Positions 1 through 64,000 of a DNA stretch of 64,000 bases are shown piece after piece (position 1 is the first letter of the stretch; every line of letters begins with the position of its first letter). The position numbers and the translations under genes were made by a program. The stretch comes from DASRDR01 sp963812945 [NCBI: uncultured Candidatus Rokubacteria bacterium] (GTDB taxonomy: Bacteria; Methylomirabilota; Methylomirabilia; Rokubacteriales), in NCBI GenBank assembly GCA_963812945.1, contig CAWEXD010000008.1:2294001-2358000 (forward strand), given 5' to 3'. The notes under the pieces are model-generated. The model did not search any database, was not told the origin of the DNA, and saw only the letters and a list, made by a program, of their open reading frames with translations.

Positions 1-1
1 C

Positions 2-1252
2 AGCTTCACGCTGCTCTTCCTCGCGCTCGTGATCGGCTACTTCGGGCTCGGGACCATCGTCTTCGACCTGGCCTTCTTCCAGACCATCGGCCTGATGAAG
101 GAGCAGACGCTCGCCGCCGTGCCGCTGTTCATCTTCATGGGGTACGTCGTGGAGCAGGCCGGCCTCATGGAGCGCCTCTTCCGGGCGTTCCAGGTCATGC
201 TGGCGCCGGTGCGCGGCTCGCTCTACCTGGGGGTCATCCTCACCGCCACGGTCTTCGCGATGGCCACCGGGATCGTGGGCGCCGCCGTGACGGTGCTGGG
301 GATCATGGCCGCGCCCATCATGATGAAGGGCGGCTACAGCCCGCGGCTTTCCGCGGGCGCGATCGCGGCCGGCGGGACACTGGGCATCCTGATCCCGCCG
401 AGCGTCATGCTGATCGTCATGGGACCGGTCATCAACGTGTCGGTGGCGAAGCTCTACGCGGCGGCGTTCGGCCCCGGCTTCCTCATGGCCAGCCTCTACA
501 TCCTGTACACGCTCACACGGAGCTTTCTCGATCCGACGCTCGGACCACCGGTCCCGAAGGAGGAGCGGGCCACGTCCGTCGTCCAGGTCATCCGCGAGTT
601 CTTCGCCGGGATCGTGCCGCTGGCGCTTCTCATCTGCTCGACGCTCGGCACCATCCTGGCCGGAATCGTCACGCCCACCGAGGCGGCGGCCATGGGGGCG
701 TCGGGCGCCCTCCTCCTGTCGATGGCCTACGGGCGCTTCACGCTCCAGGGCCTGAAGACCGCGGCGTTCAACACCATGACCACCTCGAGCATGGTCCTCT
801 TCCTCGCCGTCGCCTCGAACGTCTTCGGCGCGATCTTCGCGCGGCTTGGCAGCGCCTCCGTCATCACCAACGCGCTGACGGCTCTGCCGGTGCCGCCGTT
901 CGTCACCCTGCTCCTGGTGATGGGCCTGATCTTCCTGCTCGGCTGGCCGTTCGAGTGGCCGGCCATCATCTTCGTCTTCATCCCGATCTTCTATCCCGTC
1001 GTCGCCGCGCTGAAGTACGACATGCTCTGGTTCGGCGTGCTGGTGGCGGTGAACCTCCAGACCGCCTATCTCTCCCCGCCCGTCGCGATGTCCGCCTACT
1101 ACCTGAAGCAGGTGGTGCCCCAGTGGAGCCTCGGCACGATCTATCGCGGCATGGCGGACTTCATGGTGCTGCAGGTCGTCGCGCTGATCCTGGTGCTGCT
1201 GTTCCCGGAGATCGCGCTCTGGTTCCCCCGCTGGCTGTTCGATCAGCCGTAG
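2..1252 (+). CDS. dctM: TRAP transporter large permease (DctM family), 5'-truncated
   Basis: This is the large membrane subunit of a tripartite ATP-independent periplasmic transporter, which imports organic acids using an ion gradient. The reading frame is open from the first bases of the window, so the N-terminus lies outside; the GTG at 29 is probably internal. About 415 residues remain of a usual length near 430-450. It is hydrophobic throughout, with family-typical stretches such as GGTLGILIPPS and GWPFEWPAIIFVF. It is paralogous to the dctM gene at 2905-4254 (compare GWPLEWTEIIVIF) and converges on that operon. The partner subunits would lie upstream of the window. The family is secure; the substrate is unknown. 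Confidence 0.93.
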   Translation, partial: SFTLLFLALVIGYFGLGTIVFDLAFFQTIGLMKEQTLAAVPLFIFMGYVVEQAGLMERLFRAFQVMLAPVRGSLYLGVILTATVFAMATGIVGAAVTVLGIMAAPIMMKGGYSPRLSAGAIAAGGTLGILIPPSVMLIVMGPVINVSVAKLYAAAFGPGFLMASLYILYTLTRSFLDPTLGPPVPKEERATSVVQVIREFFAGIVPLALLICSTLGTILAGIVTPTEAAAMGASGALLLSMAYGRFTLQGLKTAAFNTMTTSSMVLFLAVASNVFGAIFARLGSASVITNALTALPVPPFVTLLLVMGLIFLLGWPFEWPAIIFVFIPIFYPVVAALKYDMLWFGVLVAVNLQTAYLSPPVAMSAYYLKQVVPQWSLGTIYRGMADFMVLQVVALILVLLFPEIALWFPRWLFDQP

Positions 1253-1290
1253 CGAGCCCGATTCCCGGCATCCCGCGAGGGAGTGAGGAC

Positions 1291-1464
1291 TCAGCGCCCC
1301 GCGGCGCCGTTGTCCGATCTCAGGGTCTGCACGAAATCCCAGAGCAGCATGAGCAGCACCGCGGCCACGATGATGGTGAAGGGCAGCGCCTTGATCCACC
1401 AGACCAGGATGCCGAGGAACCCCGCCAGCATGGCGATGCCGATGATCCCGGTGACGAGCGTCAT
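1291..1464 (-). CDS. 57-residue two-helix membrane protein
   Basis: This small gene starts with ATG in an ATGA overlap with the amidase stop and has an AGAGGAAGG ribosome-binding site inside the amidase 3' end. The 57 residues form two hydrophobic segments (about residues 3-22 and 26-46) separated by a WWIK turn, followed by a short polar tail. It is the last gene of the TRAP-amidase operon. I do not recognise a family. A helper of the transporter or a membrane anchor are possibilities by position only. Translational coupling and the clean hydrophobic pattern support a real gene. Confidence 0.6.
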   Translation of the reverse strand: MTLVTGIIGIAMLAGFLGILVWWIKALPFTIIVAAVLLMLLWDFVQTLRSDNGAAGR

Positions 1465-2870
1465 GATCGTCGTGCCTTCCTCTTCGGCGCGGGTGGCGCA
1501 GCGGTCAGCGTAGCGGGCGTGGCGCGGCGCCGGCGGTCGCGCGTCCCGTCGGCAAGCCTCCCGACCAGCCAGCGGGCGGTGCGCAAGAGGCGCGCATCGT
1601 TGTCGCGGCGTGCGACCAGCTGCACCCCGAGCGGCATGCCCGCGGCCGATCGGAGCAGGGGCAGCGTGACCGCCGGCGTGCCCAGGTAGGTCCAGGAGGT
1701 GCAGAAGATCGGGTTGCCGGTGCTCTCGAGGCCCTTCGGCGCCTCGCCGGGCGCCGCCGGTGTCAGGACCGCGTCGAACTCGTCGAAGACCGGGTCGAGC
1801 GCGGTGTTGAGCGCCGGAATGGCGGCGACCGCGGCCGCGTAGTCGACCGCGGCGTAGCCACGGCCGCGCTCGATCAGCTGGCGCAGCACGGCGCTGAGCC
1901 GGTCGCCGCCCTTCTCGTAGTCCCGGCGGAGGTTGTGCGCCATCTCCACTTCCATGATCGTGCGATGCATGTCGATGGCTCGTGCGAAGCTCGGGCCGAG
2001 TTCGATCTCGGCCACCGAGTCGCCCAGCGCCTCGACCAATTCGGCCAACGCCTCGCGCATCACGGGCTCGGCATGCTCCCAGGCCGGCGTGCGCGCGAAG
2101 GCCAGGCGCGGCGGGAGGGGCGGCTCCGACGCGGCGACCGCCGCGAGCGGCGGACGCGCGACGGGTCGCGTGTCTGGATCCTCCTCGTCGAAGCCGACGA
2201 GCGACTCGGCAAGGAGAGCCACGTCCTCGACCGTGCGCGCGAACACGCCCACGTGATCGAGGGTCCGCGAGAGGAGGAGTGCGCCGCTACGCGGAATCAA
2301 GCCGTGCGTGGGCTTGAAGCCAACCACGCCGCAGAAGGCCGCGGGCCGGATCACCGATCCGTTGGTCTGCGAGCCGACGGCGCCGGGCACCATGTGCGCA
2401 GCCACCGCCGCTGCCGAGCCGCTGGAGGAGCCGCCCGGTGTGCGCTCCGGATCGTGAGGATTGGTGGTCCTGCCCGGATGGTAGTACGCGTACTCGGTGG
2501 TCACGGTCTTGCCCATGACCACGGCACCAGCCGAGCGGAGCCGGGCGACGACCGCCGCGTCACGGCGCGGCGTACGGCCGGCCCACACGGGCGACCCGAG
2601 CTCGGTCGGCATGTCGCCGGTATCGAAGACGTCCTTGACACCGATCGGCACGCCGTGGAGCGGCCCCAGGGCTCTCCCGTGCTGGCGATGCGTGTCGGCC
2701 GCCTCGGCCTGCCGCATCGCGTGGTCCTTGTCCAGGAACTCCCAGGCTTGAACCTTGGCTTCGACCTCCCCGACGCGCTCGAAGCAGTCCGCCACCAGCT
2801 CCACCGACGTCACGCGACCCGCTCGGATCTCCTCCACCGCCTCCGCGAGCGAAAGGGCGGCCAGGCTCAC
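1461..2870 (-). CDS. Amidase (amidase-signature family)
   Basis: The product is a 469-residue amidohydrolase of the amidase-signature family, related to GatA and hydrolysing a C-N amide bond in the cytoplasm. The Ser-cisSer-Lys triad is visible: Lys in GVKDVFDTG, the glycine/serine core GGSSSGSAAA, and the nucleophile region GSQTNGSVIRPA. I chose the GTG at 2870 because the domain begins immediately after it (SLAALSLAEAVEEIRAG) and upstream in-frame sequence is arginine-rich shadow of dctM. It lies 34 nt after dctM and overlaps the small membrane protein gene by 4 nt. The TRAP system probably imports an amide or its acid. The family is firm; the substrate is unknown. Confidence 0.9.
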   Translation of the reverse strand: MSLAALSLAEAVEEIRAGRVTSVELVADCFERVGEVEAKVQAWEFLDKDHAMRQAEAADTHRQHGRALGPLHGVPIGVKDVFDTGDMPTELGSPVWAGRTPRRDAAVVARLRSAGAVVMGKTVTTEYAYYHPGRTTNPHDPERTPGGSSSGSAAAVAAHMVPGAVGSQTNGSVIRPAAFCGVVGFKPTHGLIPRSGALLLSRTLDHVGVFARTVEDVALLAESLVGFDEEDPDTRPVARPPLAAVAASEPPLPPRLAFARTPAWEHAEPVMREALAELVEALGDSVAEIELGPSFARAIDMHRTIMEVEMAHNLRRDYEKGGDRLSAVLRQLIERGRGYAAVDYAAAVAAIPALNTALDPVFDEFDAVLTPAAPGEAPKGLESTGNPIFCTSWTYLGTPAVTLPLLRSAAGMPLGVQLVARRDNDARLLRTARWLVGRLADGTRDRRRRATPATLTAAPPAPKRKARRS

Positions 2871-2904
2871 TGGACTCGGTCCTCGCCGGCGCCGCTCGTC
2901 TGGC

Positions 2905-4254
2905 TCACCGCGGCCGGTACAGGTAGTCCGGCAGCCACAGGACCAGCTGCGGAAAGGTGTAGACCATGGCCATGGCCAGGAACACCATCCACACGAATGG
3001 CAACGCCCCCTTGAAGATGTCGGCGAGGGTGACGTGCGGGGGCGCCACACCCTTCAGATAGAAGGCGGCCATCGCCACGGGCGGCGTGTTGAAGGCGGTC
3101 TGGGTGTTGAGGGCCACCAGGATCCCGAAGAAGATCGGGTCGACCTTGAAGTCGTCGAGGAGCGGCAGGAAGATCGGCACGAAGATGACGATGATCTCCG
3201 TCCACTCCAGCGGCCACCCGAGCAGGAAGATGATGAGCTGGGTCAGCAGCAGGAACTGCACCGTCGAGAGATTCATGCCCAAAAAGAACTGCTCGATCAC
3301 CGACTGCCCGCCGAGGAGCGCGAACACGGAGGAGAAGGTCCACGACCCGATGAACAGGTAGCAGACCATCGCGGTAGCGCGCGCGGTCAGGAACACCGAC
3401 TCCTTGAGCATCCGGAAGTTGAGCGCCCCATACGCGCCGGCGAGGATCAGGCTGGCCAGAGCGCCGGCGGCGGCCGCCTCCGACGGCGTCGCCAGTCCGA
3501 ACAGGATGGCGCCGAGGACGGACGCGATCAGCAGTGCCAGCGGAAGAAACGAGGTCGCCAGGGCGCGCACCACCTCGCCGAACGGAACGTCCGTCTCCTC
3601 CTTGGGCAACTTGGGGCAGAGGGCCGGATTCAGGATGGCCCGCCCGATGACGTACAGGATGTAGAAGCTCGCCAGCATGAACCCGGGGATCATTGCCGCG
3701 GCATAGAGCTTGACCGCGGAGATGCCGGCCGTCGCCGCGTAGAGGATGAGCAGGATGCTGGGCGGGATCAGGATGCCGAGGCAGCCGCCCGCGCACACGA
3801 CTCCCGCGGACAGCTTGGTGTCGTAACCGGCCCGCAGCATGGCGGGAAACGCCAGGAGCCCCATCAGCGTCACCACCGCCCCGACGATGCCCGTGGCGGT
3901 GGCGAACATGGCGCAGGTGGCGAGCGTCGCCACCGCGAGGGAACCGGGAACATTCTTGGCGGCGATCTGGAGGGATCGGAACAGACGGTCCAGGATGTTG
4001 GCGCGCTCGACGACATACCCCATGAACAGGAACAGGGGGACAGCCGTGAGGACGTCGTTGGTGGTGACCTCGAAGGTTTTCTGCACCAGCAGGGTGAAGA
4101 TGCGGTTGGCGAAGAAGTCCTGGCCCGGCGTGTAGTAGGCGTAGTAGCCGAATCCCACCGCCATGGCGATGAGGGTGAACGCGATCGGGAACCCGAGCAT
4201 GATGATGAAGATGAAGAGTCCGAGCATCGCCATGCCGATCTGGGGATCGGTCAC
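2905..4254 (-). CDS. dctM: TRAP transporter large permease DctM
   Basis: This 449-residue large transmembrane subunit forms the transport channel of the TRAP system. The start is GTG, sharing a GTGA overlap with the dctQ stop; the protein then opens with TDPQIGMAMLGLFIFIIMLG, a typical DctM beginning. Roughly a dozen hydrophobic helices follow, with the conserved GGCLGILIPPSILLILYA region and GWPLEWTEIIVIFVPIFLP near the C-terminus. It is the third gene of a complete dctP-dctQ-dctM set followed by an amidase. The paralogous partial gene at the window's left edge shows that the organism has at least two such systems. Confidence 0.95.
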   Translation of the reverse strand: MTDPQIGMAMLGLFIFIIMLGFPIAFTLIAMAVGFGYYAYYTPGQDFFANRIFTLLVQKTFEVTTNDVLTAVPLFLFMGYVVERANILDRLFRSLQIAAKNVPGSLAVATLATCAMFATATGIVGAVVTLMGLLAFPAMLRAGYDTKLSAGVVCAGGCLGILIPPSILLILYAATAGISAVKLYAAAMIPGFMLASFYILYVIGRAILNPALCPKLPKEETDVPFGEVVRALATSFLPLALLIASVLGAILFGLATPSEAAAAGALASLILAGAYGALNFRMLKESVFLTARATAMVCYLFIGSWTFSSVFALLGGQSVIEQFFLGMNLSTVQFLLLTQLIIFLLGWPLEWTEIIVIFVPIFLPLLDDFKVDPIFFGILVALNTQTAFNTPPVAMAAFYLKGVAPPHVTLADIFKGALPFVWMVFLAMAMVYTFPQLVLWLPDYLYRPR

Positions 4255-4865
4255 GATCGAGCCCCCTGACGCCCAGACGGCCCCGGCTCTCCGAGCTTCG
4301 CGAGGTGTTGCTTCTCCCGAAGGATGGCGGACTCGATCTCTTCGACGTCGTGCAGCCGCTGGGGCCATCGGCCGGACCGGATGCACAGGATGCAGCGAAT
4401 GATCTCCGCGATGCCCTGTAGCAGCAGGAGAACCCCGGTCACCGGGATCAGCGTCTTCAGCGGGAAGACGGGCACGCCGGCCGGGCTGAAGATGCTCACC
4501 TCCTTGAAGCGGATCGACGCGGCCGCGTATCCCCAGCCGGAGTAGATCCAGGCGCCGACGGCCGGCAGGAAGAACACGATGTACAGCGCCAGGTCCATCG
4601 AGGCTTGCATCCGGGGCCGCCAGAACCGGTACACCACGTCGCCGCGCACGTGGCTGTTCCGCGACAGGGCGTAGGCGCCGGCCATCAGGAACAGCGCGCC
4701 GTAAGTGATGTAGCTGATGTCGAAGGCCCAGGTGGTCGGCGCGCGGAGGACGTAGCGCACGAACACCTCGTAGCTGACGCTGAACGTCAGCACGAGGATC
4801 AGCCAGGCGAAGGCCTTCCCGACCCACGTGCTGAGCGAATCGACGAAGAAGAGAAAGCGCATCAT
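4251..4865 (-). CDS. dctQ: TRAP transporter small permease DctQ
   Basis: This 204-residue protein is the small membrane subunit that joins the large permease in the TRAP complex. It has four hydrophobic segments, the first beginning FVDSLSTWVGKAFAWLILVLTF, and the conserved motif YEVFVRYVLRAPTTWAFD typical of DctQ. The start is taken at the double ATG (MMRF) at 4865 because upstream in-frame sequence is low-complexity and polar. The C-terminal 30 residues are charged and cytoplasmic. It overlaps dctM by 4 nt and is separated from dctP by about 115 nt carrying a stem-loop. Confidence 0.92.
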   Translation of the reverse strand: MMRFLFFVDSLSTWVGKAFAWLILVLTFSVSYEVFVRYVLRAPTTWAFDISYITYGALFLMAGAYALSRNSHVRGDVVYRFWRPRMQASMDLALYIVFFLPAVGAWIYSGWGYAAASIRFKEVSIFSPAGVPVFPLKTLIPVTGVLLLLQGIAEIIRCILCIRSGRWPQRLHDVEEIESAILREKQHLAKLGEPGPSGRQGARS

Positions 4866-4916
4866 GACCGTGGAGCCCGCAGACGACGTCCCACCGCCCC
4901 TCCCTCCACAAGGGTC

Positions 4917-4940
4917 GGGCGGCGTGGGTCCACGCCGCCC
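4917..4940 (-). promoter_or_regulatory. Intercistronic stem-loop between dctP and dctQ
   Basis: An inverted repeat of 11 perfect base pairs (GGGCGGCGTGG on one arm, its complement on the other) flanks a 2-nt loop. It lies 39 nt downstream of the dctP stop in the direction of transcription. There is no T-tract, so it is not an obvious intrinsic terminator. Such structures between a binding-protein gene and its permease genes commonly stabilise the upstream mRNA and allow more binding protein than permease; that role is inferred here. Confidence 0.5.
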
Positions 4941-4979
4941 GCCCATGGAAACGCCACCCCTTTGGGTGCTGGAGACGAC

Positions 4980-6104
4980 TTACATCGGAAGCTTGCCGAA
5001 CTGGTGCTCGTAGGCGACCCGGTAGTCGGCGGCGTTGAGCATTCCGTAGTAGACCACGCGCTTCACCCACGCCTTCTGGGAGTCCATCACTTTCTTCATG
5101 AAGACATCCTTGCCGAGCACCTCGATGAGGCCATCCCAGGCTTTGATCTGCGCCTCAAAGACCTCCTTCGGCGTGCGGAGGACGTTGACCTTGTCCTTGC
5201 CGATCAGCTCCTGGAGGTCCTTGGAGTAGTAGTCCATGGCCTTCCACTCGTTGGCCGAGGAGACCGCCTCGGCCGCGTACTGGAGGATGGCCTGCTGCTC
5301 CTTCGGGAGCGTGTTGAACTTGGTCCGGTTGAACATGATCTCGAAGTACTCGGTCGCCTGATGGTAGCTACCGAGCATGTAGTTCTTGGCCACGTCCTGG
5401 GCGCCGAAGCGGCGGTCTGAGGTCGGGTTGTTGAACTCGAAGGCGTCGATCACGCCGCGCTCCATGGCCGGGACGATCTCGCCGCCGGGCAGCTGCGCCA
5501 CCGAGACACCCATCGCCTGGAACAGGTCGGCCGCCAGGCCCACCGTCCGGTACTTCAGGCCCTTCAGGTCGGCCGCGGCCTTGACCGGCTTCTTGAACCA
5601 GCCGAGCGGCTGGGTCGGCATGGGCATGGCGAAGAAGCTCTTGATGTTGACCTTCATGATTTGGGTCTGGAGCTCCTCGAAGAGCTGATAGCCGCCGCCG
5701 TTGTGGATCCAGCCCAGCCCCTCGTTCGCGTTGAAACCGAACACCGGGCCGGTGCCGAACAGCGAGGCCGCCTTGTGTTTGCCGTACCAGTAGACGGTCA
5801 CGGTGTGGGCGGCGTCGATCTGGCCACCGTGCACCCCGTCGAACACCTGAAAGGGATGGACGACGGACCCGCCGACCAGGTAGTCGATCTTGAGCCGTCC
5901 GCCGGCCATGTCGTTGACCCGCTTGACGTAGTCCTCGGCCATCTCGTTGAACACGTCGGCCTTGCCCCAGGACCCCTGCATCTTCAGGGTGGTCGTCTGA
6001 GCGCGGGAGACCTGCGGGAACGCAATGGTCGCCGCCCCGGTCAAGGCCGCGCCGGTCAGGAACTTGCGCCGGGTCGCGACACGTCCATTCTTCGGCGTCG
6101 TCAT
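4980..6104 (-). CDS. dctP: TRAP transporter substrate-binding protein DctP, Tat-exported
   Basis: This 374-residue periplasmic receptor captures the substrate and hands it to DctQM. The N-terminus has a twin-arginine signal (TRRKFLTGAALTGAA at about 11-25) ending near SRAQ. The mature part has the DctP fold signatures, including NDMAGGRLKIDYLVGGSVV and a conserved GLKYRTVGLAADLFQAMGVS region that includes the carboxylate-binding arginine. The ATG at 6104 is preceded by a strong ribosome-binding site (GGAGGAG), which excludes the longer in-frame start. It is the first gene of the operon, so its expression should set the operon's. The sequence resembles 2-oxo-acid or mannitol/chloroaromatic-type TRAP receptors, but I would not name a ligand. 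Confidence 0.94.
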   Translation of the reverse strand: MTTPKNGRVATRRKFLTGAALTGAATIAFPQVSRAQTTTLKMQGSWGKADVFNEMAEDYVKRVNDMAGGRLKIDYLVGGSVVHPFQVFDGVHGGQIDAAHTVTVYWYGKHKAASLFGTGPVFGFNANEGLGWIHNGGGYQLFEELQTQIMKVNIKSFFAMPMPTQPLGWFKKPVKAAADLKGLKYRTVGLAADLFQAMGVSVAQLPGGEIVPAMERGVIDAFEFNNPTSDRRFGAQDVAKNYMLGSYHQATEYFEIMFNRTKFNTLPKEQQAILQYAAEAVSSANEWKAMDYYSKDLQELIGKDKVNVLRTPKEVFEAQIKAWDGLIEVLGKDVFMKKVMDSQKAWVKRVVYYGMLNAADYRVAYEHQFGKLPM

Positions 6105-6492
6105 GGGTTCACTCCTCCGTGGCTGACCCACCGCGGGCCGTGTGGGGTTGGGTGACCACCGGTCGCGGATCGCGCTCGGTGATCTGTCTCGAACGGGAAC
6201 GGGGTTCGGGCTCTCACGACCTCCATTGGCCGTGTTCTGGGCGCACTCACCGGGTCCATCGCGGTCCCAGCGCGTTCGGGCCTCGTTCCGTCGGGGCGTG
6301 GCACCCTCCCCGAAGAAGCCGGGCAGGGCAGTCGAAATAACGGGATAGACTTAGCATTGCTACGGTGGGCGTGTCAACTCCGCTGCCCCCGAGCGTGTCC
6401 TGACTTCCGGCATGCCCGCTGGGTTTTTCGACCCCGGACGCCGGCGGCGGCGGGCTCGGCAGGGCGCGCGAAACGGCCGAACAGGAGGAACG
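6105..6492. other. Divergent intergenic region dctP / DUF885 gene
   Basis: This 388-nt spacer carries no supportable gene. Most of it is as GC-rich as the coding DNA. A distinctly A/T-richer patch lies at about 6331-6380 and is the likely promoter zone for both directions. On the minus strand it holds a perfect TTGACA -35 (6372-6377). On the plus side the ribosome-binding site of the DUF885 gene (AGGAGG, 6483-6488) is the only clear signal. Confidence 0.6.
6349..6377 (-). promoter_or_regulatory. Candidate promoter of the dctP operon
   Basis: The minus strand reads TTGACA (6377-6372), 17 nt, then CTAAGT; with an 18-nt spacer the -10 would be TAAGTC. The -35 is perfect but the -10 is poor. It would give dctP a leader of about 240 nt, unusually long for this window. 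The A/T-rich surroundings favour a promoter, but the assignment is weak. Confidence 0.3.
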
Positions 6493-8157
6493 TTGGGCCC
6501 CACGCATTCCGCGGAGACGAGCCCCGAGCGAGGCCACTTCGCCGCGCTCTGCCGGGAGTTCCTCGCCGGCGAGTACGAGGCTGCCCCCGTCATGGCGAGC
6601 GGCCTCGGGCTCACCGAGTTCGACGGGCGGCTCGACGACCTGTCGGAAGCGGCCTTCGACGAGCGGCGGCGGCGGAGCGCCCTCTGGCGGGAGCGGTTCC
6701 GGGCGGTGCCCGATGCCGCGCTGGAGCCGGGCGAGCGGATCGACCGGGACTTCGTCGTCTCGATCCTCGCCGGCCGCGAGATCATGGCCGAGTGGCTCCC
6801 CTGGCGCCGCCAGCCCGAGGTCTACGTCTCCCCCGGCCTCTACGGCGCCTTCGGCCTGTTCCTTCACCGCCTGCGCCCGGAGGCGGACCTCGTCCGCGAC
6901 GCGGCGGCGCGCCTCTCCGCCGTGCCGGAGCTGCTCGCCCAGGGCCGGCGCAACCTGGCCGCGGACCTCGTCGCCCCGGTCTTCGTCGACCGCGCCCTCG
7001 GCCAGGCCCGCGCGGGGGCCCGCTACGTCCGGGAGCTGCTGCCGGCCGAGGTGCGGGACTCCACCCTGCGGGCGGTCTTGGCCGAGGCCGGCGCCGTCGC
7101 GGCGGCGGCTCTGGACGGCTACGTCGGGTTCCTCGAGGACCTCCGGAATCGCGCCACCGGCGACTTCGCCCTCGGCGAGGGGCGCTACGGCCGCCTCCTG
7201 CGGGAGAAGGAGCTCGTCCCGCTCGACGCGGGGGCCCTCCGCGAGCGCGGGCGTCGCGAGTACGAGCGGCTCGCCGCCGAGATACGGCAGCTCGCGCGCC
7301 AGGCGGGAGGCACCGACGACTGGCCGGCGGTGCTCCGGGACCTGAACCGCGATCACCCCGAGTCGCCCGAAGCGATGCGCCGGACGTACGCGGACTGGAC
7401 GGAGCGCGCCCGCCGGTTCCTTCGCGATCGCGGGCTCGTCTCCTTCCCGGACGGCGAGGAGTGCCTCGTGGAGCCGTCTCCGCCCTTCCAGCGCCCAGTG
7501 CTGGCGGTGGCGTCGTACTCGAGCCCGCCCGCCTTCTCCCCCTCCCGTCTCGGTCACTTCTTCGTCCCCTTCCCCGCCGACGACGCCTCGGCCGAGGAGG
7601 TCCGCCAGCGGCTCGAGAACAACAGCCACGCCGGCATCCCCACGACCGCCGTCCACGAGGCGTACCCGGGCCACCACTGGCACTTCGTCACCATGAAGGC
7701 GCACCCGAGCCCGGTCCGCCGGACCTTCGGCACCCCGTACTTCAGCGAGGGCTGGGCCCTCTATGCCGAGCACATGATGCGGGAGCAGGGGTTCTTCGAG
7801 GATCCCCGTCACGAGCTCAACCAGGTCGAGGCGATGCTCTTCCGCGCGGCGCGGATCGTCGTCGACACGAGCCTCCACGCCGGCGACATGACGCTCGAGG
7901 AGGCCCAACGCTTCATGGAGGAGCGAGCGAACCTCACCGCGGGAACGGCGAAGGCCGAGGTCGCGCGTTATGCCGCCTCGCCCACCCAGGCGTCGGCGTA
8001 CCTGGTCGGCTGTCTCGAGATCCTCGCGATCCGCGAGCGCCACCTGGAGCGCGCCGGGACCGGCGTGGCCGTCCTCCGCGACTTCCACGACCGGCTCGCG
8101 GGCAGCGGGCGCCTTCCGCCCGCGCTGGCTGAGCGAGCGCTCGCGACCGAAGCGTGA
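6493..8157 (+). CDS. DUF885 family protein (zinc peptidase-like)
   Basis: The product is about 554 residues, normal for the DUF885 family, which resembles M32-type metallocarboxypeptidases. The diagnostic zinc-type motif HEAYPGHHWH is present in the C-terminal half, followed by FSEGWALYAEHMM and a helical region rich in alanine and arginine. I prefer the TTG at 6493 because AGGAGG lies 4 nt upstream and the longer ATG start at 6412 adds only an arginine-rich run (RRRRRARQG). No signal peptide is visible, so it is probably cytoplasmic. It stands alone, 139 nt before the dehydratase gene. Peptidase activity is a family-level expectation, not shown. Confidence 0.85.
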   Translation: MGPTHSAETSPERGHFAALCREFLAGEYEAAPVMASGLGLTEFDGRLDDLSEAAFDERRRRSALWRERFRAVPDAALEPGERIDRDFVVSILAGREIMAEWLPWRRQPEVYVSPGLYGAFGLFLHRLRPEADLVRDAAARLSAVPELLAQGRRNLAADLVAPVFVDRALGQARAGARYVRELLPAEVRDSTLRAVLAEAGAVAAAALDGYVGFLEDLRNRATGDFALGEGRYGRLLREKELVPLDAGALRERGRREYERLAAEIRQLARQAGGTDDWPAVLRDLNRDHPESPEAMRRTYADWTERARRFLRDRGLVSFPDGEECLVEPSPPFQRPVLAVASYSSPPAFSPSRLGHFFVPFPADDASAEEVRQRLENNSHAGIPTTAVHEAYPGHHWHFVTMKAHPSPVRRTFGTPYFSEGWALYAEHMMREQGFFEDPRHELNQVEAMLFRAARIVVDTSLHAGDMTLEEAQRFMEERANLTAGTAKAEVARYAASPTQASAYLVGCLEILAIRERHLERAGTGVAVLRDFHDRLAGSGRLPPALAERALATEA

Positions 8158-8296
8158 CACGGGCGCGCGGCAACGACGGGCCGCCACTCCGCGAGGGACC
8201 CGCGGGAAGCGTGTACACTGACGCGCGAGCGACGCGGGGGCGCCGTCCGGAGGCTCCGAGGCGGCGATCCCCAGTGAGCGGAGGCGGCGGGAACCA

Positions 8297-10288
8297 ATGA
8301 GCGCAGCGAAGAGCAGGCGGACGGCCATCGGATTCGACGAGATCGTCGGCAGCGCGGCCGGGCTCCACGACGTCCAGACGGTGGGGGCGGGACCGGCAGG
8401 CCGGCTTCCGCTCACGCCGGAGATGCTCCTCGACGGGCCGAGCGGCGATCTCTTCGGCTGGACCCAGAACGCGGGCATGGGGTGGGATCCGCGGGAGCTC
8501 GGGCGTCCCCAGTTCCTGATCCTCTCGACCCAGGGCGGCATCCGGGCCCCCGACGGCCAGCCGGTCGCCCTCGGCTATCACACGGGCCACTGGGAGGTGG
8601 GCCTCCTGATGGAGGCGGCCGCGAACGAGCTTCGGGGCCTCGAGTGCCTGCCGTTCGCCGGCTTCGTCACCGACCCGTGCGACGGCCGGACCCAGGGCAC
8701 CGTCGGGATGATGGACAGCCTGCCGTACCGCAACGACGCGGCGCAGGTCTTCCGGCGCCTGATCCGCTCGCTCCCGACGCGCCGCGGGGTCCTCGGAATA
8801 GCCACGTGCGACAAGGGCCTCCCCGCGATGATGATGGCGCTCGCCGCGATGCGGGACCTGCCGTGCGTCCTCGTCCCGGGCGGGGTGACGCTGCCGGCGA
8901 AAGACGCGGAGGACGCGGGCACCGTGCAGTCCATCGGCGCGCGCTTCGCCCACGGCGAGATCACGCTCGAGCGTGCAGCGGACATGGGCTGCCGGGCCTG
9001 CGGCTCGGCGGGTGGGGGGTGCCAGTTTCTCGGCACCGCGGCGACGTCCCAGGTCGTCGGCGAGGCGCTGGGTTTGTCACTCCCCCACTCGGCCCTCGCG
9101 CCGTCGGGGCAGCCGATCTGGCTGGACGCCGCCCGGCGCTCGGCCCGCGCCCTGGTTGGCCTGGAGACACGCGGGCTCACCACACGGGACATCCTGACCG
9201 ACGCGGCGGTGAAGAACGCCATGGTGGTCCACGCCGCCTTCGGCGGATCCACGAACCTCCTCCTCCACGTCACGGCGATCGCCCACGCGGCGGGACTCCG
9301 GCGCCCCAGGATCGACGACTGGACCGAGGTGAACCGCCGTGTCCCGCGAATCGTCGACGTGCTGCCCAACGGACCGCGCTATCACCCGACGGTGCGCGTG
9401 TTCATGGCCGGGGGCGTGCCGGAGGTGATGCTCCACCTCCGGCGCCTCGGCCTGCTCGAGCTCGGCTGCCTCACCGCCGCCGGCGAGACGCTCGGGCGGT
9501 CCCTGGACTGGTGGGAGGGCTCCGAGCGCCGGCGCGTCCTGCGCGAGCGCCTGCAGGCGCAGGACGGCGTCGATCCCGACGACGTGATCATGTCGCCCGA
9601 GCAGGCGCGAGCCCGGGGGCTGACGAGCACGATCACGTTCCCGCGCGGCAACCTCGCCCCCGAGGGCTCGGTGATCAAGAGCACCGCCATCGACCCGTCC
9701 GTGGTGGACGCGGACGGCGTCTACCGGAAGACCGGCCCCGCGCGCGTGTTCACGACCGAGCGCGCGGCGATCGCCGCGATCAAGAGCACGGGCCCCGAGC
9801 GCGTGAAGGCGGGCGACGTGCTGGTGCTGATCTGCCGGGGCCCCCTCGGCACCGGCATGGAGGAGATCTACCAGATCACGGCCGCGCTCAAGCATCTCTC
9901 CTTCGGCAAGCACATCGCGGTGGTCACCGACGCCCGCTTCTCGGGCGTGTCCACGGGGGCGTGCGTCGGCCACGTCGGGCCCGAGGCGCTGGCCGGCGGC
10001 CCGATCGGCAAGCTCGTCGAGGGCGACCGGGTCCGGATCGTGATCGACCGCAACCGGCTCGAGGGTGCGATCGACCTCGTTGGCGACCGCGATCGGGAGT
10101 TCGGCCCCGAGGAGGGAACCCGCGTGCTGGCCGGTCGCCCGCCCCGCCCGGACCTCGCCCCGGATCCCGATCTCCCGCCGGACACCCGGCTCTGGGCCGC
10201 GCTCCAGGCGACCGGCGGCGGCACATGGGGCGGGTGCGTGTACGACGTCGACGCGATCGTGGCCGCGCTCGAGCGCGGCGCGCGCTGA
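8297..10288 (+). CDS. Dehydratase of the IlvD/Edd superfamily, YjhG/YagF type
   Basis: At 663 residues this is longer than dihydroxy-acid dehydratase and matches the YjhG/YagF sugar-acid dehydratase branch, which removes water from aldonic acids such as xylonate. Cysteines expected to hold the iron-sulfur cluster are seen in [15 protein letters not shown] and in [16 protein letters not shown]. The C-terminal domain contains the conserved [23 protein letters not shown] motif region of the superfamily. The ATG follows a GGAGGCGGCGGGAA tract. No sugar-acid transporter or aldolase is adjacent, so the substrate is open. The family call is firm. Confidence 0.88.
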
Positions 10289-10337
10289 CGCGCCGCACGG
10301 CATCTCGCCCGCCTGGATCTCGATTCGCCCCCGGCCC

Positions 10338-11294
10338 GTGAAGAGCCACTCGTGGCGCGGCGTAGTTCTTCTCGGCGCGCTCACCATCCTCTGGGGCAGC
10401 AACTGGCCGGCGATGAAGCTCGCCCTCCGGGAGCTCGACCCGTGGACGTTCCGGACGGTCTGCCTCCTGGTGGGCGGCGGCGGCCTCCTCGGCTTGGTCC
10501 GCGCGGGAGGACACAGCCTGCGTGTGCCGCGCGCCGAGCGGTGGCCGCTCGCCCTGATCGCTCTCTTCAACATCACCGGGTGGCACATCTGCTCGGCGTA
10601 CGGGCTCACGCTGGTCCACGCGGGGCGGGCGGCGATCATCGCCTACACGATGCCGCTCTGGACCGTCATCTTCGGGCGCCTCCTGATCGGCGAGCGCATC
10701 ACCCCGTCCCGGCTGGCGGCGCTCGGCCTCGGGCTCTCCGGGATGGCCGTCCTCGTGACCCCCGACCTGGCCGCCATTCGGGCGGCGCCGGCCGGTGCCC
10801 TCCTGGTGCTCGGCGCGGCGGTGTCCTGGGCAATCGGCACCGTGCTGACCAAGGCGCGCCGCTGGACGGTCCCCACGGCGGTCCTGACCGGCTGGCAGCT
10901 CCTCCTCGGGGCCGTGCCGATCGTGCTCGGCGCCGCGATCCGGTGGTCCGGAGCCGGCGGCGTGCCGCTCGGCGGAGTCGGCGGCCTCTCGGCCCCTGCC
11001 CTCCTCGGCACCGCGTACGCCACGTTCGTGGGCGTGATCTTCTGCCACTGGGCGTGGTTCCGGATCGTGGCGATCCTCCCCGCGGCAGTCGCGGCGATCG
11101 GCACCCTCGGCGTCCCCATCGTGGGACTCCTGACGAGCGCGCTGGTCCTCGGCGAGCCGATCGGGGCAATCGAGCTCGTCGCGCTCGTGCTCGTCGTCGG
11201 CGCGCTGGGCATTCTGGTCGGAGGACTGGCGAGCGCGAGGACCGAGTCGCTCCCCGGGGCAAAGGCGGTCTCGAAGGTCAGGCGAGGGTCATGA
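10338..11294 (+). CDS. EamA/DMT-family transporter
   Basis: A 318-residue inner-membrane protein of the drug/metabolite transporter superfamily, typically exporting amino acids or metabolites. It has two EamA repeats with about ten hydrophobic helices; the first opens with ALTILWGSNWPAMKLALREL, a classic EamA beginning, and repeat two starts near LVLGAAVSWAIGTVLTKARR. The GTG at 10338 is chosen because it directly precedes the first helix. Upstream in-frame sequence overlaps the dehydratase gene. It lies 49 nt after the dehydratase, so the two may be co-transcribed. Substrate unknown. Confidence 0.9.
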   Translation: MKSHSWRGVVLLGALTILWGSNWPAMKLALRELDPWTFRTVCLLVGGGGLLGLVRAGGHSLRVPRAERWPLALIALFNITGWHICSAYGLTLVHAGRAAIIAYTMPLWTVIFGRLLIGERITPSRLAALGLGLSGMAVLVTPDLAAIRAAPAGALLVLGAAVSWAIGTVLTKARRWTVPTAVLTGWQLLLGAVPIVLGAAIRWSGAGGVPLGGVGGLSAPALLGTAYATFVGVIFCHWAWFRIVAILPAAVAAIGTLGVPIVGLLTSALVLGEPIGAIELVALVLVVGALGILVGGLASARTESLPGAKAVSKVRRGS

Positions 11295-11356
11295 GGTGGC
11301 CGGGATCCGCCAAGGTTCGAACCGCGCTCCGGCGCCGGTCGCCACCCGGATCCCCC

Positions 11357-11385
11357 TTGCCGCCCCGGGACGCGTCGACTATCCT
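11357..11385 (+). promoter_or_regulatory. Candidate promoter of the phosphorylase-ABC operon
   Basis: TTGCCG and TATCCT are separated by 17 nt in the gap between the EamA gene and the phosphorylase-like gene. It would start transcription about 38 nt before the ATG at 11431. The start codon has no obvious ribosome-binding site. Moderate match only. Confidence 0.3.
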
Positions 11386-11430
11386 GGGCGCGCGCTCGGC
11401 ACCGGGCGTGCGGATCCCTCTACGGTCACG

Positions 11431-12390
11431 ATGCCAGACGCCATGTCAGAGCCCCCCGCCGCACGCCTCGCCCACATCGGTGGGTCCGGGACGTGGGCGT
11501 TTCCCTACCCCGATGGCACGCTGGTCGATCATCCGCACCTCGCGATCGAGGTCGTGGAGCCGGACCTGCGATTCGCGACGCCGTACGGCCCGTCTCCCGC
11601 GTTCCGGCTCTGCCGGCTGACGGACCGCCGCTCGGGCCGGTCGACGGACTACCTCTACGTCTGGATGCACGGCATCGACCCGGAGAACCGATCGGACGCG
11701 CCGGGGAACAGCGTGCGGGCCAGCGAGCGGGTCTTCGACGTCCTGGGCCGAGCCGGGGTCCGCCGCGTGATCGTCGACAACAGCACGGGCGGCGTCGCCG
11801 AGGACCTCGGCCCCTGGGACCTGGCCGTCGTGGGCGACGTCCTCGACCTCTCCGGCACCGTGCCGCGCCCGGTCTCGCCGGGACTCATCCGGTTCCGCGA
11901 GCCTCTGTGCCACCGGCTCGGCCGGGTCTTGCAGAAAGCCGCCCAGGGCGGCCTGCCGCGCCTCGCGGCCCTGGCCGGGAACGGTGTGAGTCCCAAGGTC
12001 AAGCCCGGTGCCCTCTACGTCCACACCCCCGGCCCCTGGTTCGAGACTCCGACGGAGGACCATCTCTACCGGCGGCTCGGCCTGGACCTCGTGGGCAAGA
12101 CCGCCGGTCCCGAGTTCCGCCTGGCTCGCATGTACGGCATGTGTCTCGGCATCCTCTCGATCGTCGTGAACCCTGCCGAGGGACTCGGAGAGTTCGAGCA
12201 CGGCGATCTCCGCGCGATCTACCGCCGGTGCGGGCCGGCCATGGCCCGGATGGTGATCGAGGCCCTGGCCGACGCCGCCGCCGAGCCCGACCGCGCCGGA
12301 GACTGCCACTGCGGCGACGATCGCAGCGGATCACTGTTCCGGGAGTTCGCCCCTCACGCCCGCTATGGAGGAGATCGTCGCGATGGCTAG
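11431..12390 (+). CDS. Nucleoside phosphorylase-like protein (MTAP/PNP superfamily)
   Basis: A 319-residue protein resembling methylthioadenosine/purine nucleoside phosphorylases, which split a nucleoside with phosphate. Recognisable elements are the glycine-rich IGGSGTWAFP start (phosphate loop), AGVRRVIVDNSTGGV in the middle, and GPWFETPTEDHLYRR, where family members carry the ETPxE substrate loop, followed by GMCLGILSIVVNPAEG. The canonical GHxxNYR-like motif is not obvious, so the substrate may differ. The start at ATG 11431 is uncertain; ATG 11443 is an alternative. It overlaps the importer binding-protein gene by 8 nt, which suggests the importer delivers its substrate. A diverged paralogue lies at 20657-21637. 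Confidence 0.72.
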   Translation: MPDAMSEPPAARLAHIGGSGTWAFPYPDGTLVDHPHLAIEVVEPDLRFATPYGPSPAFRLCRLTDRRSGRSTDYLYVWMHGIDPENRSDAPGNSVRASERVFDVLGRAGVRRVIVDNSTGGVAEDLGPWDLAVVGDVLDLSGTVPRPVSPGLIRFREPLCHRLGRVLQKAAQGGLPRLAALAGNGVSPKVKPGALYVHTPGPWFETPTEDHLYRRLGLDLVGKTAGPEFRLARMYGMCLGILSIVVNPAEGLGEFEHGDLRAIYRRCGPAMARMVIEALADAAAEPDRAGDCHCGDDRSGSLFREFAPHARYGGDRRDG

Positions 12391-13435
12391 CTACCGCGCC
12401 CTGCTCCCGCTCGTCCTCGTGCTCCTCGTCGCCCCCGCCTGGGTGGCGCCGTCCCCGGCGGCGGCTCAGGCACAGGCGCCACAGATGGACGTCCGCACGC
12501 AGCTCGGCTGGCTCCGGAACGGAGAGTTCGCGCCGGTCATGGTCGCCGAGGCCAAGGGCTTCTTCGCCGAGGAGGGCATCCGGCACCGAATCATGGACGG
12601 GGGTCCGGGCAAGAACCCCGTGCCCATCGTGGGCGCGGGCCAGGCGACCTTCGGGATCACGGCCGGCGGCAACAACGTCTTCCAGGCCCGGCTCGCCAAG
12701 GACCCGGTCGACGTCGTGGCAGTGGGCACGCTGCTTCAGAAGGGACCCTACAGCTACATCACCCTCGGCAACGCGACCGACCCCGACCCCAAGCCGAAGG
12801 ACCTCGAAGGCAAGACCCTCGGAATGCAGTCCGACGGCGAAATCTTTTTCAAGGCGCTCGCCAAGAAGCACGGCGTGGATCCCGCGAAGGTGAAGGTGGA
12901 AGTCGTTCAGGCCAACGCGGAGCCGCTCCTGGTCGGCCGGGTCGACTTCTTCACCGGCTGGGTCACCAACCAGCCGTATCTGATCGAGCAGGAGATCGCC
13001 AAGCCGGACGCGGCGCCGCGTCTCAAGGGAAAGACCTGGAAGGCCATGCGGTACGCCGACTATGGCATCACGAGCTACTCCGACGTGATCTTCGCCACCG
13101 GCAAGACCGTCCGCGAGAACCCCGACCTGGTCCGGCGCTACCTGCGCGCCCTCGCCCGCGGGATGCAGTACATCCTCGATCACCCGGAGGAGACCGTGCA
13201 GATGGTGGCGAGCTTCCCGGATCAGGTCGAGAAGGCGGACAAGCTCGCCTGGCGCTGGAGGATCCAGAACGCGCTCTTCACCAGCGAGGAGACCAAGAAG
13301 AACGGGCTCCTCTGGATGAATCCCAAGGTCTGGGACGAGATGATGGCCTTCTACAAGGAGTACGATCAGATCCCGCGCGTCGTCCCGGCGGACGAGATGA
13401 TGACGAACGGGTTCAACCCAGGCATCAAGCGCTGA
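12383..13435 (+). CDS. ABC transporter substrate-binding protein (NMT1/THI5-like)
   Basis: A 350-residue periplasmic binding protein of the SsuA/THI5-like fold, feeding the ATPase and permease encoded next. A Sec signal peptide (about residues 1-30, ending AAAQAQA) is followed by LGWLRNGEFAPVMVAEAKGFFAEEG, the usual opening of this family, and GAGQATFGITAGGNNV at the ligand cleft. The ATG at 12383 gives the cleaner signal peptide; ATG 12365 is possible. Family members bind pyrimidine precursors of thiamine, sulfonates, taurine or riboflavin. Its overlap with the phosphorylase-like gene hints at a nucleoside or a related heterocycle. That ligand guess is inference. Confidence 0.88.
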   Translation: MASYRALLPLVLVLLVAPAWVAPSPAAAQAQAPQMDVRTQLGWLRNGEFAPVMVAEAKGFFAEEGIRHRIMDGGPGKNPVPIVGAGQATFGITAGGNNVFQARLAKDPVDVVAVGTLLQKGPYSYITLGNATDPDPKPKDLEGKTLGMQSDGEIFFKALAKKHGVDPAKVKVEVVQANAEPLLVGRVDFFTGWVTNQPYLIEQEIAKPDAAPRLKGKTWKAMRYADYGITSYSDVIFATGKTVRENPDLVRRYLRALARGMQYILDHPEETVQMVASFPDQVEKADKLAWRWRIQNALFTSEETKKNGLLWMNPKVWDEMMAFYKEYDQIPRVVPADEMMTNGFNPGIKR

Positions 13436-13483
13436 CCGGGGTACACGCGGCAGGACGCCCGGCCGGACGTCTTGCCGCGCCCC

Positions 13484-13513
13484 TTGGCACCGACGGCCGG
13501 TCGACCGTAGCCT
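13484..13513 (+). promoter_or_regulatory. Promoter giving a predicted leaderless ATPase mRNA
   Basis: TTGGCA (13484-13489), 18 nt, TAGCCT (13508-13513), then 6 nt to the GTG at 13520. Initiation about 7 nt after the -10 would fall on the start codon itself. There is no ribosome-binding site before this GTG, which supports leaderless translation. It would allow the ATPase and permease to be expressed apart from the binding protein. Confidence 0.45.
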
Positions 13514-13519
13514 GATCCC

Positions 13520-14284
13520 GTGCTGCCGATCTCGATCCGTGGGGTCTCCCGCCGGTTCGGCGAGACGCTCGCGCTGGATCGGATGGACCTGGAAATCGGC
13601 GCCGGCGAGTTCGTGGCCCTCGTCGGTCCGTCCGGCTGCGGCAAGACGACCCTTCTCCGCATCGTGGCCGATCTCGAGTCGCCCTCGACCGGCGAGGTCT
13701 GGATCGGCCCGGAGCCGGCCGGCGCGGCACGGCGGCAGCGTCTCCTCGGCCTCGTGTCGCAGCGGCCCGCGGTGCTGCCATGGAAGCGCGCCGTGGACGA
13801 CGTGGTCTTCACCCAGCGCATCGCCCGGCGGGCAGGGTTTCCCGCGGGGGACCTCCTCCGGGACTTCGGGCTCGGAGGTCACGAGGGGAAGCGCCCCCAC
13901 CACCTCTCGGGAGGGATGCTCCAGCGGGTCAACATCGCGAGCGCGCTGGCACACGATCCGCCGCTCCTGCTGATGGACGAGCCCTTCTCGGCCCTCGACG
14001 AGATGAAGCGGGAGGAGCTCGGCGAGTGGCTCGGCCAGGAGCTCGGGCGACGCCCCAAGACGGTCCTCTTCGTGACGCACAACATCGACGAGGCGGTGCT
14101 TCTGGCGGACCGCGTGCTGGTCTTCTCCCCAGCCCCGGGGCGCGTACTCGAGCTGGTCTCGGTCCCGGCTGCACGCCCCCGCGGGTCCGAGTTCCGGCGG
14201 CATCCGGGATTCATCGAGACCACCGCCCACATCCGGCGGCTCCTGTTCCGGCCCGCCGGGACCGGCGCGGGGGCCGCGCGGTGA
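13520..14284 (+). CDS. ABC transporter ATP-binding protein (NMT1-type importer)
   Basis: A 254-residue cytoplasmic ATPase that powers the importer. Walker A is GPSGCGKTT (about 37-45), the signature is HLSGGMLQR, Walker B is LLLMDEPFSALDE, and the switch histidine lies in VTHNIDEAV. The architecture matches SsuB/TauB/ThiZ-type ATPases. GTG at 13520 starts directly at the domain. It sits 84 nt after the binding-protein gene and overlaps the permease gene by GTGA. The Q-loop region (LVSQRPAVLPWK) is normal. Family certain; ligand as for the binding protein. Confidence 0.94.
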   Translation: MLPISIRGVSRRFGETLALDRMDLEIGAGEFVALVGPSGCGKTTLLRIVADLESPSTGEVWIGPEPAGAARRQRLLGLVSQRPAVLPWKRAVDDVVFTQRIARRAGFPAGDLLRDFGLGGHEGKRPHHLSGGMLQRVNIASALAHDPPLLLMDEPFSALDEMKREELGEWLGQELGRRPKTVLFVTHNIDEAVLLADRVLVFSPAPGRVLELVSVPAARPRGSEFRRHPGFIETTAHIRRLLFRPAGTGAGAAR

Positions 14285-15048
14285 CACGGGTCCTCGGCCG
14301 GATCCTGGTTCAGGTCGTGACGCCGCTCGTCTCGATCCTCGCCCTCTGGTACCTCGCGATCCTGACCACCGGCCTGCCCGCCTTCGTGATCCCGCGGCCC
14401 GAGCGGGTCCTGGAGGCGCTGGTTGCCGACCGGGGGTTGATCACGTATCACCTGATCGAGACGCTGAAGGCGGCGGCGGTGGGGTACGTGCTCGCCAACG
14501 TCGTGGGAATCGGGCTCGCCGCGCTCTTGGTCGCGCTCCCCGTCGCACGCCAGGTCGTCATGCCGGCGGCGATCACGCTCCGCAACGTGCCCTACGTGGC
14601 CCTGGTCACGGTGCTGTCGCTGGCGCTCGGCGATACGCTCGGCTCCAAGGTCGCGATCGTCGCGCTGGCAGGCTTTTTCCCGGTGCTGGTCAACACGTAT
14701 CGGGGCCTCCTCGCCACCGATCCCGTTGTCCTGGACCGCATGCGCGTCCTCAGCGCGAGCCCCTTCGAGATCTTCCTGCACGTGCGCCTGCCCTACGCGC
14801 TCCCCCATCTCGTGTCGGCACAGGAGATCACCGCCAGCGGCAGCATCATCGTGGCCATCGCCGCGGAGTGGATGATCTCGGGCTCGGGGCTCGGCTACGT
14901 CATCAACCGGGCCATGCAGCAGTACCGTGGCGATCAGGTCTACGCGGTGGCGCTCCTGGCGGCGCTTCTGTCCTTCCTCGTCTACTCCCTGGTCCACGTC
15001 GCGGGGCGGCGCCTCGACTGGCAGGGCGCCGCGCGTGACCGCGTGTGA
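14281..15048 (+). CDS. ABC transporter permease (SsuC/TauC-like)
   Basis: A 255-residue inner-membrane permease with about six helices that forms the channel of the importer. The conserved ATPase-contact loop (EAA-like) is at about 145-175, VLSASPFEIFLHVRLPYALPHLVSA, and a further signature AEWMISGSGLGYVINRA follows. GTG at 14281 overlaps the ATPase stop, the classical coupling in these operons. The next gene, a PAP2 phosphatase, overlaps its stop by 4 nt as well, so all are one transcript. Confidence 0.93.
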   Translation: MTRVLGRILVQVVTPLVSILALWYLAILTTGLPAFVIPRPERVLEALVADRGLITYHLIETLKAAAVGYVLANVVGIGLAALLVALPVARQVVMPAAITLRNVPYVALVTVLSLALGDTLGSKVAIVALAGFFPVLVNTYRGLLATDPVVLDRMRVLSASPFEIFLHVRLPYALPHLVSAQEITASGSIIVAIAAEWMISGSGLGYVINRAMQQYRGDQVYAVALLAALLSFLVYSLVHVAGRRLDWQGAARDRV

Positions 15049-15737
15049 CCGCGCCTGAGCGCCCGGTGGCCAGCCCGGCTCAGAAACCGTCGCCGCCGGG
15101 CCCCCGGATCGCCGCCCCGTCGAGCGGCTGGGGGCTGGTCACCGTGATCGCGGCCGGGGTCGTGGCCGTCGCGGCCATCGCGGCAGCGACCGGCGTCCTA
15201 CCGGGCGAGGCGGCCCTGCGTGCCGCGGTGCGAGGAGTCTCGTCCGCCGAGATGAGACGGCTCGCCCGCGTCATACGCCCCCTGGGCACGTGGTGGGGGC
15301 TGGTCCCCGGAGTCCTGCTGCTCCTCGCCGCCTCCCGCCACGCCCGCCGACGGTGGTGGCTGTGGGGCTCAGTCCTCATCGTGGCGCCCCTCATCGGCGA
15401 AGCGCTGCAGGAGCTCGTCGGCCGGCTCCGGCCCCAGGGCTCGGCGCTCGGCTTTCCGAGCGGACACGCGACCGCCGTCTCGGCCTTCTCGGTCGCGACG
15501 ATCTACCTGATCGACCGCTCCAGCCTGCCCCGCGCCGCCCGGCTCGCCATCGTTGTGGGGCTCGGCCTCTTGACCCTCGCGATGGGTCTCTCCCGGATGG
15601 TGCTGGACGCGCACTGGCCCCTGGACGTGGTAGCCGGGTTCGCGCTGGGCGCCGCCGGCGCCGCGGGGGCCGCCTGGTGGGACGCCTCCCACCCGCCCGC
15701 GTCACCTCGGGAAGAGGATCGGCGACTCTCCGGATAG
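15045..15737 (+). CDS. PAP2-superfamily membrane phosphatase
   Basis: A 230-residue membrane protein with five to six helices and all three PAP2 motifs: LVGRLRP (motif 1), FPSGH (motif 2) and SRMVLDAHWPLDV (motif 3) containing the nucleophilic histidine. These enzymes dephosphorylate lipid phosphates or undecaprenyl pyrophosphate at the membrane. The N-terminal 40 residues are proline-rich and polar. The GTG is in a GTGA overlap with the permease gene. A family-2 glycosyltransferase gene follows 6 nt later, so a role in envelope glycolipid handling is plausible. Why it is coupled to an importer is unclear. Confidence 0.88.
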   Translation: MTAPERPVASPAQKPSPPGPRIAAPSSGWGLVTVIAAGVVAVAAIAAATGVLPGEAALRAAVRGVSSAEMRRLARVIRPLGTWWGLVPGVLLLLAASRHARRRWWLWGSVLIVAPLIGEALQELVGRLRPQGSALGFPSGHATAVSAFSVATIYLIDRSSLPRAARLAIVVGLGLLTLAMGLSRMVLDAHWPLDVVAGFALGAAGAAGAAWWDASHPPASPREEDRRLSG

Positions 15738-15743
15738 TGGGCC

Positions 15744-16565
15744 ATGCGCGTGTCGGTCATCATGTGCGTGTACGAAGGCGATCGGCCGGGACCGCTGTCC
15801 GACGCCGTGGACAGCATCCTGGCACAGACCCACGGCAATCTCCTGCTGAGGATCTTCGTCGACGGGCCGGTGAGCGCCGGCACGCGGTCATACCTCGAGG
15901 GCCTGGCCGACTCGCGGGTGCGTCTGTCGTTCAGCGAGACGAACCAAGGCCTGGCGGCAGGGCTGAACCGGCTCATCGACGATTCGCTCCGCGATGGATG
16001 TGCGATCATCGCGCGAATGGACGCCGACGACATCAGCTACCGCGATCGGCTGGAGAAGCAGCTGGCGTTCCTGAAGAGCCACCCCGAGGTCGCGGTGCTC
16101 GGCGCCGGTTGCCTCGAGTTCGACGAGGACAGCGGACAAGAGTTCCTCAAGCTCCTGCCGACGGACGACCGCACGCTGAAGCGGGAGCTCGTCAAGCGTA
16201 CTCCGTTCGTCCATCCTCTCGTGATGTTCAGGGCGGAGGTCTTCGCGGGCGGGACACGCTACCGATTTCACAGGATCGAAGACATCAACCTCTGGGTGGA
16301 CCTGGCCCGGTACGGCTGGAGGTTCGGGAACTTGCCCGAGCCGCTGCTCCGGTACCGGGTCTCGAACGCTCTCTTCCACCGGCGGGCCACCTGGGACAGG
16401 GCGATCGGCGAGCTCCGCGTTCGGATCCGGGCGATGAACGAGCTCTGCATGATCTCGCCGGGCAACGTCGCGTGGACCGGCGCGTATCTCGCCTTGCGGG
16501 TCCTCCCGGTCGCGCTGGTCAGGGAGGCGTACCGGTACCTCCGGCCTCGAAGCGCTCGCCAGTGA
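15744..16565 (+). CDS. Family 2 glycosyltransferase
   Basis: A 273-residue GT-A fold glycosyltransferase. It begins directly with the nucleotide-binding strand (MRVSVIMCVYEGDRPG), has NQGLAAGLNRLID, and the metal-binding DxD motif in IARMDADDISYRDRLEKQ. The region HPLVMFRAEVF is typical for WcaA-like enzymes acting in surface polysaccharide synthesis. Soluble or peripheral, with no transmembrane helix except a weak C-terminal hydrophobic patch. It follows the PAP2 gene by 6 nt. Donor and acceptor are unknown. Confidence 0.9.
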   Translation: MRVSVIMCVYEGDRPGPLSDAVDSILAQTHGNLLLRIFVDGPVSAGTRSYLEGLADSRVRLSFSETNQGLAAGLNRLIDDSLRDGCAIIARMDADDISYRDRLEKQLAFLKSHPEVAVLGAGCLEFDEDSGQEFLKLLPTDDRTLKRELVKRTPFVHPLVMFRAEVFAGGTRYRFHRIEDINLWVDLARYGWRFGNLPEPLLRYRVSNALFHRRATWDRAIGELRVRIRAMNELCMISPGNVAWTGAYLALRVLPVALVREAYRYLRPRSARQ

Positions 16566-16661
16566 GCGCGCCGGGACCCGGGGCACGGTCCGTCCCGAAC
16601 GGCCGGGCGGGACCACTCGGGTGACCCCGCATCCGGTCCGTCCGGCCGCGGCGCGAACGAA

Positions 16662-17228
16662 TCAGCGCGCCGGGGGGAACTCGACCTCGCTCCGTGACCG
16701 GGGACATCCGAAGCTCCCGGTCATCCCCTTTCTCGTGACGTCCGCGGAGACCTTCACGACGCTCCGGTCCTCGCCCGCGACATGTCCGCCGGGGTTGCAC
16801 GCGAAGGTCACGTCGAACGGCGCGCCGTTGATGGCGCCGAAAACCCGGTACGTGTACGTGGTGGCCACCGTCGGGTAGAAGACCGCGTCGTACCGGCCGG
16901 GCGCGCGGAACCGGGGCTCGAGCTCGAACACGCGCGCGTGCGGGCCCGCCTTGACCTCGACCTTCAGGGTCTTCTCCAGTCCCTCCACCGGCTTCGCCTT
17001 CTCCGATCGGGAGTCCATCGGGTTCGCGGGATCGGGAACGAGCACGGTCAGGTCGACCCCGCTCTTGTCGCCGGTGAACACCGGCTCGTCGAGCGAGCCC
17101 ACCACGAGGAGGTAGTCGGCGGGGCCGACCTGGAACAGCTGGCGCTGGTGCGCGAAGGCCGGTCCCGCGAGCGCGACCAGGGTCACGATCGTGAGAAGGG
17201 TCCAGCGAAGGGCCGATCGAACGTCCAT
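16662..17228 (-). CDS. Secreted protein with predicted N-terminal histidine, downstream of CopCD
   Basis: A 188-residue exported protein. The signal peptide (residues 1-26) ends in AFA directly before His-Gln, so the mature protein would begin with histidine, as in CopC-type copper proteins. The rest looks like a beta-sandwich (repeated RYDAVFYPTVATTYTYRVFGAI pattern) and contains two cysteines, in FACNPGG and FGCPRS. It begins 4 nt after the CopC-CopD stop and is clearly co-transcribed. I do not recognise a named family. A periplasmic copper-binding role is inferred from location and the N-terminal His only. Confidence 0.72.
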   Translation of the reverse strand: MDVRSALRWTLLTIVTLVALAGPAFAHQRQLFQVGPADYLLVVGSLDEPVFTGDKSGVDLTVLVPDPANPMDSRSEKAKPVEGLEKTLKVEVKAGPHARVFELEPRFRAPGRYDAVFYPTVATTYTYRVFGAINGAPFDVTFACNPGGHVAGEDRSVVKVSADVTRKGMTGSFGCPRSRSEVEFPPAR

Positions 17229-17232
17229 GGGG

Positions 17233-19101
17233 TCACCTCGTGGCCGGCGGAACCGCCGGCTGTTCGGGGGTATCGGTCAGGAGACGCCGGGCGATGCACA
17301 GCCGGCGCCGGCTCCTCAGGAAGAGCGGCAACGCGATCGCGGCCGTGACGAGAAGAGCCCAACCCGTGACGCGGTCGAAGGGAAGAACGCGGCGGACCGG
17401 CGGCCCCGTCGGCTCCGCGTGGGCGTGGGTCGCGGCATCGCCCGGAACGACCAGCTCGAACCGGTCGTTCACGTCGTACGCCCCCGACCGCTGGACGACG
17501 ACGCGCCCGGTCCAGCGCCCGACAAGACCGAGCACGGCGGCCGGGGCGACGAACTCCCCGGGCGCCGCGCGGTCGAGCTGAAACGTGACCGCGCCGACGC
17601 TCGCGTCGACCGGGGTCACCTGGACCATGGCGGCGGTCGCGTCCCCGAGGGGACGCCCGGCAGGATCGGTCACGGTCAGGCGGATCGTGTTCGGGCCGGG
17701 CCGGAGGGGTGCGATCTCGAGCCGGACGCGGGCCTCGTCGAGCGCTCGCTCGTGGCGAAAGGCGGTGGCCGGCGGCCGGTCATCCTGCGTTGGCGACCTT
17801 GGCGAGGTTGGCGGCGCCAGTGACGGGACCGGCGGCGCAGTGACGCCGAGAACCCCAGCCAGGGCGAGCGCGACCAGGCCCAGGGCGGCCTCGAGCCGGA
17901 TGGTCCTCCGGAACCTCGGCACGGACTCGGGGGCCGCGTCCTCGCGCCGGATCGCACGCAGGAGCGACGGTGCGACCCGGCCCTGGTGCCAGGCGCCGAG
18001 CCCGAGCATCGCCAGGAAGACGGTGAGCTTCGCGGCGAGCCATCGGCCGTACGCCGTGCCGACGAGCTCGCCCCACGTCTCGAGGTGAAAGCGCGCCAGG
18101 ATGAGGCCGCTCACCGCCAGCACCCCGACCGCCAGCGCCGCGAGACCGGAGAACGCCGGGATCGCGAGCGCCAGGCGCCGGGCCTCGTGGGTCGAGCTCA
18201 CCGCCCCGGTGCGCCAGAAGACGGTGGCGAATCCCAGCAGTCCGCCGGCCCAGGTTGCCATCGCGACGAGGTGAAGCGCCTCGGCTCCGAGGACCTGCCA
18301 CCTGCCCTCGCCGGCCGCCGCCGCATGGCTCACGAGTCCGCCCGTCGTCACGAGAGCCGCCGCCAACCCCACTCGAACCGACCAGCGCCCGCGGCTGGCC
18401 CGTCCGTCGGACGCGGAGCGCCACCCGATTGCGGCCAGGGCCAGGAACAAGCCCGCCCGGGTGAGCCACACGCGGCCCGGCGGCGCGGCCAGGAGTGTGC
18501 CGAGCGTTCCCGCCAGCGAGCGCGGACCGGCGAGCTCGTGCGCCTGGATGACGAGATCCAGCGTCCCCCCGACCGCCACGATGGCGCCTCCCAGAATCTC
18601 CATGCCGGTCGATCGTCCGGCAACTCCGAGGCCGAGCACCGGGCCCGCGACGACGGCGCCCAGGAGCAGGGCGCCGCCAAGGGCGACCATCCAGCGCGAC
18701 AGCGGCCTCCATCCCACTCCGCTCCGAACGGCGGGCTTGGATTCCGCGGCCGCCGCCCCGGCCATGCCGATCGTGAAGACGTGGGCGCCGTGGGTCACGT
18801 GTCCGTCGTCCGCGGACAGGACACGCCAGGACACCGTATAGGCGCCGGGCGAGAGGGGTGGGAGTGCCACGCGATACCGCCATGGATTGCCGGGATCCAC
18901 GGTGGCGTCGCCTCTGTCGACGCGCTGGCCGAGGGTGTCGAGCACCTCGAGCGTGCTGACCCGCGCCTCGACGCGCTCGCTGAACCGGATCACCACCTCC
19001 CGCGGCGTCTCGGCGAGCACGGCGTTCGGCGGAGGGTCCATCGTGGCCGGAACGGCGTGGGCCTCGGCGGACCCGGCCGACGACGTGACTCCCAGAAGCA
19101 A
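17233..19101 (-). CDS. CopC-CopD fusion protein (copper uptake/resistance)
   Basis: A protein of about 622 residues: an N-terminal CopC domain, a CopD membrane domain of about eight helices, and a C-terminal periplasmic beta domain followed by a last helix. CopC copper ligands are visible: the first residue after the signal peptide is His (AEA before HAVP), and DDGHVTHGAHVF carries the conserved Asp/His set. It would bind Cu(II) in the periplasm and pass it across the membrane. The start is uncertain. The first in-frame ATG/GTG/TTG is the TTG at 19101, leaving a signal peptide with no basic residues, whereas the in-frame sequence just upstream (GWRRAAAAG) would complete a normal one. A rare start codon or a sequence error may be involved. 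Confidence 0.9.
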   Translation of the reverse strand: MLLGVTSSAGSAEAHAVPATMDPPPNAVLAETPREVVIRFSERVEARVSTLEVLDTLGQRVDRGDATVDPGNPWRYRVALPPLSPGAYTVSWRVLSADDGHVTHGAHVFTIGMAGAAAAESKPAVRSGVGWRPLSRWMVALGGALLLGAVVAGPVLGLGVAGRSTGMEILGGAIVAVGGTLDLVIQAHELAGPRSLAGTLGTLLAAPPGRVWLTRAGLFLALAAIGWRSASDGRASRGRWSVRVGLAAALVTTGGLVSHAAAAGEGRWQVLGAEALHLVAMATWAGGLLGFATVFWRTGAVSSTHEARRLALAIPAFSGLAALAVGVLAVSGLILARFHLETWGELVGTAYGRWLAAKLTVFLAMLGLGAWHQGRVAPSLLRAIRREDAAPESVPRFRRTIRLEAALGLVALALAGVLGVTAPPVPSLAPPTSPRSPTQDDRPPATAFRHERALDEARVRLEIAPLRPGPNTIRLTVTDPAGRPLGDATAAMVQVTPVDASVGAVTFQLDRAAPGEFVAPAAVLGLVGRWTGRVVVQRSGAYDVNDRFELVVPGDAATHAHAEPTGPPVRRVLPFDRVTGWALLVTAAIALPLFLRSRRRLCIARRLLTDTPEQPAVPPATR

Positions 19102-19343
19102 CCCCGCCGCCGCTGCCCGCCGCCATCCTTGCCGGTTGGCGCGCCGCGGAGAGCCGCCCTGGTCAGAGGCCGCGCGCAGGACGCAGGACGGCGTGAGGGC
19201 AAGCGTCCGAAGCGGCCAGTCTCGGCGATATGACCAGTGTGTGATCTTCTCACTCCCTCTAGGAGACTCGGGGAGGGCGCGGATGCGAGCGCACCCTGTC
19301 CCCCGGGGTCAGGGAAACGGGAACCTGCCGGGGAAGGGAGTGC

Positions 19344-19898
19344 TTACGCGGGGGGAGCGCGCCCGCGAGCCGCGGGGGCGAGGAACGTCGGAGACGTCGC
19401 GGCCAGCGGCGCATGGGCGAGAGCGGCACTGATCGTGACCGGCGTGGAATCGATCGCGCCCGACGCCATCTGGCTTCGCTCGGCAGTCTGGAGCGCCTCA
19501 CAGGCGGCGCCCTGGTCCGCGTCCAGGCTGTGATGGACCAGATGCGGCGTCGTCTCGAGAACGAAGCCGAGGACCAGCGCGGCGGTGGTCGTCGCGATCG
19601 TGGTCCGGCGATCCCGTCGCCACGCGCCCCACAGGCCCGCGAGCCCGAGCCCAACGATCAGGATGCCGATGCCGTCGGCGGCGCCCATTCCGAAGCGCTC
19701 GACGGAAGGCGGGTCCGGAATCCGGTCGCGCCGGGGGGTGGAGTCCGGCGGGCCCGTCGACTCCGTCGGGACCGGGACCGGGACGACCCCAACCTGATCG
19801 CTGCGGGGATCCGGTCTGGGGAACTCGTGAGCCCTGGCAGGGGCGACGGCGAGAGCCAGCACGAGGAGTGTCGCGAGCCCGAGCATCAGGCGCTGCAC
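19344..19898 (-). CDS. Secreted/membrane protein with predicted N-terminal histidine, upstream of CopCD
   Basis: A 184-residue protein of unknown family. A signal peptide (residues 1-23) ends in ARA directly before His-Glu. A proline-rich linker follows, then two hydrophobic segments (about 75-92 and 102-115) and a His-containing motif TPHLVHHSLD that could bind metal. The start GTG lies 6 nt after a -10 element, so the mRNA is probably leaderless. It is the first gene of the copper-type group (this gene, CopC-CopD, secreted protein), with 242 nt before CopC-CopD. A copper role is inferred from context. Confidence 0.65.
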   Translation of the reverse strand: MQRLMLGLATLLVLALAVAPARAHEFPRPDPRSDQVGVVPVPVPTESTGPPDSTPRRDRIPDPPSVERFGMGAADGIGILIVGLGLAGLWGAWRRDRRTTIATTTAALVLGFVLETTPHLVHHSLDADQGAACEALQTAERSQMASGAIDSTPVTISAALAHAPLAATSPTFLAPAARGRAPPA

Positions 19899-19904
19899 GG
19901 GCTC

Positions 19905-19934
19905 ACCTTAGCACCGGGCCCATGCGGGGTACAA
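19905..19934 (-). promoter_or_regulatory. Promoter of the copper-type gene group, leaderless
   Basis: On the minus strand TTGTAC (19934-19929), 18 nt, then TAAGGT (19910-19905), preceded by TGC as in an extended -10. Only 6 nt separate the -10 from the GTG at 19898. The -35 is weak (3 of 6), but spacing and position match other promoters in this window. Confidence 0.4.
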
Positions 19935-19980
19935 CGCGCACCCCGACACGGCGGCCGGGGAACGGCGGACGCGGAGGGGG

Positions 19981-20376
19981 CTAGAAGAGCCGACGGAGGC
20001 GGTCGGCGATCTCGGCCGGGCCCACGCTGGACGGGAAGATCAAGTCCGCGCCGGCTCGCGCCGCGGCGCCACCGGCTCGGGCTGCCGCGTCCGCGACGAG
20101 AACGAACGGGACCTTCTCGACGACCGGGTCTCGGCGCAGTGCGGCACAGAGCTCGAGGAGGTCCATGTCAGGAACCGTGCCCGCGACCACGATGAGGTCG
20201 GGCCGCTGGGCGTCGAGATGCGCGAGCGCCCCGGCCGCATCGTCGACCTTCACGACCTCGTAGCCGGCGCGCTCGAGCGCCCGCTTCATGGTCGGCCCGC
20301 GACGCGGCGCCGGCCGCTCGGAGCCCGGTGCCTGCTCCGGGACTGCCTCTTCGCCTACCAATAGCAATGTGCTCAT
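19981..20376 (-). CDS. Degenerate receiver-domain (pseudo-receiver) protein
   Basis: A 131-residue stand-alone protein with the alternating hydrophobic pattern of a CheY-like receiver: LLLVGEEAVPE, an alanine-rich helix, then RPDLIVVAGTVPDMD and PFVLVADAAARAGG. The phosphoacceptor aspartate expected after the third strand (normally IVxD) is alanine, and the lysine-proline near the end is replaced by SSVGP. A proline/arginine-rich insertion (about residues 14-28) follows strand 1. It therefore probably cannot be phosphorylated in the usual way. ATG at 20376 is chosen; the longer in-frame start has no support. No kinase gene is adjacent. Confidence 0.65.
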   Translation of the reverse strand: MSTLLLVGEEAVPEQAPGSERPAPRRGPTMKRALERAGYEVVKVDDAAGALAHLDAQRPDLIVVAGTVPDMDLLELCAALRRDPVVEKVPFVLVADAAARAGGAAARAGADLIFPSSVGPAEIADRLRRLF

Positions 20377-20387
20377 GGTCGATGCCG

Positions 20388-20516
20388 TCACCCCAGAATG
20401 CGAAGGGCGTGCCAGTGCCGAAGGACAGCCATGCCGGCCCACTCACGCGGAAACCGCCCAAGAAAATCAGGCTTTGGCACGTCGGGCAGGTACCCGCTCG
20501 TGTCAAAGTTCGCCAT
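20388..20516 (-). CDS. Possible 42-residue protein
   Basis: A short ATG-started frame with a GAAGG ribosome-binding-like tract 8 nt upstream, ending 11 nt before the pseudo-receiver start. The peptide has the proline-rich N-terminus LPDVPKPDFLGRFP and a tryptophan/histidine-rich end. Its codons end in T more often than in neighbouring genes. An overlapping frame encodes a CPTC-containing peptide, so which, if either, is translated is unclear. Low confidence. Confidence 0.2.
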   Translation of the reverse strand: MANFDTSGYLPDVPKPDFLGRFPREWAGMAVLRHWHALRILG

Positions 20517-20656
20517 GGGGGTGACCTTCGACGTCAGAGACGGCCGTGTGGGCCGCGGATGGGCGGGGTCCGGCCGGGGTTGACTTCTCCGGTCCCGCCT
20601 TCCACGCTCTAGCGCGTGAGGCCGGCGCTGCGTCCGCTCTCGTCGGGTCGCGAGCG

Positions 20657-21637
20657 ATGAGCCCCGGTCAGAACGGCTGCCTCTGCGGGCTCGACCCGAG
20701 CGTGCCGTACGAGGGGCCCCGCGCGATGATCGCCACGCTGGGCGGGAGCCCCACCTGGGGCCTCGGGGATCGCTTTCACGAGCTGGCGGCGGCACAGGGT
20801 CACGCGCGGCTCGGCCTCCATCGCCCACTCACGCCCTACGGCCCCGGCCCGGAGGTCGAGCACTATCGGTCGCCCGGGGGGCGCGAGTTCCTCCGGATCC
20901 CGACGTACGGCCAGGTCGTGGACGAGGATCCTCTGCTCCGCGGGAGCGAGTGGAAGACGTTCTGGATCCTCTGGCAGGCGGGCGTGCGGGTTCTCCTGGT
21001 CGGCGGCACGAGCGGGAGCTGCGACTGGCGGCGGGGGCCGGGCGACGAGGAGGCCGTCCGTCCGGGGGACCTCGTCCTGCCGCGGAGCTACCTGCCGCGC
21101 GACACGATGCCGACGGGGCTGCCGGGCACCGAGCTCGAGTTCTGCCTGCCGCGACAGGTCGCGATCATGGACGATCCGTTCTGCCCGGCGCTCGCCGAGG
21201 CGATCCGCGAGGAGGCTCGCCGCGTCCCGGGAGCCTCCTTCCGGCGGATTCATGGCCCCGAGTCGGGCGTCGTGCTCAACCGATGGCTCGCGGGCAACGG
21301 ATTCGAGTCGCTCGCCAGCTGCCGCGAGCTGGAGCTCTACGGGCGCCTGACCGGGATGCCCGTCATCACCGGCGACTGCGTGAGCCCGGTGCTGGCCCGG
21401 GTCTGCGGGATGCATCTCGGGTACTACCATGTCGTCGCGAACTGGGGGACCGGGCTCGAACCCGAGGATCCCACGATCCTGCTGAACCGGCTGTACCTGG
21501 AAACGCTCCCCCGCGTGGCGGCGACCCTCGAGCTGGCGCTGCTCGACCGCCTCGGCGAGCCCGGCGCGTGTCGCTGCCGGGCGCTCCTTCGCCCGCGCCC
21601 CCCGGAGTACGCGCGGGCGCTCTCGCCGAAGCCGTGA
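20657..21637 (+). CDS. Nucleoside phosphorylase-like protein, second paralogue
   Basis: A 326-residue protein related to the MTAP/PNP superfamily and to the gene at 11431. Shared landmarks are an early glycine-rich LGGSPTWGLGD loop, a TPYGPGP segment (TPYGPSP in the other copy), AGVRVLLVGGTSGSC, GDLVLPRSYLPRDTMPT, and a late GMHLGYYHVVANWGTG. The active-site loop of classical phosphorylases is not preserved, so another reaction is possible. ATG at 20657 is used; the longer start adds a low-complexity stretch. It stands alone, 70 nt before the glycosyltransferase gene, and has no adjacent transporter. Confidence 0.62.
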   Translation: MSPGQNGCLCGLDPSVPYEGPRAMIATLGGSPTWGLGDRFHELAAAQGHARLGLHRPLTPYGPGPEVEHYRSPGGREFLRIPTYGQVVDEDPLLRGSEWKTFWILWQAGVRVLLVGGTSGSCDWRRGPGDEEAVRPGDLVLPRSYLPRDTMPTGLPGTELEFCLPRQVAIMDDPFCPALAEAIREEARRVPGASFRRIHGPESGVVLNRWLAGNGFESLASCRELELYGRLTGMPVITGDCVSPVLARVCGMHLGYYHVVANWGTGLEPEDPTILLNRLYLETLPRVAATLELALLDRLGEPGACRCRALLRPRPPEYARALSPKP

Positions 21638-21707
21638 GCCGGCGCGCGCGCGACGGAGCGGGTTGGTAGGACCCGTCGAAGCCCGGCCACCGGCTGGCGG
21701 GCCGCCG

Positions 21708-23129
21708 ATGCCCGTGCCGCCCGCCCTGCAGGGGCTCCGGCCCCTGGCGGTCCTCCTTCTCGCCGCGCTCGTCCTCTTCACCGCGCGGATCGGTGACCTG
21801 AGCCTCCCGTCGCTGGAGGACGCGTTCTACGCGCGGGAGGCGGTCGAGATGGCGCGAGCGGGCCGCGTCTACACGGTCACCTGGAACGGCATCCCCACCC
21901 ACCAGCATCCGCCCCTTCACCTGTGGCTCGTGGCGCTGACCTTCTCCGCGCTGGGAGAGCGGGATCTCGCCGCGCGTCTGCCCACGGTGCTGCTCGCTCT
22001 CGGCACGCTGGCGCTGACCTGGCGGATCGGCGTCCTGACGGTCGGGCACGCGGCCGCCGTCGTCGGAACGGCCTGTCTCCTCGCCACGCCGATCTTCGTC
22101 GACAACGCGCGGAGCCTCATGATGGAGGTCCCCCTCACCTTCTGGATCGCCGCGACCGTGTGGGTGTACCTGGAGGCGCGAGGGCGGCCACGGTGGCACG
22201 TCGCGCTGGCGATTCCGCTCGGCGCCGCCATCCTGACGAAGAGCGTGCTCGGCCTGCTCCCCCTCCTGGCGATCGCCGGCGCTCTCGCCAGCGAGGAGCT
22301 GCGCGCTCCTCTCCGGCGCCCGTGGGTGTGGATCGGCGTGGCGCTCGGACTGGCGCTCGGCGCTTCTTGGCCCGTTCACCAGTGGTGGACCCAGGGACCG
22401 GACGCCGTGGCATCGCATTTCCTCGGCCACGTGGTCCGACGATCGATGCGCGACTTCGGGCTCGGCGTGCTCCGCGAGTATCCCCTGATCCTCCTGAAGT
22501 TCTACCAGCCGATCATTCTGCCCGGCCTCGTCGGCCTCTGGCTCCTTCTCCGGCGGCCCGGGTCCCTCCGGGGCCGGGGGGCCGTCCTCGCGGCCTGGAT
22601 CGTTCTCCCCCTGGTCCTCTACAGCCTGGGGTCTTTCCGCACGCCGAGATTCGTCTTCCCGATCCTGCCGGCCCTGGCGCTCGCGGCCGGCCACGCACTG
22701 GTCGTGGTCGTCCCGCGGGCCGCCGCGCTCTTCGCGACTCTCGTCGTGCCGGCCGCCGCGGTGGCCGTCGCCTTCCTGTTCTGGTGGAGCCCGTCACTCC
22801 TCACGCGAGATGCCAACGCCGCCTTCAAGCAAAACGCGGCGACGATCCGGGAGCTGGCTCCCCGGCGCGAGTCCGTGCCGTACCTGGGCAATCACTACTG
22901 GGCGTCCGCGAGCCCCCTCCTCTACTACGCGGAGCGCCACCTGGCGGTCTCGAGCCCATCAGGGGCCGAGGCGGTCCGGGCGGCTCAACGCCACCGGGGC
23001 CGGCTCCTCCTGGTGACACGGCGACGCCTGCCCGACGTGGCCGCGGTCGGTGTCCCGCACCGCGTCGTCGTGGAGAGCCGCGACTGGGTGCTGCTGCGCG
23101 TCCCTCGCGAGGGGGAGCCCGACGCGTGA
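21708..23129 (+). CDS. ArnT/PMT-like membrane glycosyltransferase
   Basis: A 473-residue integral membrane protein with about 10-12 helices, of the GT-C dolichyl-phosphate-mannose/ArnT type that transfers a sugar from a polyprenyl carrier. The first periplasmic loop carries the catalytic acidic region LPSLEDAFYAREAVEMARAG and then WNGIPTHQHPPLHLWLVALTF, matching the conserved HPPL motif. A soluble C-terminal domain of about 100 residues follows the last helix. ATG at 21708 is preferred to the upstream TTG. No other polysaccharide genes adjoin it. Confidence 0.88.
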   Translation: MPVPPALQGLRPLAVLLLAALVLFTARIGDLSLPSLEDAFYAREAVEMARAGRVYTVTWNGIPTHQHPPLHLWLVALTFSALGERDLAARLPTVLLALGTLALTWRIGVLTVGHAAAVVGTACLLATPIFVDNARSLMMEVPLTFWIAATVWVYLEARGRPRWHVALAIPLGAAILTKSVLGLLPLLAIAGALASEELRAPLRRPWVWIGVALGLALGASWPVHQWWTQGPDAVASHFLGHVVRRSMRDFGLGVLREYPLILLKFYQPIILPGLVGLWLLLRRPGSLRGRGAVLAAWIVLPLVLYSLGSFRTPRFVFPILPALALAAGHALVVVVPRAAALFATLVVPAAAVAVAFLFWWSPSLLTRDANAAFKQNAATIRELAPRRESVPYLGNHYWASASPLLYYAERHLAVSSPSGAEAVRAAQRHRGRLLLVTRRRLPDVAAVGVPHRVVVESRDWVLLRVPREGEPDA

Positions 23130-23208
23130 CGCGGAGCACGCCCGGCGCCGGCCGTGGGTCCGGGCGGATGCCCGCGGGCGAGGCAGGGCCGGTGCAGGGC
23201 CGCCAGCG

Positions 23209-23691
23209 TCAGGGATTCTGGAAGCAGTAGACCGTGTAGTCGATGTCGCCGGGCGAGCGTCCGAGGCGCTCGAGCAGCAACCCCGTCTCGGCCCGGTGCG
23301 CCGTGCCGTGGTTCACCAGGTGTGTGATCGCCTGGGCCAGCGCGATCTCACGCGCGTTCCCCCGGAGGTCCGTGTAGCGCACCGGTCGCTCGATATCGCG
23401 GTCGGACAGCTCCGCGAGGTGGTCACGAACGGCCGCGTGTGTCTCGGCGTACGCCTCGCGCCACGGCACGGCGATCGGCTCGTCGTAGCGCGGCGTCTCG
23501 CCCTTCCAGCGGGCGAGCCACACGCGCTGCGCCAAGAGCGTGTGGCGGAGGTTCGCGGCGAGCGTGCCGAAGTAGGCCTCACGGGGCCGGGCGAGCTCCT
23601 CGTCCGGCATGCCTTCGACCGCGGCCAGGATCCGTTCGTCGGCCCACCGGTTGTACGCGACCAATCGACGTAGCTGTCTCGAGTCCGCCAT
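23209..23691 (-). CDS. DinB-family protein
   Basis: A 160-residue four-helix-bundle protein of the DinB/YfiT metal-binding family. The three histidines expected to hold a metal are visible in the helices: LRHTLLAQRVWLARW, and ITHLVNHGTAHRAE near the end. ATG at 23691 has a good ribosome-binding site (GGAGG, 6 nt upstream); the long in-frame extension is a shadow of the divergent gene. Members of the family include thiol-dependent S-transferases, but most have no known function. It is divergent from the enolase-superfamily gene. Confidence 0.87.
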   Translation of the reverse strand: MADSRQLRRLVAYNRWADERILAAVEGMPDEELARPREAYFGTLAANLRHTLLAQRVWLARWKGETPRYDEPIAVPWREAYAETHAAVRDHLAELSDRDIERPVRYTDLRGNAREIALAQAITHLVNHGTAHRAETGLLLERLGRSPGDIDYTVYCFQNP

Positions 23692-23871
23692 GGGGTTCCT
23701 CCGCCGGGAGAGCGTAACACGCCCGCCGGCGACGCTGGTGGCGCGCGATCGCCGCGTGGCGGCGCGCCCGCGCCTGTGGCAGTATTCGACGGTCAGGACG
23801 CGCCGCGCCAACGGCGCCCCAACGGCGCGGTCGATGCCAGGCGGAGCCACGAGCGCGACACGAGGAGCCCG

Positions 23872-24987
23872 ATGAAGATCACCGAGGTCCGCACGATCCC
23901 GCTCTCCGGCGGGACCCACGACACTGGCTGGCCGGGCGGCAAGGAGCCCGACGAGCAGATGAACACGCTCGTCGAGGTCAGGACCGACGAGGGCCTCGGG
24001 GGGATCGGGAGCTGCTTCACGAGCCAGGCCCTCGTCGAGGCCGCGCTCCAGCTCCTCCGGCCGATGCTGATCGGCGAGACAGGCCTCGAGGCCGAGCGGG
24101 TCGCCGAGAAGCTCCGCCAGATGACCTTCTGGCAGGGGCGCGGGGGCGCCGTCGAGCACGCCATCAGCGGCATCGACATCGCGCTGTGGGACCTCCAGGG
24201 CCACGCGCTCGGCCAGCCCGTCTCGCGGCTCCTCGGCGGCAACTACCGGGACCGCATCAAGCCCTACGCGTCGATCCTGTTCGACGACCCGCCGGTTCTC
24301 CGGGACAAGCTTCTCGTCCAGGTCGGCCGGGGGTTCCGGGCGATCAAGATGGGCTGGCGACCGTTCGGTCGCGTGAGCCGGAAGCTCGACGAGCTCCTCG
24401 TCAGGACCGCGCGCGAGGCGGTCGGCGACGACGTCGAGCTCATGGTCGACGCCGGCGGGAGCGAGCAGTTCTGGCCCCATGGCGTCGCGTGGGCGCGCGA
24501 GACGGCCCGCATGCTGGGCGAATACGGCGTGGTCTGGTTCGAGGAGGCGCTCCGCCCCGACGACGTGGCGGGATTCCGGGAACTGCGCCAGACTTCGCCC
24601 GTCCTCATCGCGACCGGAGAGGTCCTCACCCGCCGCCAGGCCTTCCAGCCCTTCATCACCGAGCGCGCGGTCGACGTGATCCAGCCGGACGCCACCAAGT
24701 GCGGCGGGCTGTCGGAGTCCCGGCGCATCGGCTGGATGGCCCACGACCACGGCGTCCTCCTCGTCCCGCACGGCTGGAACACCGGCATCGGCGTGGCCGC
24801 GGACCTGGCGCTCTCCGCCGCGATGCCGGTCGCGCGCTGGGTCGAGTACCAGACCGGCGTCCCGTACATCGAGGACATCATCGACCCGCCGTTCCGGCTC
24901 GACGCGGACGGGATGCTCCGGATCCCCACGGGTCCCGGCCTCGGCGTCCGGCTGAACCGGGAGGCGCTCGCCCGGTACACCCGATGA
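23872..24987 (+). CDS. Enolase-superfamily enzyme (mandelate racemase/muconate lactonizing group)
   Basis: A 371-residue enzyme that abstracts a proton alpha to a carboxylate with Mg2+. Metal ligands are apparent as Asp in MVDAGGSEQF, Glu in WFEEALRPDD and Glu in IATGEVLTRRQ. The catalytic base region has VIQPDATKCGG and HGWNTGIG, the Asp-His pair of the mandelate racemase subgroup. The strand-2 lysine region is AIKMGWRPFG, so one of the two lysines of the usual KxK is missing. A GAGGAG ribosome-binding site precedes ATG 23872. Probably an acid-sugar dehydratase; substrate unknown. Confidence 0.88.
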   Translation: MKITEVRTIPLSGGTHDTGWPGGKEPDEQMNTLVEVRTDEGLGGIGSCFTSQALVEAALQLLRPMLIGETGLEAERVAEKLRQMTFWQGRGGAVEHAISGIDIALWDLQGHALGQPVSRLLGGNYRDRIKPYASILFDDPPVLRDKLLVQVGRGFRAIKMGWRPFGRVSRKLDELLVRTAREAVGDDVELMVDAGGSEQFWPHGVAWARETARMLGEYGVVWFEEALRPDDVAGFRELRQTSPVLIATGEVLTRRQAFQPFITERAVDVIQPDATKCGGLSESRRIGWMAHDHGVLLVPHGWNTGIGVAADLALSAAMPVARWVEYQTGVPYIEDIIDPPFRLDADGMLRIPTGPGLGVRLNREALARYTR

Positions 24988-25427
24988 CGATCCGATCCCA
25001 CGCCGGCCGGGGCACGTGCGCCCGGGGGCTCGCGGCGGCGCTGCTCCTCCTGCTGGCCACCGGGTGCGCGGGCACCGGGCCGACGATCGAGCCCGCCCCG
25101 GGCACCCAGCCCCTGATCCGGAGCGAGCTCTTCTTCGGACGGCTCAAGCCCGACGGGAGCGTCGTGACCGACGCGGAGTGGCGTGGCTTCGTGGCGGAGC
25201 ACGTCACGGTCCGCTTTCCCGACGGTTTCACCGTGATCGACGCGCTGGGCCAGTATCGCGGCCGCGACGGACAGATCAAGGAGGAGCCGACGAAGGTGCT
25301 CCTGATCGTCCACGGGCCCGAGCCGCGGCTGCGCGGGGCGATCCAGGAGCTCCGTGACCTCTACCGCCGTCTGTTCCAGCAGGAGTCGGTGCTCCTGATC
25401 GAGAGCGTCACCCGCGCCGGCTTCTGA
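24984..25427 (+). CDS. DUF3574 lipoprotein
   Basis: A 147-residue exported protein. The N-terminal hydrophobic segment ends in the lipobox LLATGCAG, so Cys at about residue 28 is the lipidated N-terminus. The mature part matches the DUF3574 pattern (ELFFGRLKPDGSVVTDAEWRGFV, then FPDGFTVIDALGQYRG). The ATG overlaps the stop of the enolase-superfamily gene in ATGA. Function unknown. The genes may be co-transcribed without sharing a pathway. Confidence 0.83.
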   Translation: MTIRSHAGRGTCARGLAAALLLLLATGCAGTGPTIEPAPGTQPLIRSELFFGRLKPDGSVVTDAEWRGFVAEHVTVRFPDGFTVIDALGQYRGRDGQIKEEPTKVLLIVHGPEPRLRGAIQELRDLYRRLFQQESVLLIESVTRAGF

Positions 25428-25437
25428 AGGAGCTGCT

Positions 25438-26490
25438 GTGACCTCCGGACATCCGCCCGAGCGCCCGGACGTTCTCCCGTCGCCCCCCCGGGCCGGGGCA
25501 GCCTCCGGCGACGATACCGGCCCGTTCCGGCCGCCGTGGTGGGGCAAGAACGGCCACGTCCAGACGATCTGGGGCCCGCTCTTCCGGCCGAACCGGCTCC
25601 CGCTCCGACGCGAGCGGCTGTCGACGCCCGACGGCGACTTCGTGGACCTCGACTGGCTGGACGGTAACGGGCTCGCGGAGGACGCGCCTTGTCTGCTCGT
25701 GCTTCACGGCCTCGAGGGCTCGTCCCGGTCCCACTATGTCTGCGGGCTCCTCCGGGCCGGGCGCGCCGCAGGCTGGCGCGGGGTCGCCTTCAACTTCCGC
25801 TCGTGCAGCGGCGAGCTGAACCGCCTGCCGCGCTTCTACCATTCGGGTGAGACGGGTGACCTTGCCTGGGTGGTGAAGACGCTCGTCGAGCGCGCTCGCG
25901 GCATCCCCATCGGCGCGGTCGGTGTCTCGCTCGGGGGCAACGTCCTCCTGAAGTGGCTGGGCGAGGTGGGCGAGGCGGCGCCCGCAGAGCTCCGCGGCGC
26001 GGTCGGGATCTCGGTGCCCTTCGACGTGGGCGCCTCCGCCCGCGTGCTCGACCGCGGCTTCCACCGCCTCGTCTACGCCGCCAATTTTCTCAGGACGATG
26101 CGGTCGAAGGTGATCGAGAAGGCGCGGCGCTATCCCGGGTTCGTCGACGTGGCGGCGATGCGCCGGGCGCGGACGTTCGCCCTGTACGACCGGGTGGTGA
26201 CTGCGCCGCTGAACGGATTCCGCGACGAGGTGGACTACTGGGTGCGGGCCTCCAGTGGCCCCTACCTCGAGCGGATCCGGCGACCGACACTCCTCCTCGG
26301 CGCCCATGACGACCCGATCGTTCCCGGCCGGACGCTCCCCGATCCGCGCCGTCTCCCGCCGGGCGTCCGGGCCGAGTTCACGGCGCGCGGCGGCCACGCC
26401 GGGTTCCTGGAGGGCCGCTGGCCCTGGCGCACGGCCTCCTGGGCGGAGAGGCGAGCCGTCGCGTTCCTGACTTCCCTGCTGCACGGGTGA
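25438..26490 (+). CDS. YheT-family alpha/beta hydrolase
   Basis: A 350-residue predicted esterase of the YheT/EMB8 family. It contains WWGKNGHVQTIWGP, the family-specific opening, the oxyanion region VLHGLEGSSRSHY, the nucleophile elbow GVSLGGN, an Asp in LGAHDDPIVP, and a His in RGGHAGF. The GTG at 25438 has AAGGAG 6 nt upstream. Cytoplasmic, no signal peptide. It follows the lipoprotein gene by 10 nt. The natural substrate of this family is not established. Confidence 0.88.
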   Translation: MTSGHPPERPDVLPSPPRAGAASGDDTGPFRPPWWGKNGHVQTIWGPLFRPNRLPLRRERLSTPDGDFVDLDWLDGNGLAEDAPCLLVLHGLEGSSRSHYVCGLLRAGRAAGWRGVAFNFRSCSGELNRLPRFYHSGETGDLAWVVKTLVERARGIPIGAVGVSLGGNVLLKWLGEVGEAAPAELRGAVGISVPFDVGASARVLDRGFHRLVYAANFLRTMRSKVIEKARRYPGFVDVAAMRRARTFALYDRVVTAPLNGFRDEVDYWVRASSGPYLERIRRPTLLLGAHDDPIVPGRTLPDPRRLPPGVRAEFTARGGHAGFLEGRWPWRTASWAERRAVAFLTSLLHG

Positions 26491-26505
26491 CGCGTTCCGC
26501 GACGA

Positions 26506-26535
26506 TGGCCACGACGGGTCACAATGGGCTACGAT
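26506..26535 (+). promoter_or_regulatory. Candidate promoter of the DinB gene, near-leaderless
   Basis: TGGCCA, 18 nt, TACGAT (26530-26535), then 10 nt to the ATG at 26546. The upstream ATG at 26534 would lie inside the -10, which is why the second ATG is preferred. The -35 is poor (4 of 6). Confidence 0.28.
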
Positions 26536-26545
26536 GGACCCGCCC

Positions 26546-27085
26546 ATGACGCCATCCGAGCAGACCTCGCCGCTCGCCCCGCGCGAAGCGGCGAACGCGC
26601 TCCGAGCCGCGCTCCTCGCCGTGCGGGTGGAGTGCACCGGATTGCCGGCCGCCGTGCTGCGCTGGCATCCCGCGCCGGGCGAATGGTGCGTGCTGGAGGT
26701 CATCGGTCACCTCATCGAGGCCGAGGAGCGTGGCTTCGCCGGGCGCGTCCGGATGCTCCTCGCCGAGCTCGATCCCGAGTTCCGGACGTGGGATCAAGAC
26801 GCCGTCGCCCAGGCGCGCCAGGATTGCCGGCGCGACTTCGCCGGGATCCTGGCCGAGTGGACGCGCCTGCGCGAGGCAAGCGCCGCGCTCGTCGAGACGC
26901 TCCGGCCGGATGATCTCCTTCGGGCCGGCCGTCATCCCCGGGTGGGTCGGCTCTCCATCGCGGATCTCCTGGCCGAGTGGGTTCACCACGACCGCAACCA
27001 CCAGCGTCAGATCCTGGCCAACGTCCAGGCATACGTCTGGCCGCACATGGGCAACGCTCAGCGCTTCTCGCGGCCCGGGTCGTGA
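26546..27085 (+). CDS. DinB-family protein (second copy)
   Basis: A 179-residue member of the DinB superfamily. Metal-ligand histidines fit VIGHLIEAEERGFAGRV (helix 2) and WVHHDRNHQRQILANVQ (helix 4). It differs clearly from the DinB protein at 23209, so this is not a recent duplication. The start is ATG 26546, because the only upstream ATG overlaps the likely promoter. It precedes the hydroxyacid dehydrogenase gene by 39 nt. Function unknown. Confidence 0.82.
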   Translation: MTPSEQTSPLAPREAANALRAALLAVRVECTGLPAAVLRWHPAPGEWCVLEVIGHLIEAEERGFAGRVRMLLAELDPEFRTWDQDAVAQARQDCRRDFAGILAEWTRLREASAALVETLRPDDLLRAGRHPRVGRLSIADLLAEWVHHDRNHQRQILANVQAYVWPHMGNAQRFSRPGS

Positions 27086-27124
27086 CCGCCCGATAGCCGC
27101 TCACCCATCCGGAGGACTCCGACC

Positions 27125-28111
27125 GTGCGCATCGTGATCCCCGAGGGCGCCCAGTTCGTCCAGAAGCCCGAGCACCTCGATCCGCTCCGTCGCCTCGGGG
27201 AGCTCGTCGTGTCCCCGGGCCACCCGAAGGACAAGGCGGATTTCATCGACCGCGTCAAGGACGCCGACGTGGTGGTCCTCGACTACACGATGATGGACGA
27301 GGAGGTGCTCGCCCGCTGCCCGCGCCTTTCGTTCGTCGCCTTCCTGGGGATCGGCTACGCGAGCTGCATCGACATCGAGGCGGCGACGCGCCGGGGGATC
27401 GTCGTCAGCAACACCCCGGACTACGGGGCGACGTCGGTGGCCGAGCACGTCCTCGGGATGATCCTCGCCCTGACCCGCCACATCGCGACGTCCTACGTCT
27501 CGCTGAAGGAAGGACGCTGGGAGCCCGGCCGGTTCCAGGGCATGGAGCTCCGGGGCAAGACCCTCGGCCTGGTAGGCCTCGGGCCCATCGGCCAGGAGAC
27601 GGCGCGGCTCGGCGCCGGCGCCGGGATGAAGCTCGTGGGCTGGACGCGGAACGCGACCCCGGACCGGGCCCGGCACGGGCTCGCCCTCGTCTCCCTGGAG
27701 GAGGTCTTCAGCCGGTCGGACATCGTCTCGATCCACCTCTCGCTCCGGCCGGAAACGGAGCACTTGGTCTCGCGGTCGCTCCTGTCGCGGATGAAGCCGG
27801 AAGCGTACTTCGTCAACACCGCTCGCGCCAAGCTCGTGGACAACGCGGCCCTGGCCGACCTGCTCCGGGCCGAGCGGATCGCGGGCGCGGCGCTCGACGT
27901 CTTCGACGAGGAGCCGGTGCCCCCCGGGCCCCACGTGTTCCGGGACCTGCCGAACGTCCTGATCACGCCTCACATCGGCTACAACACCCGCGAGGCGAGC
28001 CTCAACATGCTGAACATCGCCATCGCGACGATCGCCGCGCACGTGAAGGGCGAGCGGCTCCACGTCGTCAACCCCGAGGCGTTCGCGCACCGCGGCGTGC
28101 GACATTCGTGA
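27125..28111 (+). CDS. D-2-hydroxyacid dehydrogenase (NAD-dependent)
   Basis: A 328-residue enzyme of the formate/glycerate dehydrogenase superfamily that interconverts 2-oxo acids and D-2-hydroxy acids. The NAD-binding motif is GLVGLGPIGQETARLG, the substrate arginine lies in VNTARAKLVD, the catalytic Glu in the FDEEPV region and His in LITPHIGYN. GTG at 27125 fits the first strand. It overlaps the next gene by GTGA and is one of three distinct members in the window (27125, 46410, 62889). The specific substrate is not predictable. Confidence 0.92.
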   Translation: MRIVIPEGAQFVQKPEHLDPLRRLGELVVSPGHPKDKADFIDRVKDADVVVLDYTMMDEEVLARCPRLSFVAFLGIGYASCIDIEAATRRGIVVSNTPDYGATSVAEHVLGMILALTRHIATSYVSLKEGRWEPGRFQGMELRGKTLGLVGLGPIGQETARLGAGAGMKLVGWTRNATPDRARHGLALVSLEEVFSRSDIVSIHLSLRPETEHLVSRSLLSRMKPEAYFVNTARAKLVDNAALADLLRAERIAGAALDVFDEEPVPPGPHVFRDLPNVLITPHIGYNTREASLNMLNIAIATIAAHVKGERLHVVNPEAFAHRGVRHS

Positions 28112-28941
28112 GCCCCGTGTGTCCGCGGCCGGTGCCCCTCGCCGAGCGGCTGGCGCTGCACACCTGGACGCTCGACACCACCCCGCTTCCCGACGCGCTT
28201 CGCGTCGCCCGGGCCGCCGGCTGGTCGGCCGTCGAGCTCCGGCGAGTCGACTTCGCGCGGGCCGCCGAGGCGGGCCAGTCCGCCGAGCGCGTGATCGATC
28301 TCGTGCGGGCGAGCGGGCTTCCCGTCGCGTGCGTCGGCGGCCAGCTCGGGTGGATGTTCAGCGACGGCGCCGAGCGGCGCCGGCTCCTCGACGCGGTGGC
28401 CGAGTCGTGCCGCTGGGCGGAGGCGCTCGGCGCGCCCGTCGTGATGAGCCCGGCGGACCTGGGCCGAGGTGACCTCGACCATGCGGCGGCCGGCGTGCGG
28501 GAGCTGGGTGACCGCGCGGCCGAGCACGGCGTCCGCCTGGCCCTCGAGCCGCCGTCCCAGGCCGCCCAGCTGAACACGGTCGAGCGGCTTCGCGAGCTGC
28601 TCGCGCGGGCAGCACATCCGAGCTGCGGCCTCCTGCTCGATGCCTATCATCTCCACCGCGGCGGGGGTGGCCTCCGCCAGGTGGAAGACCTCGACCCGGC
28701 CGAGGTCGCCTACGTCCAGTTCAGCGACGTCCCGGCGTCCGGGTTGGAGCCCGGCCAGACGCTCGACCGGCTCCCGCCGGGCCGGGGCGTCGTCCCGTTC
28801 CGCGACTTCTTCCAGCTCGTCCTCGCCAAGGGCTACACGGGGCACTGCTCGTACGAGGCGCCGAATCCGGCCGCCTGGGCGCGCGACGCCGAGACGGTCG
28901 CCCGGGAAGCGCTCGACGCCACCCTCGCCATCCTGCCATAA
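28108..28941 (+). CDS. Sugar phosphate isomerase/epimerase-like TIM-barrel protein
   Basis: A 277-residue protein of the xylose-isomerase-like TIM-barrel family (AP endonuclease family 2 fold). Metal-ligand-like residues appear at successive strand ends: Glu in WSAVELRRVD, LALEPPSQ, LLLDAYHLHRGG (Asp and His) and HCSYEAPNP (Glu). GTG 28108 is in a GTGA overlap with the hydroxyacid dehydrogenase gene, so the two form a translationally coupled pair, perhaps for catabolism of a sugar or inositol derivative. A palindromic repeat follows its stop. Confidence 0.87.
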   Translation: MSPVCPRPVPLAERLALHTWTLDTTPLPDALRVARAAGWSAVELRRVDFARAAEAGQSAERVIDLVRASGLPVACVGGQLGWMFSDGAERRRLLDAVAESCRWAEALGAPVVMSPADLGRGDLDHAAAGVRELGDRAAEHGVRLALEPPSQAAQLNTVERLRELLARAAHPSCGLLLDAYHLHRGGGGLRQVEDLDPAEVAYVQFSDVPASGLEPGQTLDRLPPGRGVVPFRDFFQLVLAKGYTGHCSYEAPNPAAWARDAETVAREALDATLAILP

Positions 28942-28950
28942 CTCTCAAAC

Positions 28951-28975
28951 CGGGGTCAGACCCCGACTTTGACTT
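28951..28975. repeat. REP-like palindromic repeat, copy 1
   Basis: A perfect palindrome, CGGGGTC-A-GACCCCG (28951-28965), is followed by ACTTTGACTT. The second copy at 59849-59880 shares GGGTCAGAC and TTTGACT but lacks the six bases between them. It lies between the TIM-barrel and LLM genes, 10 nt after a stop codon. Such short palindromes are commonly dispersed by REP-associated transposases; none is in this window. Confidence 0.55.
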
Positions 28976-28986
28976 CTGAGGTGCGC

Positions 28987-29937
28987 ATGACCGCAAAGCG
29001 TCTCGAGCTGAACGTCATGATCGAGGGCCAGGAAGGCCTCACCTGGGGCCGATGGCAGCGCCTGGCGCGGGCCGCGGAGGACGGCGGATTCGGCGGGCTC
29101 TACCGCTCGGACCACCTCACCGGGCTCTTCGGCCACCCGACGCGGCCCTCGCTCGAGACGTGGGCGTCGCTCGCGTGGCTGGCCACGGCGACGCGGCGGA
29201 TCCGATTCGGCCCGATCGTCTGTCCGATGACCTTCTATCAGCCGGCGCTCCTCGCAAAGCGGGCCGCGGCCATCGACGAGCTGGCGGGCGGGCGCCTCGA
29301 CCTCGGCATCGGCGCCGGCTGGAACGAGATGGAGCACCGGATGTTCGGGATCCCCTTCCCGCCGCTCCGCGAGCGGATGGACCGCCTCGAGTGCGGGGCC
29401 CGGGTGATCCGGGCGCTCTGGCGCGGCGCCCCGGTCACGCTCGAGCAGCCCTACTACCCGCTCGTCGAGGCGCAGAGCTTCCCCCTCCCGGCCGGCGGGG
29501 GGCTGATCGTCGGCGGGCGCGGCGAGCGGCGGACGATGCGCGTGGCCGCCGAGCTCGCCGACGAGTGGAACGCGACCCGCGTGACGTTCGACGACTACCC
29601 GCGGAAGCTCGAAGTCCTGGCCGGCCATTGCCGGGCCGTCGGCCGAGACCCGGCCTCGATCCGCCTGTCGCTGATGGTGCCCATCGTGATCGGCCGCACG
29701 CGGGCCGAGGTCGCGGCGCGCCTGGCCCACGGCCGTGAGTGGTTCCCGCGCGTGCCCGAGTCCAAGGCGGAGTGGCGGGCCCAGAGCTTCCTGTTCGGCT
29801 CGGTGGACGAAATCGTGCGGGACCTCCGGCGCTGGCACGCCCTCGGCATCCAGCGTGTCATGCTCCAGTGTCTCGACATCGACGACCTGGCCGCGATCGA
29901 GCTCGTCGCCCGCGAGGTGATCCCGGCGGTCGGCTGA
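28987..29937 (+). CDS. LLM-class flavin-dependent oxidoreductase
   Basis: A 316-residue TIM-barrel protein of the bacterial-luciferase-like monooxygenase superfamily, using FMN or F420. Landmarks are GLYRSDHLTGLFG, FGPIVCPMTFYQPALLAKRAAAIDELAGGRLDLGIGAGWNEMEH in pieces, and GLIVGGRGERRTMRVAAE near the phosphate-binding site. The ATG at 28987 has GAGG 6 nt upstream. A TTG at 28969 lies inside the repeat and is rejected. It resembles F420-dependent oxidoreductases such as FGD-like enzymes, but the cofactor is not certain. Confidence 0.9.
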   Translation: MTAKRLELNVMIEGQEGLTWGRWQRLARAAEDGGFGGLYRSDHLTGLFGHPTRPSLETWASLAWLATATRRIRFGPIVCPMTFYQPALLAKRAAAIDELAGGRLDLGIGAGWNEMEHRMFGIPFPPLRERMDRLECGARVIRALWRGAPVTLEQPYYPLVEAQSFPLPAGGGLIVGGRGERRTMRVAAELADEWNATRVTFDDYPRKLEVLAGHCRAVGRDPASIRLSLMVPIVIGRTRAEVAARLAHGREWFPRVPESKAEWRAQSFLFGSVDEIVRDLRRWHALGIQRVMLQCLDIDDLAAIELVAREVIPAVG

Positions 29938-30013
29938 CGGGCCGCGACGCTCACGGCCCTCCGAGTGCCACGATCAGGACGTCGGTCCACCGAGGGGACG
30001 CGCCCGTCGAGGG

Positions 30014-30910
30014 TCACCGATGGGCGGGGCCGGACTCCATCGGGCACGCCGGATCCCGGGCCCACTCCTCCAGCGAGCCGTCGTAGACGGCGACGTCCTC
30101 CATGCCGAGGAGGGTCAGCAGGAGGGCGTCGCTCGACGCGGCGATGCCGGCGCCGCAGTAGGTCACCGCACGCCGCCTCACCGCGTCACTGCCGGGGCGA
30201 AGAACACCCGCCGCCTCGAGCACGGCGCGAATCCGCTCGCGCGGCAGGTAGGCATGGGTCGCCGGATCGGTCATGGCGCGCGCCGGCACCGAGACGCTGC
30301 CCGCGATCCGCCCCGGACGGCCGTACGTGACGCCTCCGCGGCCCTCGTGCTGCTCCGCCGAGAGCGCGTTGACGACGACCGCCCGAGAATCGCCCAGCGC
30401 CTGGCGCACCGCCGCCTTGTCGACGAAGAGCCCCGGACGTGGCCGGGGGACAAGATGAGCCGGCGGATGACGGCGCACCTCGGTCGTCAGCGGCCGGCCT
30501 TCGGCCGTCCAGTGCGCGAAGCCGCCATCCAGCACGGCCGCGTCGTCGAAGCCGATGGCCCGCAGCATCCACCAGAGCCGCGCCGCGAAGATGTTGTGGT
30601 CCCGGCAGTAGAGGACGACGAACGTGCCGGGTCCGACCCCGTGCCGGCCGAAGGCCTCGGCGACGCGCGCGGGCCCGGGCATCGTGAACCGGAGCCCGCT
30701 CGTCGAGTCGGACAGATCGGCGACCGGGTCCACGAGGACGGCGCCCGGGAGGTGTCCCGCGTCGTAGAGCGGCCGAGCACTCTCCACGCGGAAGTCACTT
30801 CCGCCGGGCAGCGGCCGGTAGACGACGCCACACTCGAAGAGCCGGAGCTCCGGCGCGTCGAGGCGCGCGGCGAGCTCGGCGGGAGGGATCAGCGGACGGG
30901 GCCAGGCCAT
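30014..30910 (-). CDS. Two-domain sulfurtransferase (rhodanese / mercaptopyruvate type)
   Basis: A 298-residue protein with two rhodanese domains. The N-terminal domain contains FVVLYCRDHNIFAARLWW, and the C-terminal domain has the active-site loop VTYCGAGIAAS, close to the CG[ST]GVT loop of mercaptopyruvate sulfurtransferases. It transfers sulfur from mercaptopyruvate or thiosulfate to an acceptor. ATG 30910 has an AGAGGAG ribosome-binding site inside the end of the epoxide hydrolase gene, 2 nt beyond whose stop it starts. Unusually, both domains have a cysteine in the loop position. Confidence 0.88.
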   Translation of the reverse strand: MAWPRPLIPPAELAARLDAPELRLFECGVVYRPLPGGSDFRVESARPLYDAGHLPGAVLVDPVADLSDSTSGLRFTMPGPARVAEAFGRHGVGPGTFVVLYCRDHNIFAARLWWMLRAIGFDDAAVLDGGFAHWTAEGRPLTTEVRRHPPAHLVPRPRPGLFVDKAAVRQALGDSRAVVVNALSAEQHEGRGGVTYGRPGRIAGSVSVPARAMTDPATHAYLPRERIRAVLEAAGVLRPGSDAVRRRAVTYCGAGIAASSDALLLTLLGMEDVAVYDGSLEEWARDPACPMESGPAHR

Positions 30911-30912
30911 GG

Positions 30913-32076
30913 TCACGCTCCTCTGAGGGGCCGGAAGAAGGCGCGCACGTCCTCGGCCAGGAGGTCCGGCTCCTCCAGGGCCGCGAAGTGGCCGCCACGC
31001 GGCATTGGCGTCCATCGACGGAGATCGAACGCGCGCTCCGCCCATGCCCGCGGCGGTCGAAGGATCTCCCGGGGGAACAGCGCGTACCCGGTCGGCACCT
31101 CGATCCGCCCCGTGGGGAGCGGCCAGCCGCGGTGCATCCGATCGTAGTAGGGCCAGAACGACGCGTTGATCGATCCGGTCACCCAGTAGATCGTCACGTT
31201 CGTCAGGAGGTCGTCACGACCGAAGCTGCGCTCGACATCGCCCTCGCAGTCGCTCCAGCGCTGGAACTTCTCCACGATCCACGCCGCCAGCCCGGCGGGC
31301 GAGTCCGTGAGCCCGTAGGCAAGCGTCTGGGGCCGCGTCCCCTGAATCCACTGGTAGCCGGTTTCCTCGCGGAGCCAATCCTGGAGCTCCCGGAGATACT
31401 GCGCGTCTTCGGGGCTCTGCCCCACGGTGTCGCGCGGAACGTCGCGCCGGAGCGGCATGAGGTTCAGGTGGATGCCGACGAGCCGCTCCGGGCGATCCAC
31501 CGCGAGCCGGGCGCTCACGAAAGATCCCCAGTCCCCGCCCTGGGCACCGAACCGCCGGTAGCCGAGGACGTCCGTCATGAGCGTCGCGAAGGCCGCGGCG
31601 ATCTCGGGCACACCGAAGCGCGGCTGGCCCTGGCGGAACGAGAATCCATAACCGGGCAAGGACGGCGCCACCACCGTGAAGGCGTCCGCCGGGTCGCCGC
31701 CGAACCGCGCGGGGTCGGTCAGGCGCGGCAGAAGCTGGTTGAACTCCCAGACCGAACCCGGCCAGCCGTGCGAGAGGAGCAGCGGCAGCGGGCTCGGGCC
31801 GACCCCTTCCTCGTGGATGAAGTGGACGTCGATTCCAGCCACCGGCACCGTGAACTGGCGGAACCCGTTCAGCCGGGCCTCGTGGGCCCGCCAGTCGTAG
31901 CGCTCGCGCCAGTAGGCGCAGAGCTCCCGGAGATAGGCGAGGTCGGTCCCGTAGCGCCAGCCAGCCCCCGCAACCTCGTCCGGCCAGCGCGTCCGGGCGA
32001 GGCGCTGGCGGAGGTCGTCGAGGACCGCATCGGGGACGTGGACTCTGAAGGGGCGGAGGGGGTTGGGCGTGCTCAT
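30913..32076 (-). CDS. Epoxide hydrolase (EphB/microsomal type)
   Basis: A 387-residue alpha/beta hydrolase with the N-terminal epoxide-hydrolase extension (residues 1-110, RVHVPDAVLDDLRQRLARTRWP). Active-site features are LLSHGWPGSVWEFNQ (oxyanion HGWPG), the nucleophile Asp in GAQGGDWGS, and the catalytic His in RGGHFAALEEPD. It opens epoxides by water addition. The gene is upstream of the sulfurtransferase with a 2-nt gap, so they are co-transcribed. A divergent aldehyde dehydrogenase gene lies on the other side. Confidence 0.92.
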   Translation of the reverse strand: MSTPNPLRPFRVHVPDAVLDDLRQRLARTRWPDEVAGAGWRYGTDLAYLRELCAYWRERYDWRAHEARLNGFRQFTVPVAGIDVHFIHEEGVGPSPLPLLLSHGWPGSVWEFNQLLPRLTDPARFGGDPADAFTVVAPSLPGYGFSFRQGQPRFGVPEIAAAFATLMTDVLGYRRFGAQGGDWGSFVSARLAVDRPERLVGIHLNLMPLRRDVPRDTVGQSPEDAQYLRELQDWLREETGYQWIQGTRPQTLAYGLTDSPAGLAAWIVEKFQRWSDCEGDVERSFGRDDLLTNVTIYWVTGSINASFWPYYDRMHRGWPLPTGRIEVPTGYALFPREILRPPRAWAERAFDLRRWTPMPRGGHFAALEEPDLLAEDVRAFFRPLRGA

Positions 32077-32184
32077 GGATCGACCCGCGGGTCAGTATGC
32101 CAGGGTCGTCGGGGAGACGCTCCGGCCCTCACCGCCGCGGCAACGGCGTCCCGACGAGGGCCAGCGCCGGGCTATCAGGGTTGC

Positions 32185-32214
32185 TTGACCTGCCCCGCCC
32201 GCCGAGGGGAGAAT
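32185..32214 (+). promoter_or_regulatory. Candidate promoter of the aldehyde dehydrogenase gene
   Basis: TTGACC (32185-32190), 18 nt, GAGAAT (32209-32214). It would give a leader of about 40 nt that contains a stem-loop and a GGGGGAGGG ribosome-binding tract before the ATG at 32260. The -35 is good and the -10 moderate. Confidence 0.35.
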
Positions 32215-32227
32215 GCGGCCCACTTGA

Positions 32228-32245
32228 CCGGGCCGTCCGGCCCGG
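32228..32245 (+). promoter_or_regulatory. Stem-loop in the aldehyde dehydrogenase leader
   Basis: Inverted repeat CCGGGCCG-TC-CGGCCCGG, eight perfect base pairs, ending just before the GGGGGAGGG ribosome-binding tract. It could modulate translation or be fortuitous in GC-rich DNA. Confidence 0.3.
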
Positions 32246-32259
32246 GGGAGGGCGTACTC

Positions 32260-33723
32260 ATGGCGGAGCATCACCGGATGTTCGTCGACGGACAGTGGAT
32301 CGAGGCGGCCGCCGGCGGCACCTTCACGGTGTCCGATCCGGCAACCGGCGAGGTGATCGCCGACGTCGCCGACGGCGGGCCCGCAGAGGTCACGCGGGCG
32401 ATCGAGGCGGCGCACCGGGCCTTCCGGGACTGGGCGGCCATGCCCGCGCGGGAGCGCGCTCCGATCCTCCACCGCGTCCAGTCGCTCATGGAAACCCACC
32501 GGGAGGACCTCGCCCATCTGGTGATGCGCGAAAACGGCAAGCCCCTCGACGAAGCGCGCCGCGAGGTCACCTTCGCGCTCGGCTACTTCGGGTGGTTCGC
32601 CGAGGAGGCGCGGCGGGCCTACGGGGACCTGGTCCCCTCGCCGGCACGGGAGAAGCGCCTGTGGGTCCTCCGCCAGCCCCTCGGCGTGGTTGCGGCGATC
32701 ACGCCGTGGAACTTTCCGGCGACGATGGTGACGCGGAAGATCGCCCCGGCGCTCGCCGCGGGCTGCACCGTCGTGCTCAAGCCGGCCTCGGCCACGCCCC
32801 TCACGGCCCTCATGCTCGCGCGGCTCTGCGCCGAGGCGGGCGTCCCGAAAGGGGTGTTCAACGTCGTCACCGGCTCGCGCTCGGGGCCGATCGGCGCCAC
32901 CCTCGTCGAGCATCCCCTGGTCGCGAAGCTCGCCTTCACCGGCTCGACCGACGTCGGCAAGGCGCTGACGGCCGCCGCGGCGCGGACGCTCAAGCGCGTG
33001 TCGCTCGAGCTCGGCGGGAACGCCCCCTTCATCGTCTTCGACGACGCCGACCTCGACACGGCGGTCGAGGGGGCGGTGGCGATGAAGTTTCTCCGCGTCG
33101 GGGGCCAGTCGTGCATCTGCGCCAACCGGATCTTCGTCCAGTCAGGGATCGCGGACCGCTTCGTGCCCCGGTTCGTCGACGGCGTCCGCGCGCTGAAGGT
33201 CGGTCCGGGCACCCAGCCCGGCGTCGTCATCGGCCCCCTCATCAACGACGACACCCGGGAGAAGGTGGACGAGCTGGTCAGGGACGCGGTCGCGAGCGGC
33301 GCCCGGGTGGCGACGGGCGGCCACGCGCTCAGCGAGGGGCCCCTCGCGCGCGGCCACTTCTACGCTCCGACGGTCCTCCTCGACGCGCGCGACGAGATGC
33401 GCGTCTGCCAGGAAGAGATCTTCGGGCCCATCGCTCCCGTCCTCACGTTCCACAAGGAGAGCGAGCTGATCGAGCGGGCGAATGCCACGCGGTTCGGCCT
33501 GGCCGCGTACTTCTACACGCGTGACCTCGGACGCGCCACCCGCGTCGCCGAGGCGCTGGAGTACGGGCTCGTCGGCGTCAACGACGCGGCCGGCTACACC
33601 CACGAGATCCCGTTCGGCGGGTTCAAGGAGTCGGGGCTCGGCCGGGAAGGCGGGCGCGAGGGGCTCGACGAGTACCTCGAGACGAAGTCGGTCGTGGTCG
33701 GGCTCCCGCCCGCCCGCAGCTAG
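32260..33723 (+). CDS. NAD(P)-dependent aldehyde dehydrogenase (succinate-semialdehyde type)
   Basis: A 487-residue ALDH-superfamily enzyme oxidising an aldehyde to an acid. It carries the cofactor motif TPWNFPATMVTRK, the glutamate-bearing LELGGNAPFIVFDDADLD and the nucleophile Cys in GGQSCICANR. The overall pattern (FGPIAPVLTF, LVGVNDAAGYTHEIPFGGFKESGLGREGG) is closest to GabD-like succinate-semialdehyde dehydrogenases. ATG at 32260 follows a strong ribosome-binding tract. It is a single-gene transcript beside the epoxide hydrolase operon. The exact aldehyde is unknown. Confidence 0.93.
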   Translation: MAEHHRMFVDGQWIEAAAGGTFTVSDPATGEVIADVADGGPAEVTRAIEAAHRAFRDWAAMPARERAPILHRVQSLMETHREDLAHLVMRENGKPLDEARREVTFALGYFGWFAEEARRAYGDLVPSPAREKRLWVLRQPLGVVAAITPWNFPATMVTRKIAPALAAGCTVVLKPASATPLTALMLARLCAEAGVPKGVFNVVTGSRSGPIGATLVEHPLVAKLAFTGSTDVGKALTAAAARTLKRVSLELGGNAPFIVFDDADLDTAVEGAVAMKFLRVGGQSCICANRIFVQSGIADRFVPRFVDGVRALKVGPGTQPGVVIGPLINDDTREKVDELVRDAVASGARVATGGHALSEGPLARGHFYAPTVLLDARDEMRVCQEEIFGPIAPVLTFHKESELIERANATRFGLAAYFYTRDLGRATRVAEALEYGLVGVNDAAGYTHEIPFGGFKESGLGREGGREGLDEYLETKSVVVGLPPARS

Positions 33724-33877
33724 GGACGCCCGCCGCTAGCGTCCTCGCCGGGCGGCCACGGCGAAGGCAAGGAAGTATCGGTCCATGCCTTCCAGGGTCG
33801 CCCCGTACTCGTGCCCGCCGAAGGCCGCGTCGCACAGGAGCTCGCGCGCCCGCGCACGCTCCCGCCGCCGAGGGATG

Positions 33878-34510
33878 CTAGCGCGCGGGTCCGGCTCCGG
33901 CAACCGTGTCGGTCCCCGGGGTGACCCGGGCCACCAGGCGCCGCATGTTCCCGCGCGCGCGCCGGGTGGCGGCCTCGATCAGGAAGCCCGCGGCCTCGAC
34001 GGTCCGCTCGGTGTCGCGGTTCGGCCGGCAGCCGCCGCTGATACGCGTCCACATGGGCTGCAGACGATCCTGCCATCGCGCCCATCGTGGGTGCTGGGAC
34101 CGGACATGCTCGAGCATCCGGAGCGTCCCGCCCGACCCCAGGACGCGGCGGACCTCGTCGAGCCCGCGGGCAGGATCGTCGACGCTACAGAAGACGAGCC
34201 CGCTGACCACGGTGTCGAAGACGCCGGCACGGAACGGGAGGGCCTCGGCGCGCGCCTGGACGAGCCGCGCGGTGGGCGTGCGACGCCGGGCCCGGCGAAG
34301 CGGCTCCCCGGCCGGGTCGATCCCGACCGTCCCGGGCGGGAGCAGCGGCAGGTTCCGGCCGGTCCCGCAGCCGAGATCCAGCACGCGCCCGCGCGCCCCC
34401 TCGCAGAGACGCCGGCGCCAACGCCCCAGCCCGGTTCGCTCCATGAGCGAACACGCCGCGTCGTAGAGCCAAGGAACCTGCTCGAGGCCGCGCATCGAAC
34501 GAGACGGCAT
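33878..34510 (-). CDS. Class I SAM-dependent methyltransferase
   Basis: A 210-residue methyltransferase. Motif I is VLDLGCGTGRNL (about 43-54), then GIDPAGEPLRRARRR (motif II acidic residue in a variant position), ARAEALPFRAGVFDTVVSGLVFCSV (motifs II/III) and LGSGGTLRMLEHVRS. The layout is that of UbiE/type 11 small-molecule methyltransferases. It is the last gene of the long minus-strand run that includes the carrier-protein cluster, separated from the metallo-hydrolase gene by 60 nt. It could methylate that cluster's product, but nothing in sequence proves it. Confidence 0.87.
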   Translation of the reverse strand: MPSRSMRGLEQVPWLYDAACSLMERTGLGRWRRRLCEGARGRVLDLGCGTGRNLPLLPPGTVGIDPAGEPLRRARRRTPTARLVQARAEALPFRAGVFDTVVSGLVFCSVDDPARGLDEVRRVLGSGGTLRMLEHVRSQHPRWARWQDRLQPMWTRISGGCRPNRDTERTVEAAGFLIEAATRRARGNMRRLVARVTPGTDTVAGAGPAR

Positions 34511-34570
34511 CGGAAGGTGGCCCGCTCCGCCGCGGGCCGATCCCGCGGCGGAGCCAAGGAGCGCCGGGCC

Positions 34571-35443
34571 CTAGTTCGGCCGGCGATGCATCTGGACGTG
34601 ACGGTACATCCCGGCCACGTTCAGCGGGAACATGTCCTTGTAGCCGCCCCAGCCCTCGTACTTGGGAAGCTTCACGGTCTGGACGACCTCCTGCTCGGTC
34701 TTGCCTTCGCGGGCGAGCCGGAGCACCTCGGCGTGGAGCTCCTCCATGTACTCGCGGAACGCCCCCACGTCCGCCTTGGTCCCGATCGGCCCGTGGCCGG
34801 GGACGAGCTGGTCGAAATCCATCGCCTCGACGCGCCGGAGCGACTCGATCCAGTCCGCGATGTAGGCGTCGGGCCAGTCGCGGAACCCGACCGCCTTCAC
34901 CGGGATCCAGTCGACGGCGAAGAGGAGACGCTCCTTGGGGAAGCGCATCACGATCGAGTTGTCCGAGTGGTTCCGGCCGACGTGGGAAAGCTCCACCACC
35001 GTCCCCCCCAGCTCGATCGTCATGCGGTCCGAGAACGTGATCTGGGGCACGGCGGTCGGCCGCTTCTCGGCGATGATCGTCCGCCGGGCGTTCTCGTGGG
35101 CCACGAACTGCGCGGTGTCGGCGAAGACCTCTCCGCCGGAGATGTGGTCCGCGTGGTCGTGGCTGTAGACCACGTAGCGGATCGGCTTCCCGAACCGCTG
35201 CGCCACCTCCGCCTTGAGCCAGCGGGCGGCGTCGGCGTTGACCGGGTCGGTGGCGATCACCCCGTCTGGGGTCGCGGCGAGCACCGAGTAATGGAAGTTG
35301 TTCCGGAACCGGTGGACCGAACCCGCGATCGGCGTGATCTCCCGAACCGGAGCCGCGGCCTGAGCCGAGGCGAAACGCGGTCGAAGCGGCAGGAATGCCA
35401 GGCTCAGGCCCCCGCCGAGGATGGCGCGGCGCGTGATCGTCAT
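34571..35443 (-). CDS. Tat-exported metallo-beta-lactamase-fold hydrolase
   Basis: A 290-residue exported protein. The N-terminus has a twin-arginine-like signal (ITRRAILGGGLSLAF) ending near FASAQA. The MBL-fold zinc motif SHDHADH (HxHxDH) is followed by the other ligands in SHVGRNHSDNS, FAVDWIP and VPGHGPIG. GGGAGG-like ribosome-binding sequence (GGGAGG) precedes the ATG. It resembles quinoprotein-associated or SoxH-like zinc hydrolases; the substrate is unknown. It lies between the short-chain dehydrogenase and methyltransferase genes, 115 nt after the former. Confidence 0.88.
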   Translation of the reverse strand: MTITRRAILGGGLSLAFLPLRPRFASAQAAAPVREITPIAGSVHRFRNNFHYSVLAATPDGVIATDPVNADAARWLKAEVAQRFGKPIRYVVYSHDHADHISGGEVFADTAQFVAHENARRTIIAEKRPTAVPQITFSDRMTIELGGTVVELSHVGRNHSDNSIVMRFPKERLLFAVDWIPVKAVGFRDWPDAYIADWIESLRRVEAMDFDQLVPGHGPIGTKADVGAFREYMEELHAEVLRLAREGKTEQEVVQTVKLPKYEGWGGYKDMFPLNVAGMYRHVQMHRRPN

Positions 35444-35558
35444 GGAAGGCCTCCCTCTCGGTGTTCGAACGCTTGTCCACGGCGGCGCTGCGGAACCCGG
35501 CGCCGCCCGTCAGCCGACACTCCTTCAAACCAGCGAGCGCGCCGGGAGGTTCAACCGG

Positions 35559-36353
35559 TCAGTACATCAGGTACCCGCCGTCGACCGTCACGGCTTGCCC
35601 CGTCATGTAGCTGCCGGCCGGCGAGACCAGGAAGACGATGACCCGCGCGATGTCGTCGGGCTCGGCCAGCCGGCCGAGGGGGACGGTCGCCAGGCGCTGC
35701 TTCATGAACTCGCCCGCGGCGAGCCCCTGCTGGCGGACGCCGAGCAGGTCGTCGAGCCGCCAGTTGAAGTCCGTGTCGACGACCCCCGGGCAGATCGCGT
35801 TCACGCGCACCCCGTGGCGAGCCAGGGCCCGCGCCGCCTGCTGCGTGAGCGAGATCACGGCGGTCTTGCTGGCCGCATAGGGCGGCGAGAGACTCCCCGA
35901 GCCGCGGCCGGCGATCGACGAGACGTTGACGATCGCGCCCGAGCCCTGCCCGATCATCACGGGGGCCGCGGTCTGCATGCAGAAGAACAGGCCGCGGGCG
36001 TTGACGGCGAAGGTCTCGTCCCAGTCGCGCTCGGTCACCTGCCCGAAGGGAGTCGGCCGGATGAGTCCCGCGTTGTTCACGAGCACGTCGAGCCGCCCCA
36101 GGCCCTCCGTCACGCGCGCGATCATCCGCTCGATGTCCGGCACCCTCGTCACGTCGGCCGGGACGGCCAGGGCCTTCCGGCCGAGGGCCCGCGCCTCGCC
36201 GGCCACCGAGTCGGCGGCATCCGGGCGGAGGTCGTTCACCGCAACGTCCGCCCCCGCCCGGGCGAGGGCCAGCGCCGTCGCGCGGCCGATCCCCTGCCCC
36301 GCCCCCGTGACGAGAGCGACCTGCCCGGCGAGGTCGCCCGGGCTCTCAGCCAC
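35559..36353 (-). CDS. Short-chain dehydrogenase/reductase
   Basis: A 264-residue classical SDR. The NAD(P)-binding motif is VTGAGQGIGRA (about 15-25), NNAG follows, and the catalytic set is Ser in VNVSSIAG with YAASK. The C-terminus ends VDGGYLMY. Family members reduce 3-oxoacyl-ACPs or oxidise alcohols including dihydrodiols. The GTG start overlaps the DAHP synthase gene by 8 nt, so both are co-translated. Given the neighbouring ACP cluster, a reductase acting on the cluster's intermediate is possible. Confidence 0.92.
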   Translation of the reverse strand: MAESPGDLAGQVALVTGAGQGIGRATALALARAGADVAVNDLRPDAADSVAGEARALGRKALAVPADVTRVPDIERMIARVTEGLGRLDVLVNNAGLIRPTPFGQVTERDWDETFAVNARGLFFCMQTAAPVMIGQGSGAIVNVSSIAGRGSGSLSPPYAASKTAVISLTQQAARALARHGVRVNAICPGVVDTDFNWRLDDLLGVRQQGLAAGEFMKQRLATVPLGRLAEPDDIARVIVFLVSPAGSYMTGQAVTVDGGYLMY

Positions 36354-37416
36354 GCCGCTTCTCCCGGCGCGCGCGCACGGCCTTCGCGAGATCGTCGAGG
36401 ACCGGCAGGGTGTCGTCCCAGCCGAGGCACGCGTCGGTCACGCTCTGACCGTAGACCAGGGGCTGACCGGCGCGGACGTCCTGCCGGCCGCTCACCAGGT
36501 GGCTCTCCACCATCACCCCGAAGACGTGCCGGCCCCCGTCCACGATCTGCGCGGCGATGTCGCGCGCCACCGCGGGCTGACGGGTGTGATCCTTGCCGCT
36601 GTTGCCGTGCGAGCAGTCCACCATCATCCGGGGCGGGAGGCCGGCGCGGACGAGCGACTTGGCCGTCTGCTCGATGTCCTCGGCGTGGTAGTTCGGCCGG
36701 CGGTGCCCCCCGCGGAGGATGACGTGGCAGGCGTCGTTCCCGCGCGTGACGACGATGGCCGCGAGCCCCTGCTTCGTCACCGACAGGAACTGGTGCGGGT
36801 GCATGGCGGCGCGGATCGCGTCAACGGCGATCTGGACGTTGCCGTCGGTGCCGTTCTTGAACCCGACCGGCATCGACAGCCCGGAGGCAAGCTCCCGGTG
36901 GACCTGGCTCTCGGTCGTGCGGGCGCCGATCGCGCCCCACGACACGAGGTCGGCGATGAACTGCGGCGTGATCGTGTCGAGAAACTCGCACCCCGCCGGC
37001 AGGCCCATGTCGGCGAGGCCGAGCAGGAAGCCCCGGGCCAGGCCGAGCCCGTCGTTGATCGCGAAGCTCCCGTCGAGCTTGGGGTCGTTGATGAGCCCCT
37101 TCCACCCGACTGTCGTTCGCGGCTTCTCGAAGTAGACCCGCATGACGAGGAGGAGGTCGTCGGCCAGGCGATCGGCGACGGCCCGGAGGCGCTGGCCGTA
37201 CTCCTGGGCGGCCTGGACGTCGTGGATCGAGCAGGGCCCCACCACGCAGAGCAGCCGGTCGTCCTCGTCTCGAAAGATCCGGTTGATCGCCTCGCGCCCC
37301 TCCGCGACGGTGGTCGAGGCCCGCTCCGTGATCGCGTACTGCTCCATCAGGATGGCGGGGGGGATGAGCGGCCGGAGCCGCTCGATCCGGAGGTCGTCGG
37401 TCGGACGGAGGATCAC
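36346..37416 (-). CDS. 3-deoxy-7-phosphoheptulonate synthase (class I, AroF/G/H type)
   Basis: A 356-residue DAHP synthase, which condenses phosphoenolpyruvate and erythrose 4-phosphate in the first step of aromatic biosynthesis. Characteristic motifs are CVVGPCSIHD, MRVYFEKPRTTVGWKG, FKNGTDGN, LRGGHRRPNY and MVDCSHGNSGKDH. Length and motifs match the E. coli feedback-regulated enzymes. GTG at 37416 opens the protein. A leader of about 110 nt with stem-loops separates it from its candidate promoter. It adjoins the halogenase-like gene on the same strand and may supply that cluster, or serve primary metabolism. Confidence 0.95.
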   Translation of the reverse strand: MILRPTDDLRIERLRPLIPPAILMEQYAITERASTTVAEGREAINRIFRDEDDRLLCVVGPCSIHDVQAAQEYGQRLRAVADRLADDLLLVMRVYFEKPRTTVGWKGLINDPKLDGSFAINDGLGLARGFLLGLADMGLPAGCEFLDTITPQFIADLVSWGAIGARTTESQVHRELASGLSMPVGFKNGTDGNVQIAVDAIRAAMHPHQFLSVTKQGLAAIVVTRGNDACHVILRGGHRRPNYHAEDIEQTAKSLVRAGLPPRMMVDCSHGNSGKDHTRQPAVARDIAAQIVDGGRHVFGVMVESHLVSGRQDVRAGQPLVYGQSVTDACLGWDDTLPVLDDLAKAVRARREKRRG

Positions 37417-37492
37417 GGCGCGCTCTCCGCGTTGATTGGCACGGGTTTACGCCTCCGAGGCTTCCTCGGCGGGTGAGGTTCGCCGATGGCAT

Positions 37493-37517
37493 CGGCCCGA
37501 CCGGGCAGGTCGGGCCG
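37493..37517 (-). promoter_or_regulatory. Stem-loop in the DAHP synthase leader
   Basis: Inverted repeat of ten perfect pairs (CGGCCCGACC) with a 5-nt loop. A second small hairpin (CCGAGG-AAG-CCTCGG) occurs further along the leader. There is no T-run, and no leader peptide rich in aromatic residues. It could be an attenuator-like element or a terminator for the upstream cluster. Confidence 0.35.
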
Positions 37518-37525
37518 TCGCCTCG

Positions 37526-37555
37526 ACTATAGGGGGTAGGCCCGGCCAGCCGCAA
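37526..37555 (-). promoter_or_regulatory. Candidate promoter of the DAHP synthase-SDR pair
   Basis: On the minus strand TTGCGG (37555-37550), 18 nt, TATAGT (37531-37526). The -10 matches five of six consensus bases, one of the best in the window. The -35 overlaps the stem-loop after the halogenase-like gene, so transcription from upstream could interfere. Confidence 0.38.
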
Positions 37556-37561
37556 GCGGCT
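37548..37561 (-). terminator. Small stem-loop after the halogenase-like gene
   Basis: AGCCGC-TT-GCGGCT, six perfect pairs, begins 6 nt after the stop codon of the halogenase-like gene. There is no T-tract, so termination would be weak or Rho-assisted. It also overlaps the next promoter. Confidence 0.3.
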
Positions 37562-37567
37562 TGGACG

Positions 37568-38887
37568 CTACCGGATCGCCAGCGTGACGGGGTCGACGCC
37601 CCGTAGCCCGTGACGACCGAGGAGCCGGAGCAGGCCGCGGCTGTAGGGGGAGGTCGTGGCGGCTCCACTCGCCAGCAGTCCCACGTGGCGCTCGATGTGA
37701 CGCTGTGCCGCCCGCTTGACGGCGCTCGGGTTGCCCGACATCCACGCGCGCCCGGCCCTCATGAGGGCCGCCAGGCGGCCGTCGTAGAGGTAGTCGACCA
37801 GCTCCCGCCATGCGATCAGCATGGCGGTCTGGATCGCCGCGTAGGAGTCGAGCGCCGTGCTCAGCTCGGCCGCGGACACGGAGCCGCGGCGCCGAAGGAA
37901 GGGACCAATGGATTCCGCCACCAGCTCGGCCGAACGCAAGGCGAGAAAAACCCCCGGGGAGAGCATTGGATCGACGAAGCCGAACGCGTCCCCGATCATC
38001 ACCCACCCGGGCCCATGGCCGCGCTGGGACGTGAGCTGGTAGTTGGCGTAGGTGGCCACGCCCGTCACGCGAGTCCCTCCGCCGACGACGGAGCGGAGCC
38101 AGGGGTCGGTCGCGATGGCCCGCTCGAGCCGCTCCTCCGGACTGCGTCCAAGCTCTCCGGCGTCGTCCTGCCCGAGCACGATCCCCACCGAAAGGCGATC
38201 CTCGAGGGGGATGCACCAGCTCCATCCCGCCGGACCGCGCGCGATGAGCACCTGCCCCGGCGCATCATCCCAGCGGAAGCCCGTGAAGTGGGCGAAGTGC
38301 GCCACGTCCTTGCGTGGCCCGAGGTCGGCGCGAATCCCCAGCGCGCGAGCCGCATGGCGCGCCCGGCCCGTCGCGTCGACGATCAGGTCGGGCTGGCGGC
38401 CATCGAGGGACGGCGCCGCCGCGAGCGTCTCGGGGGCCAGGATGAGCTCCGCGCCGGTGCCGTCCGACGCGGGCTCGAGCCGAGCGCGGCCGACGACGTG
38501 GTGCACCCCGGCCGCGAGCGCCCGGTCACGGAGCGCTTCGTCGAAACGTGGGCGCGGAATGTTGTAGGCGTACGGGAACACGGCAGGGGCGAAGCGACTG
38601 AACGTGAAGCCGAAGCGGTCGGTCGGGGACCAGACGAACGACACCCCGGGCTTGACGCGACTGAAGAGCGCCGTGTCCCGCTCGACGCCGAGTCGCTGGA
38701 GGATCGGGGTCACGGCCGGCACGAGCGACTCCCCGACCAGGAGCTCCGGGCGCCGATCCTCGTCGAACAGGGTGACGTCGGCCCCCTCGCGAGCCAGGAG
38801 CGCCGACAGGGCCGAGCCGGACGGACCCGCCCCGATGATGGCCACTCGGAGGCGGCCGGCTCCATCCGGTCGGCGTCGATGCGTCAC
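37568..38887 (-). CDS. Flavin-dependent halogenase-like FAD protein
   Basis: A 439-residue FAD enzyme with the hallmarks of flavin-dependent halogenases. The dinucleotide motif is IIGAGPSG (about 17-24), VGESLVP follows at 51-57, and a lysine at about 79 (SRVKPGVSFVW) sits where halogenases have their catalytic lysine. The diagnostic WxWxIP appears as GWSWCIP (222-227), and GFVDPMLSPG (about 303-312) matches the FxxPxxSxG halogenase motif. Such enzymes chlorinate or brominate aromatic or carrier-bound substrates with FADH2. Chemistry here is inferred: some homologues are hydroxylases or lack activity, and geranylgeranyl-reductase-like proteins share the fold. The start is GTG 38887, 19 nt after the ligase stop. 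No dedicated flavin reductase gene is adjacent. Confidence 0.8.
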   Translation of the reverse strand: MTHRRRPDGAGRLRVAIIGAGPSGSALSALLAREGADVTLFDEDRRPELLVGESLVPAVTPILQRLGVERDTALFSRVKPGVSFVWSPTDRFGFTFSRFAPAVFPYAYNIPRPRFDEALRDRALAAGVHHVVGRARLEPASDGTGAELILAPETLAAAPSLDGRQPDLIVDATGRARHAARALGIRADLGPRKDVAHFAHFTGFRWDDAPGQVLIARGPAGWSWCIPLEDRLSVGIVLGQDDAGELGRSPEERLERAIATDPWLRSVVGGGTRVTGVATYANYQLTSQRGHGPGWVMIGDAFGFVDPMLSPGVFLALRSAELVAESIGPFLRRRGSVSAAELSTALDSYAAIQTAMLIAWRELVDYLYDGRLAALMRAGRAWMSGNPSAVKRAAQRHIERHVGLLASGAATTSPYSRGLLRLLGRHGLRGVDPVTLAIR

Positions 38888-38906
38888 GCTCGCGCCTCCG
38901 TGAGCC

Positions 38907-40415
38907 TCACGGGCCAGACGCGCGACCGGCGGGCACCCGCGCGGCGATGGTCGCGGGGCGACGGAGGATCTTGCCTCCCGCCGTCTTGGCGATCGCCGCC
39001 ACCACCCCGAGGTCAACCGGCACCTTGTGGGAGGACAGGACGCGAGCGCAGTGTCTCCTGAGGCCGTCCAGATCGCAGTCGGGGGAATCGAGGACGATCT
39101 CGGCTCGAGGGACCTCGCCGAGGCGGGCGTGGGGGTAGCCGTACACCCGAGACTCCCTGACTCCCGGGAACCCGTTGATGCAGACCTCGACCTCCTCCGG
39201 GAAGAACTTGAGCCCGCCCACGAAGATGACGCTCTTCTTGCGACCCTCGAGGTGGAGGGCCCCGGCGCCGTCGATGCGCCCGACGTCCCCCGTGAGGAAC
39301 CAGCCTGCCCGCAGCACCTCGGTGCGAAGCCGCCAGGGGGTGTAGTAGGCGGAGAAGAGGCCGGCGCCCCGGAGCGCGACCTCGCCGGTTGCGCCAGCGG
39401 GCAGCGCGGCGCCAGACTCGCCGAGCACGCTGAGCTCATACCCCGGGGTCACGCGACCCACGGACGTGGCGGCCAACCCGTCGGCGGGGAGGTTGATGCA
39501 CGGCAGGCCGGCCTCGATGATCCCGTACGCCTGGGCGACGGGCACGCCCTGGACCGCCTCGAAGCGCTCCATGACCGCTGGCGTGATGGGAGCGCTGGTC
39601 GACAGCGCCAGCCGGAGGCTCTCGAGCGGCCCGGCCGGAGGAAGGTTGGCCAGACGCTCGAAGTGGAGGGGCGAGGCGTAGAAGACCGTGGCCCGAAATC
39701 CTCGAATCGCGGAGGTCACGCTCCCGGGCAGGGTGTCGGGACAGAGCAGGATGTGGGCCCCGGCCCGAACGTACGCCACGATGGTCACCGCGAAGTGGTA
39801 CGCCAGCGGCAAGGTCCACAGGATGCGGTCGTCGTCGGTGAAGCGAAGCACGCGGTCCGCGGCCTCGACCCGGGCGAGGGTGCCCTCGTGGGAGAGGACG
39901 ACGCCCTTCGCGTCTGCCGTGGTACCCGATGTGAAGCGGATGAAGGCGGGGCGGAGGCTTGCGAACCCCGCCGGGCCCTCGGCGTCCCGATTCACCCACT
40001 CGAACGCGAAGCCAGTGCAGGCGCCGCCGCCGAGGAGCGCGCGGCGACCCGAGGCAGGCAGAGGCTCCGCGCGGGGCCACGCGAAGCATCCGTTCACGTC
40101 GACCTCACGCAGGATCTCCGACGTCTCGGTCGGCGTGAGGCTCTCGGCCACGGGTACGAGGCAGGCGCCCGTCTCGAGGAGACCGAAGGCCGCCGGGAGG
40201 TAGGCGAGCGCATTCGGTGCCCGCAGTCCTATCCGCTGGCCCGGCTGGACGCCCCGGTCCCTCAGAAACTCCGCGACACGCCCCGCCTCGTTCGCGAGCT
40301 CGCCGTAGGTCAGCGTCTGCCCGGAGCGCACGTCCGTCACTGCCGGCCGGTGCGGCTGCCGCACGGCCGTGGCGCCCAGGAGATCCGCGAGGTTCATCGC
40401 GCGCGCCGCGCTCAT
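38907..40415 (-). CDS. AMP-forming acyl/aryl ligase (acyl-ACP ligase type)
   Basis: A 502-residue ANL-superfamily adenylating enzyme. It shows FIRFTSGTTADAKG (about 158-171), YGIIEAGLPC, TGDVGRIDGAGALHLEGRKK in pieces (TGD near 375) and the C-terminal lysine motif KTAGGKILRR (about 476-485). It activates a carboxylic acid as its adenylate and loads it on a thiol, here most likely the carrier protein encoded at 42977. The ATG overlaps the FAD oxidoreductase stop in ATGA. The Ala/Ile-rich substrate pocket does not allow a confident acid to be named. Confidence 0.9.
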   Translation of the reverse strand: MSAARAMNLADLLGATAVRQPHRPAVTDVRSGQTLTYGELANEAGRVAEFLRDRGVQPGQRIGLRAPNALAYLPAAFGLLETGACLVPVAESLTPTETSEILREVDVNGCFAWPRAEPLPASGRRALLGGGACTGFAFEWVNRDAEGPAGFASLRPAFIRFTSGTTADAKGVVLSHEGTLARVEAADRVLRFTDDDRILWTLPLAYHFAVTIVAYVRAGAHILLCPDTLPGSVTSAIRGFRATVFYASPLHFERLANLPPAGPLESLRLALSTSAPITPAVMERFEAVQGVPVAQAYGIIEAGLPCINLPADGLAATSVGRVTPGYELSVLGESGAALPAGATGEVALRGAGLFSAYYTPWRLRTEVLRAGWFLTGDVGRIDGAGALHLEGRKKSVIFVGGLKFFPEEVEVCINGFPGVRESRVYGYPHARLGEVPRAEIVLDSPDCDLDGLRRHCARVLSSHKVPVDLGVVAAIAKTAGGKILRRPATIAARVPAGRASGP

Positions 40416-41629
40416 CGCCCCGCAGCTTGGCTCGCGGCCGCCCGCCCGACGGCCTCGCCAGTGGCGAGGCACGTCCCGATCACGCGGGCGGAGCCCAGCG
40501 CATCGTGCGTCGCGCTCATGCAGCGCCCGGCCACGAAGAGGTTGTCCAGATCCCGCGCCCGGAGGCTCCGGAGCGGGATCTCGTAGACCCGGTCGTCCTC
40601 CGGGTACTCGTAGATCGCCCCCATGCGCCCTTCTTCCCAGAGCTCGATGGGCCAAGCCGCCCGCGCCACGCCGTCGTCGAACCGGCGGCCGCCCAGCACA
40701 TCCTCGCGGGTGAGCTGATACTGACCGATCACCCTCCGGCTCTCGCGCACACCGACCTGGGGGGCCGCATGGGAGAGGAAGGCACCCGCGAACGGGGGCA
40801 GCGTCTTGAGAAACTCGGTGACGGCGAGGGCGCGTCGCCGTCCTTCCTGCTCCGCCACCGTCAGGAGATCACGCACACGCGCATCCGTGAGACCGCCGAG
40901 CGCAAGCTTGCAGACGAGCTCGCCGGGCTGCGGCGACATCCCCATTTGGAGGTTGGAGGCCCCGGCCGGCAGGCGACCCGCTCGCTCGGCAGCGACCAGC
41001 GCCCGCAGGAGCCCGACGCGATGCCCGGGCTCCAGGGCTTCCGGGGCCACTCCCTGGAGGACGAACACGAGCGACAGAAGCTGCCGATCGGACACCGGGG
41101 CCGTCTCCGTCGCCGCGCCGGCGTGGTGAGCGACGATGGCGTCGCCGCTCGTGTCGACGACGGTCGCCGTCCTGAGCTCGACGGTGCGCTCCCAGGTCGC
41201 GACACGCAGCGCCTCGATCCGCCCGCCGGCGGTCTCGACCCCGACCAAGTAGGCGTGGAGGTAGACGTCGAGGCCCGGGGCCTCGGCGACGAGCTCGTCC
41301 GACAGGCACGCGAAGGCGAACGGCGTGTAGGGCAGCACGAAGGTCCGTCCGCGACGGATCGGCTTCTCGCAGCCCGGCATGCCGGACAGCCGCCGGGCGA
41401 ACTCCTCGGGGAAGCCGTCGTTGAGCGGCTCGGGCGGCCCGGACGACGCCGCGCGGTAGAGCCCGCAGACCGTGCTCACCATGCCGGCGGTGGCCATGCC
41501 TCCGAGGAAGCCATAGCGCTCGACCAGGGCCGTCCGCGCGCCGGCTCCGGCCGCCGCCACGGCGGCGGCGAGCCCCGAGGCTCCGCCGCCCACGACGACG
41601 ATGTCGTAGCTCAGGGCGGCGTGCGCCAT
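40412..41629 (-). CDS. FAD-dependent oxidoreductase (FAD_oxidored family)
   Basis: A 405-residue flavoprotein. GGGASG (residues 14-19) in VVVGGGASGLAAAVAAAGAGA binds FAD, followed by VERYGFLGGMATAGMVSTVCG, typical of the FAD_oxidored (PF12831-like) family. The C-terminal part has LDNLFVAGRCMSATHDALGSARVIGTCLATGEAVG, the usual second FAD contact. Substrates of the family are diverse. It overlaps the condensation-type gene by 19 nt and the ligase gene by 4 nt, which ties it firmly to the carrier-protein cluster, perhaps as a dehydrogenase acting on the tethered acid. Confidence 0.88.
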   Translation of the reverse strand: MAHAALSYDIVVVGGGASGLAAAVAAAGAGARTALVERYGFLGGMATAGMVSTVCGLYRAASSGPPEPLNDGFPEEFARRLSGMPGCEKPIRRGRTFVLPYTPFAFACLSDELVAEAPGLDVYLHAYLVGVETAGGRIEALRVATWERTVELRTATVVDTSGDAIVAHHAGAATETAPVSDRQLLSLVFVLQGVAPEALEPGHRVGLLRALVAAERAGRLPAGASNLQMGMSPQPGELVCKLALGGLTDARVRDLLTVAEQEGRRRALAVTEFLKTLPPFAGAFLSHAAPQVGVRESRRVIGQYQLTREDVLGGRRFDDGVARAAWPIELWEEGRMGAIYEYPEDDRVYEIPLRSLRARDLDNLFVAGRCMSATHDALGSARVIGTCLATGEAVGRAAASQAAGR

Positions 41630-42921
41630 CCCATGCCTTCGGCGACTCCCTCGATGATGCCCGTCACCTCGTCCTCGCTCACCACGCCCTCAACCCATGA
41701 CACCACCAGGTTGCTCCGCCCCCCGCAGCGGTTGAAGAACACGCCGATGCCCGGGCGGGCAGGCATGGCCGGCACGTGGTACGCGTTGACGACGCGGCGA
41801 TCGAAGCATCGATCGAGGGATGCCGGGAAATCCATCACGTCCGCGCAGTTGAAGGAGAAGGTCTCGCCGCGCTTCGTCCAGGGCAGGTCGCGCAGGATCG
41901 TACGGACGGGGCGGTACCGGAGGAACTCCATGGCCACCTCGTTGGCCTCGATCTGTCCATCGCGCATCGCCTCGGCCATCTGGCGGCGCAAAGCGCAGGC
42001 CAGACCCGCGAGGTCAGCGGTGTCGGACGGCCGGAACCGGACGAAGTGGAATGCGAGCAGATTCCCGAAGGTGGGCCCGGAGTCACCCTTCGGACGAAGA
42101 TCGACACCGATGGGGAGCAGGAACGGCACGTCCGGGAGGCCTCGCTGCGCCCAGAGCTTTGCCATGGCCCGGCCGACGACCGCGAGGCGCCAGGAGATCT
42201 CCCGATCCTGCTGCCGGGCGCCGTTCCCATCCGCGTCCACGAAAGTCTCGCATCGGAAGCGAGCCTGCCCCAGCGCAATGCCTGCCCGACCTGGGGACAC
42301 CGGAGGCACGGGCGCCAGGGTCTTCATGTACGCGAGGCTCCTCCGCGCGATCCGCCCGCGCTCCCTCAGAGGCCGCCGATCTTCGAGCGGCACGAAGGCC
42401 GGAGGGATCGCGCCCCAGGGCGCCTCTCCCACGTGGCGGTCCAGGTGGCAGAGATGCGTCAGGAGATTCTGGCCGCCGCGCGGATCCATCAGAGGATGGA
42501 ACCAGGTCAGGACCAGCACGCCGCGCGTCGACGATGGGTCCCCCCCGTCGAGGAGCAATACACGCATGGGGGTGTCGCGCTCTGGGTCGATAGGGGTGTC
42601 GAGCTCGCCGGTGAGCGCGCGGTGAAGCTCCGCCGGGGCCGCGACGACACCGCGACGGACCGGCGGGCGAGCCAGGATCTCCCGAGAACCGGCAGCCCAG
42701 TGCAGCCGCCCCCAGGGAAACGGTCGGCGGAGCCGAGCGCTCGGCCACGGGCACACATCGAGGAACCGGTCGAGAGCGCGATCGACCCGCTCAGGGTCGA
42801 TCGGGCCGTCGCATTCGACTACCAGGAGGGCGTTGCTGCTGCGGCTGCCTCTGGCGTGCAGTCCCATCAGGACGAGGTCGGGCCCACGGAGGGAGAGACG
42901 ACGTGGCAGTCTTCGACTCAT
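41611..42921 (-). CDS. Stand-alone condensation/acyltransferase-type enzyme
   Basis: A 436-residue member of the condensation-domain/WS-DGAT-like acyltransferase superfamily. The catalytic motif HHxxxDG appears as FHPLMDPRG (141-149): the second His (142) and the Asp (146) are kept, the first His is Phe. Upstream it has PMRVLLLDGGDPS and, later, a channel-lining hydrophobic region (PFLLPIGVDLRPKG) and a C-terminal GIGVFFNRCGG segment. These enzymes form an amide or ester by moving an acyl group from a carrier thioester to an amine or alcohol. It overlaps the FAD oxidoreductase gene. The family is recognised from the motif and layout; identity to known members looks low. Confidence 0.72.
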   Translation of the reverse strand: MSRRLPRRLSLRGPDLVLMGLHARGSRSSNALLVVECDGPIDPERVDRALDRFLDVCPWPSARLRRPFPWGRLHWAAGSREILARPPVRRGVVAAPAELHRALTGELDTPIDPERDTPMRVLLLDGGDPSSTRGVLVLTWFHPLMDPRGGQNLLTHLCHLDRHVGEAPWGAIPPAFVPLEDRRPLRERGRIARRSLAYMKTLAPVPPVSPGRAGIALGQARFRCETFVDADGNGARQQDREISWRLAVVGRAMAKLWAQRGLPDVPFLLPIGVDLRPKGDSGPTFGNLLAFHFVRFRPSDTADLAGLACALRRQMAEAMRDGQIEANEVAMEFLRYRPVRTILRDLPWTKRGETFSFNCADVMDFPASLDRCFDRRVVNAYHVPAMPARPGIGVFFNRCGGRSNLVVSWVEGVVSEDEVTGIIEGVAEGMGWRTPP

Positions 42922-42976
42922 AGGTCACACGGCGCCGGCCGGCCCGGCGCGGGCCCGGACACGCCGAAGGAGTGGC

Positions 42977-43321
42977 TTAGGCCAGAGTCATCCGGCGGGA
43001 CACGTAGCCCGCCAGACAACGGAGGGACGAGACGTTCTCGGCCCGGAGATCCGCGTCAGGCATCCAGAACCCGAACTCGGCCTCGACGAAGAGCAGGATC
43101 TTCAGCAGTCCCATGGAGTCGACGCCGGCCGCTTCGAGGTCGTCGTCCTGCCGGATCGGGCGGTTCCGAGCCATGACCTGCGTGTTGGCGAAGGCCACGA
43201 GCCTGAGGGCGACGGCGTCGGCATCGCAGGACGACCGGGGCGCGGGCAGCGGCCCGACGAAGCGCGAGTCGCGCTCGGCGTCCTCGATCTTGAGCTCGGA
43301 CCAAGGTGCTCGCCCCGACAC
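42977..43321 (-). CDS. Acyl carrier protein-like protein with N-terminal extension
   Basis: A 114-residue carrier protein. The core DDLEAAGVDSMGLLKILLFVEAEFGF (about 60-85) has the phosphopantetheine serine in GVDSM (Ser69) and the usual helix-2 pattern. About 35 extra residues precede the first helix (GRAPWSELKIEDAERDSRF). The GTG at 43321 lies 8 nt after a good -10, so the mRNA should be leaderless. This is the first gene of the five-gene cluster with condensation enzyme, FAD oxidoreductase, ligase and halogenase-like enzyme, and probably carries the intermediate between them. Confidence 0.87.
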   Translation of the reverse strand: MSGRAPWSELKIEDAERDSRFVGPLPAPRSSCDADAVALRLVAFANTQVMARNRPIRQDDDLEAAGVDSMGLLKILLFVEAEFGFWMPDADLRAENVSSLRCLAGYVSRRMTLA

Positions 43322-43329
43322 GGCCCGTA

Positions 43330-43359
43330 ACGATACCCCTGGCGACGCTCCCGGGTCAA
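43330..43359 (-). promoter_or_regulatory. Promoter of the carrier-protein cluster, leaderless
   Basis: On the minus strand TTGACC (43359-43354), 18 nt, TATCGT (43335-43330), then 8 nt to the GTG at 43321. Five of six and four of six consensus bases match. It faces the divergent LOG-family gene. Confidence 0.5.
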
Positions 43360-43422
43360 CCTGCCCAAACTCCCCGCCCGAGCCCTTCCGACGCGGGCGG
43401 GCGGGAGGCCCCCTCGCCGCCG

Positions 43423-43451
43423 TTGCCCCGCGTGTCCGCGGGGGGGATCAT
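43423..43451 (+). promoter_or_regulatory. Candidate promoter of the LOG-family gene
   Basis: TTGCCC, 17 nt, GATCAT (43446-43451), then 7 nt to ATG 43459. If right, the ATG at 43450 lies within the -10 and the shorter protein is made. Confidence 0.3.
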
Positions 43452-43458
43452 GGGGCCC

Positions 43459-44223
43459 ATGTGGTTCGGCCGAAGAGCCCGTGACGCGGACTGGGGCAAG
43501 ACCCCCGGGGCGGCGGAGGAGATCCGGTTCCTCCAGGGCCCGCAGCGGCGGAGCTTCGAGCTCCGGCGGGCGATCCGGATCTTCTTCGAGTTCCTGCGCG
43601 GCTTCCGGACCCTCCACTTCGTGGGGCCGTGCGTCACGGTGTTCGGATCGGCCCGCTTCCCGGAGACGCACCCCTACTACGTCGTCGCCCGGCAGCTCGG
43701 CGCGCGTCTCGCGCGCGCGGGCTTCACGGTCATGACCGGCGGTGGACCGGGGATCATGGAGGCGGCGAACCGGGGCGCGCGGGAGGCCGGAGGGCGCTCG
43801 GTCGGCTGCAACATCGAGCTGCCGCAGGAGCAGCGCCCGAACCCCTATCTCGACCGGTGGATCACCTTCGAGCACTTCTACGTGCGCAAGGTGATGCTGG
43901 TGAAGTACTCCTACGCGTTCGTGGCGCTCCCCGGCGGGTTCGGCACGCTGGACGAGATCTTCGAGACCGCGGTGCTGATCCAGACGGGCAAGATCCGCGA
44001 CTTCCCGCTGATCCTCATGGGCCAGGAGTTCTGGCAGCCGCTCCTCGATTTCGTGGACACGCGGCTCGTGCGCGAGGGCACCGTCGACCCGGCCGATATC
44101 AAGCGGCTGACCGTCACGGACTCGGTCGACGAGGCGGTGACGGCGATCCTGGACGCCGCGACACGCCGGTTCGGGCTCAGCTACCACACGCCGGTCAAGC
44201 GGCGGTGGTTCCTCGGAGAGTGA
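43459..44223 (+). CDS. LOG-family protein (TIGR00730; putative nucleoside-monophosphate phosphoribohydrolase)
   Basis: A 254-residue Rossmann-like protein of the LOG/YvdD-type family, whose members cleave the ribose-base bond of nucleotide monophosphates (including cytokinin nucleotides). The diagnostic motifs TGGGPGIMEAANRGA and LPGGFGTLDEIFE are both present, with TVFGSARF at the first strand. An N-terminal helical extension of about 55 residues precedes the core. The start is ATG 43459 by promoter spacing; ATG 43450 adds three residues. Divergent from the carrier-protein cluster. Confidence 0.92.
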   Translation: MWFGRRARDADWGKTPGAAEEIRFLQGPQRRSFELRRAIRIFFEFLRGFRTLHFVGPCVTVFGSARFPETHPYYVVARQLGARLARAGFTVMTGGGPGIMEAANRGAREAGGRSVGCNIELPQEQRPNPYLDRWITFEHFYVRKVMLVKYSYAFVALPGGFGTLDEIFETAVLIQTGKIRDFPLILMGQEFWQPLLDFVDTRLVREGTVDPADIKRLTVTDSVDEAVTAILDAATRRFGLSYHTPVKRRWFLGE

Positions 44224-44248
44224 CCGGGCGCCCGAGGCCGCGCGCGGG

Positions 44249-45655
44249 TCAGTCGAGCGTGACGCGCTCGCGGTAGTCCGGGACGACCGCGTCCCAGCCG
44301 AGCTCGGCGCGAATGCGTTTCGCCAGTGTTTCGGCCGGTCCCGGATCGCCGTGGACCACGAAGACGCGCCGGGGCCGGCCGGTCGCCGTCCGGAGCCAGC
44401 GAAGCAGCCCGTCCCCGTCGGCGTGCGCGGAGAGCCCGTGAATCGTCTCGACACGCGCGCGCACGGGCACGTCCTCCCCGAAGATACGCACGGTACGCGC
44501 CCCGTCCTGGAGCAGTCGGCCGCGAGTCCCGTGCGCCTGGAAGCCGACGAGCAGAACGGTGGTCTTCGAATCCGGCAGGCGGCGGCGAAGGTGGTGCAGG
44601 ACGCGCCCGCCGGTCGCCATGCCGCTCGCGGCGATGATGATGGCGGTGCCACGTACGTCGTTGATGGCCCGTGACTCCTCCACCGAGCGGGTCAGCTTGA
44701 ACCGGGCCGTGTGGAGCGGGCACGTCCCCGAGAGAATCGGCTGGGCCGTATCCGGGTCGAGATCCTCGGGGTGCGCGCAGTAGAGCCCGGTCGCCTCGAT
44801 GGCCATTGGGCTGTCCACGAAGGTCGGCAGCTTCGGGATGCGGCCGGCGTCCTCGAGCGCCCGGAGATGGTAGATGAGCTCCTGGGTCCGGCCGACAGCG
44901 AAGGCAGGGACGACGAGCGCGCCGCCGCGGTCGACCGCCGCCCGCACCGCGCGCTCGAGCTGGTCGGCCACGGGCGCGGGGTCGTGACGCCGGTCCCCGT
45001 AGGTCGATTCCACGAACACGTAGTCGGCTTCGCCCAGCGGCTCCGGGTCGAGGAGCACGGGCACTCCGTAGCGGCCCAGGTCCCCCGAGAAGACGACACG
45101 CCGGGCGGCCCCGTCTCCGTCGAGATCGAGCGCGACGGACGCGGCGCCGAGGATGTGTCCCGCCCTTCGAAAGGTCGCCCGCACGCCCGGCACGAGCCGG
45201 ACAGGCTCGTGGTACGGGACACCCCCGACTCGCTCGGCAGCCTGAGCCCCCTCCTCCGCGGTATAGAGAGGCAGCGCGGGCGTGTGCTTCGAGGTTCCCC
45301 GGGCGTTGTGGTAGGCGGCCTCCTCCTCCTGAAGGTGGCCGGAGTCCGGCAGCATGATCCGCGTGAGGTCCGCGGTCCCGCGGGTTCCGGCGACACGTCC
45401 CCGGAATCCATCCTTGACGAGCCGGGGCAGGTAGCCGATGTGGTCGATGTGGGCGTGGGTCAGCGCGACGGCGTCGATCTGCGCCGGGTCGATCGGCAGC
45501 GGATCCCAGTTCCGGAGTCGAAGCTCCTTCGGCCCCTGGTAAAGACCGCAGTCGACGAGGAGCTGCTGCCCACCCGCCTCGACCAGGAACTTCGAGCCGG
45601 TGACCGTCCTCGAGGCGCCCAGGCAGTGGACCGTCGCCGCGCGAGACATGGCCAT
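44249..45655 (-). CDS. MBL-fold/beta-CASP RNase-like protein
   Basis: A 468-residue metallo-beta-lactamase protein with a beta-CASP insertion and a C-terminal RMMBL-type segment, similar to CPSF-like RNA nucleases (for example TTHA0252). Zinc ligands are in LTHAHIDHIGYLPRL (HxHxDH), AGHILGAASVAL, FSGDLGR; motif A is in VESTYGDR, motif B in AASGMATGGRV and motif C in GLSAHADGDGL and VHGDPG. It is expected to be a zinc-dependent RNA endo/exonuclease. ATG 45655 (MAMS) is chosen. It begins 7 nt after the cupin gene, in the same transcript. Confidence 0.93.
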   Translation of the reverse strand: MAMSRAATVHCLGASRTVTGSKFLVEAGGQQLLVDCGLYQGPKELRLRNWDPLPIDPAQIDAVALTHAHIDHIGYLPRLVKDGFRGRVAGTRGTADLTRIMLPDSGHLQEEEAAYHNARGTSKHTPALPLYTAEEGAQAAERVGGVPYHEPVRLVPGVRATFRRAGHILGAASVALDLDGDGAARRVVFSGDLGRYGVPVLLDPEPLGEADYVFVESTYGDRRHDPAPVADQLERAVRAAVDRGGALVVPAFAVGRTQELIYHLRALEDAGRIPKLPTFVDSPMAIEATGLYCAHPEDLDPDTAQPILSGTCPLHTARFKLTRSVEESRAINDVRGTAIIIAASGMATGGRVLHHLRRRLPDSKTTVLLVGFQAHGTRGRLLQDGARTVRIFGEDVPVRARVETIHGLSAHADGDGLLRWLRTATGRPRRVFVVHGDPGPAETLAKRIRAELGWDAVVPDYRERVTLD

Positions 45656-45662
45656 CGGGACA

Positions 45663-46241
45663 TCACCGCGCCGGTGGCGCGGCTCCCTCCCGCGCCAGCT
45701 CGGCCGCCCACCGCTCGTTGGCCTGCGCATACACCGCGCGGGCACGCTCGATGTCGAAGGGGCGCTCGTCCAGGGTCTCCGGATCCCACTCGCTGCGCGG
45801 CACCGCGAAGAAGTCACCGCCGTACACGTGGATCGCACCGGTGAGCTTTCGCAGCGGGTTCGCCACCGCGTGGATGGCCGCCTGCCCCAGGACCAGGACG
45901 TCCTGGGTCTCGACCGTCCGGCGTCCGGCGACGGTCAGGCCGTCCGGGCCGCGGCGGTAGAAGGTGTTGTCCTCGCGCCCCCCGTAGAGCCCGATCGCCG
46001 CCCACATCCGGTGCTCATGGGGGTAGATGGCCATGCCGGGCGTCCAGATGACGTTGAGGATCGTCACGTCCGCGGACCGGTGAAGCGAGACGATCTCGCC
46101 CCGGCGGGGTGTGCCGAGCGCGGCCTCCACCTCGGTCGGGTGGGCCATCGCCCGCTCGAGGAGGTCCTTCACCGCCAGCTCGGGCGTGGCGTCCTTGAGG
46201 GCCGCGCGGCAGTCCTCGATGAAGCCGGCCAGCGTGAACAC
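45663..46241 (-). CDS. Cupin-fold protein (cysteine-dioxygenase-like)
   Basis: A 192-residue cupin. Metal-binding residues fit YPHEHRMWAAIGLYGGREDNTFYRR (His, His, and acidic residue) and AAIHAVANP (third His), the pattern of cysteine-dioxygenase-type and related thiol dioxygenases, which add O2 to a thiol using Fe(II). GTG 46241 has AAGGAG 7 nt upstream. An in-frame ATG at 46298, 12 nt after the -10, would add 19 residues and cannot be excluded. It is co-transcribed with the RNase-like gene. Confidence 0.8.
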   Translation of the reverse strand: MFTLAGFIEDCRAALKDATPELAVKDLLERAMAHPTEVEAALGTPRRGEIVSLHRSADVTILNVIWTPGMAIYPHEHRMWAAIGLYGGREDNTFYRRGPDGLTVAGRRTVETQDVLVLGQAAIHAVANPLRKLTGAIHVYGGDFFAVPRSEWDPETLDERPFDIERARAVYAQANERWAAELAREGAAPPAR

Positions 46242-46310
46242 CGTCGATCTCCTTGTCCCGGGGCTCCTGGACTCGATCACCCGGATCTCGCGACCCATGG
46301 ACTCCCAAAG

Positions 46311-46340
46311 AGCGTATGTCGGGATCGGCGGCCTCGTCAA
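46311..46340 (-). promoter_or_regulatory. Promoter of the cupin operon
   Basis: On the minus strand TTGACG (46340-46335), 18 nt, TACGCT (46316-46311). The 12 bases CCGTCGTTTGAC across the -35 recur at the XRE-type gene's promoter (50976-50987). Back to back with the promoter of the divergent hydroxyacid dehydrogenase gene. Confidence 0.42.
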
Positions 46341-46371
46341 ACGACGGTGATCCTCGGCGAGCACCGTACCC

Positions 46372-46400
46372 TTGACGGAACGGCAGCGCGGTGCGATAAC
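46372..46400 (+). promoter_or_regulatory. Promoter of the hydroxyacid dehydrogenase gene, near-leaderless
   Basis: TTGACG (46372-46377), 17 nt, GATAAC (46395-46400), then 9 nt to ATG 46410. No ribosome-binding site is visible (the 9 nt read CCCGAGACG). Confidence 0.42.
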
Positions 46401-46409
46401 CCCGAGACG

Positions 46410-47396
46410 ATGACCGCGCGCCGCGTTCTGATCACCGTCCCCCACACGTACCAGCGTGACGCGCCATATCTCCAGCGCCTCGAGGCCGCCGGGCTCGAGG
46501 TCGAGCGCCGGATAGGCCGGCACGGCAAGCTGACCGAGGCCGAGCTGCGAGAGGCCCTGCCCGGAGTCTTCGCCACGCTGGCCAGCAGCGAGCCGTACAC
46601 CGAGGGGATCTTCCGGGACGCGCCCGACCTCCGCGTCGTCGCCCGCTGGGGCGTGGGATTCGACGCCATTGACGTCCAGGCCGCGACGCGCCACGGAGTC
46701 GTCGTGTGCACCGCCGTGGGCGCCAACCACGAGGCGGTCGCCGACTACGCGGTGTCGCTCATGTGCACGCTGCAGCGCGGTCTCCCGCGGAACCACCGAT
46801 TGATCACGGGTGGCCAGTGGAAGACCGAGTTCCGGCCCGGGCTCTGGCGCGCCACCGTCGGGATCGTGGGGCTCGGCCGGATCGGCCAGGCGGTGGCCCG
46901 CCGGTGCCGCGGGTTCTCGATGACGATCCTCGCGTACGAGCCCTACCCGGACCGGGACTTCGTGCGAGAGCACGGCATCGAGCTCGTTTCGCTCGAGGAG
47001 CTGCTCCGGCGCGCCGACCTGGTGACCCTGCACTGCCCGGCGACACCGGAGAACCGGCACCTGATCAACCACGAGCGGCTGGCTCTCATGAAGCCCACCG
47101 CGCACCTCGTCAACACCGCCCGGGGCTCTCTCATCGACGAGACGGCGCTCCACGAGGCGCTGGCCACCGGACGAATCGCCGGCGCCGGTCTCGACGTGTT
47201 CGAGAAGGAGCCGCTCTTCGACTCGGCTCTCTTCGGACTCGACAACGTCGTCCTGAGCCCCCACGTCGCGGGGATCGACGAGACGTCCGAGGTCGCCATG
47301 GCGGATCGCGCGATCGACGCCATCCTGGCCGTCTGGCGGGGCGAGCCCCCGCCGCCGGAGTGCGTGGTCAACCCCGAGGCGCTCCGCCCGCGCTGA
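46410..47396 (+). CDS. D-2-hydroxyacid dehydrogenase, phosphoglycerate dehydrogenase-like
   Basis: A 328-residue NAD-dependent dehydrogenase. NAD-binding GIVGLGRIGQAVARR, substrate Arg in VNTARGSLID, Glu in the VFEKEPL region and catalytic His in VLSPHVAGIDETS. Most similar in layout to phosphoglycerate dehydrogenase catalytic cores without the regulatory ACT domain, but also to hydroxypyruvate reductases. ATG 46410 is set by the promoter. It precedes the nucleotidyltransferase gene by 43 nt. Confidence 0.92.
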   Translation: MTARRVLITVPHTYQRDAPYLQRLEAAGLEVERRIGRHGKLTEAELREALPGVFATLASSEPYTEGIFRDAPDLRVVARWGVGFDAIDVQAATRHGVVVCTAVGANHEAVADYAVSLMCTLQRGLPRNHRLITGGQWKTEFRPGLWRATVGIVGLGRIGQAVARRCRGFSMTILAYEPYPDRDFVREHGIELVSLEELLRRADLVTLHCPATPENRHLINHERLALMKPTAHLVNTARGSLIDETALHEALATGRIAGAGLDVFEKEPLFDSALFGLDNVVLSPHVAGIDETSEVAMADRAIDAILAVWRGEPPPPECVVNPEALRPR

Positions 47397-47439
47397 CCGC
47401 GCGAGCCCCGGCGCACGGGGTGCTCCGGGGGCCCAGGCT

Positions 47440-48597
47440 GTGAGGTCGGCGACGATCCAGCTCCTCCTAGACTGCGCCACGGCCCACCGCCTGGACGCGG
47501 CGCGAGCCCGGCTCCATCGACGACTCGCGGGAGCGGTCGATTGGGAGGCGGTCGTCGAGGAGGCGCAGCGGCACGGGATCACGCCCCTCGTATTTCAGGC
47601 ACTCCGCGCAGCCCCGGACGGCCTCGTGTCACCCGGCGCGCTGGCCACGCTCAAGGCGCTGTGCGACGCGAACGCCCGCCGGTGTCTCCTCCTCACCGGG
47701 TGGCTGCGCCGGGTGGTCGACCGCCTGGCGGCGGCAGGAGTCCAGGCGATTCCCTACAAGGGGCCGGTGCTGGCGGCGTTCGCCTACGGCAGCATGGCCG
47801 GGCGCCAGGCCGGCGACCTCGACGTCCTCATCGATCCCGGGACTCTCGCCGCCGCCAAGGAGACCCTACGCGGGGAGGGCTTCCGCCCCATGTTTCCGCT
47901 CGAGGTCTGGCAGGAGCGGCAGCTCGTGCGCTCCGGCCATCCCTACGCCTTCATTCGAGACCGGGAACGCATCGTCGTGGAGCTCCACTGGAGCGTCTCG
48001 CCGCGATCCCTCTCCACGGGCCTGTTCGCCACCACCCTGCGTGAGCGGCTCGCGGAGGTCCCGGTCGGTGGCACGACCTTCCGGACGCTGCCGACGGACG
48101 CGCTCCTCATCGCGCTGTGCGTTCACGGAGCCAAGCATGTGTGGGAGCGGCTGGGCTGGATGGCCGACGTGGCCGAGCTGATCGCGAGACGGCCGGCCGT
48201 CGACTGGCCCGGTCTTCTCGCCTGCGCCGCCGAGGCGGGCCACGTGCGCGAGCTGCTCCTCGGCCTTCTCCTGGCCCGGGACCTCATGGGCACGGACCTG
48301 CCGGAGGTCGTGTCGCGCCGCCTCGCCGGTGACCCCAGGCTCTCGGCGCTCGCGCGAGTCGTGCTCGCCCAGCTCGATCTCGAGGGCCCCCGCCGGCTTG
48401 GGATCGCCGAGACCGCGCGATTTCACCTGGCAATCCGCGGGACGTGGAGTGACCGCCTCGACTACTGTCGCTTCGCGATGATGCCGACCGTGGCCGACTG
48501 GTCCGTGGTCTGGCTGCCGCGATGGCTCGCGCCGCTCCACGTCCCTCTGCGGATCGCGCGGCTGCTCCGGGACGGCCTCGGCCACACCCACCACTGA
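47440..48597 (+). CDS. Nucleotidyltransferase-family protein (NTP_transf_5)
   Basis: A 385-residue protein of the uncharacterised NTP_transf_5 family. The core has IPYKGPVLAAFAYGSMAGRQAGDLDVLID, with the paired carboxylates of a nucleotidyltransferase (GDLDVLI), and later IVVELHWSVSPRS and CVHGAKHVWERLGWMADVAELI. Family members are common near polysaccharide and peptide-modification loci, but none is beside this gene. GTG 47440. Function unknown. Confidence 0.85.
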   Translation: MRSATIQLLLDCATAHRLDAARARLHRRLAGAVDWEAVVEEAQRHGITPLVFQALRAAPDGLVSPGALATLKALCDANARRCLLLTGWLRRVVDRLAAAGVQAIPYKGPVLAAFAYGSMAGRQAGDLDVLIDPGTLAAAKETLRGEGFRPMFPLEVWQERQLVRSGHPYAFIRDRERIVVELHWSVSPRSLSTGLFATTLRERLAEVPVGGTTFRTLPTDALLIALCVHGAKHVWERLGWMADVAELIARRPAVDWPGLLACAAEAGHVRELLLGLLLARDLMGTDLPEVVSRRLAGDPRLSALARVVLAQLDLEGPRRLGIAETARFHLAIRGTWSDRLDYCRFAMMPTVADWSVVWLPRWLAPLHVPLRIARLLRDGLGHTHH

Positions 48598-48616
48598 GGC
48601 GGGGCCGAGGGGAAGC

Positions 48617-49183
48617 CTACTCGCGAGAGGCTCCGTCCCTCACGAACGCCGCGAAGCCCGCCATCAGCTCCGAGAGGAGCTGGCGAACCTTCTCGTCGAC
48701 GAGCCGGCCGTCGGCGTCGAACGCCTGGGCCGCGCCCGCGACGTAGAGCGACTTGCCGAACCACGCCCGCGTGCCGAGCGCCCGCAGCACGGGCAGCCAC
48801 GCGGTCTGGGCCAGCCGCGTGCCGCCCACCCCCGGCGTCGCGCCCAGGATCGCCACCGGCTTCCCGCCGAAGACCCTGGGGATGTCCTTGGGCGGCCGTG
48901 ACAGCCAGTCGATCGCGTTCTTCAACACGCCGGGCATCGAGTGGTTGTACTCGGGCGTGACGAGCAGGAGGCCGTCGGCGTCCGCGATCCGGTTCTTCAG
49001 CTCCGTGACGGCGCCCGGCACACCTCTCTCGGCTTCGAGGTCGCCGTCGTAGAGCGGAATACCGGCGATGGACGCGATCACCACCTCCGTGCCCGCGGGA
49101 GACACCTCGGCGGCCGCACGAAGGAGGGCCGCGTTGAACGAGGCCTTCCGCAAGCTGCCGGCGATGCCGATAATTCGGGTCAT
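48617..49183 (-). CDS. NADPH-dependent FMN reductase-like flavoprotein
   Basis: A 188-residue flavodoxin-fold protein. It has GIAGSLRKASFNAALLRAA (phosphate loop), TPEYNHSMPGVLKNAIDWLSRPP (flavin contact) and GATPGVGGTRLAQTAWLPVL, typical of the SsuE/chromate reductase/quinone reductase group. It supplies reduced flavin or reduces quinones. ATG 49183. It lies 53 nt after the quinone oxidoreductase gene on the same strand. It could in principle feed a flavin-dependent halogenase, but it is 10 kb from that gene. Confidence 0.92.
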   Translation of the reverse strand: MTRIIGIAGSLRKASFNAALLRAAAEVSPAGTEVVIASIAGIPLYDGDLEAERGVPGAVTELKNRIADADGLLLVTPEYNHSMPGVLKNAIDWLSRPPKDIPRVFGGKPVAILGATPGVGGTRLAQTAWLPVLRALGTRAWFGKSLYVAGAAQAFDADGRLVDEKVRQLLSELMAGFAAFVRDGASRE

Positions 49184-49236
49184 GCCATCCGCTCCCGACG
49201 CGGCGGGCAGCCGCCCGCCGACCCCCGCGAGGGCCG

Positions 49237-50205
49237 TCAGGGAATCAGGAGGACCTTCCCCGTCGTCTTGCGTCCCTCGAGGTCTCGGTGCGCCTGCGCG
49301 GCCTCGGCCAGCGGGAACGTCGCCCCGATGCGGATCTTGAGCTCGCCCTTCTGGATCCAACCCAGCACGTCGCCGGCGCGTCGCACGAGGTCGTCGCGCG
49401 TCGCGATGTAGTGGAAGAGGCTCGGCCGGGTGAGGAAGAGCGAGCCCTTGGTGTTCAGCACCTGGGGGTCGAGCGGAGAGACCGGGCCACTCGCCGCGCC
49501 GTACAGCACCATGTAGCCGCGCGTCGCCAGGCAGTTGAGGCTCTTCTCGAAGGTGTCGCGGCCCACGGCGTCGTAGACGACCTGGAGCCCCTTCCCGCCG
49601 GTCAGGCGCTTGACCTCGGCCTCGAAATCCTGGTGCGAGTAGAGGATCACGTCGTGCGCGCCCGCTTCGCGGGCCAGCTTCGCCTTCTCCTCCGTCGAGA
49701 CCGTGCCGATGACGCGGGCACCCGCGCGCCTCGCCATCTGGCAGAGCAGGAGTCCCACCCCGCCGGCCGCCGCGTGGACCAAGCACCCGTCACCCGGCTT
49801 CAAGGGGTACGTGGAATGGGCGAGGTAGTGGGCGGTCATGCCCTGGAGCATCGCCGACGCGCCGGCACGCGAGTCCACGCCGGCGGGCAGCGTCACGAGC
49901 CGGTCGGCCGGCACCACGTTGTAGGTCGCGTAGGATCCCGGCACGCCCGTCCACGCGACGCGATCCCCCGCGCGCACCGTGGTCACGCCGGATCCCACCG
50001 CCTCGACGACGCCCGCCCCTTCGAGGCCGAGAGGCAGCGGGAGCTGGCCCTTGTAGGCGCCGGAGCGCTGGTAGGTGTCGATGTAGTTGAGGCCGGCCGC
50101 CTCGATCCGCACGAGGGCCTGACCCTCGCCGGGCTTGGGCGTGGGCAGCTCCTCGAGCCGCATGGCCTCCGGACCGCCGTACTCGTGGACACGGATCGCG
50201 CGCAT
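49237..50205 (-). CDS. NADPH:quinone oxidoreductase (zinc-free MDR family)
   Basis: A 322-residue medium-chain reductase of the quinone oxidoreductase branch. NADPH-binding AAAGGVGLLLCQMARRAGARVIGTVS, GLEGAGVVEAVGSGV, and no zinc-cysteine cluster. The end reads LEGRKTTGKVLLIP as in Qor/zeta-crystallin. ATG 50205 has AGGAGG 9 nt upstream. It is probably co-transcribed with the FMN-reductase-like gene and detoxifies quinones. Confidence 0.93.
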   Translation of the reverse strand: MRAIRVHEYGGPEAMRLEELPTPKPGEGQALVRIEAAGLNYIDTYQRSGAYKGQLPLPLGLEGAGVVEAVGSGVTTVRAGDRVAWTGVPGSYATYNVVPADRLVTLPAGVDSRAGASAMLQGMTAHYLAHSTYPLKPGDGCLVHAAAGGVGLLLCQMARRAGARVIGTVSTEEKAKLAREAGAHDVILYSHQDFEAEVKRLTGGKGLQVVYDAVGRDTFEKSLNCLATRGYMVLYGAASGPVSPLDPQVLNTKGSLFLTRPSLFHYIATRDDLVRRAGDVLGWIQKGELKIRIGATFPLAEAAQAHRDLEGRKTTGKVLLIP

Positions 50206-50380
50206 GACGGGCACCCTCCTGTGATGTCGGATCGGCGGGCCCGGACCCGCCGGGCGCCACACACGGCGCCCACCATACGGCCGAATCCGGGAGCCTTCAA
50301 CCCCACGATCGGGAGCGGGTCGCGCGCCCGGCGACGCGCCGCCCGGCGCGCCGGGAACGCTGGGGCCGGCCGACGACCTG

Positions 50381-50893
50381 CTAGCGGCCGCGCGCGCGGC
50401 GCGGACGGGCCCGACGCCGGCCAGACGCGACCGGGCGCCGCGGGGAGCGCTGCGCCGCCGGCGCCGATGCCAGGAGCCGCTTTGCCTGGCGCCGTCCGAC
50501 CCGGCGAAGGGCGACCAGTGCCGCGCGATTCTTGCCGGATGGCGTGGCACGCCCCTGCTCCCACTGCACGACGGCCGCCGGGCTCACCCCCACCAGGCGC
50601 GCGACGGCCGCCTGGCTGAGAGCCAGGCGCTGGCGGAGCTTCCGGATGAGGCCCGGCGACAGCCGCGCGGCCCGCGCCTCGTCCTCGGACACCGCGGGCT
50701 GCCACCCTCGGCCCGCGTGAGACTCCGCCCACCGCGCCGCCACCTCGCGAAGCGCGCCGACCTGCGCCCGTAGCTCCCGCACCGCCTGTCGCAGCCGACG
50801 TACGTCACGCCGGAGGGGCGTCGCCGCGCTCCGGATATGCTTGCGCGCGCCGCGCGCGATCGCGTCCTTGATCGCCATCTCGATCTTGGCCAA
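50381..50893 (-). CDS. XRE-type regulator with N-terminal coiled coil
   Basis: A 170-residue DNA-binding protein. The N-terminal half (about residues 1-75) is helical and basic, with heptad-like PLRRDVRRLRQAVRELRAQVGALREV. A helix-turn-helix follows (LRQRLALSQAAVARLVGVSPAAVVQWEQG, about 103-131), then a tail rich in Arg, Ala and Pro. The TTG at 50893 is chosen because GGAGG lies 8 nt upstream; the next ATG (50878) is weaker. A good promoter and a direct repeat lie upstream, so self-regulation is plausible. Targets are unknown. Confidence 0.82.
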   Translation of the reverse strand: MAKIEMAIKDAIARGARKHIRSAATPLRRDVRRLRQAVRELRAQVGALREVAARWAESHAGRGWQPAVSEDEARAARLSPGLIRKLRQRLALSQAAVARLVGVSPAAVVQWEQGRATPSGKNRAALVALRRVGRRQAKRLLASAPAAQRSPRRPVASGRRRARPRRARGR

Positions 50894-50939
50894 ACGGGGG
50901 TCCTCCGGAATTCTGGCGTTGGGTGGAGGGATTCGCTGC

Positions 50940-50953
50940 TTCGACAATTCGAC
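50940..50953. promoter_or_regulatory. Direct repeat overlapping the XRE gene's start region
   Basis: TTCGAC-AA-TTCGAC, two copies spaced 8 nt apart, overlapping the -10 element and the predicted transcription start of the XRE-type gene. This is a candidate operator. No other copy was noticed in the window. Confidence 0.3.
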
Positions 50954-50980
50954 GCTAGCAGCGGGGGTGGGGCTTGTCAA
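50952..50980 (-). promoter_or_regulatory. Promoter of the XRE-type regulator gene
   Basis: On the minus strand a perfect TTGACA (50980-50975), 17 nt, and TAGCGT (50957-50952) preceded by TGC (extended -10). It gives a leader of about 50 nt ending in GGAGG before TTG 50893. Confidence 0.5.
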
Positions 50981-51060
50981 ACGACGGATGGCCAGGCGGA
51001 TCGCCCGGTGCTCCACGAGGCGACGCGCTAGAATCGTCCGGGACGGGAGGCAGGACGACC

Positions 51061-51999
51061 ATGCGCGTGACGGTGATGGGCAGCGGCGGGACGGGCGGGT
51101 ACTTCGGCGGGCTCCTCGCCCGGGCGGGTGAGGACGTGACGTTCGTCGCGCGAGGGGCCCACCTCGACGCGATTCAGGCGAAGGGGTTGACCGTGCGCTC
51201 ACGCCTGGTCGGGGACTTCACGGTCCCGGCCCGGGCGTCCGACGACCCGAGAGCGGGCGGCGTCGCGGATCTCGTCCTCTTCTGCGTCAAGGCGTACGAC
51301 ACCGAGACCGCCGCCGAGCGCCTGCGGCCGGCGGTAGGGCCGGACACGGTGATCCTGCCGGTGCAGAACGGGATCGACAGCGCCGAGCGGATCGGCCGCG
51401 TCGTCGGATCGGGCCACGTGATCGGGGGCACGGCGGGCGTGTCGTCGGTGCTGGAAGCTCCGGGGATCATCGATCACCGTTCCGGACCGGACGAGATCCG
51501 TCTCGGTGAACTGGAAGGGCAGCCGAGCGCTCGCGTCGAGCGCATCGCCGAGGTCCTCCGCAAAGCCGGGATCAAGGCCGAGATCCGGCTCGACATTCGG
51601 GTGGCGTTGTGGGAGAAGTTCGTCCGCATCTGTGGGCTCAGCGGGCTGACCGCGCTCACGCGGTTGCCGATCGGCGCCATCCTCGCCTGTGCGGAGACGC
51701 GGACCCTGCTGCTGCAGACGATGGACGAGACCGTCGCGGTCGGGCGTGCGGAGAACGTGATAGTGCCCGATGGGTTCCCGGCGGCCACGCTGCACCTCTT
51801 CGAGCGCATGGGCCCGGCGGTGCGCGGCTCTCTCTACTACGACCTCGCCGCCGGCCGCCGCCTCGAGATCGAGACGCTCAACGGGACCGTCGTGCGCCTG
51901 GGCCGGGAACGCGGCGTTCCCACGCCGGCGAACTTCGCCATCTACGCGGCGCTCAAGCCGTACGAAGGCGGCGCACCGGCCGACGCGCCGCCGGCGTGA
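51061..51999 (+). CDS. Ketopantoate reductase-family protein (PanE/ApbA)
   Basis: A 312-residue NADPH-dependent reductase of the 2-dehydropantoate 2-reductase family. It has VMGSGGTGGYFGGLLARAG at the N-terminal Rossmann motif, LPVQNGIDSAERI with the family Asn, the catalytic lysine in ALWEKFVRICG, and the C-terminal substrate region RGSLYYDLAAGRRLEIETLNG. Genuine pantothenate enzymes and secondary paralogues cannot be told apart here, since no other pan gene is nearby. ATG 51061; divergent from the XRE-type gene, with a TAGAAT -10-like sequence at 51029-51034. Confidence 0.92.
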   Translation: MRVTVMGSGGTGGYFGGLLARAGEDVTFVARGAHLDAIQAKGLTVRSRLVGDFTVPARASDDPRAGGVADLVLFCVKAYDTETAAERLRPAVGPDTVILPVQNGIDSAERIGRVVGSGHVIGGTAGVSSVLEAPGIIDHRSGPDEIRLGELEGQPSARVERIAEVLRKAGIKAEIRLDIRVALWEKFVRICGLSGLTALTRLPIGAILACAETRTLLLQTMDETVAVGRAENVIVPDGFPAATLHLFERMGPAVRGSLYYDLAAGRRLEIETLNGTVVRLGRERGVPTPANFAIYAALKPYEGGAPADAPPA

Positions 52000-52160
52000 C
52001 GGGGCCGGGCAGGCGGTGCCGGGCGCACGGAAGCCGTTGCGGGCGACCCGCCGGCTCCGGCGCTCACTCGATGGCCGCGTGCTAGGATGGGACGTCCGCG
52101 CACCTGCGCGGGAGCCCTGCTGAGGCGCACGAGCCTTCCGCGCCGGGAAGGAGTGAGAGC

Positions 52161-53333
52161 ATGTCCGGTCGGCCATTCCTGCAGATCCCCGGCCCCACCC
52201 TCGTCCCGGAGCGCATCGTGCGCGCCATGTCGCAGTCGATCATCGATCACCGCGGGCCGAAGTTCGCGGCGCTGGTCGGCGAGATCCTGACCGGGCTCAA
52301 GACCGTGTTCCAGACCGAGCGCGGCCAGGCAATCCTGTACCCCGGCTCGGGCACGGGCGGCTGGGAAGCGGCCGTCGTGAACACGCTGTCGCCCGGCGAC
52401 CGCGTCCTCGGGGTCGTCAACGGCCACTTCTCGAACCACTTCTGCCGGACCGCCGCGGCGCTCGGCATCGAGGTGGACCGCCTCGAGGTGCCCTACGGCG
52501 AGGGCGTGCCCGCGACCCGGGTGGCCGAGCGGCTCCGCGCCGACTCGACTCACCAAGTGCGCGCGGTCCTCGTGGTCCACAACGAGACGTCGACGGGCGT
52601 CACGAGCGACGTCGCAGCCGTGCGCCGGGCCCTCGACGAGGCGCGCCACCCGGCGCTCCTTCTCGTGGACGTCGTCTCCTCCCTGGCGTCGATCGACTTC
52701 CGCTTCGACGACTGGGGAGTGGACGTCGCGCTGACGGGCCCCCAGAAGGGGCTCATGCTCCCGCCCGGCCTGACCATCCTGGCGGCGAGCGATCGCGCCA
52801 TCCGCGCGAGCCAGGCCGCCAAGTGCCCGCGCGCCTACTGGGACTGGGGGCCGGTGCTCGAGCGGAACAAGCGCGGCGAGTTCCCCTACACGCCGGCGAC
52901 CGCGCTCCTCTTCGGCCTCCGCGAGGCGATCGCAATCCTCCACGAGGAGGGTCTGGCCGAGGTCTTCCGGCGCCACGCCCGCCTTGCCGAGGCCTGCCGC
53001 CGCGCGGTCCGCGCGCTCGGCCTCGGGATCCTGTGCCGCGAGCCGCGAGAGCACTCGAACACGCTGACCGCCGTCGTGATGCCGACCGGCTTCGATTCGG
53101 ACGCCTACATCGCCCACGCGAACCGGACGCTCGATCTGTCGCTCGGCGTCGGGCTGGGCGACGTGAAGGGCAAGGTGTTCCGGATCGGTCACCTCGGCAG
53201 CCTGAACGAGCTGGAGCTCCTCGCCGGGCTGGCCGGCGTGGAGATGACTCTGAAGAGCTTCGGCGTCCCGGTGACCCTCGGAGCCGGCGTCGCCGCCGCC
53301 CAGACGCACCTGCTCGACTCGCGACCGAGTTGA
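52161..53333 (+). CDS. Class V aminotransferase (serine/alanine-glyoxylate type)
   Basis: A 390-residue pyridoxal-phosphate enzyme of the alanine-glyoxylate/serine-pyruvate aminotransferase group. PLP lysine in TGPQKGLMLPPG (about 197-208), Asp in LLLVDVVSSLAS, Gly-rich phosphate site YPGSGTGGWEAAVVNTLSPGD in pieces, and N-terminal IPGPTLVPERIVRAMS. A strong ribosome-binding site (AAGGAG) precedes ATG 52161. It is followed by a zinc alcohol dehydrogenase gene, 105 nt downstream. The amino donor/acceptor pair is not determinable. Confidence 0.92.
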   Translation: MSGRPFLQIPGPTLVPERIVRAMSQSIIDHRGPKFAALVGEILTGLKTVFQTERGQAILYPGSGTGGWEAAVVNTLSPGDRVLGVVNGHFSNHFCRTAAALGIEVDRLEVPYGEGVPATRVAERLRADSTHQVRAVLVVHNETSTGVTSDVAAVRRALDEARHPALLLVDVVSSLASIDFRFDDWGVDVALTGPQKGLMLPPGLTILAASDRAIRASQAAKCPRAYWDWGPVLERNKRGEFPYTPATALLFGLREAIAILHEEGLAEVFRRHARLAEACRRAVRALGLGILCREPREHSNTLTAVVMPTGFDSDAYIAHANRTLDLSLGVGLGDVKGKVFRIGHLGSLNELELLAGLAGVEMTLKSFGVPVTLGAGVAAAQTHLLDSRPS

Positions 53334-53438
53334 CCCGCCCCAGGCCGCCACAGGCCGGAGGCCGTCCAAAGGCCCTCCGAACGACGGCAGGCCTGAGGCG
53401 CGCCGGCCGAGCTGAAAACTAGAAAAGGAGACGCCCCG

Positions 53439-54569
53439 ATGAAAGGCCGCCTCGCCGTCATGACGAAGTTCAACGCCGACTTCGACATCCGGGAGTACAC
53501 TGTGCCCGAGGTCGAGCCCGACGCCGCCCTGGTACGGATCACGCGCGGCGGGATCTGCGGGTCCGATCTCCACATCTGGCGCGGCGAGCTGCAGGACCTC
53601 ATCGGGGCGCCGGATCGCGGCCAGACCTTCGGCCACGAGATGTGCGGCGTGATCGAGCGGCTCGGGCGGAACGTCACGACCGACTCGACCGGCGCCCCGC
53701 TCAAGGAGGGCGACCGGGTCACCTACTGCTACTTCTATCCCTGCGGGCGCTGCCCCGCCTGCCTCGACGGGCATCGGGCCGCGTGCCCGAACAAGCGGCG
53801 CGGGACAAGGTACGCCGACGACCCGCCGCACTTCGTGGGCTCGTACGGGGAGTACTACTATCTTCGTCCCGGCCACTTCGTGTACCGGGTGCCGGACAGC
53901 ATCTCCGACGACGTGGCCACGCCGGTCAACTGCGCCCTCGCCCAGGTCCTGTACGGGCTGGACCGCGTGCGCGTGCGGGTCGGGGACACGGTCGTGCTCC
54001 AGGGCGCGGGCGGGCTCGGGCTCAACGCCGCCGCCGTCGCCAAGGAGATGGGGGCCGCCCAGGTCATCGTGATCGACCAGATCCCGGAGCGGCTCGAGCT
54101 GGCCCGGCGGTTCGGCGCCGACCACACGCTGAGCCTCCAGGAGCTGTCTCGGCCCGAGGACCGCGTGGCCGCGGTGAAGGAGCTCACGCGCGGCTGGGGC
54201 GCCGACGTCGTCTGCGACTTCGTGGGCTTCCCGAGCGTCATCCCCGAGGGGCTCCAGATGCTCAAGAGCGGCGGCACGTACCTCGAGATCGGCCACATCA
54301 GCCCGGGGCACAAGTTCGAGTTCCACCCGGCGTCGATCGTCTGGCGCTCTCACACGATCGTCGGCATGATCCAGTACGAGCCGTGGGCCATCCAGCGCGG
54401 CCTCACGTTCCTCGAGCAGAACCAGCGGAAGTACCCGTTCACCGAGGTGATCTCGCACGTCTACCCGCTGGAGCGGATCAGCGAGGCCTTCCGCGAGGCC
54501 GAGTGGCTGGGCCGCCAGCACAGCCCGCACAAGATCAGCCGCGCCGCGATCGCGCCCTGGGGGAAGTGA
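53439..54569 (+). CDS. Zinc-binding alcohol dehydrogenase (MDR family)
   Basis: A 376-residue zinc-dependent dehydrogenase. The catalytic zinc Cys is in GGICGSDLHIW, with FGHEMCG; the structural-zinc cysteines are in PCGRCPACLDGHRAAC. NAD-binding GAGGLGLNAAAVAKEMG follows. It resembles L-threonine/sorbitol dehydrogenase-like enzymes of unknown specificity. The leader has AAAAGGAG 7 nt before ATG 53439, after a locally A-rich stretch, and a GCCGTC/GACGGC inverted pair. Likely co-transcribed with the 98-residue protein gene that follows. Confidence 0.93.
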   Translation: MKGRLAVMTKFNADFDIREYTVPEVEPDAALVRITRGGICGSDLHIWRGELQDLIGAPDRGQTFGHEMCGVIERLGRNVTTDSTGAPLKEGDRVTYCYFYPCGRCPACLDGHRAACPNKRRGTRYADDPPHFVGSYGEYYYLRPGHFVYRVPDSISDDVATPVNCALAQVLYGLDRVRVRVGDTVVLQGAGGLGLNAAAVAKEMGAAQVIVIDQIPERLELARRFGADHTLSLQELSRPEDRVAAVKELTRGWGADVVCDFVGFPSVIPEGLQMLKSGGTYLEIGHISPGHKFEFHPASIVWRSHTIVGMIQYEPWAIQRGLTFLEQNQRKYPFTEVISHVYPLERISEAFREAEWLGRQHSPHKISRAAIAPWGK

Positions 54570-54605
54570 GGGCAGTCCACCGGGCGAGCGGCCTGGAGGG
54601 GCGGG

Positions 54606-54902
54606 ATGGCGGGAGATCGAGTCGAGATGTGGATGATGGAGGAGGTCAAGAAGTTCATCGACGGCGAGTTCTTGGAAGCGAGCACCGATTACTTCCCGCG
54701 AGGGAACGCCTCGGCCGTCCTCTTCCGGGTCGAGGGGCGGCCGTCGCACACCGAGCCGCGGAGGCTCCTCCATCAGCTCTGGATCGACAAGACCTTTTTC
54801 CTGCGCTGCTCTGACCGCGGCGCTCTGCAGCATGCGCTCGAGGGGGCCGACATCGTGGTGTCCATGAAGAAGGCCGGTGACAAGATCGTGGAGCTGCACT
54901 GA
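54606..54902 (+). CDS. 98-residue protein of unknown function
   Basis: A small soluble protein with no family I can name. It has a charged N-terminal helix (MWMMEEVKKFIDGEFLEA), a central FPRGNASAVLFRVEGRPS strand pair and a hydrophobic IDKTFFLRCSD segment containing one cysteine. ATG 54606 lies in a GGAGGGGCGGG context; ATG 54627 is a possible shorter start. It is followed by a GNAT gene after 1 nt and preceded by the alcohol dehydrogenase gene after 36 nt. The codon pattern and tight packing support a real gene. Confidence 0.65.
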   Translation: MAGDRVEMWMMEEVKKFIDGEFLEASTDYFPRGNASAVLFRVEGRPSHTEPRRLLHQLWIDKTFFLRCSDRGALQHALEGADIVVSMKKAGDKIVELH

Positions 54903-54903
54903 C

Positions 54904-55413
54904 GTGGCGGGGCCCGTCAAGCTCCGTCCGGCGACCGAGCGCGACGTCCCGACCATCCTCGGGCTGATCCGGGGCATCGCCGAGTACGAGCGCCTCTCCC
55001 ACGAGGTGGAGGCGACCGAGGCCCTCCTGCGGGAGCACGGCTTCGGGCGACGGCCCGTCTACGAGGCCGTCCTGGCCGAGCGGGACGGGCGGGCGGTGGG
55101 GTTCGCCCTCTATTTCTTCTCGTTTTCGACCTTCAAGGCGCGGCCGACCCTCTACCTGGAGGACCTCTTCGTCATCCCGGCGGAGCGCCGGGGCGGCATC
55201 GGGAGCCACCTCCTGACGCGCCTCGCCCAGATCGCCGTGGAGCGGGACTGCGGCCGCATGGAGTGGTCGGTCCTCGACTGGAACACGCCGGCCCGCGATC
55301 TCTACTTCAAGCTCGGCGCCAAGTCGATGGACGAGTGGACCGTCTTTCGCATGACGCCCGACGCCTTCCAGCGCCTCGCGCGCGAGGGCATGCCCGGCGC
55401 GTCCCCGGGCTAG
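54904..55413 (+). CDS. GNAT-family N-acetyltransferase
   Basis: A 169-residue acetyl-CoA-dependent acetyltransferase. It opens with KLRPATERDVPTILGLIRGIAEYE, shows YLEDLFVIPAERRGGIGSHLLTRLAQIA (motif A, acetyl-CoA loop RRGGIG) and MEWSVLDWNTPARDLYFKLGAK (motif B), close to the diamine N-acetyltransferase group. GTG 54904, 1 nt after the small unknown gene. Substrate not predictable; a polyamine is a possibility. Confidence 0.92.
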   Translation: MAGPVKLRPATERDVPTILGLIRGIAEYERLSHEVEATEALLREHGFGRRPVYEAVLAERDGRAVGFALYFFSFSTFKARPTLYLEDLFVIPAERRGGIGSHLLTRLAQIAVERDCGRMEWSVLDWNTPARDLYFKLGAKSMDEWTVFRMTPDAFQRLAREGMPGASPG

Positions 55414-55428
55414 CGGACTCCGGTCCGC
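55413..55428 (+). terminator. Stem-loop after the GNAT gene
   Basis: GCGGAC-TCCG-GTCCGC, six perfect pairs, begins at the last base of the GNAT stop codon. No T-tract follows. It may mark a weak or Rho-assisted end of the operon. Confidence 0.3.
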
Positions 55429-55452
55429 GGGCCAGGCGGACTGATCCCAGCC

Positions 55453-56433
55453 ATGACCAGGATCGCGGCGTGGCTCTCTGTGGCCTTCGTGCTCCTGATG
55501 GGACCTGTCCCCGCGGAGGCCCAGGCTCCGGCCAAGGTCTGGCGGATCGCCGTGCTCACCGGCGCCACGCAGCGCACGGACGCTACCCCTCGCGCCCTGG
55601 AGCAGCGGCTGGCCGAGCTGGGCTACGTCGAAGGAAAGAACCTCGTGATCGACTTCCGCACCGCGGGGGGCCAGCCCGATCGGCTGCCCGGGCTCGCCGG
55701 CGAGCTGGTCGGCCGCCGACCGGACGTTATCGTCGTGGTCTCGACGCAGGCCGTGTTGGCGGCGAAGAACGCGACCCAGGCCATCCCGATCGTCTTCGGC
55801 GCCGTCGGCGATCCCGTCGCGACAGGTGTCGTCCCCAGCCTGGCGCGCCCGGGCGGGAACGTCACCGGCGTGTCGCTGCTCAACACCGAGCTGAGTGGGA
55901 AGGGCCTCCAGCTCCTGAAGGAGGCGGTACCGGCCGCCTCCCGCGTGGCGGTGCTCTGGAACTCGGAGAACCCGCTCCACCGGGGGATCCGTGCGGCCAC
56001 CGAGGCGGCAGCCCCGACGATGAAAGTCGGCCTGCAGTTCGTCGACGTACGCGGGCCGGATGATCTACCTAAGGCGTTCGATGCGATCACCCGACAGCGA
56101 GCCGAGGGTCTTCTCGCATTCCCCGAGACCGTCACCCTCGCTCACCGGAAGCCGATCCTCGATTTCGCCGCGAGCCGCCGGCTTCCCGCCCTGTATGCCT
56201 TCCGCGAGATGGTGCAGGAAGGCGGCCTGATGTGTTACGGCGCGAGCCTCGCCGAGAACCTCCGGCAGGCCGCCGACTACGTCGACAAGATCCTCAAGGG
56301 CGCAACGCCAGGAACCCTGCCGATCGCCCAGCCGACCAGATTCGAGCTTCTCATCAATCTCAAGACGGCCAAGGCGCTCGGCCTGACCATGCCGCAGTCG
56401 CTCCTGCTGCGAGCCGACCAGGTGATCCAGTGA
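55453..56433 (+). CDS. ABC transporter substrate-binding protein (ABC_sub_bind family), orphan
   Basis: A 326-residue exported binding protein with a signal peptide (residues 1-24, ending PAEAQA). It has LEQRLAELGYVEGKNLVIDFRTAGGQPDRLPGLAGELV in pieces and TQAIPIVFGAVGDPVATGVVPSLARPGGNVTGVSLL, the standard signature of the TrpX/YnjB-unrelated ABC_sub_bind family. Such proteins often occur without adjacent permease or ATPase genes, as here. Ligand unknown. It converges on the HDR-x-H gene pair. Confidence 0.9.
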   Translation: MTRIAAWLSVAFVLLMGPVPAEAQAPAKVWRIAVLTGATQRTDATPRALEQRLAELGYVEGKNLVIDFRTAGGQPDRLPGLAGELVGRRPDVIVVVSTQAVLAAKNATQAIPIVFGAVGDPVATGVVPSLARPGGNVTGVSLLNTELSGKGLQLLKEAVPAASRVAVLWNSENPLHRGIRAATEAAAPTMKVGLQFVDVRGPDDLPKAFDAITRQRAEGLLAFPETVTLAHRKPILDFAASRRLPALYAFREMVQEGGLMCYGASLAENLRQAADYVDKILKGATPGTLPIAQPTRFELLINLKTAKALGLTMPQSLLLRADQVIQ

Positions 56434-56451
56434 CGGCCGGGCCGCACCCCG

Positions 56452-57144
56452 TCACGCCTCGTCCATCGTGAGCTGGAGGCGGTGCCGGGCGAGCACCGCG
56501 TCGCCTGCCACGCCGTGGCCGGTCAGGGTGGCGGGCTTGAAGTAGCGGTCGGCGATCGCGTCGGAGAACCCGGCCCCGCCCGTCTCGACGAGCAGCACCC
56601 ACGGCCACGGCTCCTCGCCCTTGGCCACCTCGCCGCCCTTGAGCTTCCCTTCGGCCGTCTTGACCTGCGTGACCGCCGGGACCGTGCTCAAGAGGTGGAC
56701 GCCGATCACGCCGGTCTCGTCGAGGAGGGCGGCCGGCGCCGTCTCGCGGAGCCACCGCTCGACCGCCGCCTCGCGCCCGGGCTCGGGTCGCGCCCGGAGC
56801 GTCAAGAGCCCGCCCCCCTGCCCGCGCCCGGTCGTCAGCGCGATCCGGCAGCCGAGCCGGACCGTGTTCCGGAAGTGCGGCAGGACGCGCTTCGTCCAGT
56901 CGGTCGGGAAGTTCAGGCGCAGCACGTATCCCGCGCTCCGGACCGTCTCGACGCTGTCGGTCTCGTAGACGTCGAGGTACTCGCGCGGCCGCTCGGAGCT
57001 GTCGTACCGCCGCCCGCGCAGGAACCCCGGGATGCCGACACGCTCCGCGACGTGCTCCCGGTCGTGCCAGCGAATCATCTCGAGGTCCCCGTCCGGAGTC
57101 ATGCCGTGCCAGATGATGAGGACGCCCTGCCCGATCAACGCCAT
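56452..57144 (-). CDS. HDR-x-H protein (EthD/DUF4286-like), copy A
   Basis: A 230-residue protein made of two similar-looking halves. The first has IWHGMTPDGDLEMIRWHDREHVAERVGIPGFLRGRRY, with the WHDRxH motif found in dimeric alpha/beta-barrel proteins of the EthD/DUF4286 type. ATG 57144. It overlaps copy B (57135-57842) by 10 nt and is its downstream neighbour. Function not known; the barrel fold often binds small aromatic or oxygenated compounds. The family assignment is tentative. Confidence 0.75.
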   Translation of the reverse strand: MALIGQGVLIIWHGMTPDGDLEMIRWHDREHVAERVGIPGFLRGRRYDSSERPREYLDVYETDSVETVRSAGYVLRLNFPTDWTKRVLPHFRNTVRLGCRIALTTGRGQGGGLLTLRARPEPGREAAVERWLRETAPAALLDETGVIGVHLLSTVPAVTQVKTAEGKLKGGEVAKGEEPWPWVLLVETGGAGFSDAIADRYFKPATLTGHGVAGDAVLARHRLQLTMDEA

Positions 57145-57842
57145 TTCGGGTCTCCTCGCTCGGGGTCGATGCTGATCTGGAGCTGGTACGCGGTGCCCCC
57201 GCGCAGCTCGGCGCCGGCGACCCGGAGGCTCTCCGGGGCGAGCGGGCCGGCGCGGAGCTCGGTGAGAACCGCCGCGTCGTCCGCCTCCACGAGGAGGCAC
57301 CACGGGTCGACGGCGCCCCGGTCCCGGTCGCCCGGGCCCCGAAGCCGCTTCTCCTCGGTGGCGATGCTCGTGACGTCGGGCGTCGCGTCGAGCACATGGA
57401 TCGCCACGACGCCGGTCACGTCCTCGACCGAGGCGAGACTCGCGGCGGTGAGCGCCGGCGGCCGATCCACCGACCCGCCGGCGGGGCCGAGCCTGAGCGT
57501 CAGGAGGACGCCGCCCTGCCCGCGACCCGTGCTGGCCGCCACCCGGTAGCCGACGCGCAGCGTGTCGCGAAAGTGTGGGACCATCCGGCGCGTCCAGGGC
57601 GTGGGATCGTTCAGCCGGGCGAGGTAGGAAGCGCTCCTGAGCGTCTCCGGGTCCTCCACCTCGTAGAAGTCGAGATAGTCGAGCGAGCGCTCGAGGCTCC
57701 GATAGCGTCGCCCGCGCAGGAACCCCGGCACGCCCACCCGCTCGGGGATGTGCTGGCGGTCGTGCCAGCGCCAGTACTCCGACTCACCTTCAGGCGTGAT
57801 CGTGTGCCAAATCGCGAGCACGCCCTGTCCCAGGAGTGGCAT
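57135..57842 (-). CDS. HDR-x-H protein (EthD/DUF4286-like), copy B
   Basis: A 235-residue paralogue of copy A, with IWHTITPEGESEYWRWHDRQHIPERVGVPGFLRGRRYRS and the shared TGRGQGGVLLTLR block (TGRGQGGGLLTLR in copy A). About half of the positions in the N-terminal part agree, so this is an old tandem duplication. The two may form a heterodimer. ATG 57842. It starts 31 nt after the LLM oxidoreductase gene, so oxidoreductase and pair form one operon. Confidence 0.75.
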   Translation of the reverse strand: MPLLGQGVLAIWHTITPEGESEYWRWHDRQHIPERVGVPGFLRGRRYRSLERSLDYLDFYEVEDPETLRSASYLARLNDPTPWTRRMVPHFRDTLRVGYRVAASTGRGQGGVLLTLRLGPAGGSVDRPPALTAASLASVEDVTGVVAIHVLDATPDVTSIATEEKRLRGPGDRDRGAVDPWCLLVEADDAAVLTELRAGPLAPESLRVAGAELRGGTAYQLQISIDPERGDPKWR

Positions 57843-57873
57843 CGGACCTCCTAGCTCGACCCGTGCCGCGCCG

Positions 57874-58851
57874 TCACGGGGCCACGGCCTCGAGCGTCCC
57901 GCGTGCGTGCGGGGCCTCGGGCGGGCCGATCGGCCGGACGACCGGCAGCGTGACGCCAGCCGCCCGGTACGCCTCGACCTCGGCCCGGACGCGGCGCGCG
58001 TCGCCGACCGATCCGAGCGCGTCGACGAGGGCGCCCGGCACGGCGTCCGCGTCGCGTCCCGGTCCGCGGTCCCGGTCGAAGGCAGACAGCGCGTCGGCGA
58101 AGCCGCTCGCCCGGAACATGGCCCGGTAGTACGGGAGCGAGAGATAGCGGACCAGCTCCTCCCGGAACAGCCGCGTGACCCCCGCCCGATCCTCGGTGAC
58201 GGCGAGCGGTACCGCGGCAACGATCTCGAACCCCTCGAGCGGCTTCCCCGCCCGCGCGCGGCCCCGCGCGAGCGCGGGCAGGGCGACGTCTCGGACGTAC
58301 GCCGGGGAGCAGAGCCAGAGCACGACTCCGTCGGCGAGCTCGCCGGCCAGCTCCAGCATCGGCGGCGCGAGGCCGGCGAGAAGGACCGGCGGCGCGGGCG
58401 CCCGGAACGCGCCCGTCCAGCGGACGCGATAGTAGCGCCCCTGGAAGCTCGCCTGGCCCTCGAGCGCTGCCCGCAGCACGGCCACGTACTCCCGGATCAC
58501 GGCGAGCGGCTCGCCCATGTCGAGACCGAGCGCGTCCACCATCGAGGGGCGGTGGCTCAGCCCGATACCGAGTCGGAGGCGGCCGCTCGACACCTCCATG
58601 AGGGTCGACGCTTCCTGGGCCATGACCACCGGATGGCGGGGGTAGATCGGCACGACGCCGGTTCCGAGCCCGATGCGCTCCGTCGCGCACGCGTACGCCG
58701 CCAGGACGACGAAGCCGTCCCGCCCGAGCCCGTGGGTCAGCCACACGCTGTCGTAGCCGAGAGACTCGGCGCGCCGCGCCAGGTCCACCGTGGTGGCGAG
58801 ACGGTCGCGAGGCGAGAGGTACGCGCCGAGGCGTCGCGCGGAGCCGGTCAC
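57874..58851 (-). CDS. LLM-class flavin-dependent oxidoreductase (F420-type)
   Basis: A 325-residue luciferase-like TIM-barrel enzyme. It contains RRAESLGYDSVWLTHGLGRD, RIGLGTGVVPIYPRHPVVMAQEASTLMEVSSGRLRLGIGLSH in pieces and PPVLLAGLAPPMLELAGELADGVVLW. This is the MSMEG_0879-like F420-dependent branch. It is clearly distinct from the LLM gene at 28987. It is the first gene of the operon with the two HDR-x-H proteins, which may bind its product or substrate. A divergent Liv operon lies upstream. Confidence 0.9.
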   Translation of the reverse strand: MTGSARRLGAYLSPRDRLATTVDLARRAESLGYDSVWLTHGLGRDGFVVLAAYACATERIGLGTGVVPIYPRHPVVMAQEASTLMEVSSGRLRLGIGLSHRPSMVDALGLDMGEPLAVIREYVAVLRAALEGQASFQGRYYRVRWTGAFRAPAPPVLLAGLAPPMLELAGELADGVVLWLCSPAYVRDVALPALARGRARAGKPLEGFEIVAAVPLAVTEDRAGVTRLFREELVRYLSLPYYRAMFRASGFADALSAFDRDRGPGRDADAVPGALVDALGSVGDARRVRAEVEAYRAAGVTLPVVRPIGPPEAPHARGTLEAVAP

Positions 58852-58938
58852 GGCCGACTAGCATAGCAGACGCGCGGCTCGAGCACCGCGCGGGGCGCGG
58901 CCAGGCTCGGCCGGCCGCGGGTAGCGCGCGACCCCGTG

Positions 58939-58968
58939 TTGCGCCCGCCCGGAGAGGTCCGGTACCAT
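58939..58968 (+). promoter_or_regulatory. Promoter of the Liv operon, leaderless
   Basis: TTGCGC (58939-58944), 18 nt, TACCAT (58963-58968), then 7 nt to GTG 58976. No ribosome-binding site lies in the 7 nt. The spacing matches four other promoters in the window. Confidence 0.45.
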
Positions 58969-58975
58969 CGGCCAC

Positions 58976-59854
58976 GTGCTCCTCCAGCAGGCGATCAACG
59001 CTCTCACGCTGGGCAGCCTCTACGCCCTCATCGCCATCGGACTCGCCATCACGTTCTCCATCCTGGACGTGGTGAACTTCGCCCAGGGCTCGCTCGTCAT
59101 GTGGGGCGCGTACCTCGGTGTCGTGTTCGCCGTCGGGCTCGGCCTCGGGTTCTGGGCGCCGATGCTCGGATCGATGTTTCTGGTGGGGCTCATCGGAATC
59201 GCGCTCGAGCGGACGTCGCTCCAGCCGCTCCGCCTCCGCAACGCCCCCCCCATCGCCGCGCTCCTGGCGACGCTCGGCGCCGCGACGATCCTCGATCACC
59301 TCATCCTGATCGTGTTCGGCCCCGAGACGCGCGCGTTCCCCACCCCCTTCCCGGTCCGCATGGTCGAGGTCGGGGGCGCCCAGATCTCGACGCTCGAGCT
59401 GACGATCACCGGGATCGCCTTCCTGCTCCTCTTCGGGCTCCAGGCGATGCTGCGGCGCACGCGCCTCGGACTCGCGATGCGCGCCATCGCCCAGGACGGC
59501 CGCGTCGCGGGGCTGATGGGCATCGACACCGACCGCGTCGTGGCCCTCGCGTTCGGCGTGGGCGCCGCCGTGGGCGGGGTCGGCGGCGTCTTGACGGGGA
59601 TCTACTACAACTCGGTCGACATCAGCATGGGGTACTCCGCAGGGCTCAAGGGCTTCAGCGCGATGGTGATCGGCGGCATGGGCAGCCTACCCGGAGCGAT
59701 CCTGGGGGGGTTCGTGCTGGGCGCGGCCGAGACCGCCGCCACCGCGGTGTTCTGGTCCGGCTACCGCGACATCGTCGCCTTCGGTCTCCTGATCCTCGTC
59801 CTGATCGTGCGCCCGTCGGGGCTGCTCGGAGCTCCCGAGATCCGGAAGGTCTGA
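58976..59854 (+). CDS. livH: Branched-chain amino acid-type ABC permease LivH
   Basis: A 292-residue permease with about eight helices. Typical LivH landmarks are LGSLYALIAIGLAITFSILDVVNFAQGSLVMWGAY, RRTRLGLAMRAIAQDGRVAGLMGID, and GLKGFSAMVIGGMGSLPGAILGGFVLG. It forms one half of the channel for branched-chain amino acids, amides, urea or aromatic acids. GTG 58976 is set by the promoter. Its stop codon lies within one arm of a palindromic repeat. Confidence 0.95.
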   Translation: MLLQQAINALTLGSLYALIAIGLAITFSILDVVNFAQGSLVMWGAYLGVVFAVGLGLGFWAPMLGSMFLVGLIGIALERTSLQPLRLRNAPPIAALLATLGAATILDHLILIVFGPETRAFPTPFPVRMVEVGGAQISTLELTITGIAFLLLFGLQAMLRRTRLGLAMRAIAQDGRVAGLMGIDTDRVVALAFGVGAAVGGVGGVLTGIYYNSVDISMGYSAGLKGFSAMVIGGMGSLPGAILGGFVLGAAETAATAVFWSGYRDIVAFGLLILVLIVRPSGLLGAPEIRKV

Positions 59855-59880
59855 CCGCTGGGTCAGACTTTGACTCCCAG
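59849..59880. repeat. REP-like palindromic repeat, copy 2
   Basis: GTCTGACC (59849-59856), 4 nt, GGTCAGAC (59861-59868): an 8-bp stem whose 5' arm includes the livH stop codon. TTTGACT follows, and CTGGG/CCCAG flank the whole. It shares GGGTCAGAC and TTTGACT with copy 1 at 28951-28975. It might also attenuate livH-livM transcription. Confidence 0.55.
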
Positions 59881-59915
59881 GCACGTCCACCGGGCCGCCC
59901 GGACCTGACGCCGAC

Positions 59916-60908
59916 ATGTCGGGAAGTCGAAGTCGGACCATGTCCCGGGAGCGCCTGGTCCTCTGCGCCATTCTCGCGGCCGCGCTCCTCGTCCCCGCGG
60001 TGTTCCGCTCGCCCTACGTCCTCCACGTGGCGGTGCTGGCGGGCATCTACGTGGTCCTGACGCTCTCCCTCAACCTCGTGACCGGGTTCTGCGGCCAGTT
60101 CTCGCTCGGCCATGCGGGGTTCTACGGGATCGGCGCCTACACCGCCGCGCTGCTCGCCGTCACCTGGGGAAGCCCGTTCGTCCTGAACCTCCTGGCGGCG
60201 GCGGTCGTCGCCGGCGTGGCCGGCTTCCTGATCGGCCTGCCGACCTTGCGTCTTGGCGGAATCTATCTCGCGATGGCGACGCTCGGGTTCGGCGAGATCA
60301 TCCACCTGGTCCTCCTGAACTGGCTCGGCCTGACGCGAGGGCCGCTCGGGATCCCGGCCATCCCGGGACCCGCCATTCTCGGCTTCGACCTCGCGACGCC
60401 GGCGCGCCAGTACTACGTGGCCCTGGCGCTCGTCGTGCTCGCGACGGTGGTCGTCTCGCGGCTCGTCGACTCGGGCTTCGGCGAGTCAATCCAGGCCATC
60501 CGCGACGACGAGGTCGCGGCCGAGGCCGTCGGAGTCCCGACGACCCGGCTCAAGGTGATCACCTTCACCGTCTCGGCGGCGCTGGCCGGCGTGGCCGGCG
60601 CCTTCTTCGCCCACTACGCCACGTTCGTGAGCCCCGGCTCGTTCACGCTCGTCGAGTCGATCCTCGTCCTCTCGCTCCTGGTCTTCGGCGGCATGGGCAG
60701 CGTCGAGGGCTCGATCGCCGGCGCGGTGATCCTGACCGTGGCGCCCGAGGTGTTCCGGTTCCTCGCGGAGTACCGGATGGTGATCTACGGCGCCATCCTG
60801 CTGGGTCTGATCCTGTTCCGGCCCCAGGGGCTTCTCGGCGGGATCTCCCTCGGCCTCACCCGGCGGCCACGGGCCGCGGCGGCCGGCGAAGCCGGGGCGG
60901 CCCCGTGA
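59916..60908 (+). CDS. livM: Branched-chain amino acid-type ABC permease LivM
   Basis: A 330-residue permease, partner of LivH. It shows SLNLVTGFCGQFSLGHAGFYGIGAYTAALL, then LGGIYLAMATLGFGEIIHLVLLNWLGLTRGPLGI in pieces, FGESIQAIRDDEVAAEAVGV (the ATPase-contact loop) and VFGGMGSVEGSIAGAVIL. ATG 59916 or ATG 59940 are both possible. It overlaps livG by GTGA. Confidence 0.95.
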   Translation: MSGSRSRTMSRERLVLCAILAAALLVPAVFRSPYVLHVAVLAGIYVVLTLSLNLVTGFCGQFSLGHAGFYGIGAYTAALLAVTWGSPFVLNLLAAAVVAGVAGFLIGLPTLRLGGIYLAMATLGFGEIIHLVLLNWLGLTRGPLGIPAIPGPAILGFDLATPARQYYVALALVVLATVVVSRLVDSGFGESIQAIRDDEVAAEAVGVPTTRLKVITFTVSAALAGVAGAFFAHYATFVSPGSFTLVESILVLSLLVFGGMGSVEGSIAGAVILTVAPEVFRFLAEYRMVIYGAILLGLILFRPQGLLGGISLGLTRRPRAAAAGEAGAAP

Positions 60909-61672
60909 GCCAGTCCGTCCTCGAGGTGCGGGACCTCTCGGTCCGGTTCGGGGGCATCCGGGCGGTCTCCGGCGTCTCGCTCGCCGTGGGTGAGGGCGAG
61001 ATCCGCTCGATCATCGGCCCCAACGGCGCCGGGAAGACCACCATCTTCAACGCCGTCACGGGCCTCTGCCGGCCGACCGCCGGCGACGTGCACCTCAGAG
61101 GCCGCCCGATATCGGGGCTCTCGCCCCATGCGCGGGCCCGGCTGGGCGTCGCGCGGACCTTCCAGAACATCCGCCTCTTCCGCGACCTCACCGTCGGCGA
61201 GAACGTGCGCGTCGCACTGTACGGGCGCGCCCACACGGGGCTTCTCGGGGCGCTCCTCCGCACGCCCGGGTTCCGGCGGGAGCGCGCCGCCGCCGACCGG
61301 TCCGTGGCCGCCCTGCTGGAGGGCGTCGGGCTCCGCGGCCGCGGAGACGAGCTGGCGCGGAGCCTCCCCTACGGCGACCAGAAGCGCGTCGAGCTCGCGC
61401 GGGCGCTGGCCGCCGAGCCGAGCGTGTTGCTCCTCGACGAGCCGGCGGCCGGCATGAGCACGGCGGAGGCGGACGAGCTGATGGCCCTCATCCGGAGCCT
61501 CCGCGACCGGGGACTCGCGATCCTCCTCGTGGAGCACCACATCCGCGTCGTCATGGGCGTCTCCGACCGGGTGACCGTGCTGAACCACGGTGAGATCATC
61601 GCCGAGGGCCCACCGGCCGCGGTACGGCGCGATCCGGCGGTCATCGCCGCGTACCTGGGGGAGGGCCGCTGA
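60905..61672 (+). CDS. livG: Branched-chain amino acid-type ABC ATPase LivG
   Basis: A 255-residue ATPase. Walker A is GPNGAGKTT, the LivG-type VARTFQNIRLFRDLTVGENV follows, the signature region is SLPYGDQKRVELARAL, and Walker B is LLLDEPAAGMS. The end has the LivG-specific long C-terminal tail with RDPAVIAAYLGEG. GTG 60905 in a GTGA overlap with livM. It drives the importer jointly with LivF. Confidence 0.95.
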   Translation: MSQSVLEVRDLSVRFGGIRAVSGVSLAVGEGEIRSIIGPNGAGKTTIFNAVTGLCRPTAGDVHLRGRPISGLSPHARARLGVARTFQNIRLFRDLTVGENVRVALYGRAHTGLLGALLRTPGFRRERAAADRSVAALLEGVGLRGRGDELARSLPYGDQKRVELARALAAEPSVLLLDEPAAGMSTAEADELMALIRSLRDRGLAILLVEHHIRVVMGVSDRVTVLNHGEIIAEGPPAAVRRDPAVIAAYLGEGR

Positions 61673-61697
61673 CGTTGGAGTGCACGGGAGGCACGCC

Positions 61698-62138
61698 ATG
61701 ACTCTCGCGCTCGCCTGGATCGCGGCCGGGGCGGCCATGCTCTTCGCCGGGGGCGCGCTCTACGTGAGCCTGGTCGAGCACCCGGCGCGCCTCGCCACGG
61801 GCCCGCCGATGGCGGTCGCCCAGTTCCGCACGAGCTATCCTCGCGGCGCGCGGCTCCAGGGCGGCCTCGCGGCGCTCGGGACCGTCGCCGCGATCGGCGC
61901 CTGGCTCGGCGGCGCTCCGATCGCCTGGCTCGCCGCCGGTGTCCTCCTCGGTCTGGTCGTGCCGTACACGCTGGTCGTCGTCCTTCCGACGAACAAGCGC
62001 CTCCTCGATCCGGCCCTGTCCCCCGACGCGCCGGAGGCGCGTCAGCTCCTCCGCCGGTGGGGCGTCCTTCACGCGGTGCGCACGGTGCTCGGCCTCGCGG
62101 CGGCGGCCGCGATGGCGCATCTCTTGGCCCGCGGGTGA
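61698..62138 (+). CDS. DUF1772 membrane protein inserted between livG and livF
   Basis: A 146-residue membrane protein with four helices, of the DUF1772 family (relatives include anthrone-oxygenase-like proteins). Landmarks are LYVSLVEHPARLA, FRTSYPRGARLQGGL, LPTNKRLLDPALSPDAPEARQLLRRWGVLHAVRTVLGL in pieces. ATG 61698 with GGGAGG upstream. It overlaps livF by GTGA, so translation of livF depends on it. Its chemical role, if any, in the transported compound's metabolism is unknown. Confidence 0.85.
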   Translation: MTLALAWIAAGAAMLFAGGALYVSLVEHPARLATGPPMAVAQFRTSYPRGARLQGGLAALGTVAAIGAWLGGAPIAWLAAGVLLGLVVPYTLVVVLPTNKRLLDPALSPDAPEARQLLRRWGVLHAVRTVLGLAAAAAMAHLLARG

Positions 62139-62884
62139 GCGCCCCCGGCAGCGGTCGCGAGGAGCCGGCCGCCCCGCCACATCTCGAGCTCCGCGCCCTC
62201 GCCATCCATTACGGGGCGATCCGCGCGGTCCACGACGTGTCCCTCGAGGTGCGCGCGGAGGAGATCGTCACGCTCGTCGGGTCGAACGGCGCCGGGAAGT
62301 CGTCGACGCTGAACGCCGTGGCCGGGCTGGTCCGCCCCGCTTGCGGCGAGATTCGGCTCCTGGGCGCTCGCGTCGACGGCCTCCGACCCTGGCAGCTCGT
62401 GGCCCGCGGCGTGAGCCTCACCCCCGAGGGCCGCCAGGTGTTCCCGCGCTTCAGCGTCGAGGAGAACCTCGCGGTGGGCGCGTACACCCGCCGCGACGCG
62501 GCGGCGGTTGCGGCAGACCTCGACCGCGTGTTCGCGCTGTTCCCGATCCTGCGGGAGCGCCACCGTCAGCCGGCGGGCACCCTCTCCGGCGGCGAGCAGC
62601 AGATGCTCACCATCGGCCGGGCCCTCATGGCTCGCCCGCGGCTCCTCCTGCTGGACGAGCCGTCGCTCGGCCTGGCGCCGCTCGCCGCCCGCCAGATCTT
62701 CCAGACCATCGCCGAAATCCGCCGCCAGGGGGTGACCGTACTCCTAGTGGAGCAGAACGTTCACCTCGCTTTCACCGTGGCGGACCGGGCGTACGTCATG
62801 GAGACCGGGCGGGTGCGCCTCCAGGGCACCCCGGCCGAGCTCTCGCAGGACGAGGCGGTCGTCCGCACTTACCTCGGAGGGTAG
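62135..62884 (+). CDS. livF: Branched-chain amino acid-type ABC ATPase LivF
   Basis: A 249-residue ATPase. Walker A is GSNGAGKSS, LivF-type LTPEGRQVFPRFSVEENLAVGAY, the signature is TLSGGEQQML, and Walker B is LLLLDEPSLGLAP. GTG 62135 overlaps the DUF1772 stop. The first 15 residues are a short polar extension. The operon is complete except for a binding protein, which is not in the window unless it is the truncated gene at 63906. Confidence 0.95.
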   Translation: MSAPGSGREEPAAPPHLELRALAIHYGAIRAVHDVSLEVRAEEIVTLVGSNGAGKSSTLNAVAGLVRPACGEIRLLGARVDGLRPWQLVARGVSLTPEGRQVFPRFSVEENLAVGAYTRRDAAAVAADLDRVFALFPILRERHRQPAGTLSGGEQQMLTIGRALMARPRLLLLDEPSLGLAPLAARQIFQTIAEIRRQGVTVLLVEQNVHLAFTVADRAYVMETGRVRLQGTPAELSQDEAVVRTYLGG

Positions 62885-62888
62885 CCGC

Positions 62889-63884
62889 ATGTCCGACCGG
62901 TCCGCCCGATCCGACCGACATCGGGTCCTCTACTGGAACCGCGCCACGCCCGAGCTCTACGCCGTCATCCGGGAGGAGGCGCCGCCCGAGCTGGAGCCCG
63001 AGTTTCTCGAGACCGAGGACCCGGCCGAGGCACGCCTGAAGCTCGGGCGCGCGGAGTTCCTCGTGATCGCCGACTGGGCGCTCACCCAGACGGACCTCGA
63101 GGCCGCGCCCCGGCTCCGCATGGTCCAGCACCAGGGAGTGGGCTACGAGCGCATCGACACCGCGGCGCTGGCCGCGCGGAAGATCCCGCTCTGCCTCTGT
63201 CCCGCCGGCACGGCGACCGGCGTCGGCGAGCACACGATGACGCTGATCCTCGCCATCCTGAAGCAAGTCGTCCTGGCGCACAACGCCCTCGTCCAGGGCC
63301 GGTGGCTCCAGTGGACGCTCCGCCCCTTGACCCGGGACCTCGAGGGCAAGACGCTCGGCCTCTTCGGCTTCGGCCGGACGGGCCGCGCGACCGCCCAGCG
63401 CGCCCTCGGCTTCGGCGTGCGGCTCCTCGCCTGCGATCCCTACGTGAGCCTGACCCCCGGGGAGCGCGCCCGGTACGGCGGGATCGAGCTGGTCTCGCGG
63501 GAGCGGCTCCTCCGCGAGTCGGACGTGGTGGTCTGCCACGTGCCGCTCACCGACGAGACGCGGCACATGGTCGACCGGGCATTCCTCGCGCAGATGAAGC
63601 CGACCGCATACCTGATCAACATCTCGCGCGGCGGCGTCGTGGACCAGGACGCGCTCGTGGACGCGCTCCGGCAGCGTCGCATCGCCGGGGCTGGCCTCGA
63701 CGTCTTCACGCCGGAGCCGCTCGAGCCCGGGCACCCTCTCACGACCCTCGACAACGTCGTGTTGACCCCTCATGTGGGCGCGGGGACGCTCGACGCGTTC
63801 CGCACGAAGATGCGGTTCGCGCTGGGCAACATCCAGCGCGTCGTCCAGGGCGAGCCGCCCCTCGAGCGCGTTCTCGAGACCTGA
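62889..63884 (+). CDS. D-2-hydroxyacid dehydrogenase
   Basis: A 331-residue NAD-dependent dehydrogenase of the same superfamily as those at 27125 and 46410. It has LGLFGFGRTGRATAQRALGFG (a glycine-rich loop with Phe in place of Val), NISRGGVVDQDALVD (substrate Arg), TPEPLEPGHPL (catalytic Glu) and TPHVGAGTLDAFR (His). It starts 4 nt after the livF stop, so it is part of the Liv operon, which suggests that a hydroxy or oxo acid derived from the transported compound is its substrate. Confidence 0.92.
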   Translation: MSDRSARSDRHRVLYWNRATPELYAVIREEAPPELEPEFLETEDPAEARLKLGRAEFLVIADWALTQTDLEAAPRLRMVQHQGVGYERIDTAALAARKIPLCLCPAGTATGVGEHTMTLILAILKQVVLAHNALVQGRWLQWTLRPLTRDLEGKTLGLFGFGRTGRATAQRALGFGVRLLACDPYVSLTPGERARYGGIELVSRERLLRESDVVVCHVPLTDETRHMVDRAFLAQMKPTAYLINISRGGVVDQDALVDALRQRRIAGAGLDVFTPEPLEPGHPLTTLDNVVLTPHVGAGTLDAFRTKMRFALGNIQRVVQGEPPLERVLET

Positions 63885-63905
63885 CGGAGCGGTCCGGGGA
63901 TCGCG

Positions 63906-64000
63906 ATGCCGTCCGTCGCCGGCACGCTCCTGCTCCTCCTGGCGGCCCTGCCCGCGGCCGTGGCCGGAGGCGCGTCCATCCACCGCGTTGAAGGGAGGGG
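63906..64000 (+). CDS. Start of a secreted protein, truncated by the window end
   Basis: From ATG 63906 the frame encodes a hydrophobic signal-peptide-like stretch rich in Leu and Ala (MPSVAGTLLLLLAALPAAVAGG), 22 nt after the hydroxyacid dehydrogenase stop. Only about 31 residues are visible. It could be the missing Liv-type binding protein or another exported protein of this operon. Confidence 0.55.
   Translation, partial: MPSVAGTLLLLLAALPAAVAGGASIHRVEGR

What the first reader, a model, noticed from the sequence alone, without database searches (positions are those of the whole stretch)
35559..43321. Compact carrier-protein cluster with ligase, two flavoproteins including a halogenase-like enzyme, and a condensation-type transferase
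Five tightly spaced genes (gaps or overlaps of at most 55 nt) encode a carrier protein, a stand-alone condensation-type enzyme, an FAD_oxidored protein, an AMP-forming ligase and an FAD protein with GxGxxG, WxWxIP (GWSWCIP) and FxxPxxSxG (FVDPMLSPG). They are followed by DAHP synthase and a short-chain dehydrogenase. Seen: gene order, overlaps and motifs. Known: halogenases of this type act on carrier-tethered or free aromatics, and a bmp-like logic joins ligase, carrier, oxidase and halogenase. Inferred: the cluster makes a halogenated or oxidised acyl (probably aryl) compound that the condensation enzyme transfers to an amine or alcohol. I do not recognise this exact set as a described pathway.
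Basis: partly seen in the sequence, partly recalled or inferred. Interest (0 to 1): 0.85.

Follow-up and report, generated by a model that had tools for sequence, protein, structure and literature searches.

The report
Rokubacterial carrier-protein operon with halogenase-like flavoenzyme
Uncultured soil bacteria share a small, apparently undescribed set of genes that probably loads an acid onto a carrier protein, oxidises or halogenates it there and hands it on, perhaps to a lipid; the product is unknown.

Summary
The five genes are real, tightly packed and conserved: carrier protein (ACP), condensation-fold enzyme (C), FAD_oxidored protein (FADox), AMP-ligase (LIG), halogenase-like flavoprotein (HAL). 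C occurs in 14 of 95 Methylomirabilota/Rokubacteria genomes, 19 copies, always in genomes with HAL. Seven copies are a C-HAL pair without FADox or LIG; in the two genomes with only that pair, the ligase genes lie elsewhere (G057 ACP-FADox-LIG, G058 a cut FADox-LIG). FADox is optional. The DAHP synthase and short-chain dehydrogenase are not conserved.

ACP-C-FADox-LIG also occurs without HAL in two small unnamed phyla, beside a B12 radical-SAM gene or a ketosynthase pair. An LpxL-type acyltransferase accompanies it there (2 genomes) and in three Rokubacteria genomes, hinting at a lipid product.

C has the condensation fold; best match AzeD dehydratase. HAL keeps the halogenase motifs and lysine and does not sit inside any supported GG-reductase-like clade, but its halide loop reads S-P-G, removing one of two halide-binding NH groups. 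Halogenation is likely, not shown. New variant of a known kind.

The parts
42977..43321 (-). ACP: stand-alone carrier protein with GVDSM phosphopantetheine site; the true start may lie further in
   Evidence: PP-binding 23.4 bits, cut-off 20.8; GxDSM..LK in 13 of 13 ACPs called; most homologues have a shorter N-terminus
41611..42921 (-). C: stand-alone condensation-domain-fold enzyme with HPLMD(P/A)RG motif
   Evidence: no Pfam/NCBIfam hit at E 0.01; model pLDDT 71, pTM 0.78; VIA-align Z 28.1 to AzeD 8s6l, about 24 to NRPS C domains; profile hit to TlmII E 0.0035; H142, D146, G149 invariant also in distant homologues
40412..41629 (-). FADox: FAD_oxidored flavoprotein, optional member
   Evidence: PF12831 305 bits; no close orthologue in four of the genomes with the long-type operon
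38907..40415 (-). LIG: AMP-forming acyl/aryl-acid ligase
   Evidence: PF00501 219 bits, PF13193 37 bits; SGTT...KG, TGD and GKI motifs in 13 of 13 LIGs called
37568..38887 (-). HAL: flavin-dependent-halogenase-like enzyme (GxGxxG, WSWCIP, FVDPMLSPG, lysine 79)
   Evidence: PF04820 72 bits; best PDB hits halogenases; own clade 99/100
36346..37416 (-). DAHP synthase, downstream neighbour, not a conserved member
   Evidence: TIGR00034 529 bits; no hit at 20 related loci
35559..36353 (-). Short-chain dehydrogenase, neighbour, not a conserved member
   Evidence: PF13561 221 bits; one weak hit in 20 related loci; 35% identical to a FabG-like gene near HAL in G086
43330..43359 (-). Only sigma-70-like promoter match in 35300-43600, directly upstream of ACP; weak
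   Evidence: 1 found, mean 0.1 in shuffles; of 20 operon starts scanned only the window and, at another place, L006 have a match

Best explanation
A compact specialised-metabolism operon that works on a carrier-bound acid. Shown: adjacent genes conserved as a unit, their families, motifs and the fold of C. Inferred: (1) LIG adenylates a small, probably aromatic, acid and loads it onto the phosphopantetheine arm of ACP; (2) HAL, with FADH2 from an outside reductase and O2, oxidises halide to hypohalous acid, which lysine 79 delivers to the tethered ring (a hydroxylation is the fallback reading); (3) in most but not all lineages FADox adds a further oxidation; (4) C joins the modified acyl group to an amine or alcohol, or dehydrates it; (5) in many relatives a methyltransferase acts as well, and in a few an LpxL-type acyltransferase may attach the product to a lipid. 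DAHP synthase and SDR are neighbours in this genome only.
For: Synteny: nine loci mapped, further copies. C in 14 of 95 genomes of the phylum, 19 copies. HAL orthologues (63-78% identity) in 15 of 388 genomes, 20 copies; the next matches are a broken 57% remnant and then 38% (at most four candidates scored per genome). All 14 C genomes have HAL; the one HAL genome without C (G086) begins at a contig edge just before LIG. Spacing of neighbouring operon genes -19 to +109 nt, except in the broken G008 and G057 copies (207, 282, 822). Natural split: G057 has C-HAL at one place and ACP-FADox-LIG at another; G058 has C-HAL and a contig-edge FADox-LIG. C and HAL trees agree that the C-HAL pairs have one origin (SH-aLRT 97 and 99). 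HAL: halogenase motifs; lysine aligned with five solved halogenases; top PDB hits are halogenases. C: condensation fold. Outside the phylum ACP-C-FADox-LIG stays together.
Against: No substrate, product or activity is known. Pro311 precedes Gly312 in the halide loop in 20 of 20 HAL rows; the published halide site is two backbone NH groups (PMC7336383, passages), so one is lost. The best structural match of C is a dehydratase, C lacks the first His of HHxxxDG and has D-x-R-G for D-G. ACP, C, FADox and LIG also occur without HAL beside them in two other phyla (tblastn of HAL on six such loci: none). Seven C-HAL pairs have no ligase beside them (in G058 the contig ends before an ACP could be seen). 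G008 C and HAL and G057 HAL look broken. p47_phox_C scores as well as PapA_C on some C proteins (7 of 18, best E 0.0015). Flavin reductase, transporter and regulator genes were not searched for.
Confidence: 0.5

Rival explanations
1. HAL is a flavin monooxygenase, not a halogenase: it hydroxylates the carrier-bound acid, as QhpG (a dihydroxylase with the halogenase fold) hydroxylates its substrate. The operon makes an oxidised acyl conjugate with no halogen.
For: Best NCBIfam hit is QhpG (119 bits), ahead of CmlS (110); invariant S-P-G, where five solved halogenases and 16 motif-bearing paralogue rows (15 different) have S, T, A, G or Q before the Gly; long stem branch 1.74; UbiE-like methyltransferase neighbour, a family that often acts on hydroxylated rings (recalled).
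Against: QhpG cut-off 240 not reached; the QhpG crystal sequence 7ctq scores 30 bits or 33 with the profile against 149/166 for halogenase 8zop; WxWxIP, thought to prevent monooxygenation (PMC12871659, passages), and the lysine are conserved.
Confidence: 0.3
2. C is a modifying condensation-fold enzyme (a dehydratase, as AzeD and AmbE-CmodAA are called), so the unit tailors a tethered beta-hydroxy acyl group and release is done elsewhere. Not exclusive of the other readings.
For: AzeD is the top structural match by a clear margin (Z 28.1 against 24.4; Foldseek E 3.7e-18 against 3.0e-15) and AmbE-CmodAA is second in Foldseek.
Against: Condensing and ester-forming members also score Z 20-24 (CDA C domain, PCP-C didomain 8g3j, WS/DGAT, PapA5, SgcC5); identity to AzeD is 16%; the only sequence hit under E 0.01 is TlmII. 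A shared fold shows no function.
Confidence: 0.3
3. The operon serves a lipid: it prepares an aryl (or other) starter or head group for an aryl-polyene- or ladderane-like lipid, HAL decorates it and an LpxL-type acyltransferase attaches it. Not exclusive of the best explanation. I raised this from 0.2 after searches showed acyltransferases at Rokubacteria loci too.
For: LpxL-type acyltransferase (PF03279 86-99 bits) with a second methyltransferase near HAL in G005, G008 and G086, plus a FabG-like reductase in G008 and G086 (79% identical to each other). In G312, G396 and G397 the module follows ACP-KS-KS', with an LpxL-type gene in G312 and G396; in G115 and G394 it follows a B12 radical-SAM gene, TIGR04072 'lipid biosynthesis', 608 bits over cut-off 360 in G115.
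Against: The G086 acyltransferase finds no homologue at the other Rokubacteria loci searched, nor in the window; no relative of the two ketosynthases or the radical-SAM protein in 20 Rokubacteria loci at E 1e-5. C is only 18-24% identical between the phyla.
Confidence: 0.3
4. Independent neighbours that happen to be adjacent, HAL being an ordinary geranylgeranyl-reductase-type enzyme.
For: GG-red-SF scores 83 bits; support for the motif-less rows as one group apart from HAL is weak (22/56).
Against: Cut-off 158.8 not reached; HAL is its own clade (99/100) and in none of the starred GG-red-like clades; order conserved at 57-67% identity of C; parts kept in the split genomes.
Confidence: 0.02

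Closest known systems
Carrier-tethered flavin-dependent halogenase clusters (bmp, pyoluteorin plt, clorobiocin; variant B FDHs)
   Same: AMP-ligase plus carrier plus FAD halogenase-type enzyme in a small gene set (cluster contents recalled; variant B defined in PMC8407142, passages)
   Different: No acyl-CoA-dehydrogenase-type oxidase (recalled as part of bmp/plt); FADox of PF12831 instead, sometimes missing; a stand-alone condensation-fold enzyme; S-P-G halide loop
SgcC5 and TlmII, free-standing condensation enzymes
   Same: Same fold; SgcC5 Z 20.2, TlmII profile E 0.0035 across the HxxxD region
   Different: 11-16% identity in the structural alignments; below Pfam detection; encoded beside ligase and ACP
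AzeD dehydratase (PDB 8s6l)
   Same: Best structural match, Z 28.1, rmsd 3.5 over 372 residues
   Different: 16% identity; neighbourhoods not compared; no paper on its structure recognised in the library
QhpG flavoprotein dihydroxylase
   Same: Halogenase fold; best NCBIfam hit of HAL
   Different: Below cut-off (119 of 240); QhpG's loop residues are given as Ser269-Asn271, which by my reading lacks the motif Gly (PMC7876137, passages)
Aryl-polyene/flexirubin- or ladderane-type lipid clusters
   Same: Ligase and ACP with LpxL-type acyltransferase, methyltransferase and FabG-like reductase at some Rokubacteria loci; KS pair or TIGR04072 radical SAM in other phyla; likeness to aryl polyenes is recalled, not tested
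   Different: No ketosynthase found at 20 Rokubacteria loci; the G086-type acyltransferase and second methyltransferase were not found in the window

Membership tests
Two-component flavin-dependent halogenase (PF04820-like) | GxGxxG flavin-binding motif | tested here: met
   18 of 20 HAL rows; L009 and L054 are fragments without that region
Two-component flavin-dependent halogenase (PF04820-like) | WxWxIP | tested here: met
   19 of 20 rows; the exception L054 is a fragment
Two-component flavin-dependent halogenase (PF04820-like) | FxxPxxSxG | tested here: met
   20 of 20 rows
Two-component flavin-dependent halogenase (PF04820-like) | Active-site lysine | tested here: met
   K79 invariant in 14 of 14; pattern in 17 of 20 rows, L059 keeps the lysine with a variant pattern, L009 and L054 do not cover it; aligned with the lysine column of five solved halogenases; that this is the catalytic column is recalled
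Two-component flavin-dependent halogenase (PF04820-like) | Halide site of two backbone NH groups at and before the motif Gly | tested here: inconclusive
   Residue before the Gly is Pro in 20 of 20 rows, so one NH is missing; effect unknown
Two-component flavin-dependent halogenase (PF04820-like) | Halogenating activity | not testable with these tools
   needs bench work
Geranylgeranyl reductase superfamily (TIGR02032) | Curated score cut-off 158.8 bits | tested here: not met
   83.1 bits; other HAL copies 72-93 bits
Geranylgeranyl reductase superfamily (TIGR02032) | Place inside the family in a tree | tested here: not met
   own clade 99/100, in none of the starred GG-red-like clades; deeper order unresolved; of the rows only L085 and L089 reach the family cut-off
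QhpG (NF049967) | Curated cut-off 240 bits | tested here: not met
   119.2 bits
NRPS condensation-domain superfamily | Two-lobed condensation fold | tested here: met
   the model has pLDDT 71, so moderate
NRPS condensation-domain superfamily | HHxxxDG motif | tested here: inconclusive
   Second His and Asp kept; first His replaced (F or C in Rokubacteria, D outside) and Gly two residues later (D-x-R-G or D-x-H-G)
NRPS condensation-domain superfamily | Pfam condensation model hit | tested here: not met
   None listed up to E 1 in 18 members; PapA_C 13 of 18 (best 0.0013) and p47_phox_C 7 of 18 (best 0.0015); PapA_C is below its cut-off in P0004
bmp/plt-type tethered pyrrole or phenol halogenation clusters | Ligase, carrier and FDH-type enzyme together | tested here: met
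bmp/plt-type tethered pyrrole or phenol halogenation clusters | Acyl-CoA-dehydrogenase-type oxidase (recalled) | tested here: not met
   FADox is PF12831 with no acyl-CoA-dehydrogenase hit
Aryl-polyene-type lipid clusters | Ketosynthase(s) beside ligase and ACP (recalled) | tested here: not met
   no relative of the two G312 ketosynthases in 20 Rokubacteria loci; present beside the module in G312, G396, G397

The most novel reading that the evidence does not exclude
ACP-C-FADox-LIG is an old, portable acyl-tailoring module of uncultured phyla whose catalytic partner is swapped by lineage: a B12 radical-SAM enzyme or a ketosynthase pair in two low-GC, small-genome phyla, an O2-using halogenase-fold enzyme in soil Rokubacteria, with lipid attachment in several of them. 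HAL would be a new carrier-bound enzyme class whose proline-blocked halide loop marks either a new halide site or a switch from halogenation to oxygenation.
Probability: 0.15. Interest if true: 0.75.

Novelty: new variant of a known kind. Interest (0 to 1): 0.5.

Why it matters
Rokubacteria are common in soil and, as far as I recall, uncultured, and I know of no characterised metabolite from them; this is a gene set small enough to express whole. It gives a clean test of whether the standard halogenase motifs predict halogenation when the halide loop carries a proline, and it shows a condensation-fold family that Pfam does not detect. The natural split and the optional FADox say which parts are essential.

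Tried and rejected
Geranylgeranyl-reductase reading of HAL: rejected. DAHP synthase and SDR as core genes: rejected for lack of conservation. C on plasmids: none; HAL on plasmids: 76 records, all under 60% identity, not followed. Whole genome of the window: not held. First fold model of C (18 close homologues, pLDDT 52): top 50 matches were condensation-domain structures and relatives but TM only 0.24-0.28, so it was replaced by the model built with distant homologues. Profile of close homologues against PDB: only two chance-level hits. Conserved promoter before the operon: 2 of 20 starts have a match, at different places. Rfam: nothing in the window. Substrate prediction from LIG: top PDB hits range over feruloyl-, malonyl- and fatty-acyl ligases, no decision possible. 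Papers: Rokubacteria with halogenase, 0; the gene combination, 0; 8ZOP, 0; FxxPxxSxG spelt that way, 0; Rokubacteria with biosynthetic gene clusters, 21, of which one was opened and holds no 'halogen'; AzeD structure, none recognised. These searches, in an open-access library, are the only basis for 'undescribed'. antiSMASH was not available. Profile and relatives searches scored at most four candidates per genome, so more distant homologues may be missed. Rows dropped: HAL under 300 aa (L054) from the tree, and L076 from its C tree; from the tree, eight HAL copies and the other one search hits whose frame was not found or was under 330 residues (L084, L093).

Papers seen: passages only of PMC7876137, PMC7298704, PMC12871659 (also outline), PMC7336383, PMC8407142, PMC9821293, PMC2649909, PMC10880069; all others in search listings only.

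Full report
What is there. On the minus strand of the window lie ACP (43321-42977), C (42921-41611), FADox (41629-40412), LIG (40415-38907) and HAL (38887-37568), followed by a DAHP synthase and an SDR. Family searches give PP-binding, FAD_oxidored, AMP-binding and Trp_halogenase above their cut-offs; C hits nothing.

Origin and distribution. The close relatives of C found in 84,980 species genomes are nine loci, all from Candidatus Rokubacteria (that scan finds close relatives only). In whole genomes of that phylum, 14 of 95 have C, in 19 copies. HAL orthologues (63-78% identity) occur in 15 of 388 genomes, 20 copies; below them come a broken 57% remnant in G004 and then 38%. All 14 C genomes carry HAL. 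The fifteenth HAL genome, G086, has LIG-HAL at a contig edge.

Architectures. Twelve copies are of the long type, ACP-C-(FADox)-LIG-HAL; eight of these have FADox (in G007 inferred from two contig ends) and four do not (G004, G008, G054, G055). Whole-genome search of those four finds no close FADox orthologue (best 35-39% in three, none at E 1e-20 in G008). Seven copies are a C-HAL pair with no FADox or LIG (G002, G003, G004, G006, G054, G057, G058); no ACP stands before six of them, and in G058 the contig ends too soon to tell. Five of these genomes also have the long type. In the other two the missing parts are elsewhere: G057 has ACP-FADox-LIG at C115; G058 has FADox-LIG at C97, cut by the contig end, and a further FADox piece at C314. 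Trees of C (24 rows) and HAL (23 rows) both put the C-HAL pairs in one group (SH-aLRT 97 and 99); the window's HAL is sister to them (94, not starred) though its operon is of the long type, and its C is unplaced. Splitting, with the parts kept, is the strongest evidence that these proteins work together.

Neighbours. Convergent to HAL, 9-239 nt away, 12 of 19 related loci carry a UbiE-like methyltransferase (PF01209 117.6 bits for the L001 copy; 131 and 114 bits against the TIGR01934 cut-off of 158 for two copies). It also stands beside ACP-FADox-LIG in G057. The window lacks it; its own methyltransferase at 34495-33878 is only 30-40% similar over part. In G005, G008 and G086 an LpxL-type acyltransferase (PF03279) and a second methyltransferase lie near HAL, and in G008 and G086 also a FabG-like reductase. 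The acyltransferase is about 30% identical to those beside the module in G312 and G396, and was not found at the other loci searched or in the window.

Beyond the phylum. A profile of C found two distant homologues, and further ones in their phyla: 2 of 9 genomes and 4 of 5; panels of 386 and 385 genomes added none. These loci show ACP-C-FADox-LIG in the same order with no HAL in the stretches read: after a B12 radical-SAM gene in G115 and G394, and after ACP-KS-KS' in G312, G396 and G397, with an LpxL-type acyltransferase in G312 and G396. G397 and G398 have an extra gene between FADox and LIG, and G398 is cut by its contig before ACP. FADox of G312 and G396 is a more distant subfamily (29-31% to the window's). 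LIG is 34-38% identical to the window's, C 18-24%.

What C is. A model made with the distant homologues reaches pLDDT 71 and pTM 0.78. The matches listed by Foldseek are condensation-domain structures, and VIA-align adds related acyltransferases; first is AzeD dehydratase (Z 28.1, rmsd 3.5, 372 residues), then NRPS condensation domains (about 24), wax ester synthase (22.1), PapA5 (21.9), SgcC5 (20.2). A sequence profile weakly hits TlmII (E 0.0035). His142, Asp146 and Gly149 are invariant. So it is a condensation-fold enzyme; whether it condenses or dehydrates is open.

What HAL is. Its best solved relatives are halogenases (8zop 149 bits, CmlS 111, 3e1t 103; the names CndH and Mpy16 for 3e1t and 5buk are recalled). 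The lysine lines up in all five printed alignments. In a 40-row tree HAL is one clade (99/100) and in none of the starred GG-reductase-like clades, but the motif-less rows hold together weakly (22/56), HAL's place among halogenase-type clades is unresolved, its stem is long, and several long branches warn against reading more. Against halogenation: 20 of 20 HAL rows read S-P-G, whereas the five solved halogenases used and 16 motif-bearing paralogue rows (15 different) have another residue before the Gly. The halide site is described as two backbone NH groups, though the same paper notes doubt whether it is the working site (PMC7336383, passages); proline has no NH. I put halogenation at about 0.55 and oxygenation at about 0.3.

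How it probably works. LIG activates an acid and loads ACP; HAL modifies it on the carrier; FADox adds an optional oxidation; C transfers or dehydrates; a methyltransferase acts in many lineages and an LpxL-type acyltransferase in a few. Only the gene set, order, motifs and folds are shown; every catalytic step is inferred. The lipid reading was raised to 0.3; it does not exclude the main one.

Known or new. The logic (ligase, carrier, flavin halogenase) is known from bmp- and plt-type clusters (recalled), but the partner set, a condensation-fold family without a Pfam hit, and the optional PF12831 enzyme differ. No paper pairing Rokubacteria with halogenase was found, nor one with this combination, in an open-access library. 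Verdict: a real, conserved, apparently undescribed operon; new variant of a known kind; interest 0.5.

Broken copies. G008 C is in two pieces with a TGA reported and its HAL is in two pieces; G057 HAL is in two pieces with a TAG reported; G004 holds a HAL remnant with three TAG. Assembly error cannot be told from decay.

Noticed in passing
L061 6286-7638 (G115) and L074 9568-10920 (G394): B12-binding radical-SAM protein of TIGR04072 (608 bits for the L061 copy; the L074 copy is 95% identical) directly upstream of ACP-C-FADox-LIG; possible functional counterpart of HAL
   Followed up: partly
L062, L075, L077 (G312, G396, G397): Two ketosynthases and a second ACP in order before the module, with an LpxL-type acyltransferase in L062 and L075; looks like a lipid or aryl-polyene-like cluster
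   Followed up: partly
L136 3591-6534 (G086), L138 12428-15351 (G008), L137 4862-7283 (G005): LpxL-type acyltransferase plus a 400-residue methyltransferase, with a FabG-like reductase in the first two, near HAL; in L137 a 93-residue product with GLDSLD lies between them and could be a carrier protein (by eye only)
   Followed up: partly
L092, L096, L100 and L095, L099/L114, L112, L113, L116, L120: Methylomirabilota genomes carry at least two further flavoprotein clades with complete halogenase motifs; link to this operon not examined
   Followed up: no
L003, L050-L053: Near the C-HAL pairs an amidase-like family (c5) and a luciferase-like family (c10) recur in these five loci (names by eye); may be genome synteny only
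   Followed up: no
window 56452-57144 and 57135-57842: Two overlapping genes whose products begin alike (GQGVL.IWH..TP.G), apparently a tandem duplication
   Followed up: no
window 58387-58471: tRNA-Ser call with anticodon ACT inside a predicted protein-coding gene, probably a false positive
   Followed up: no
window 43359-43330: Single promoter-like match ending 8 nt before the ACP GTG, which would make the message leaderless if that start is right
   Followed up: partly
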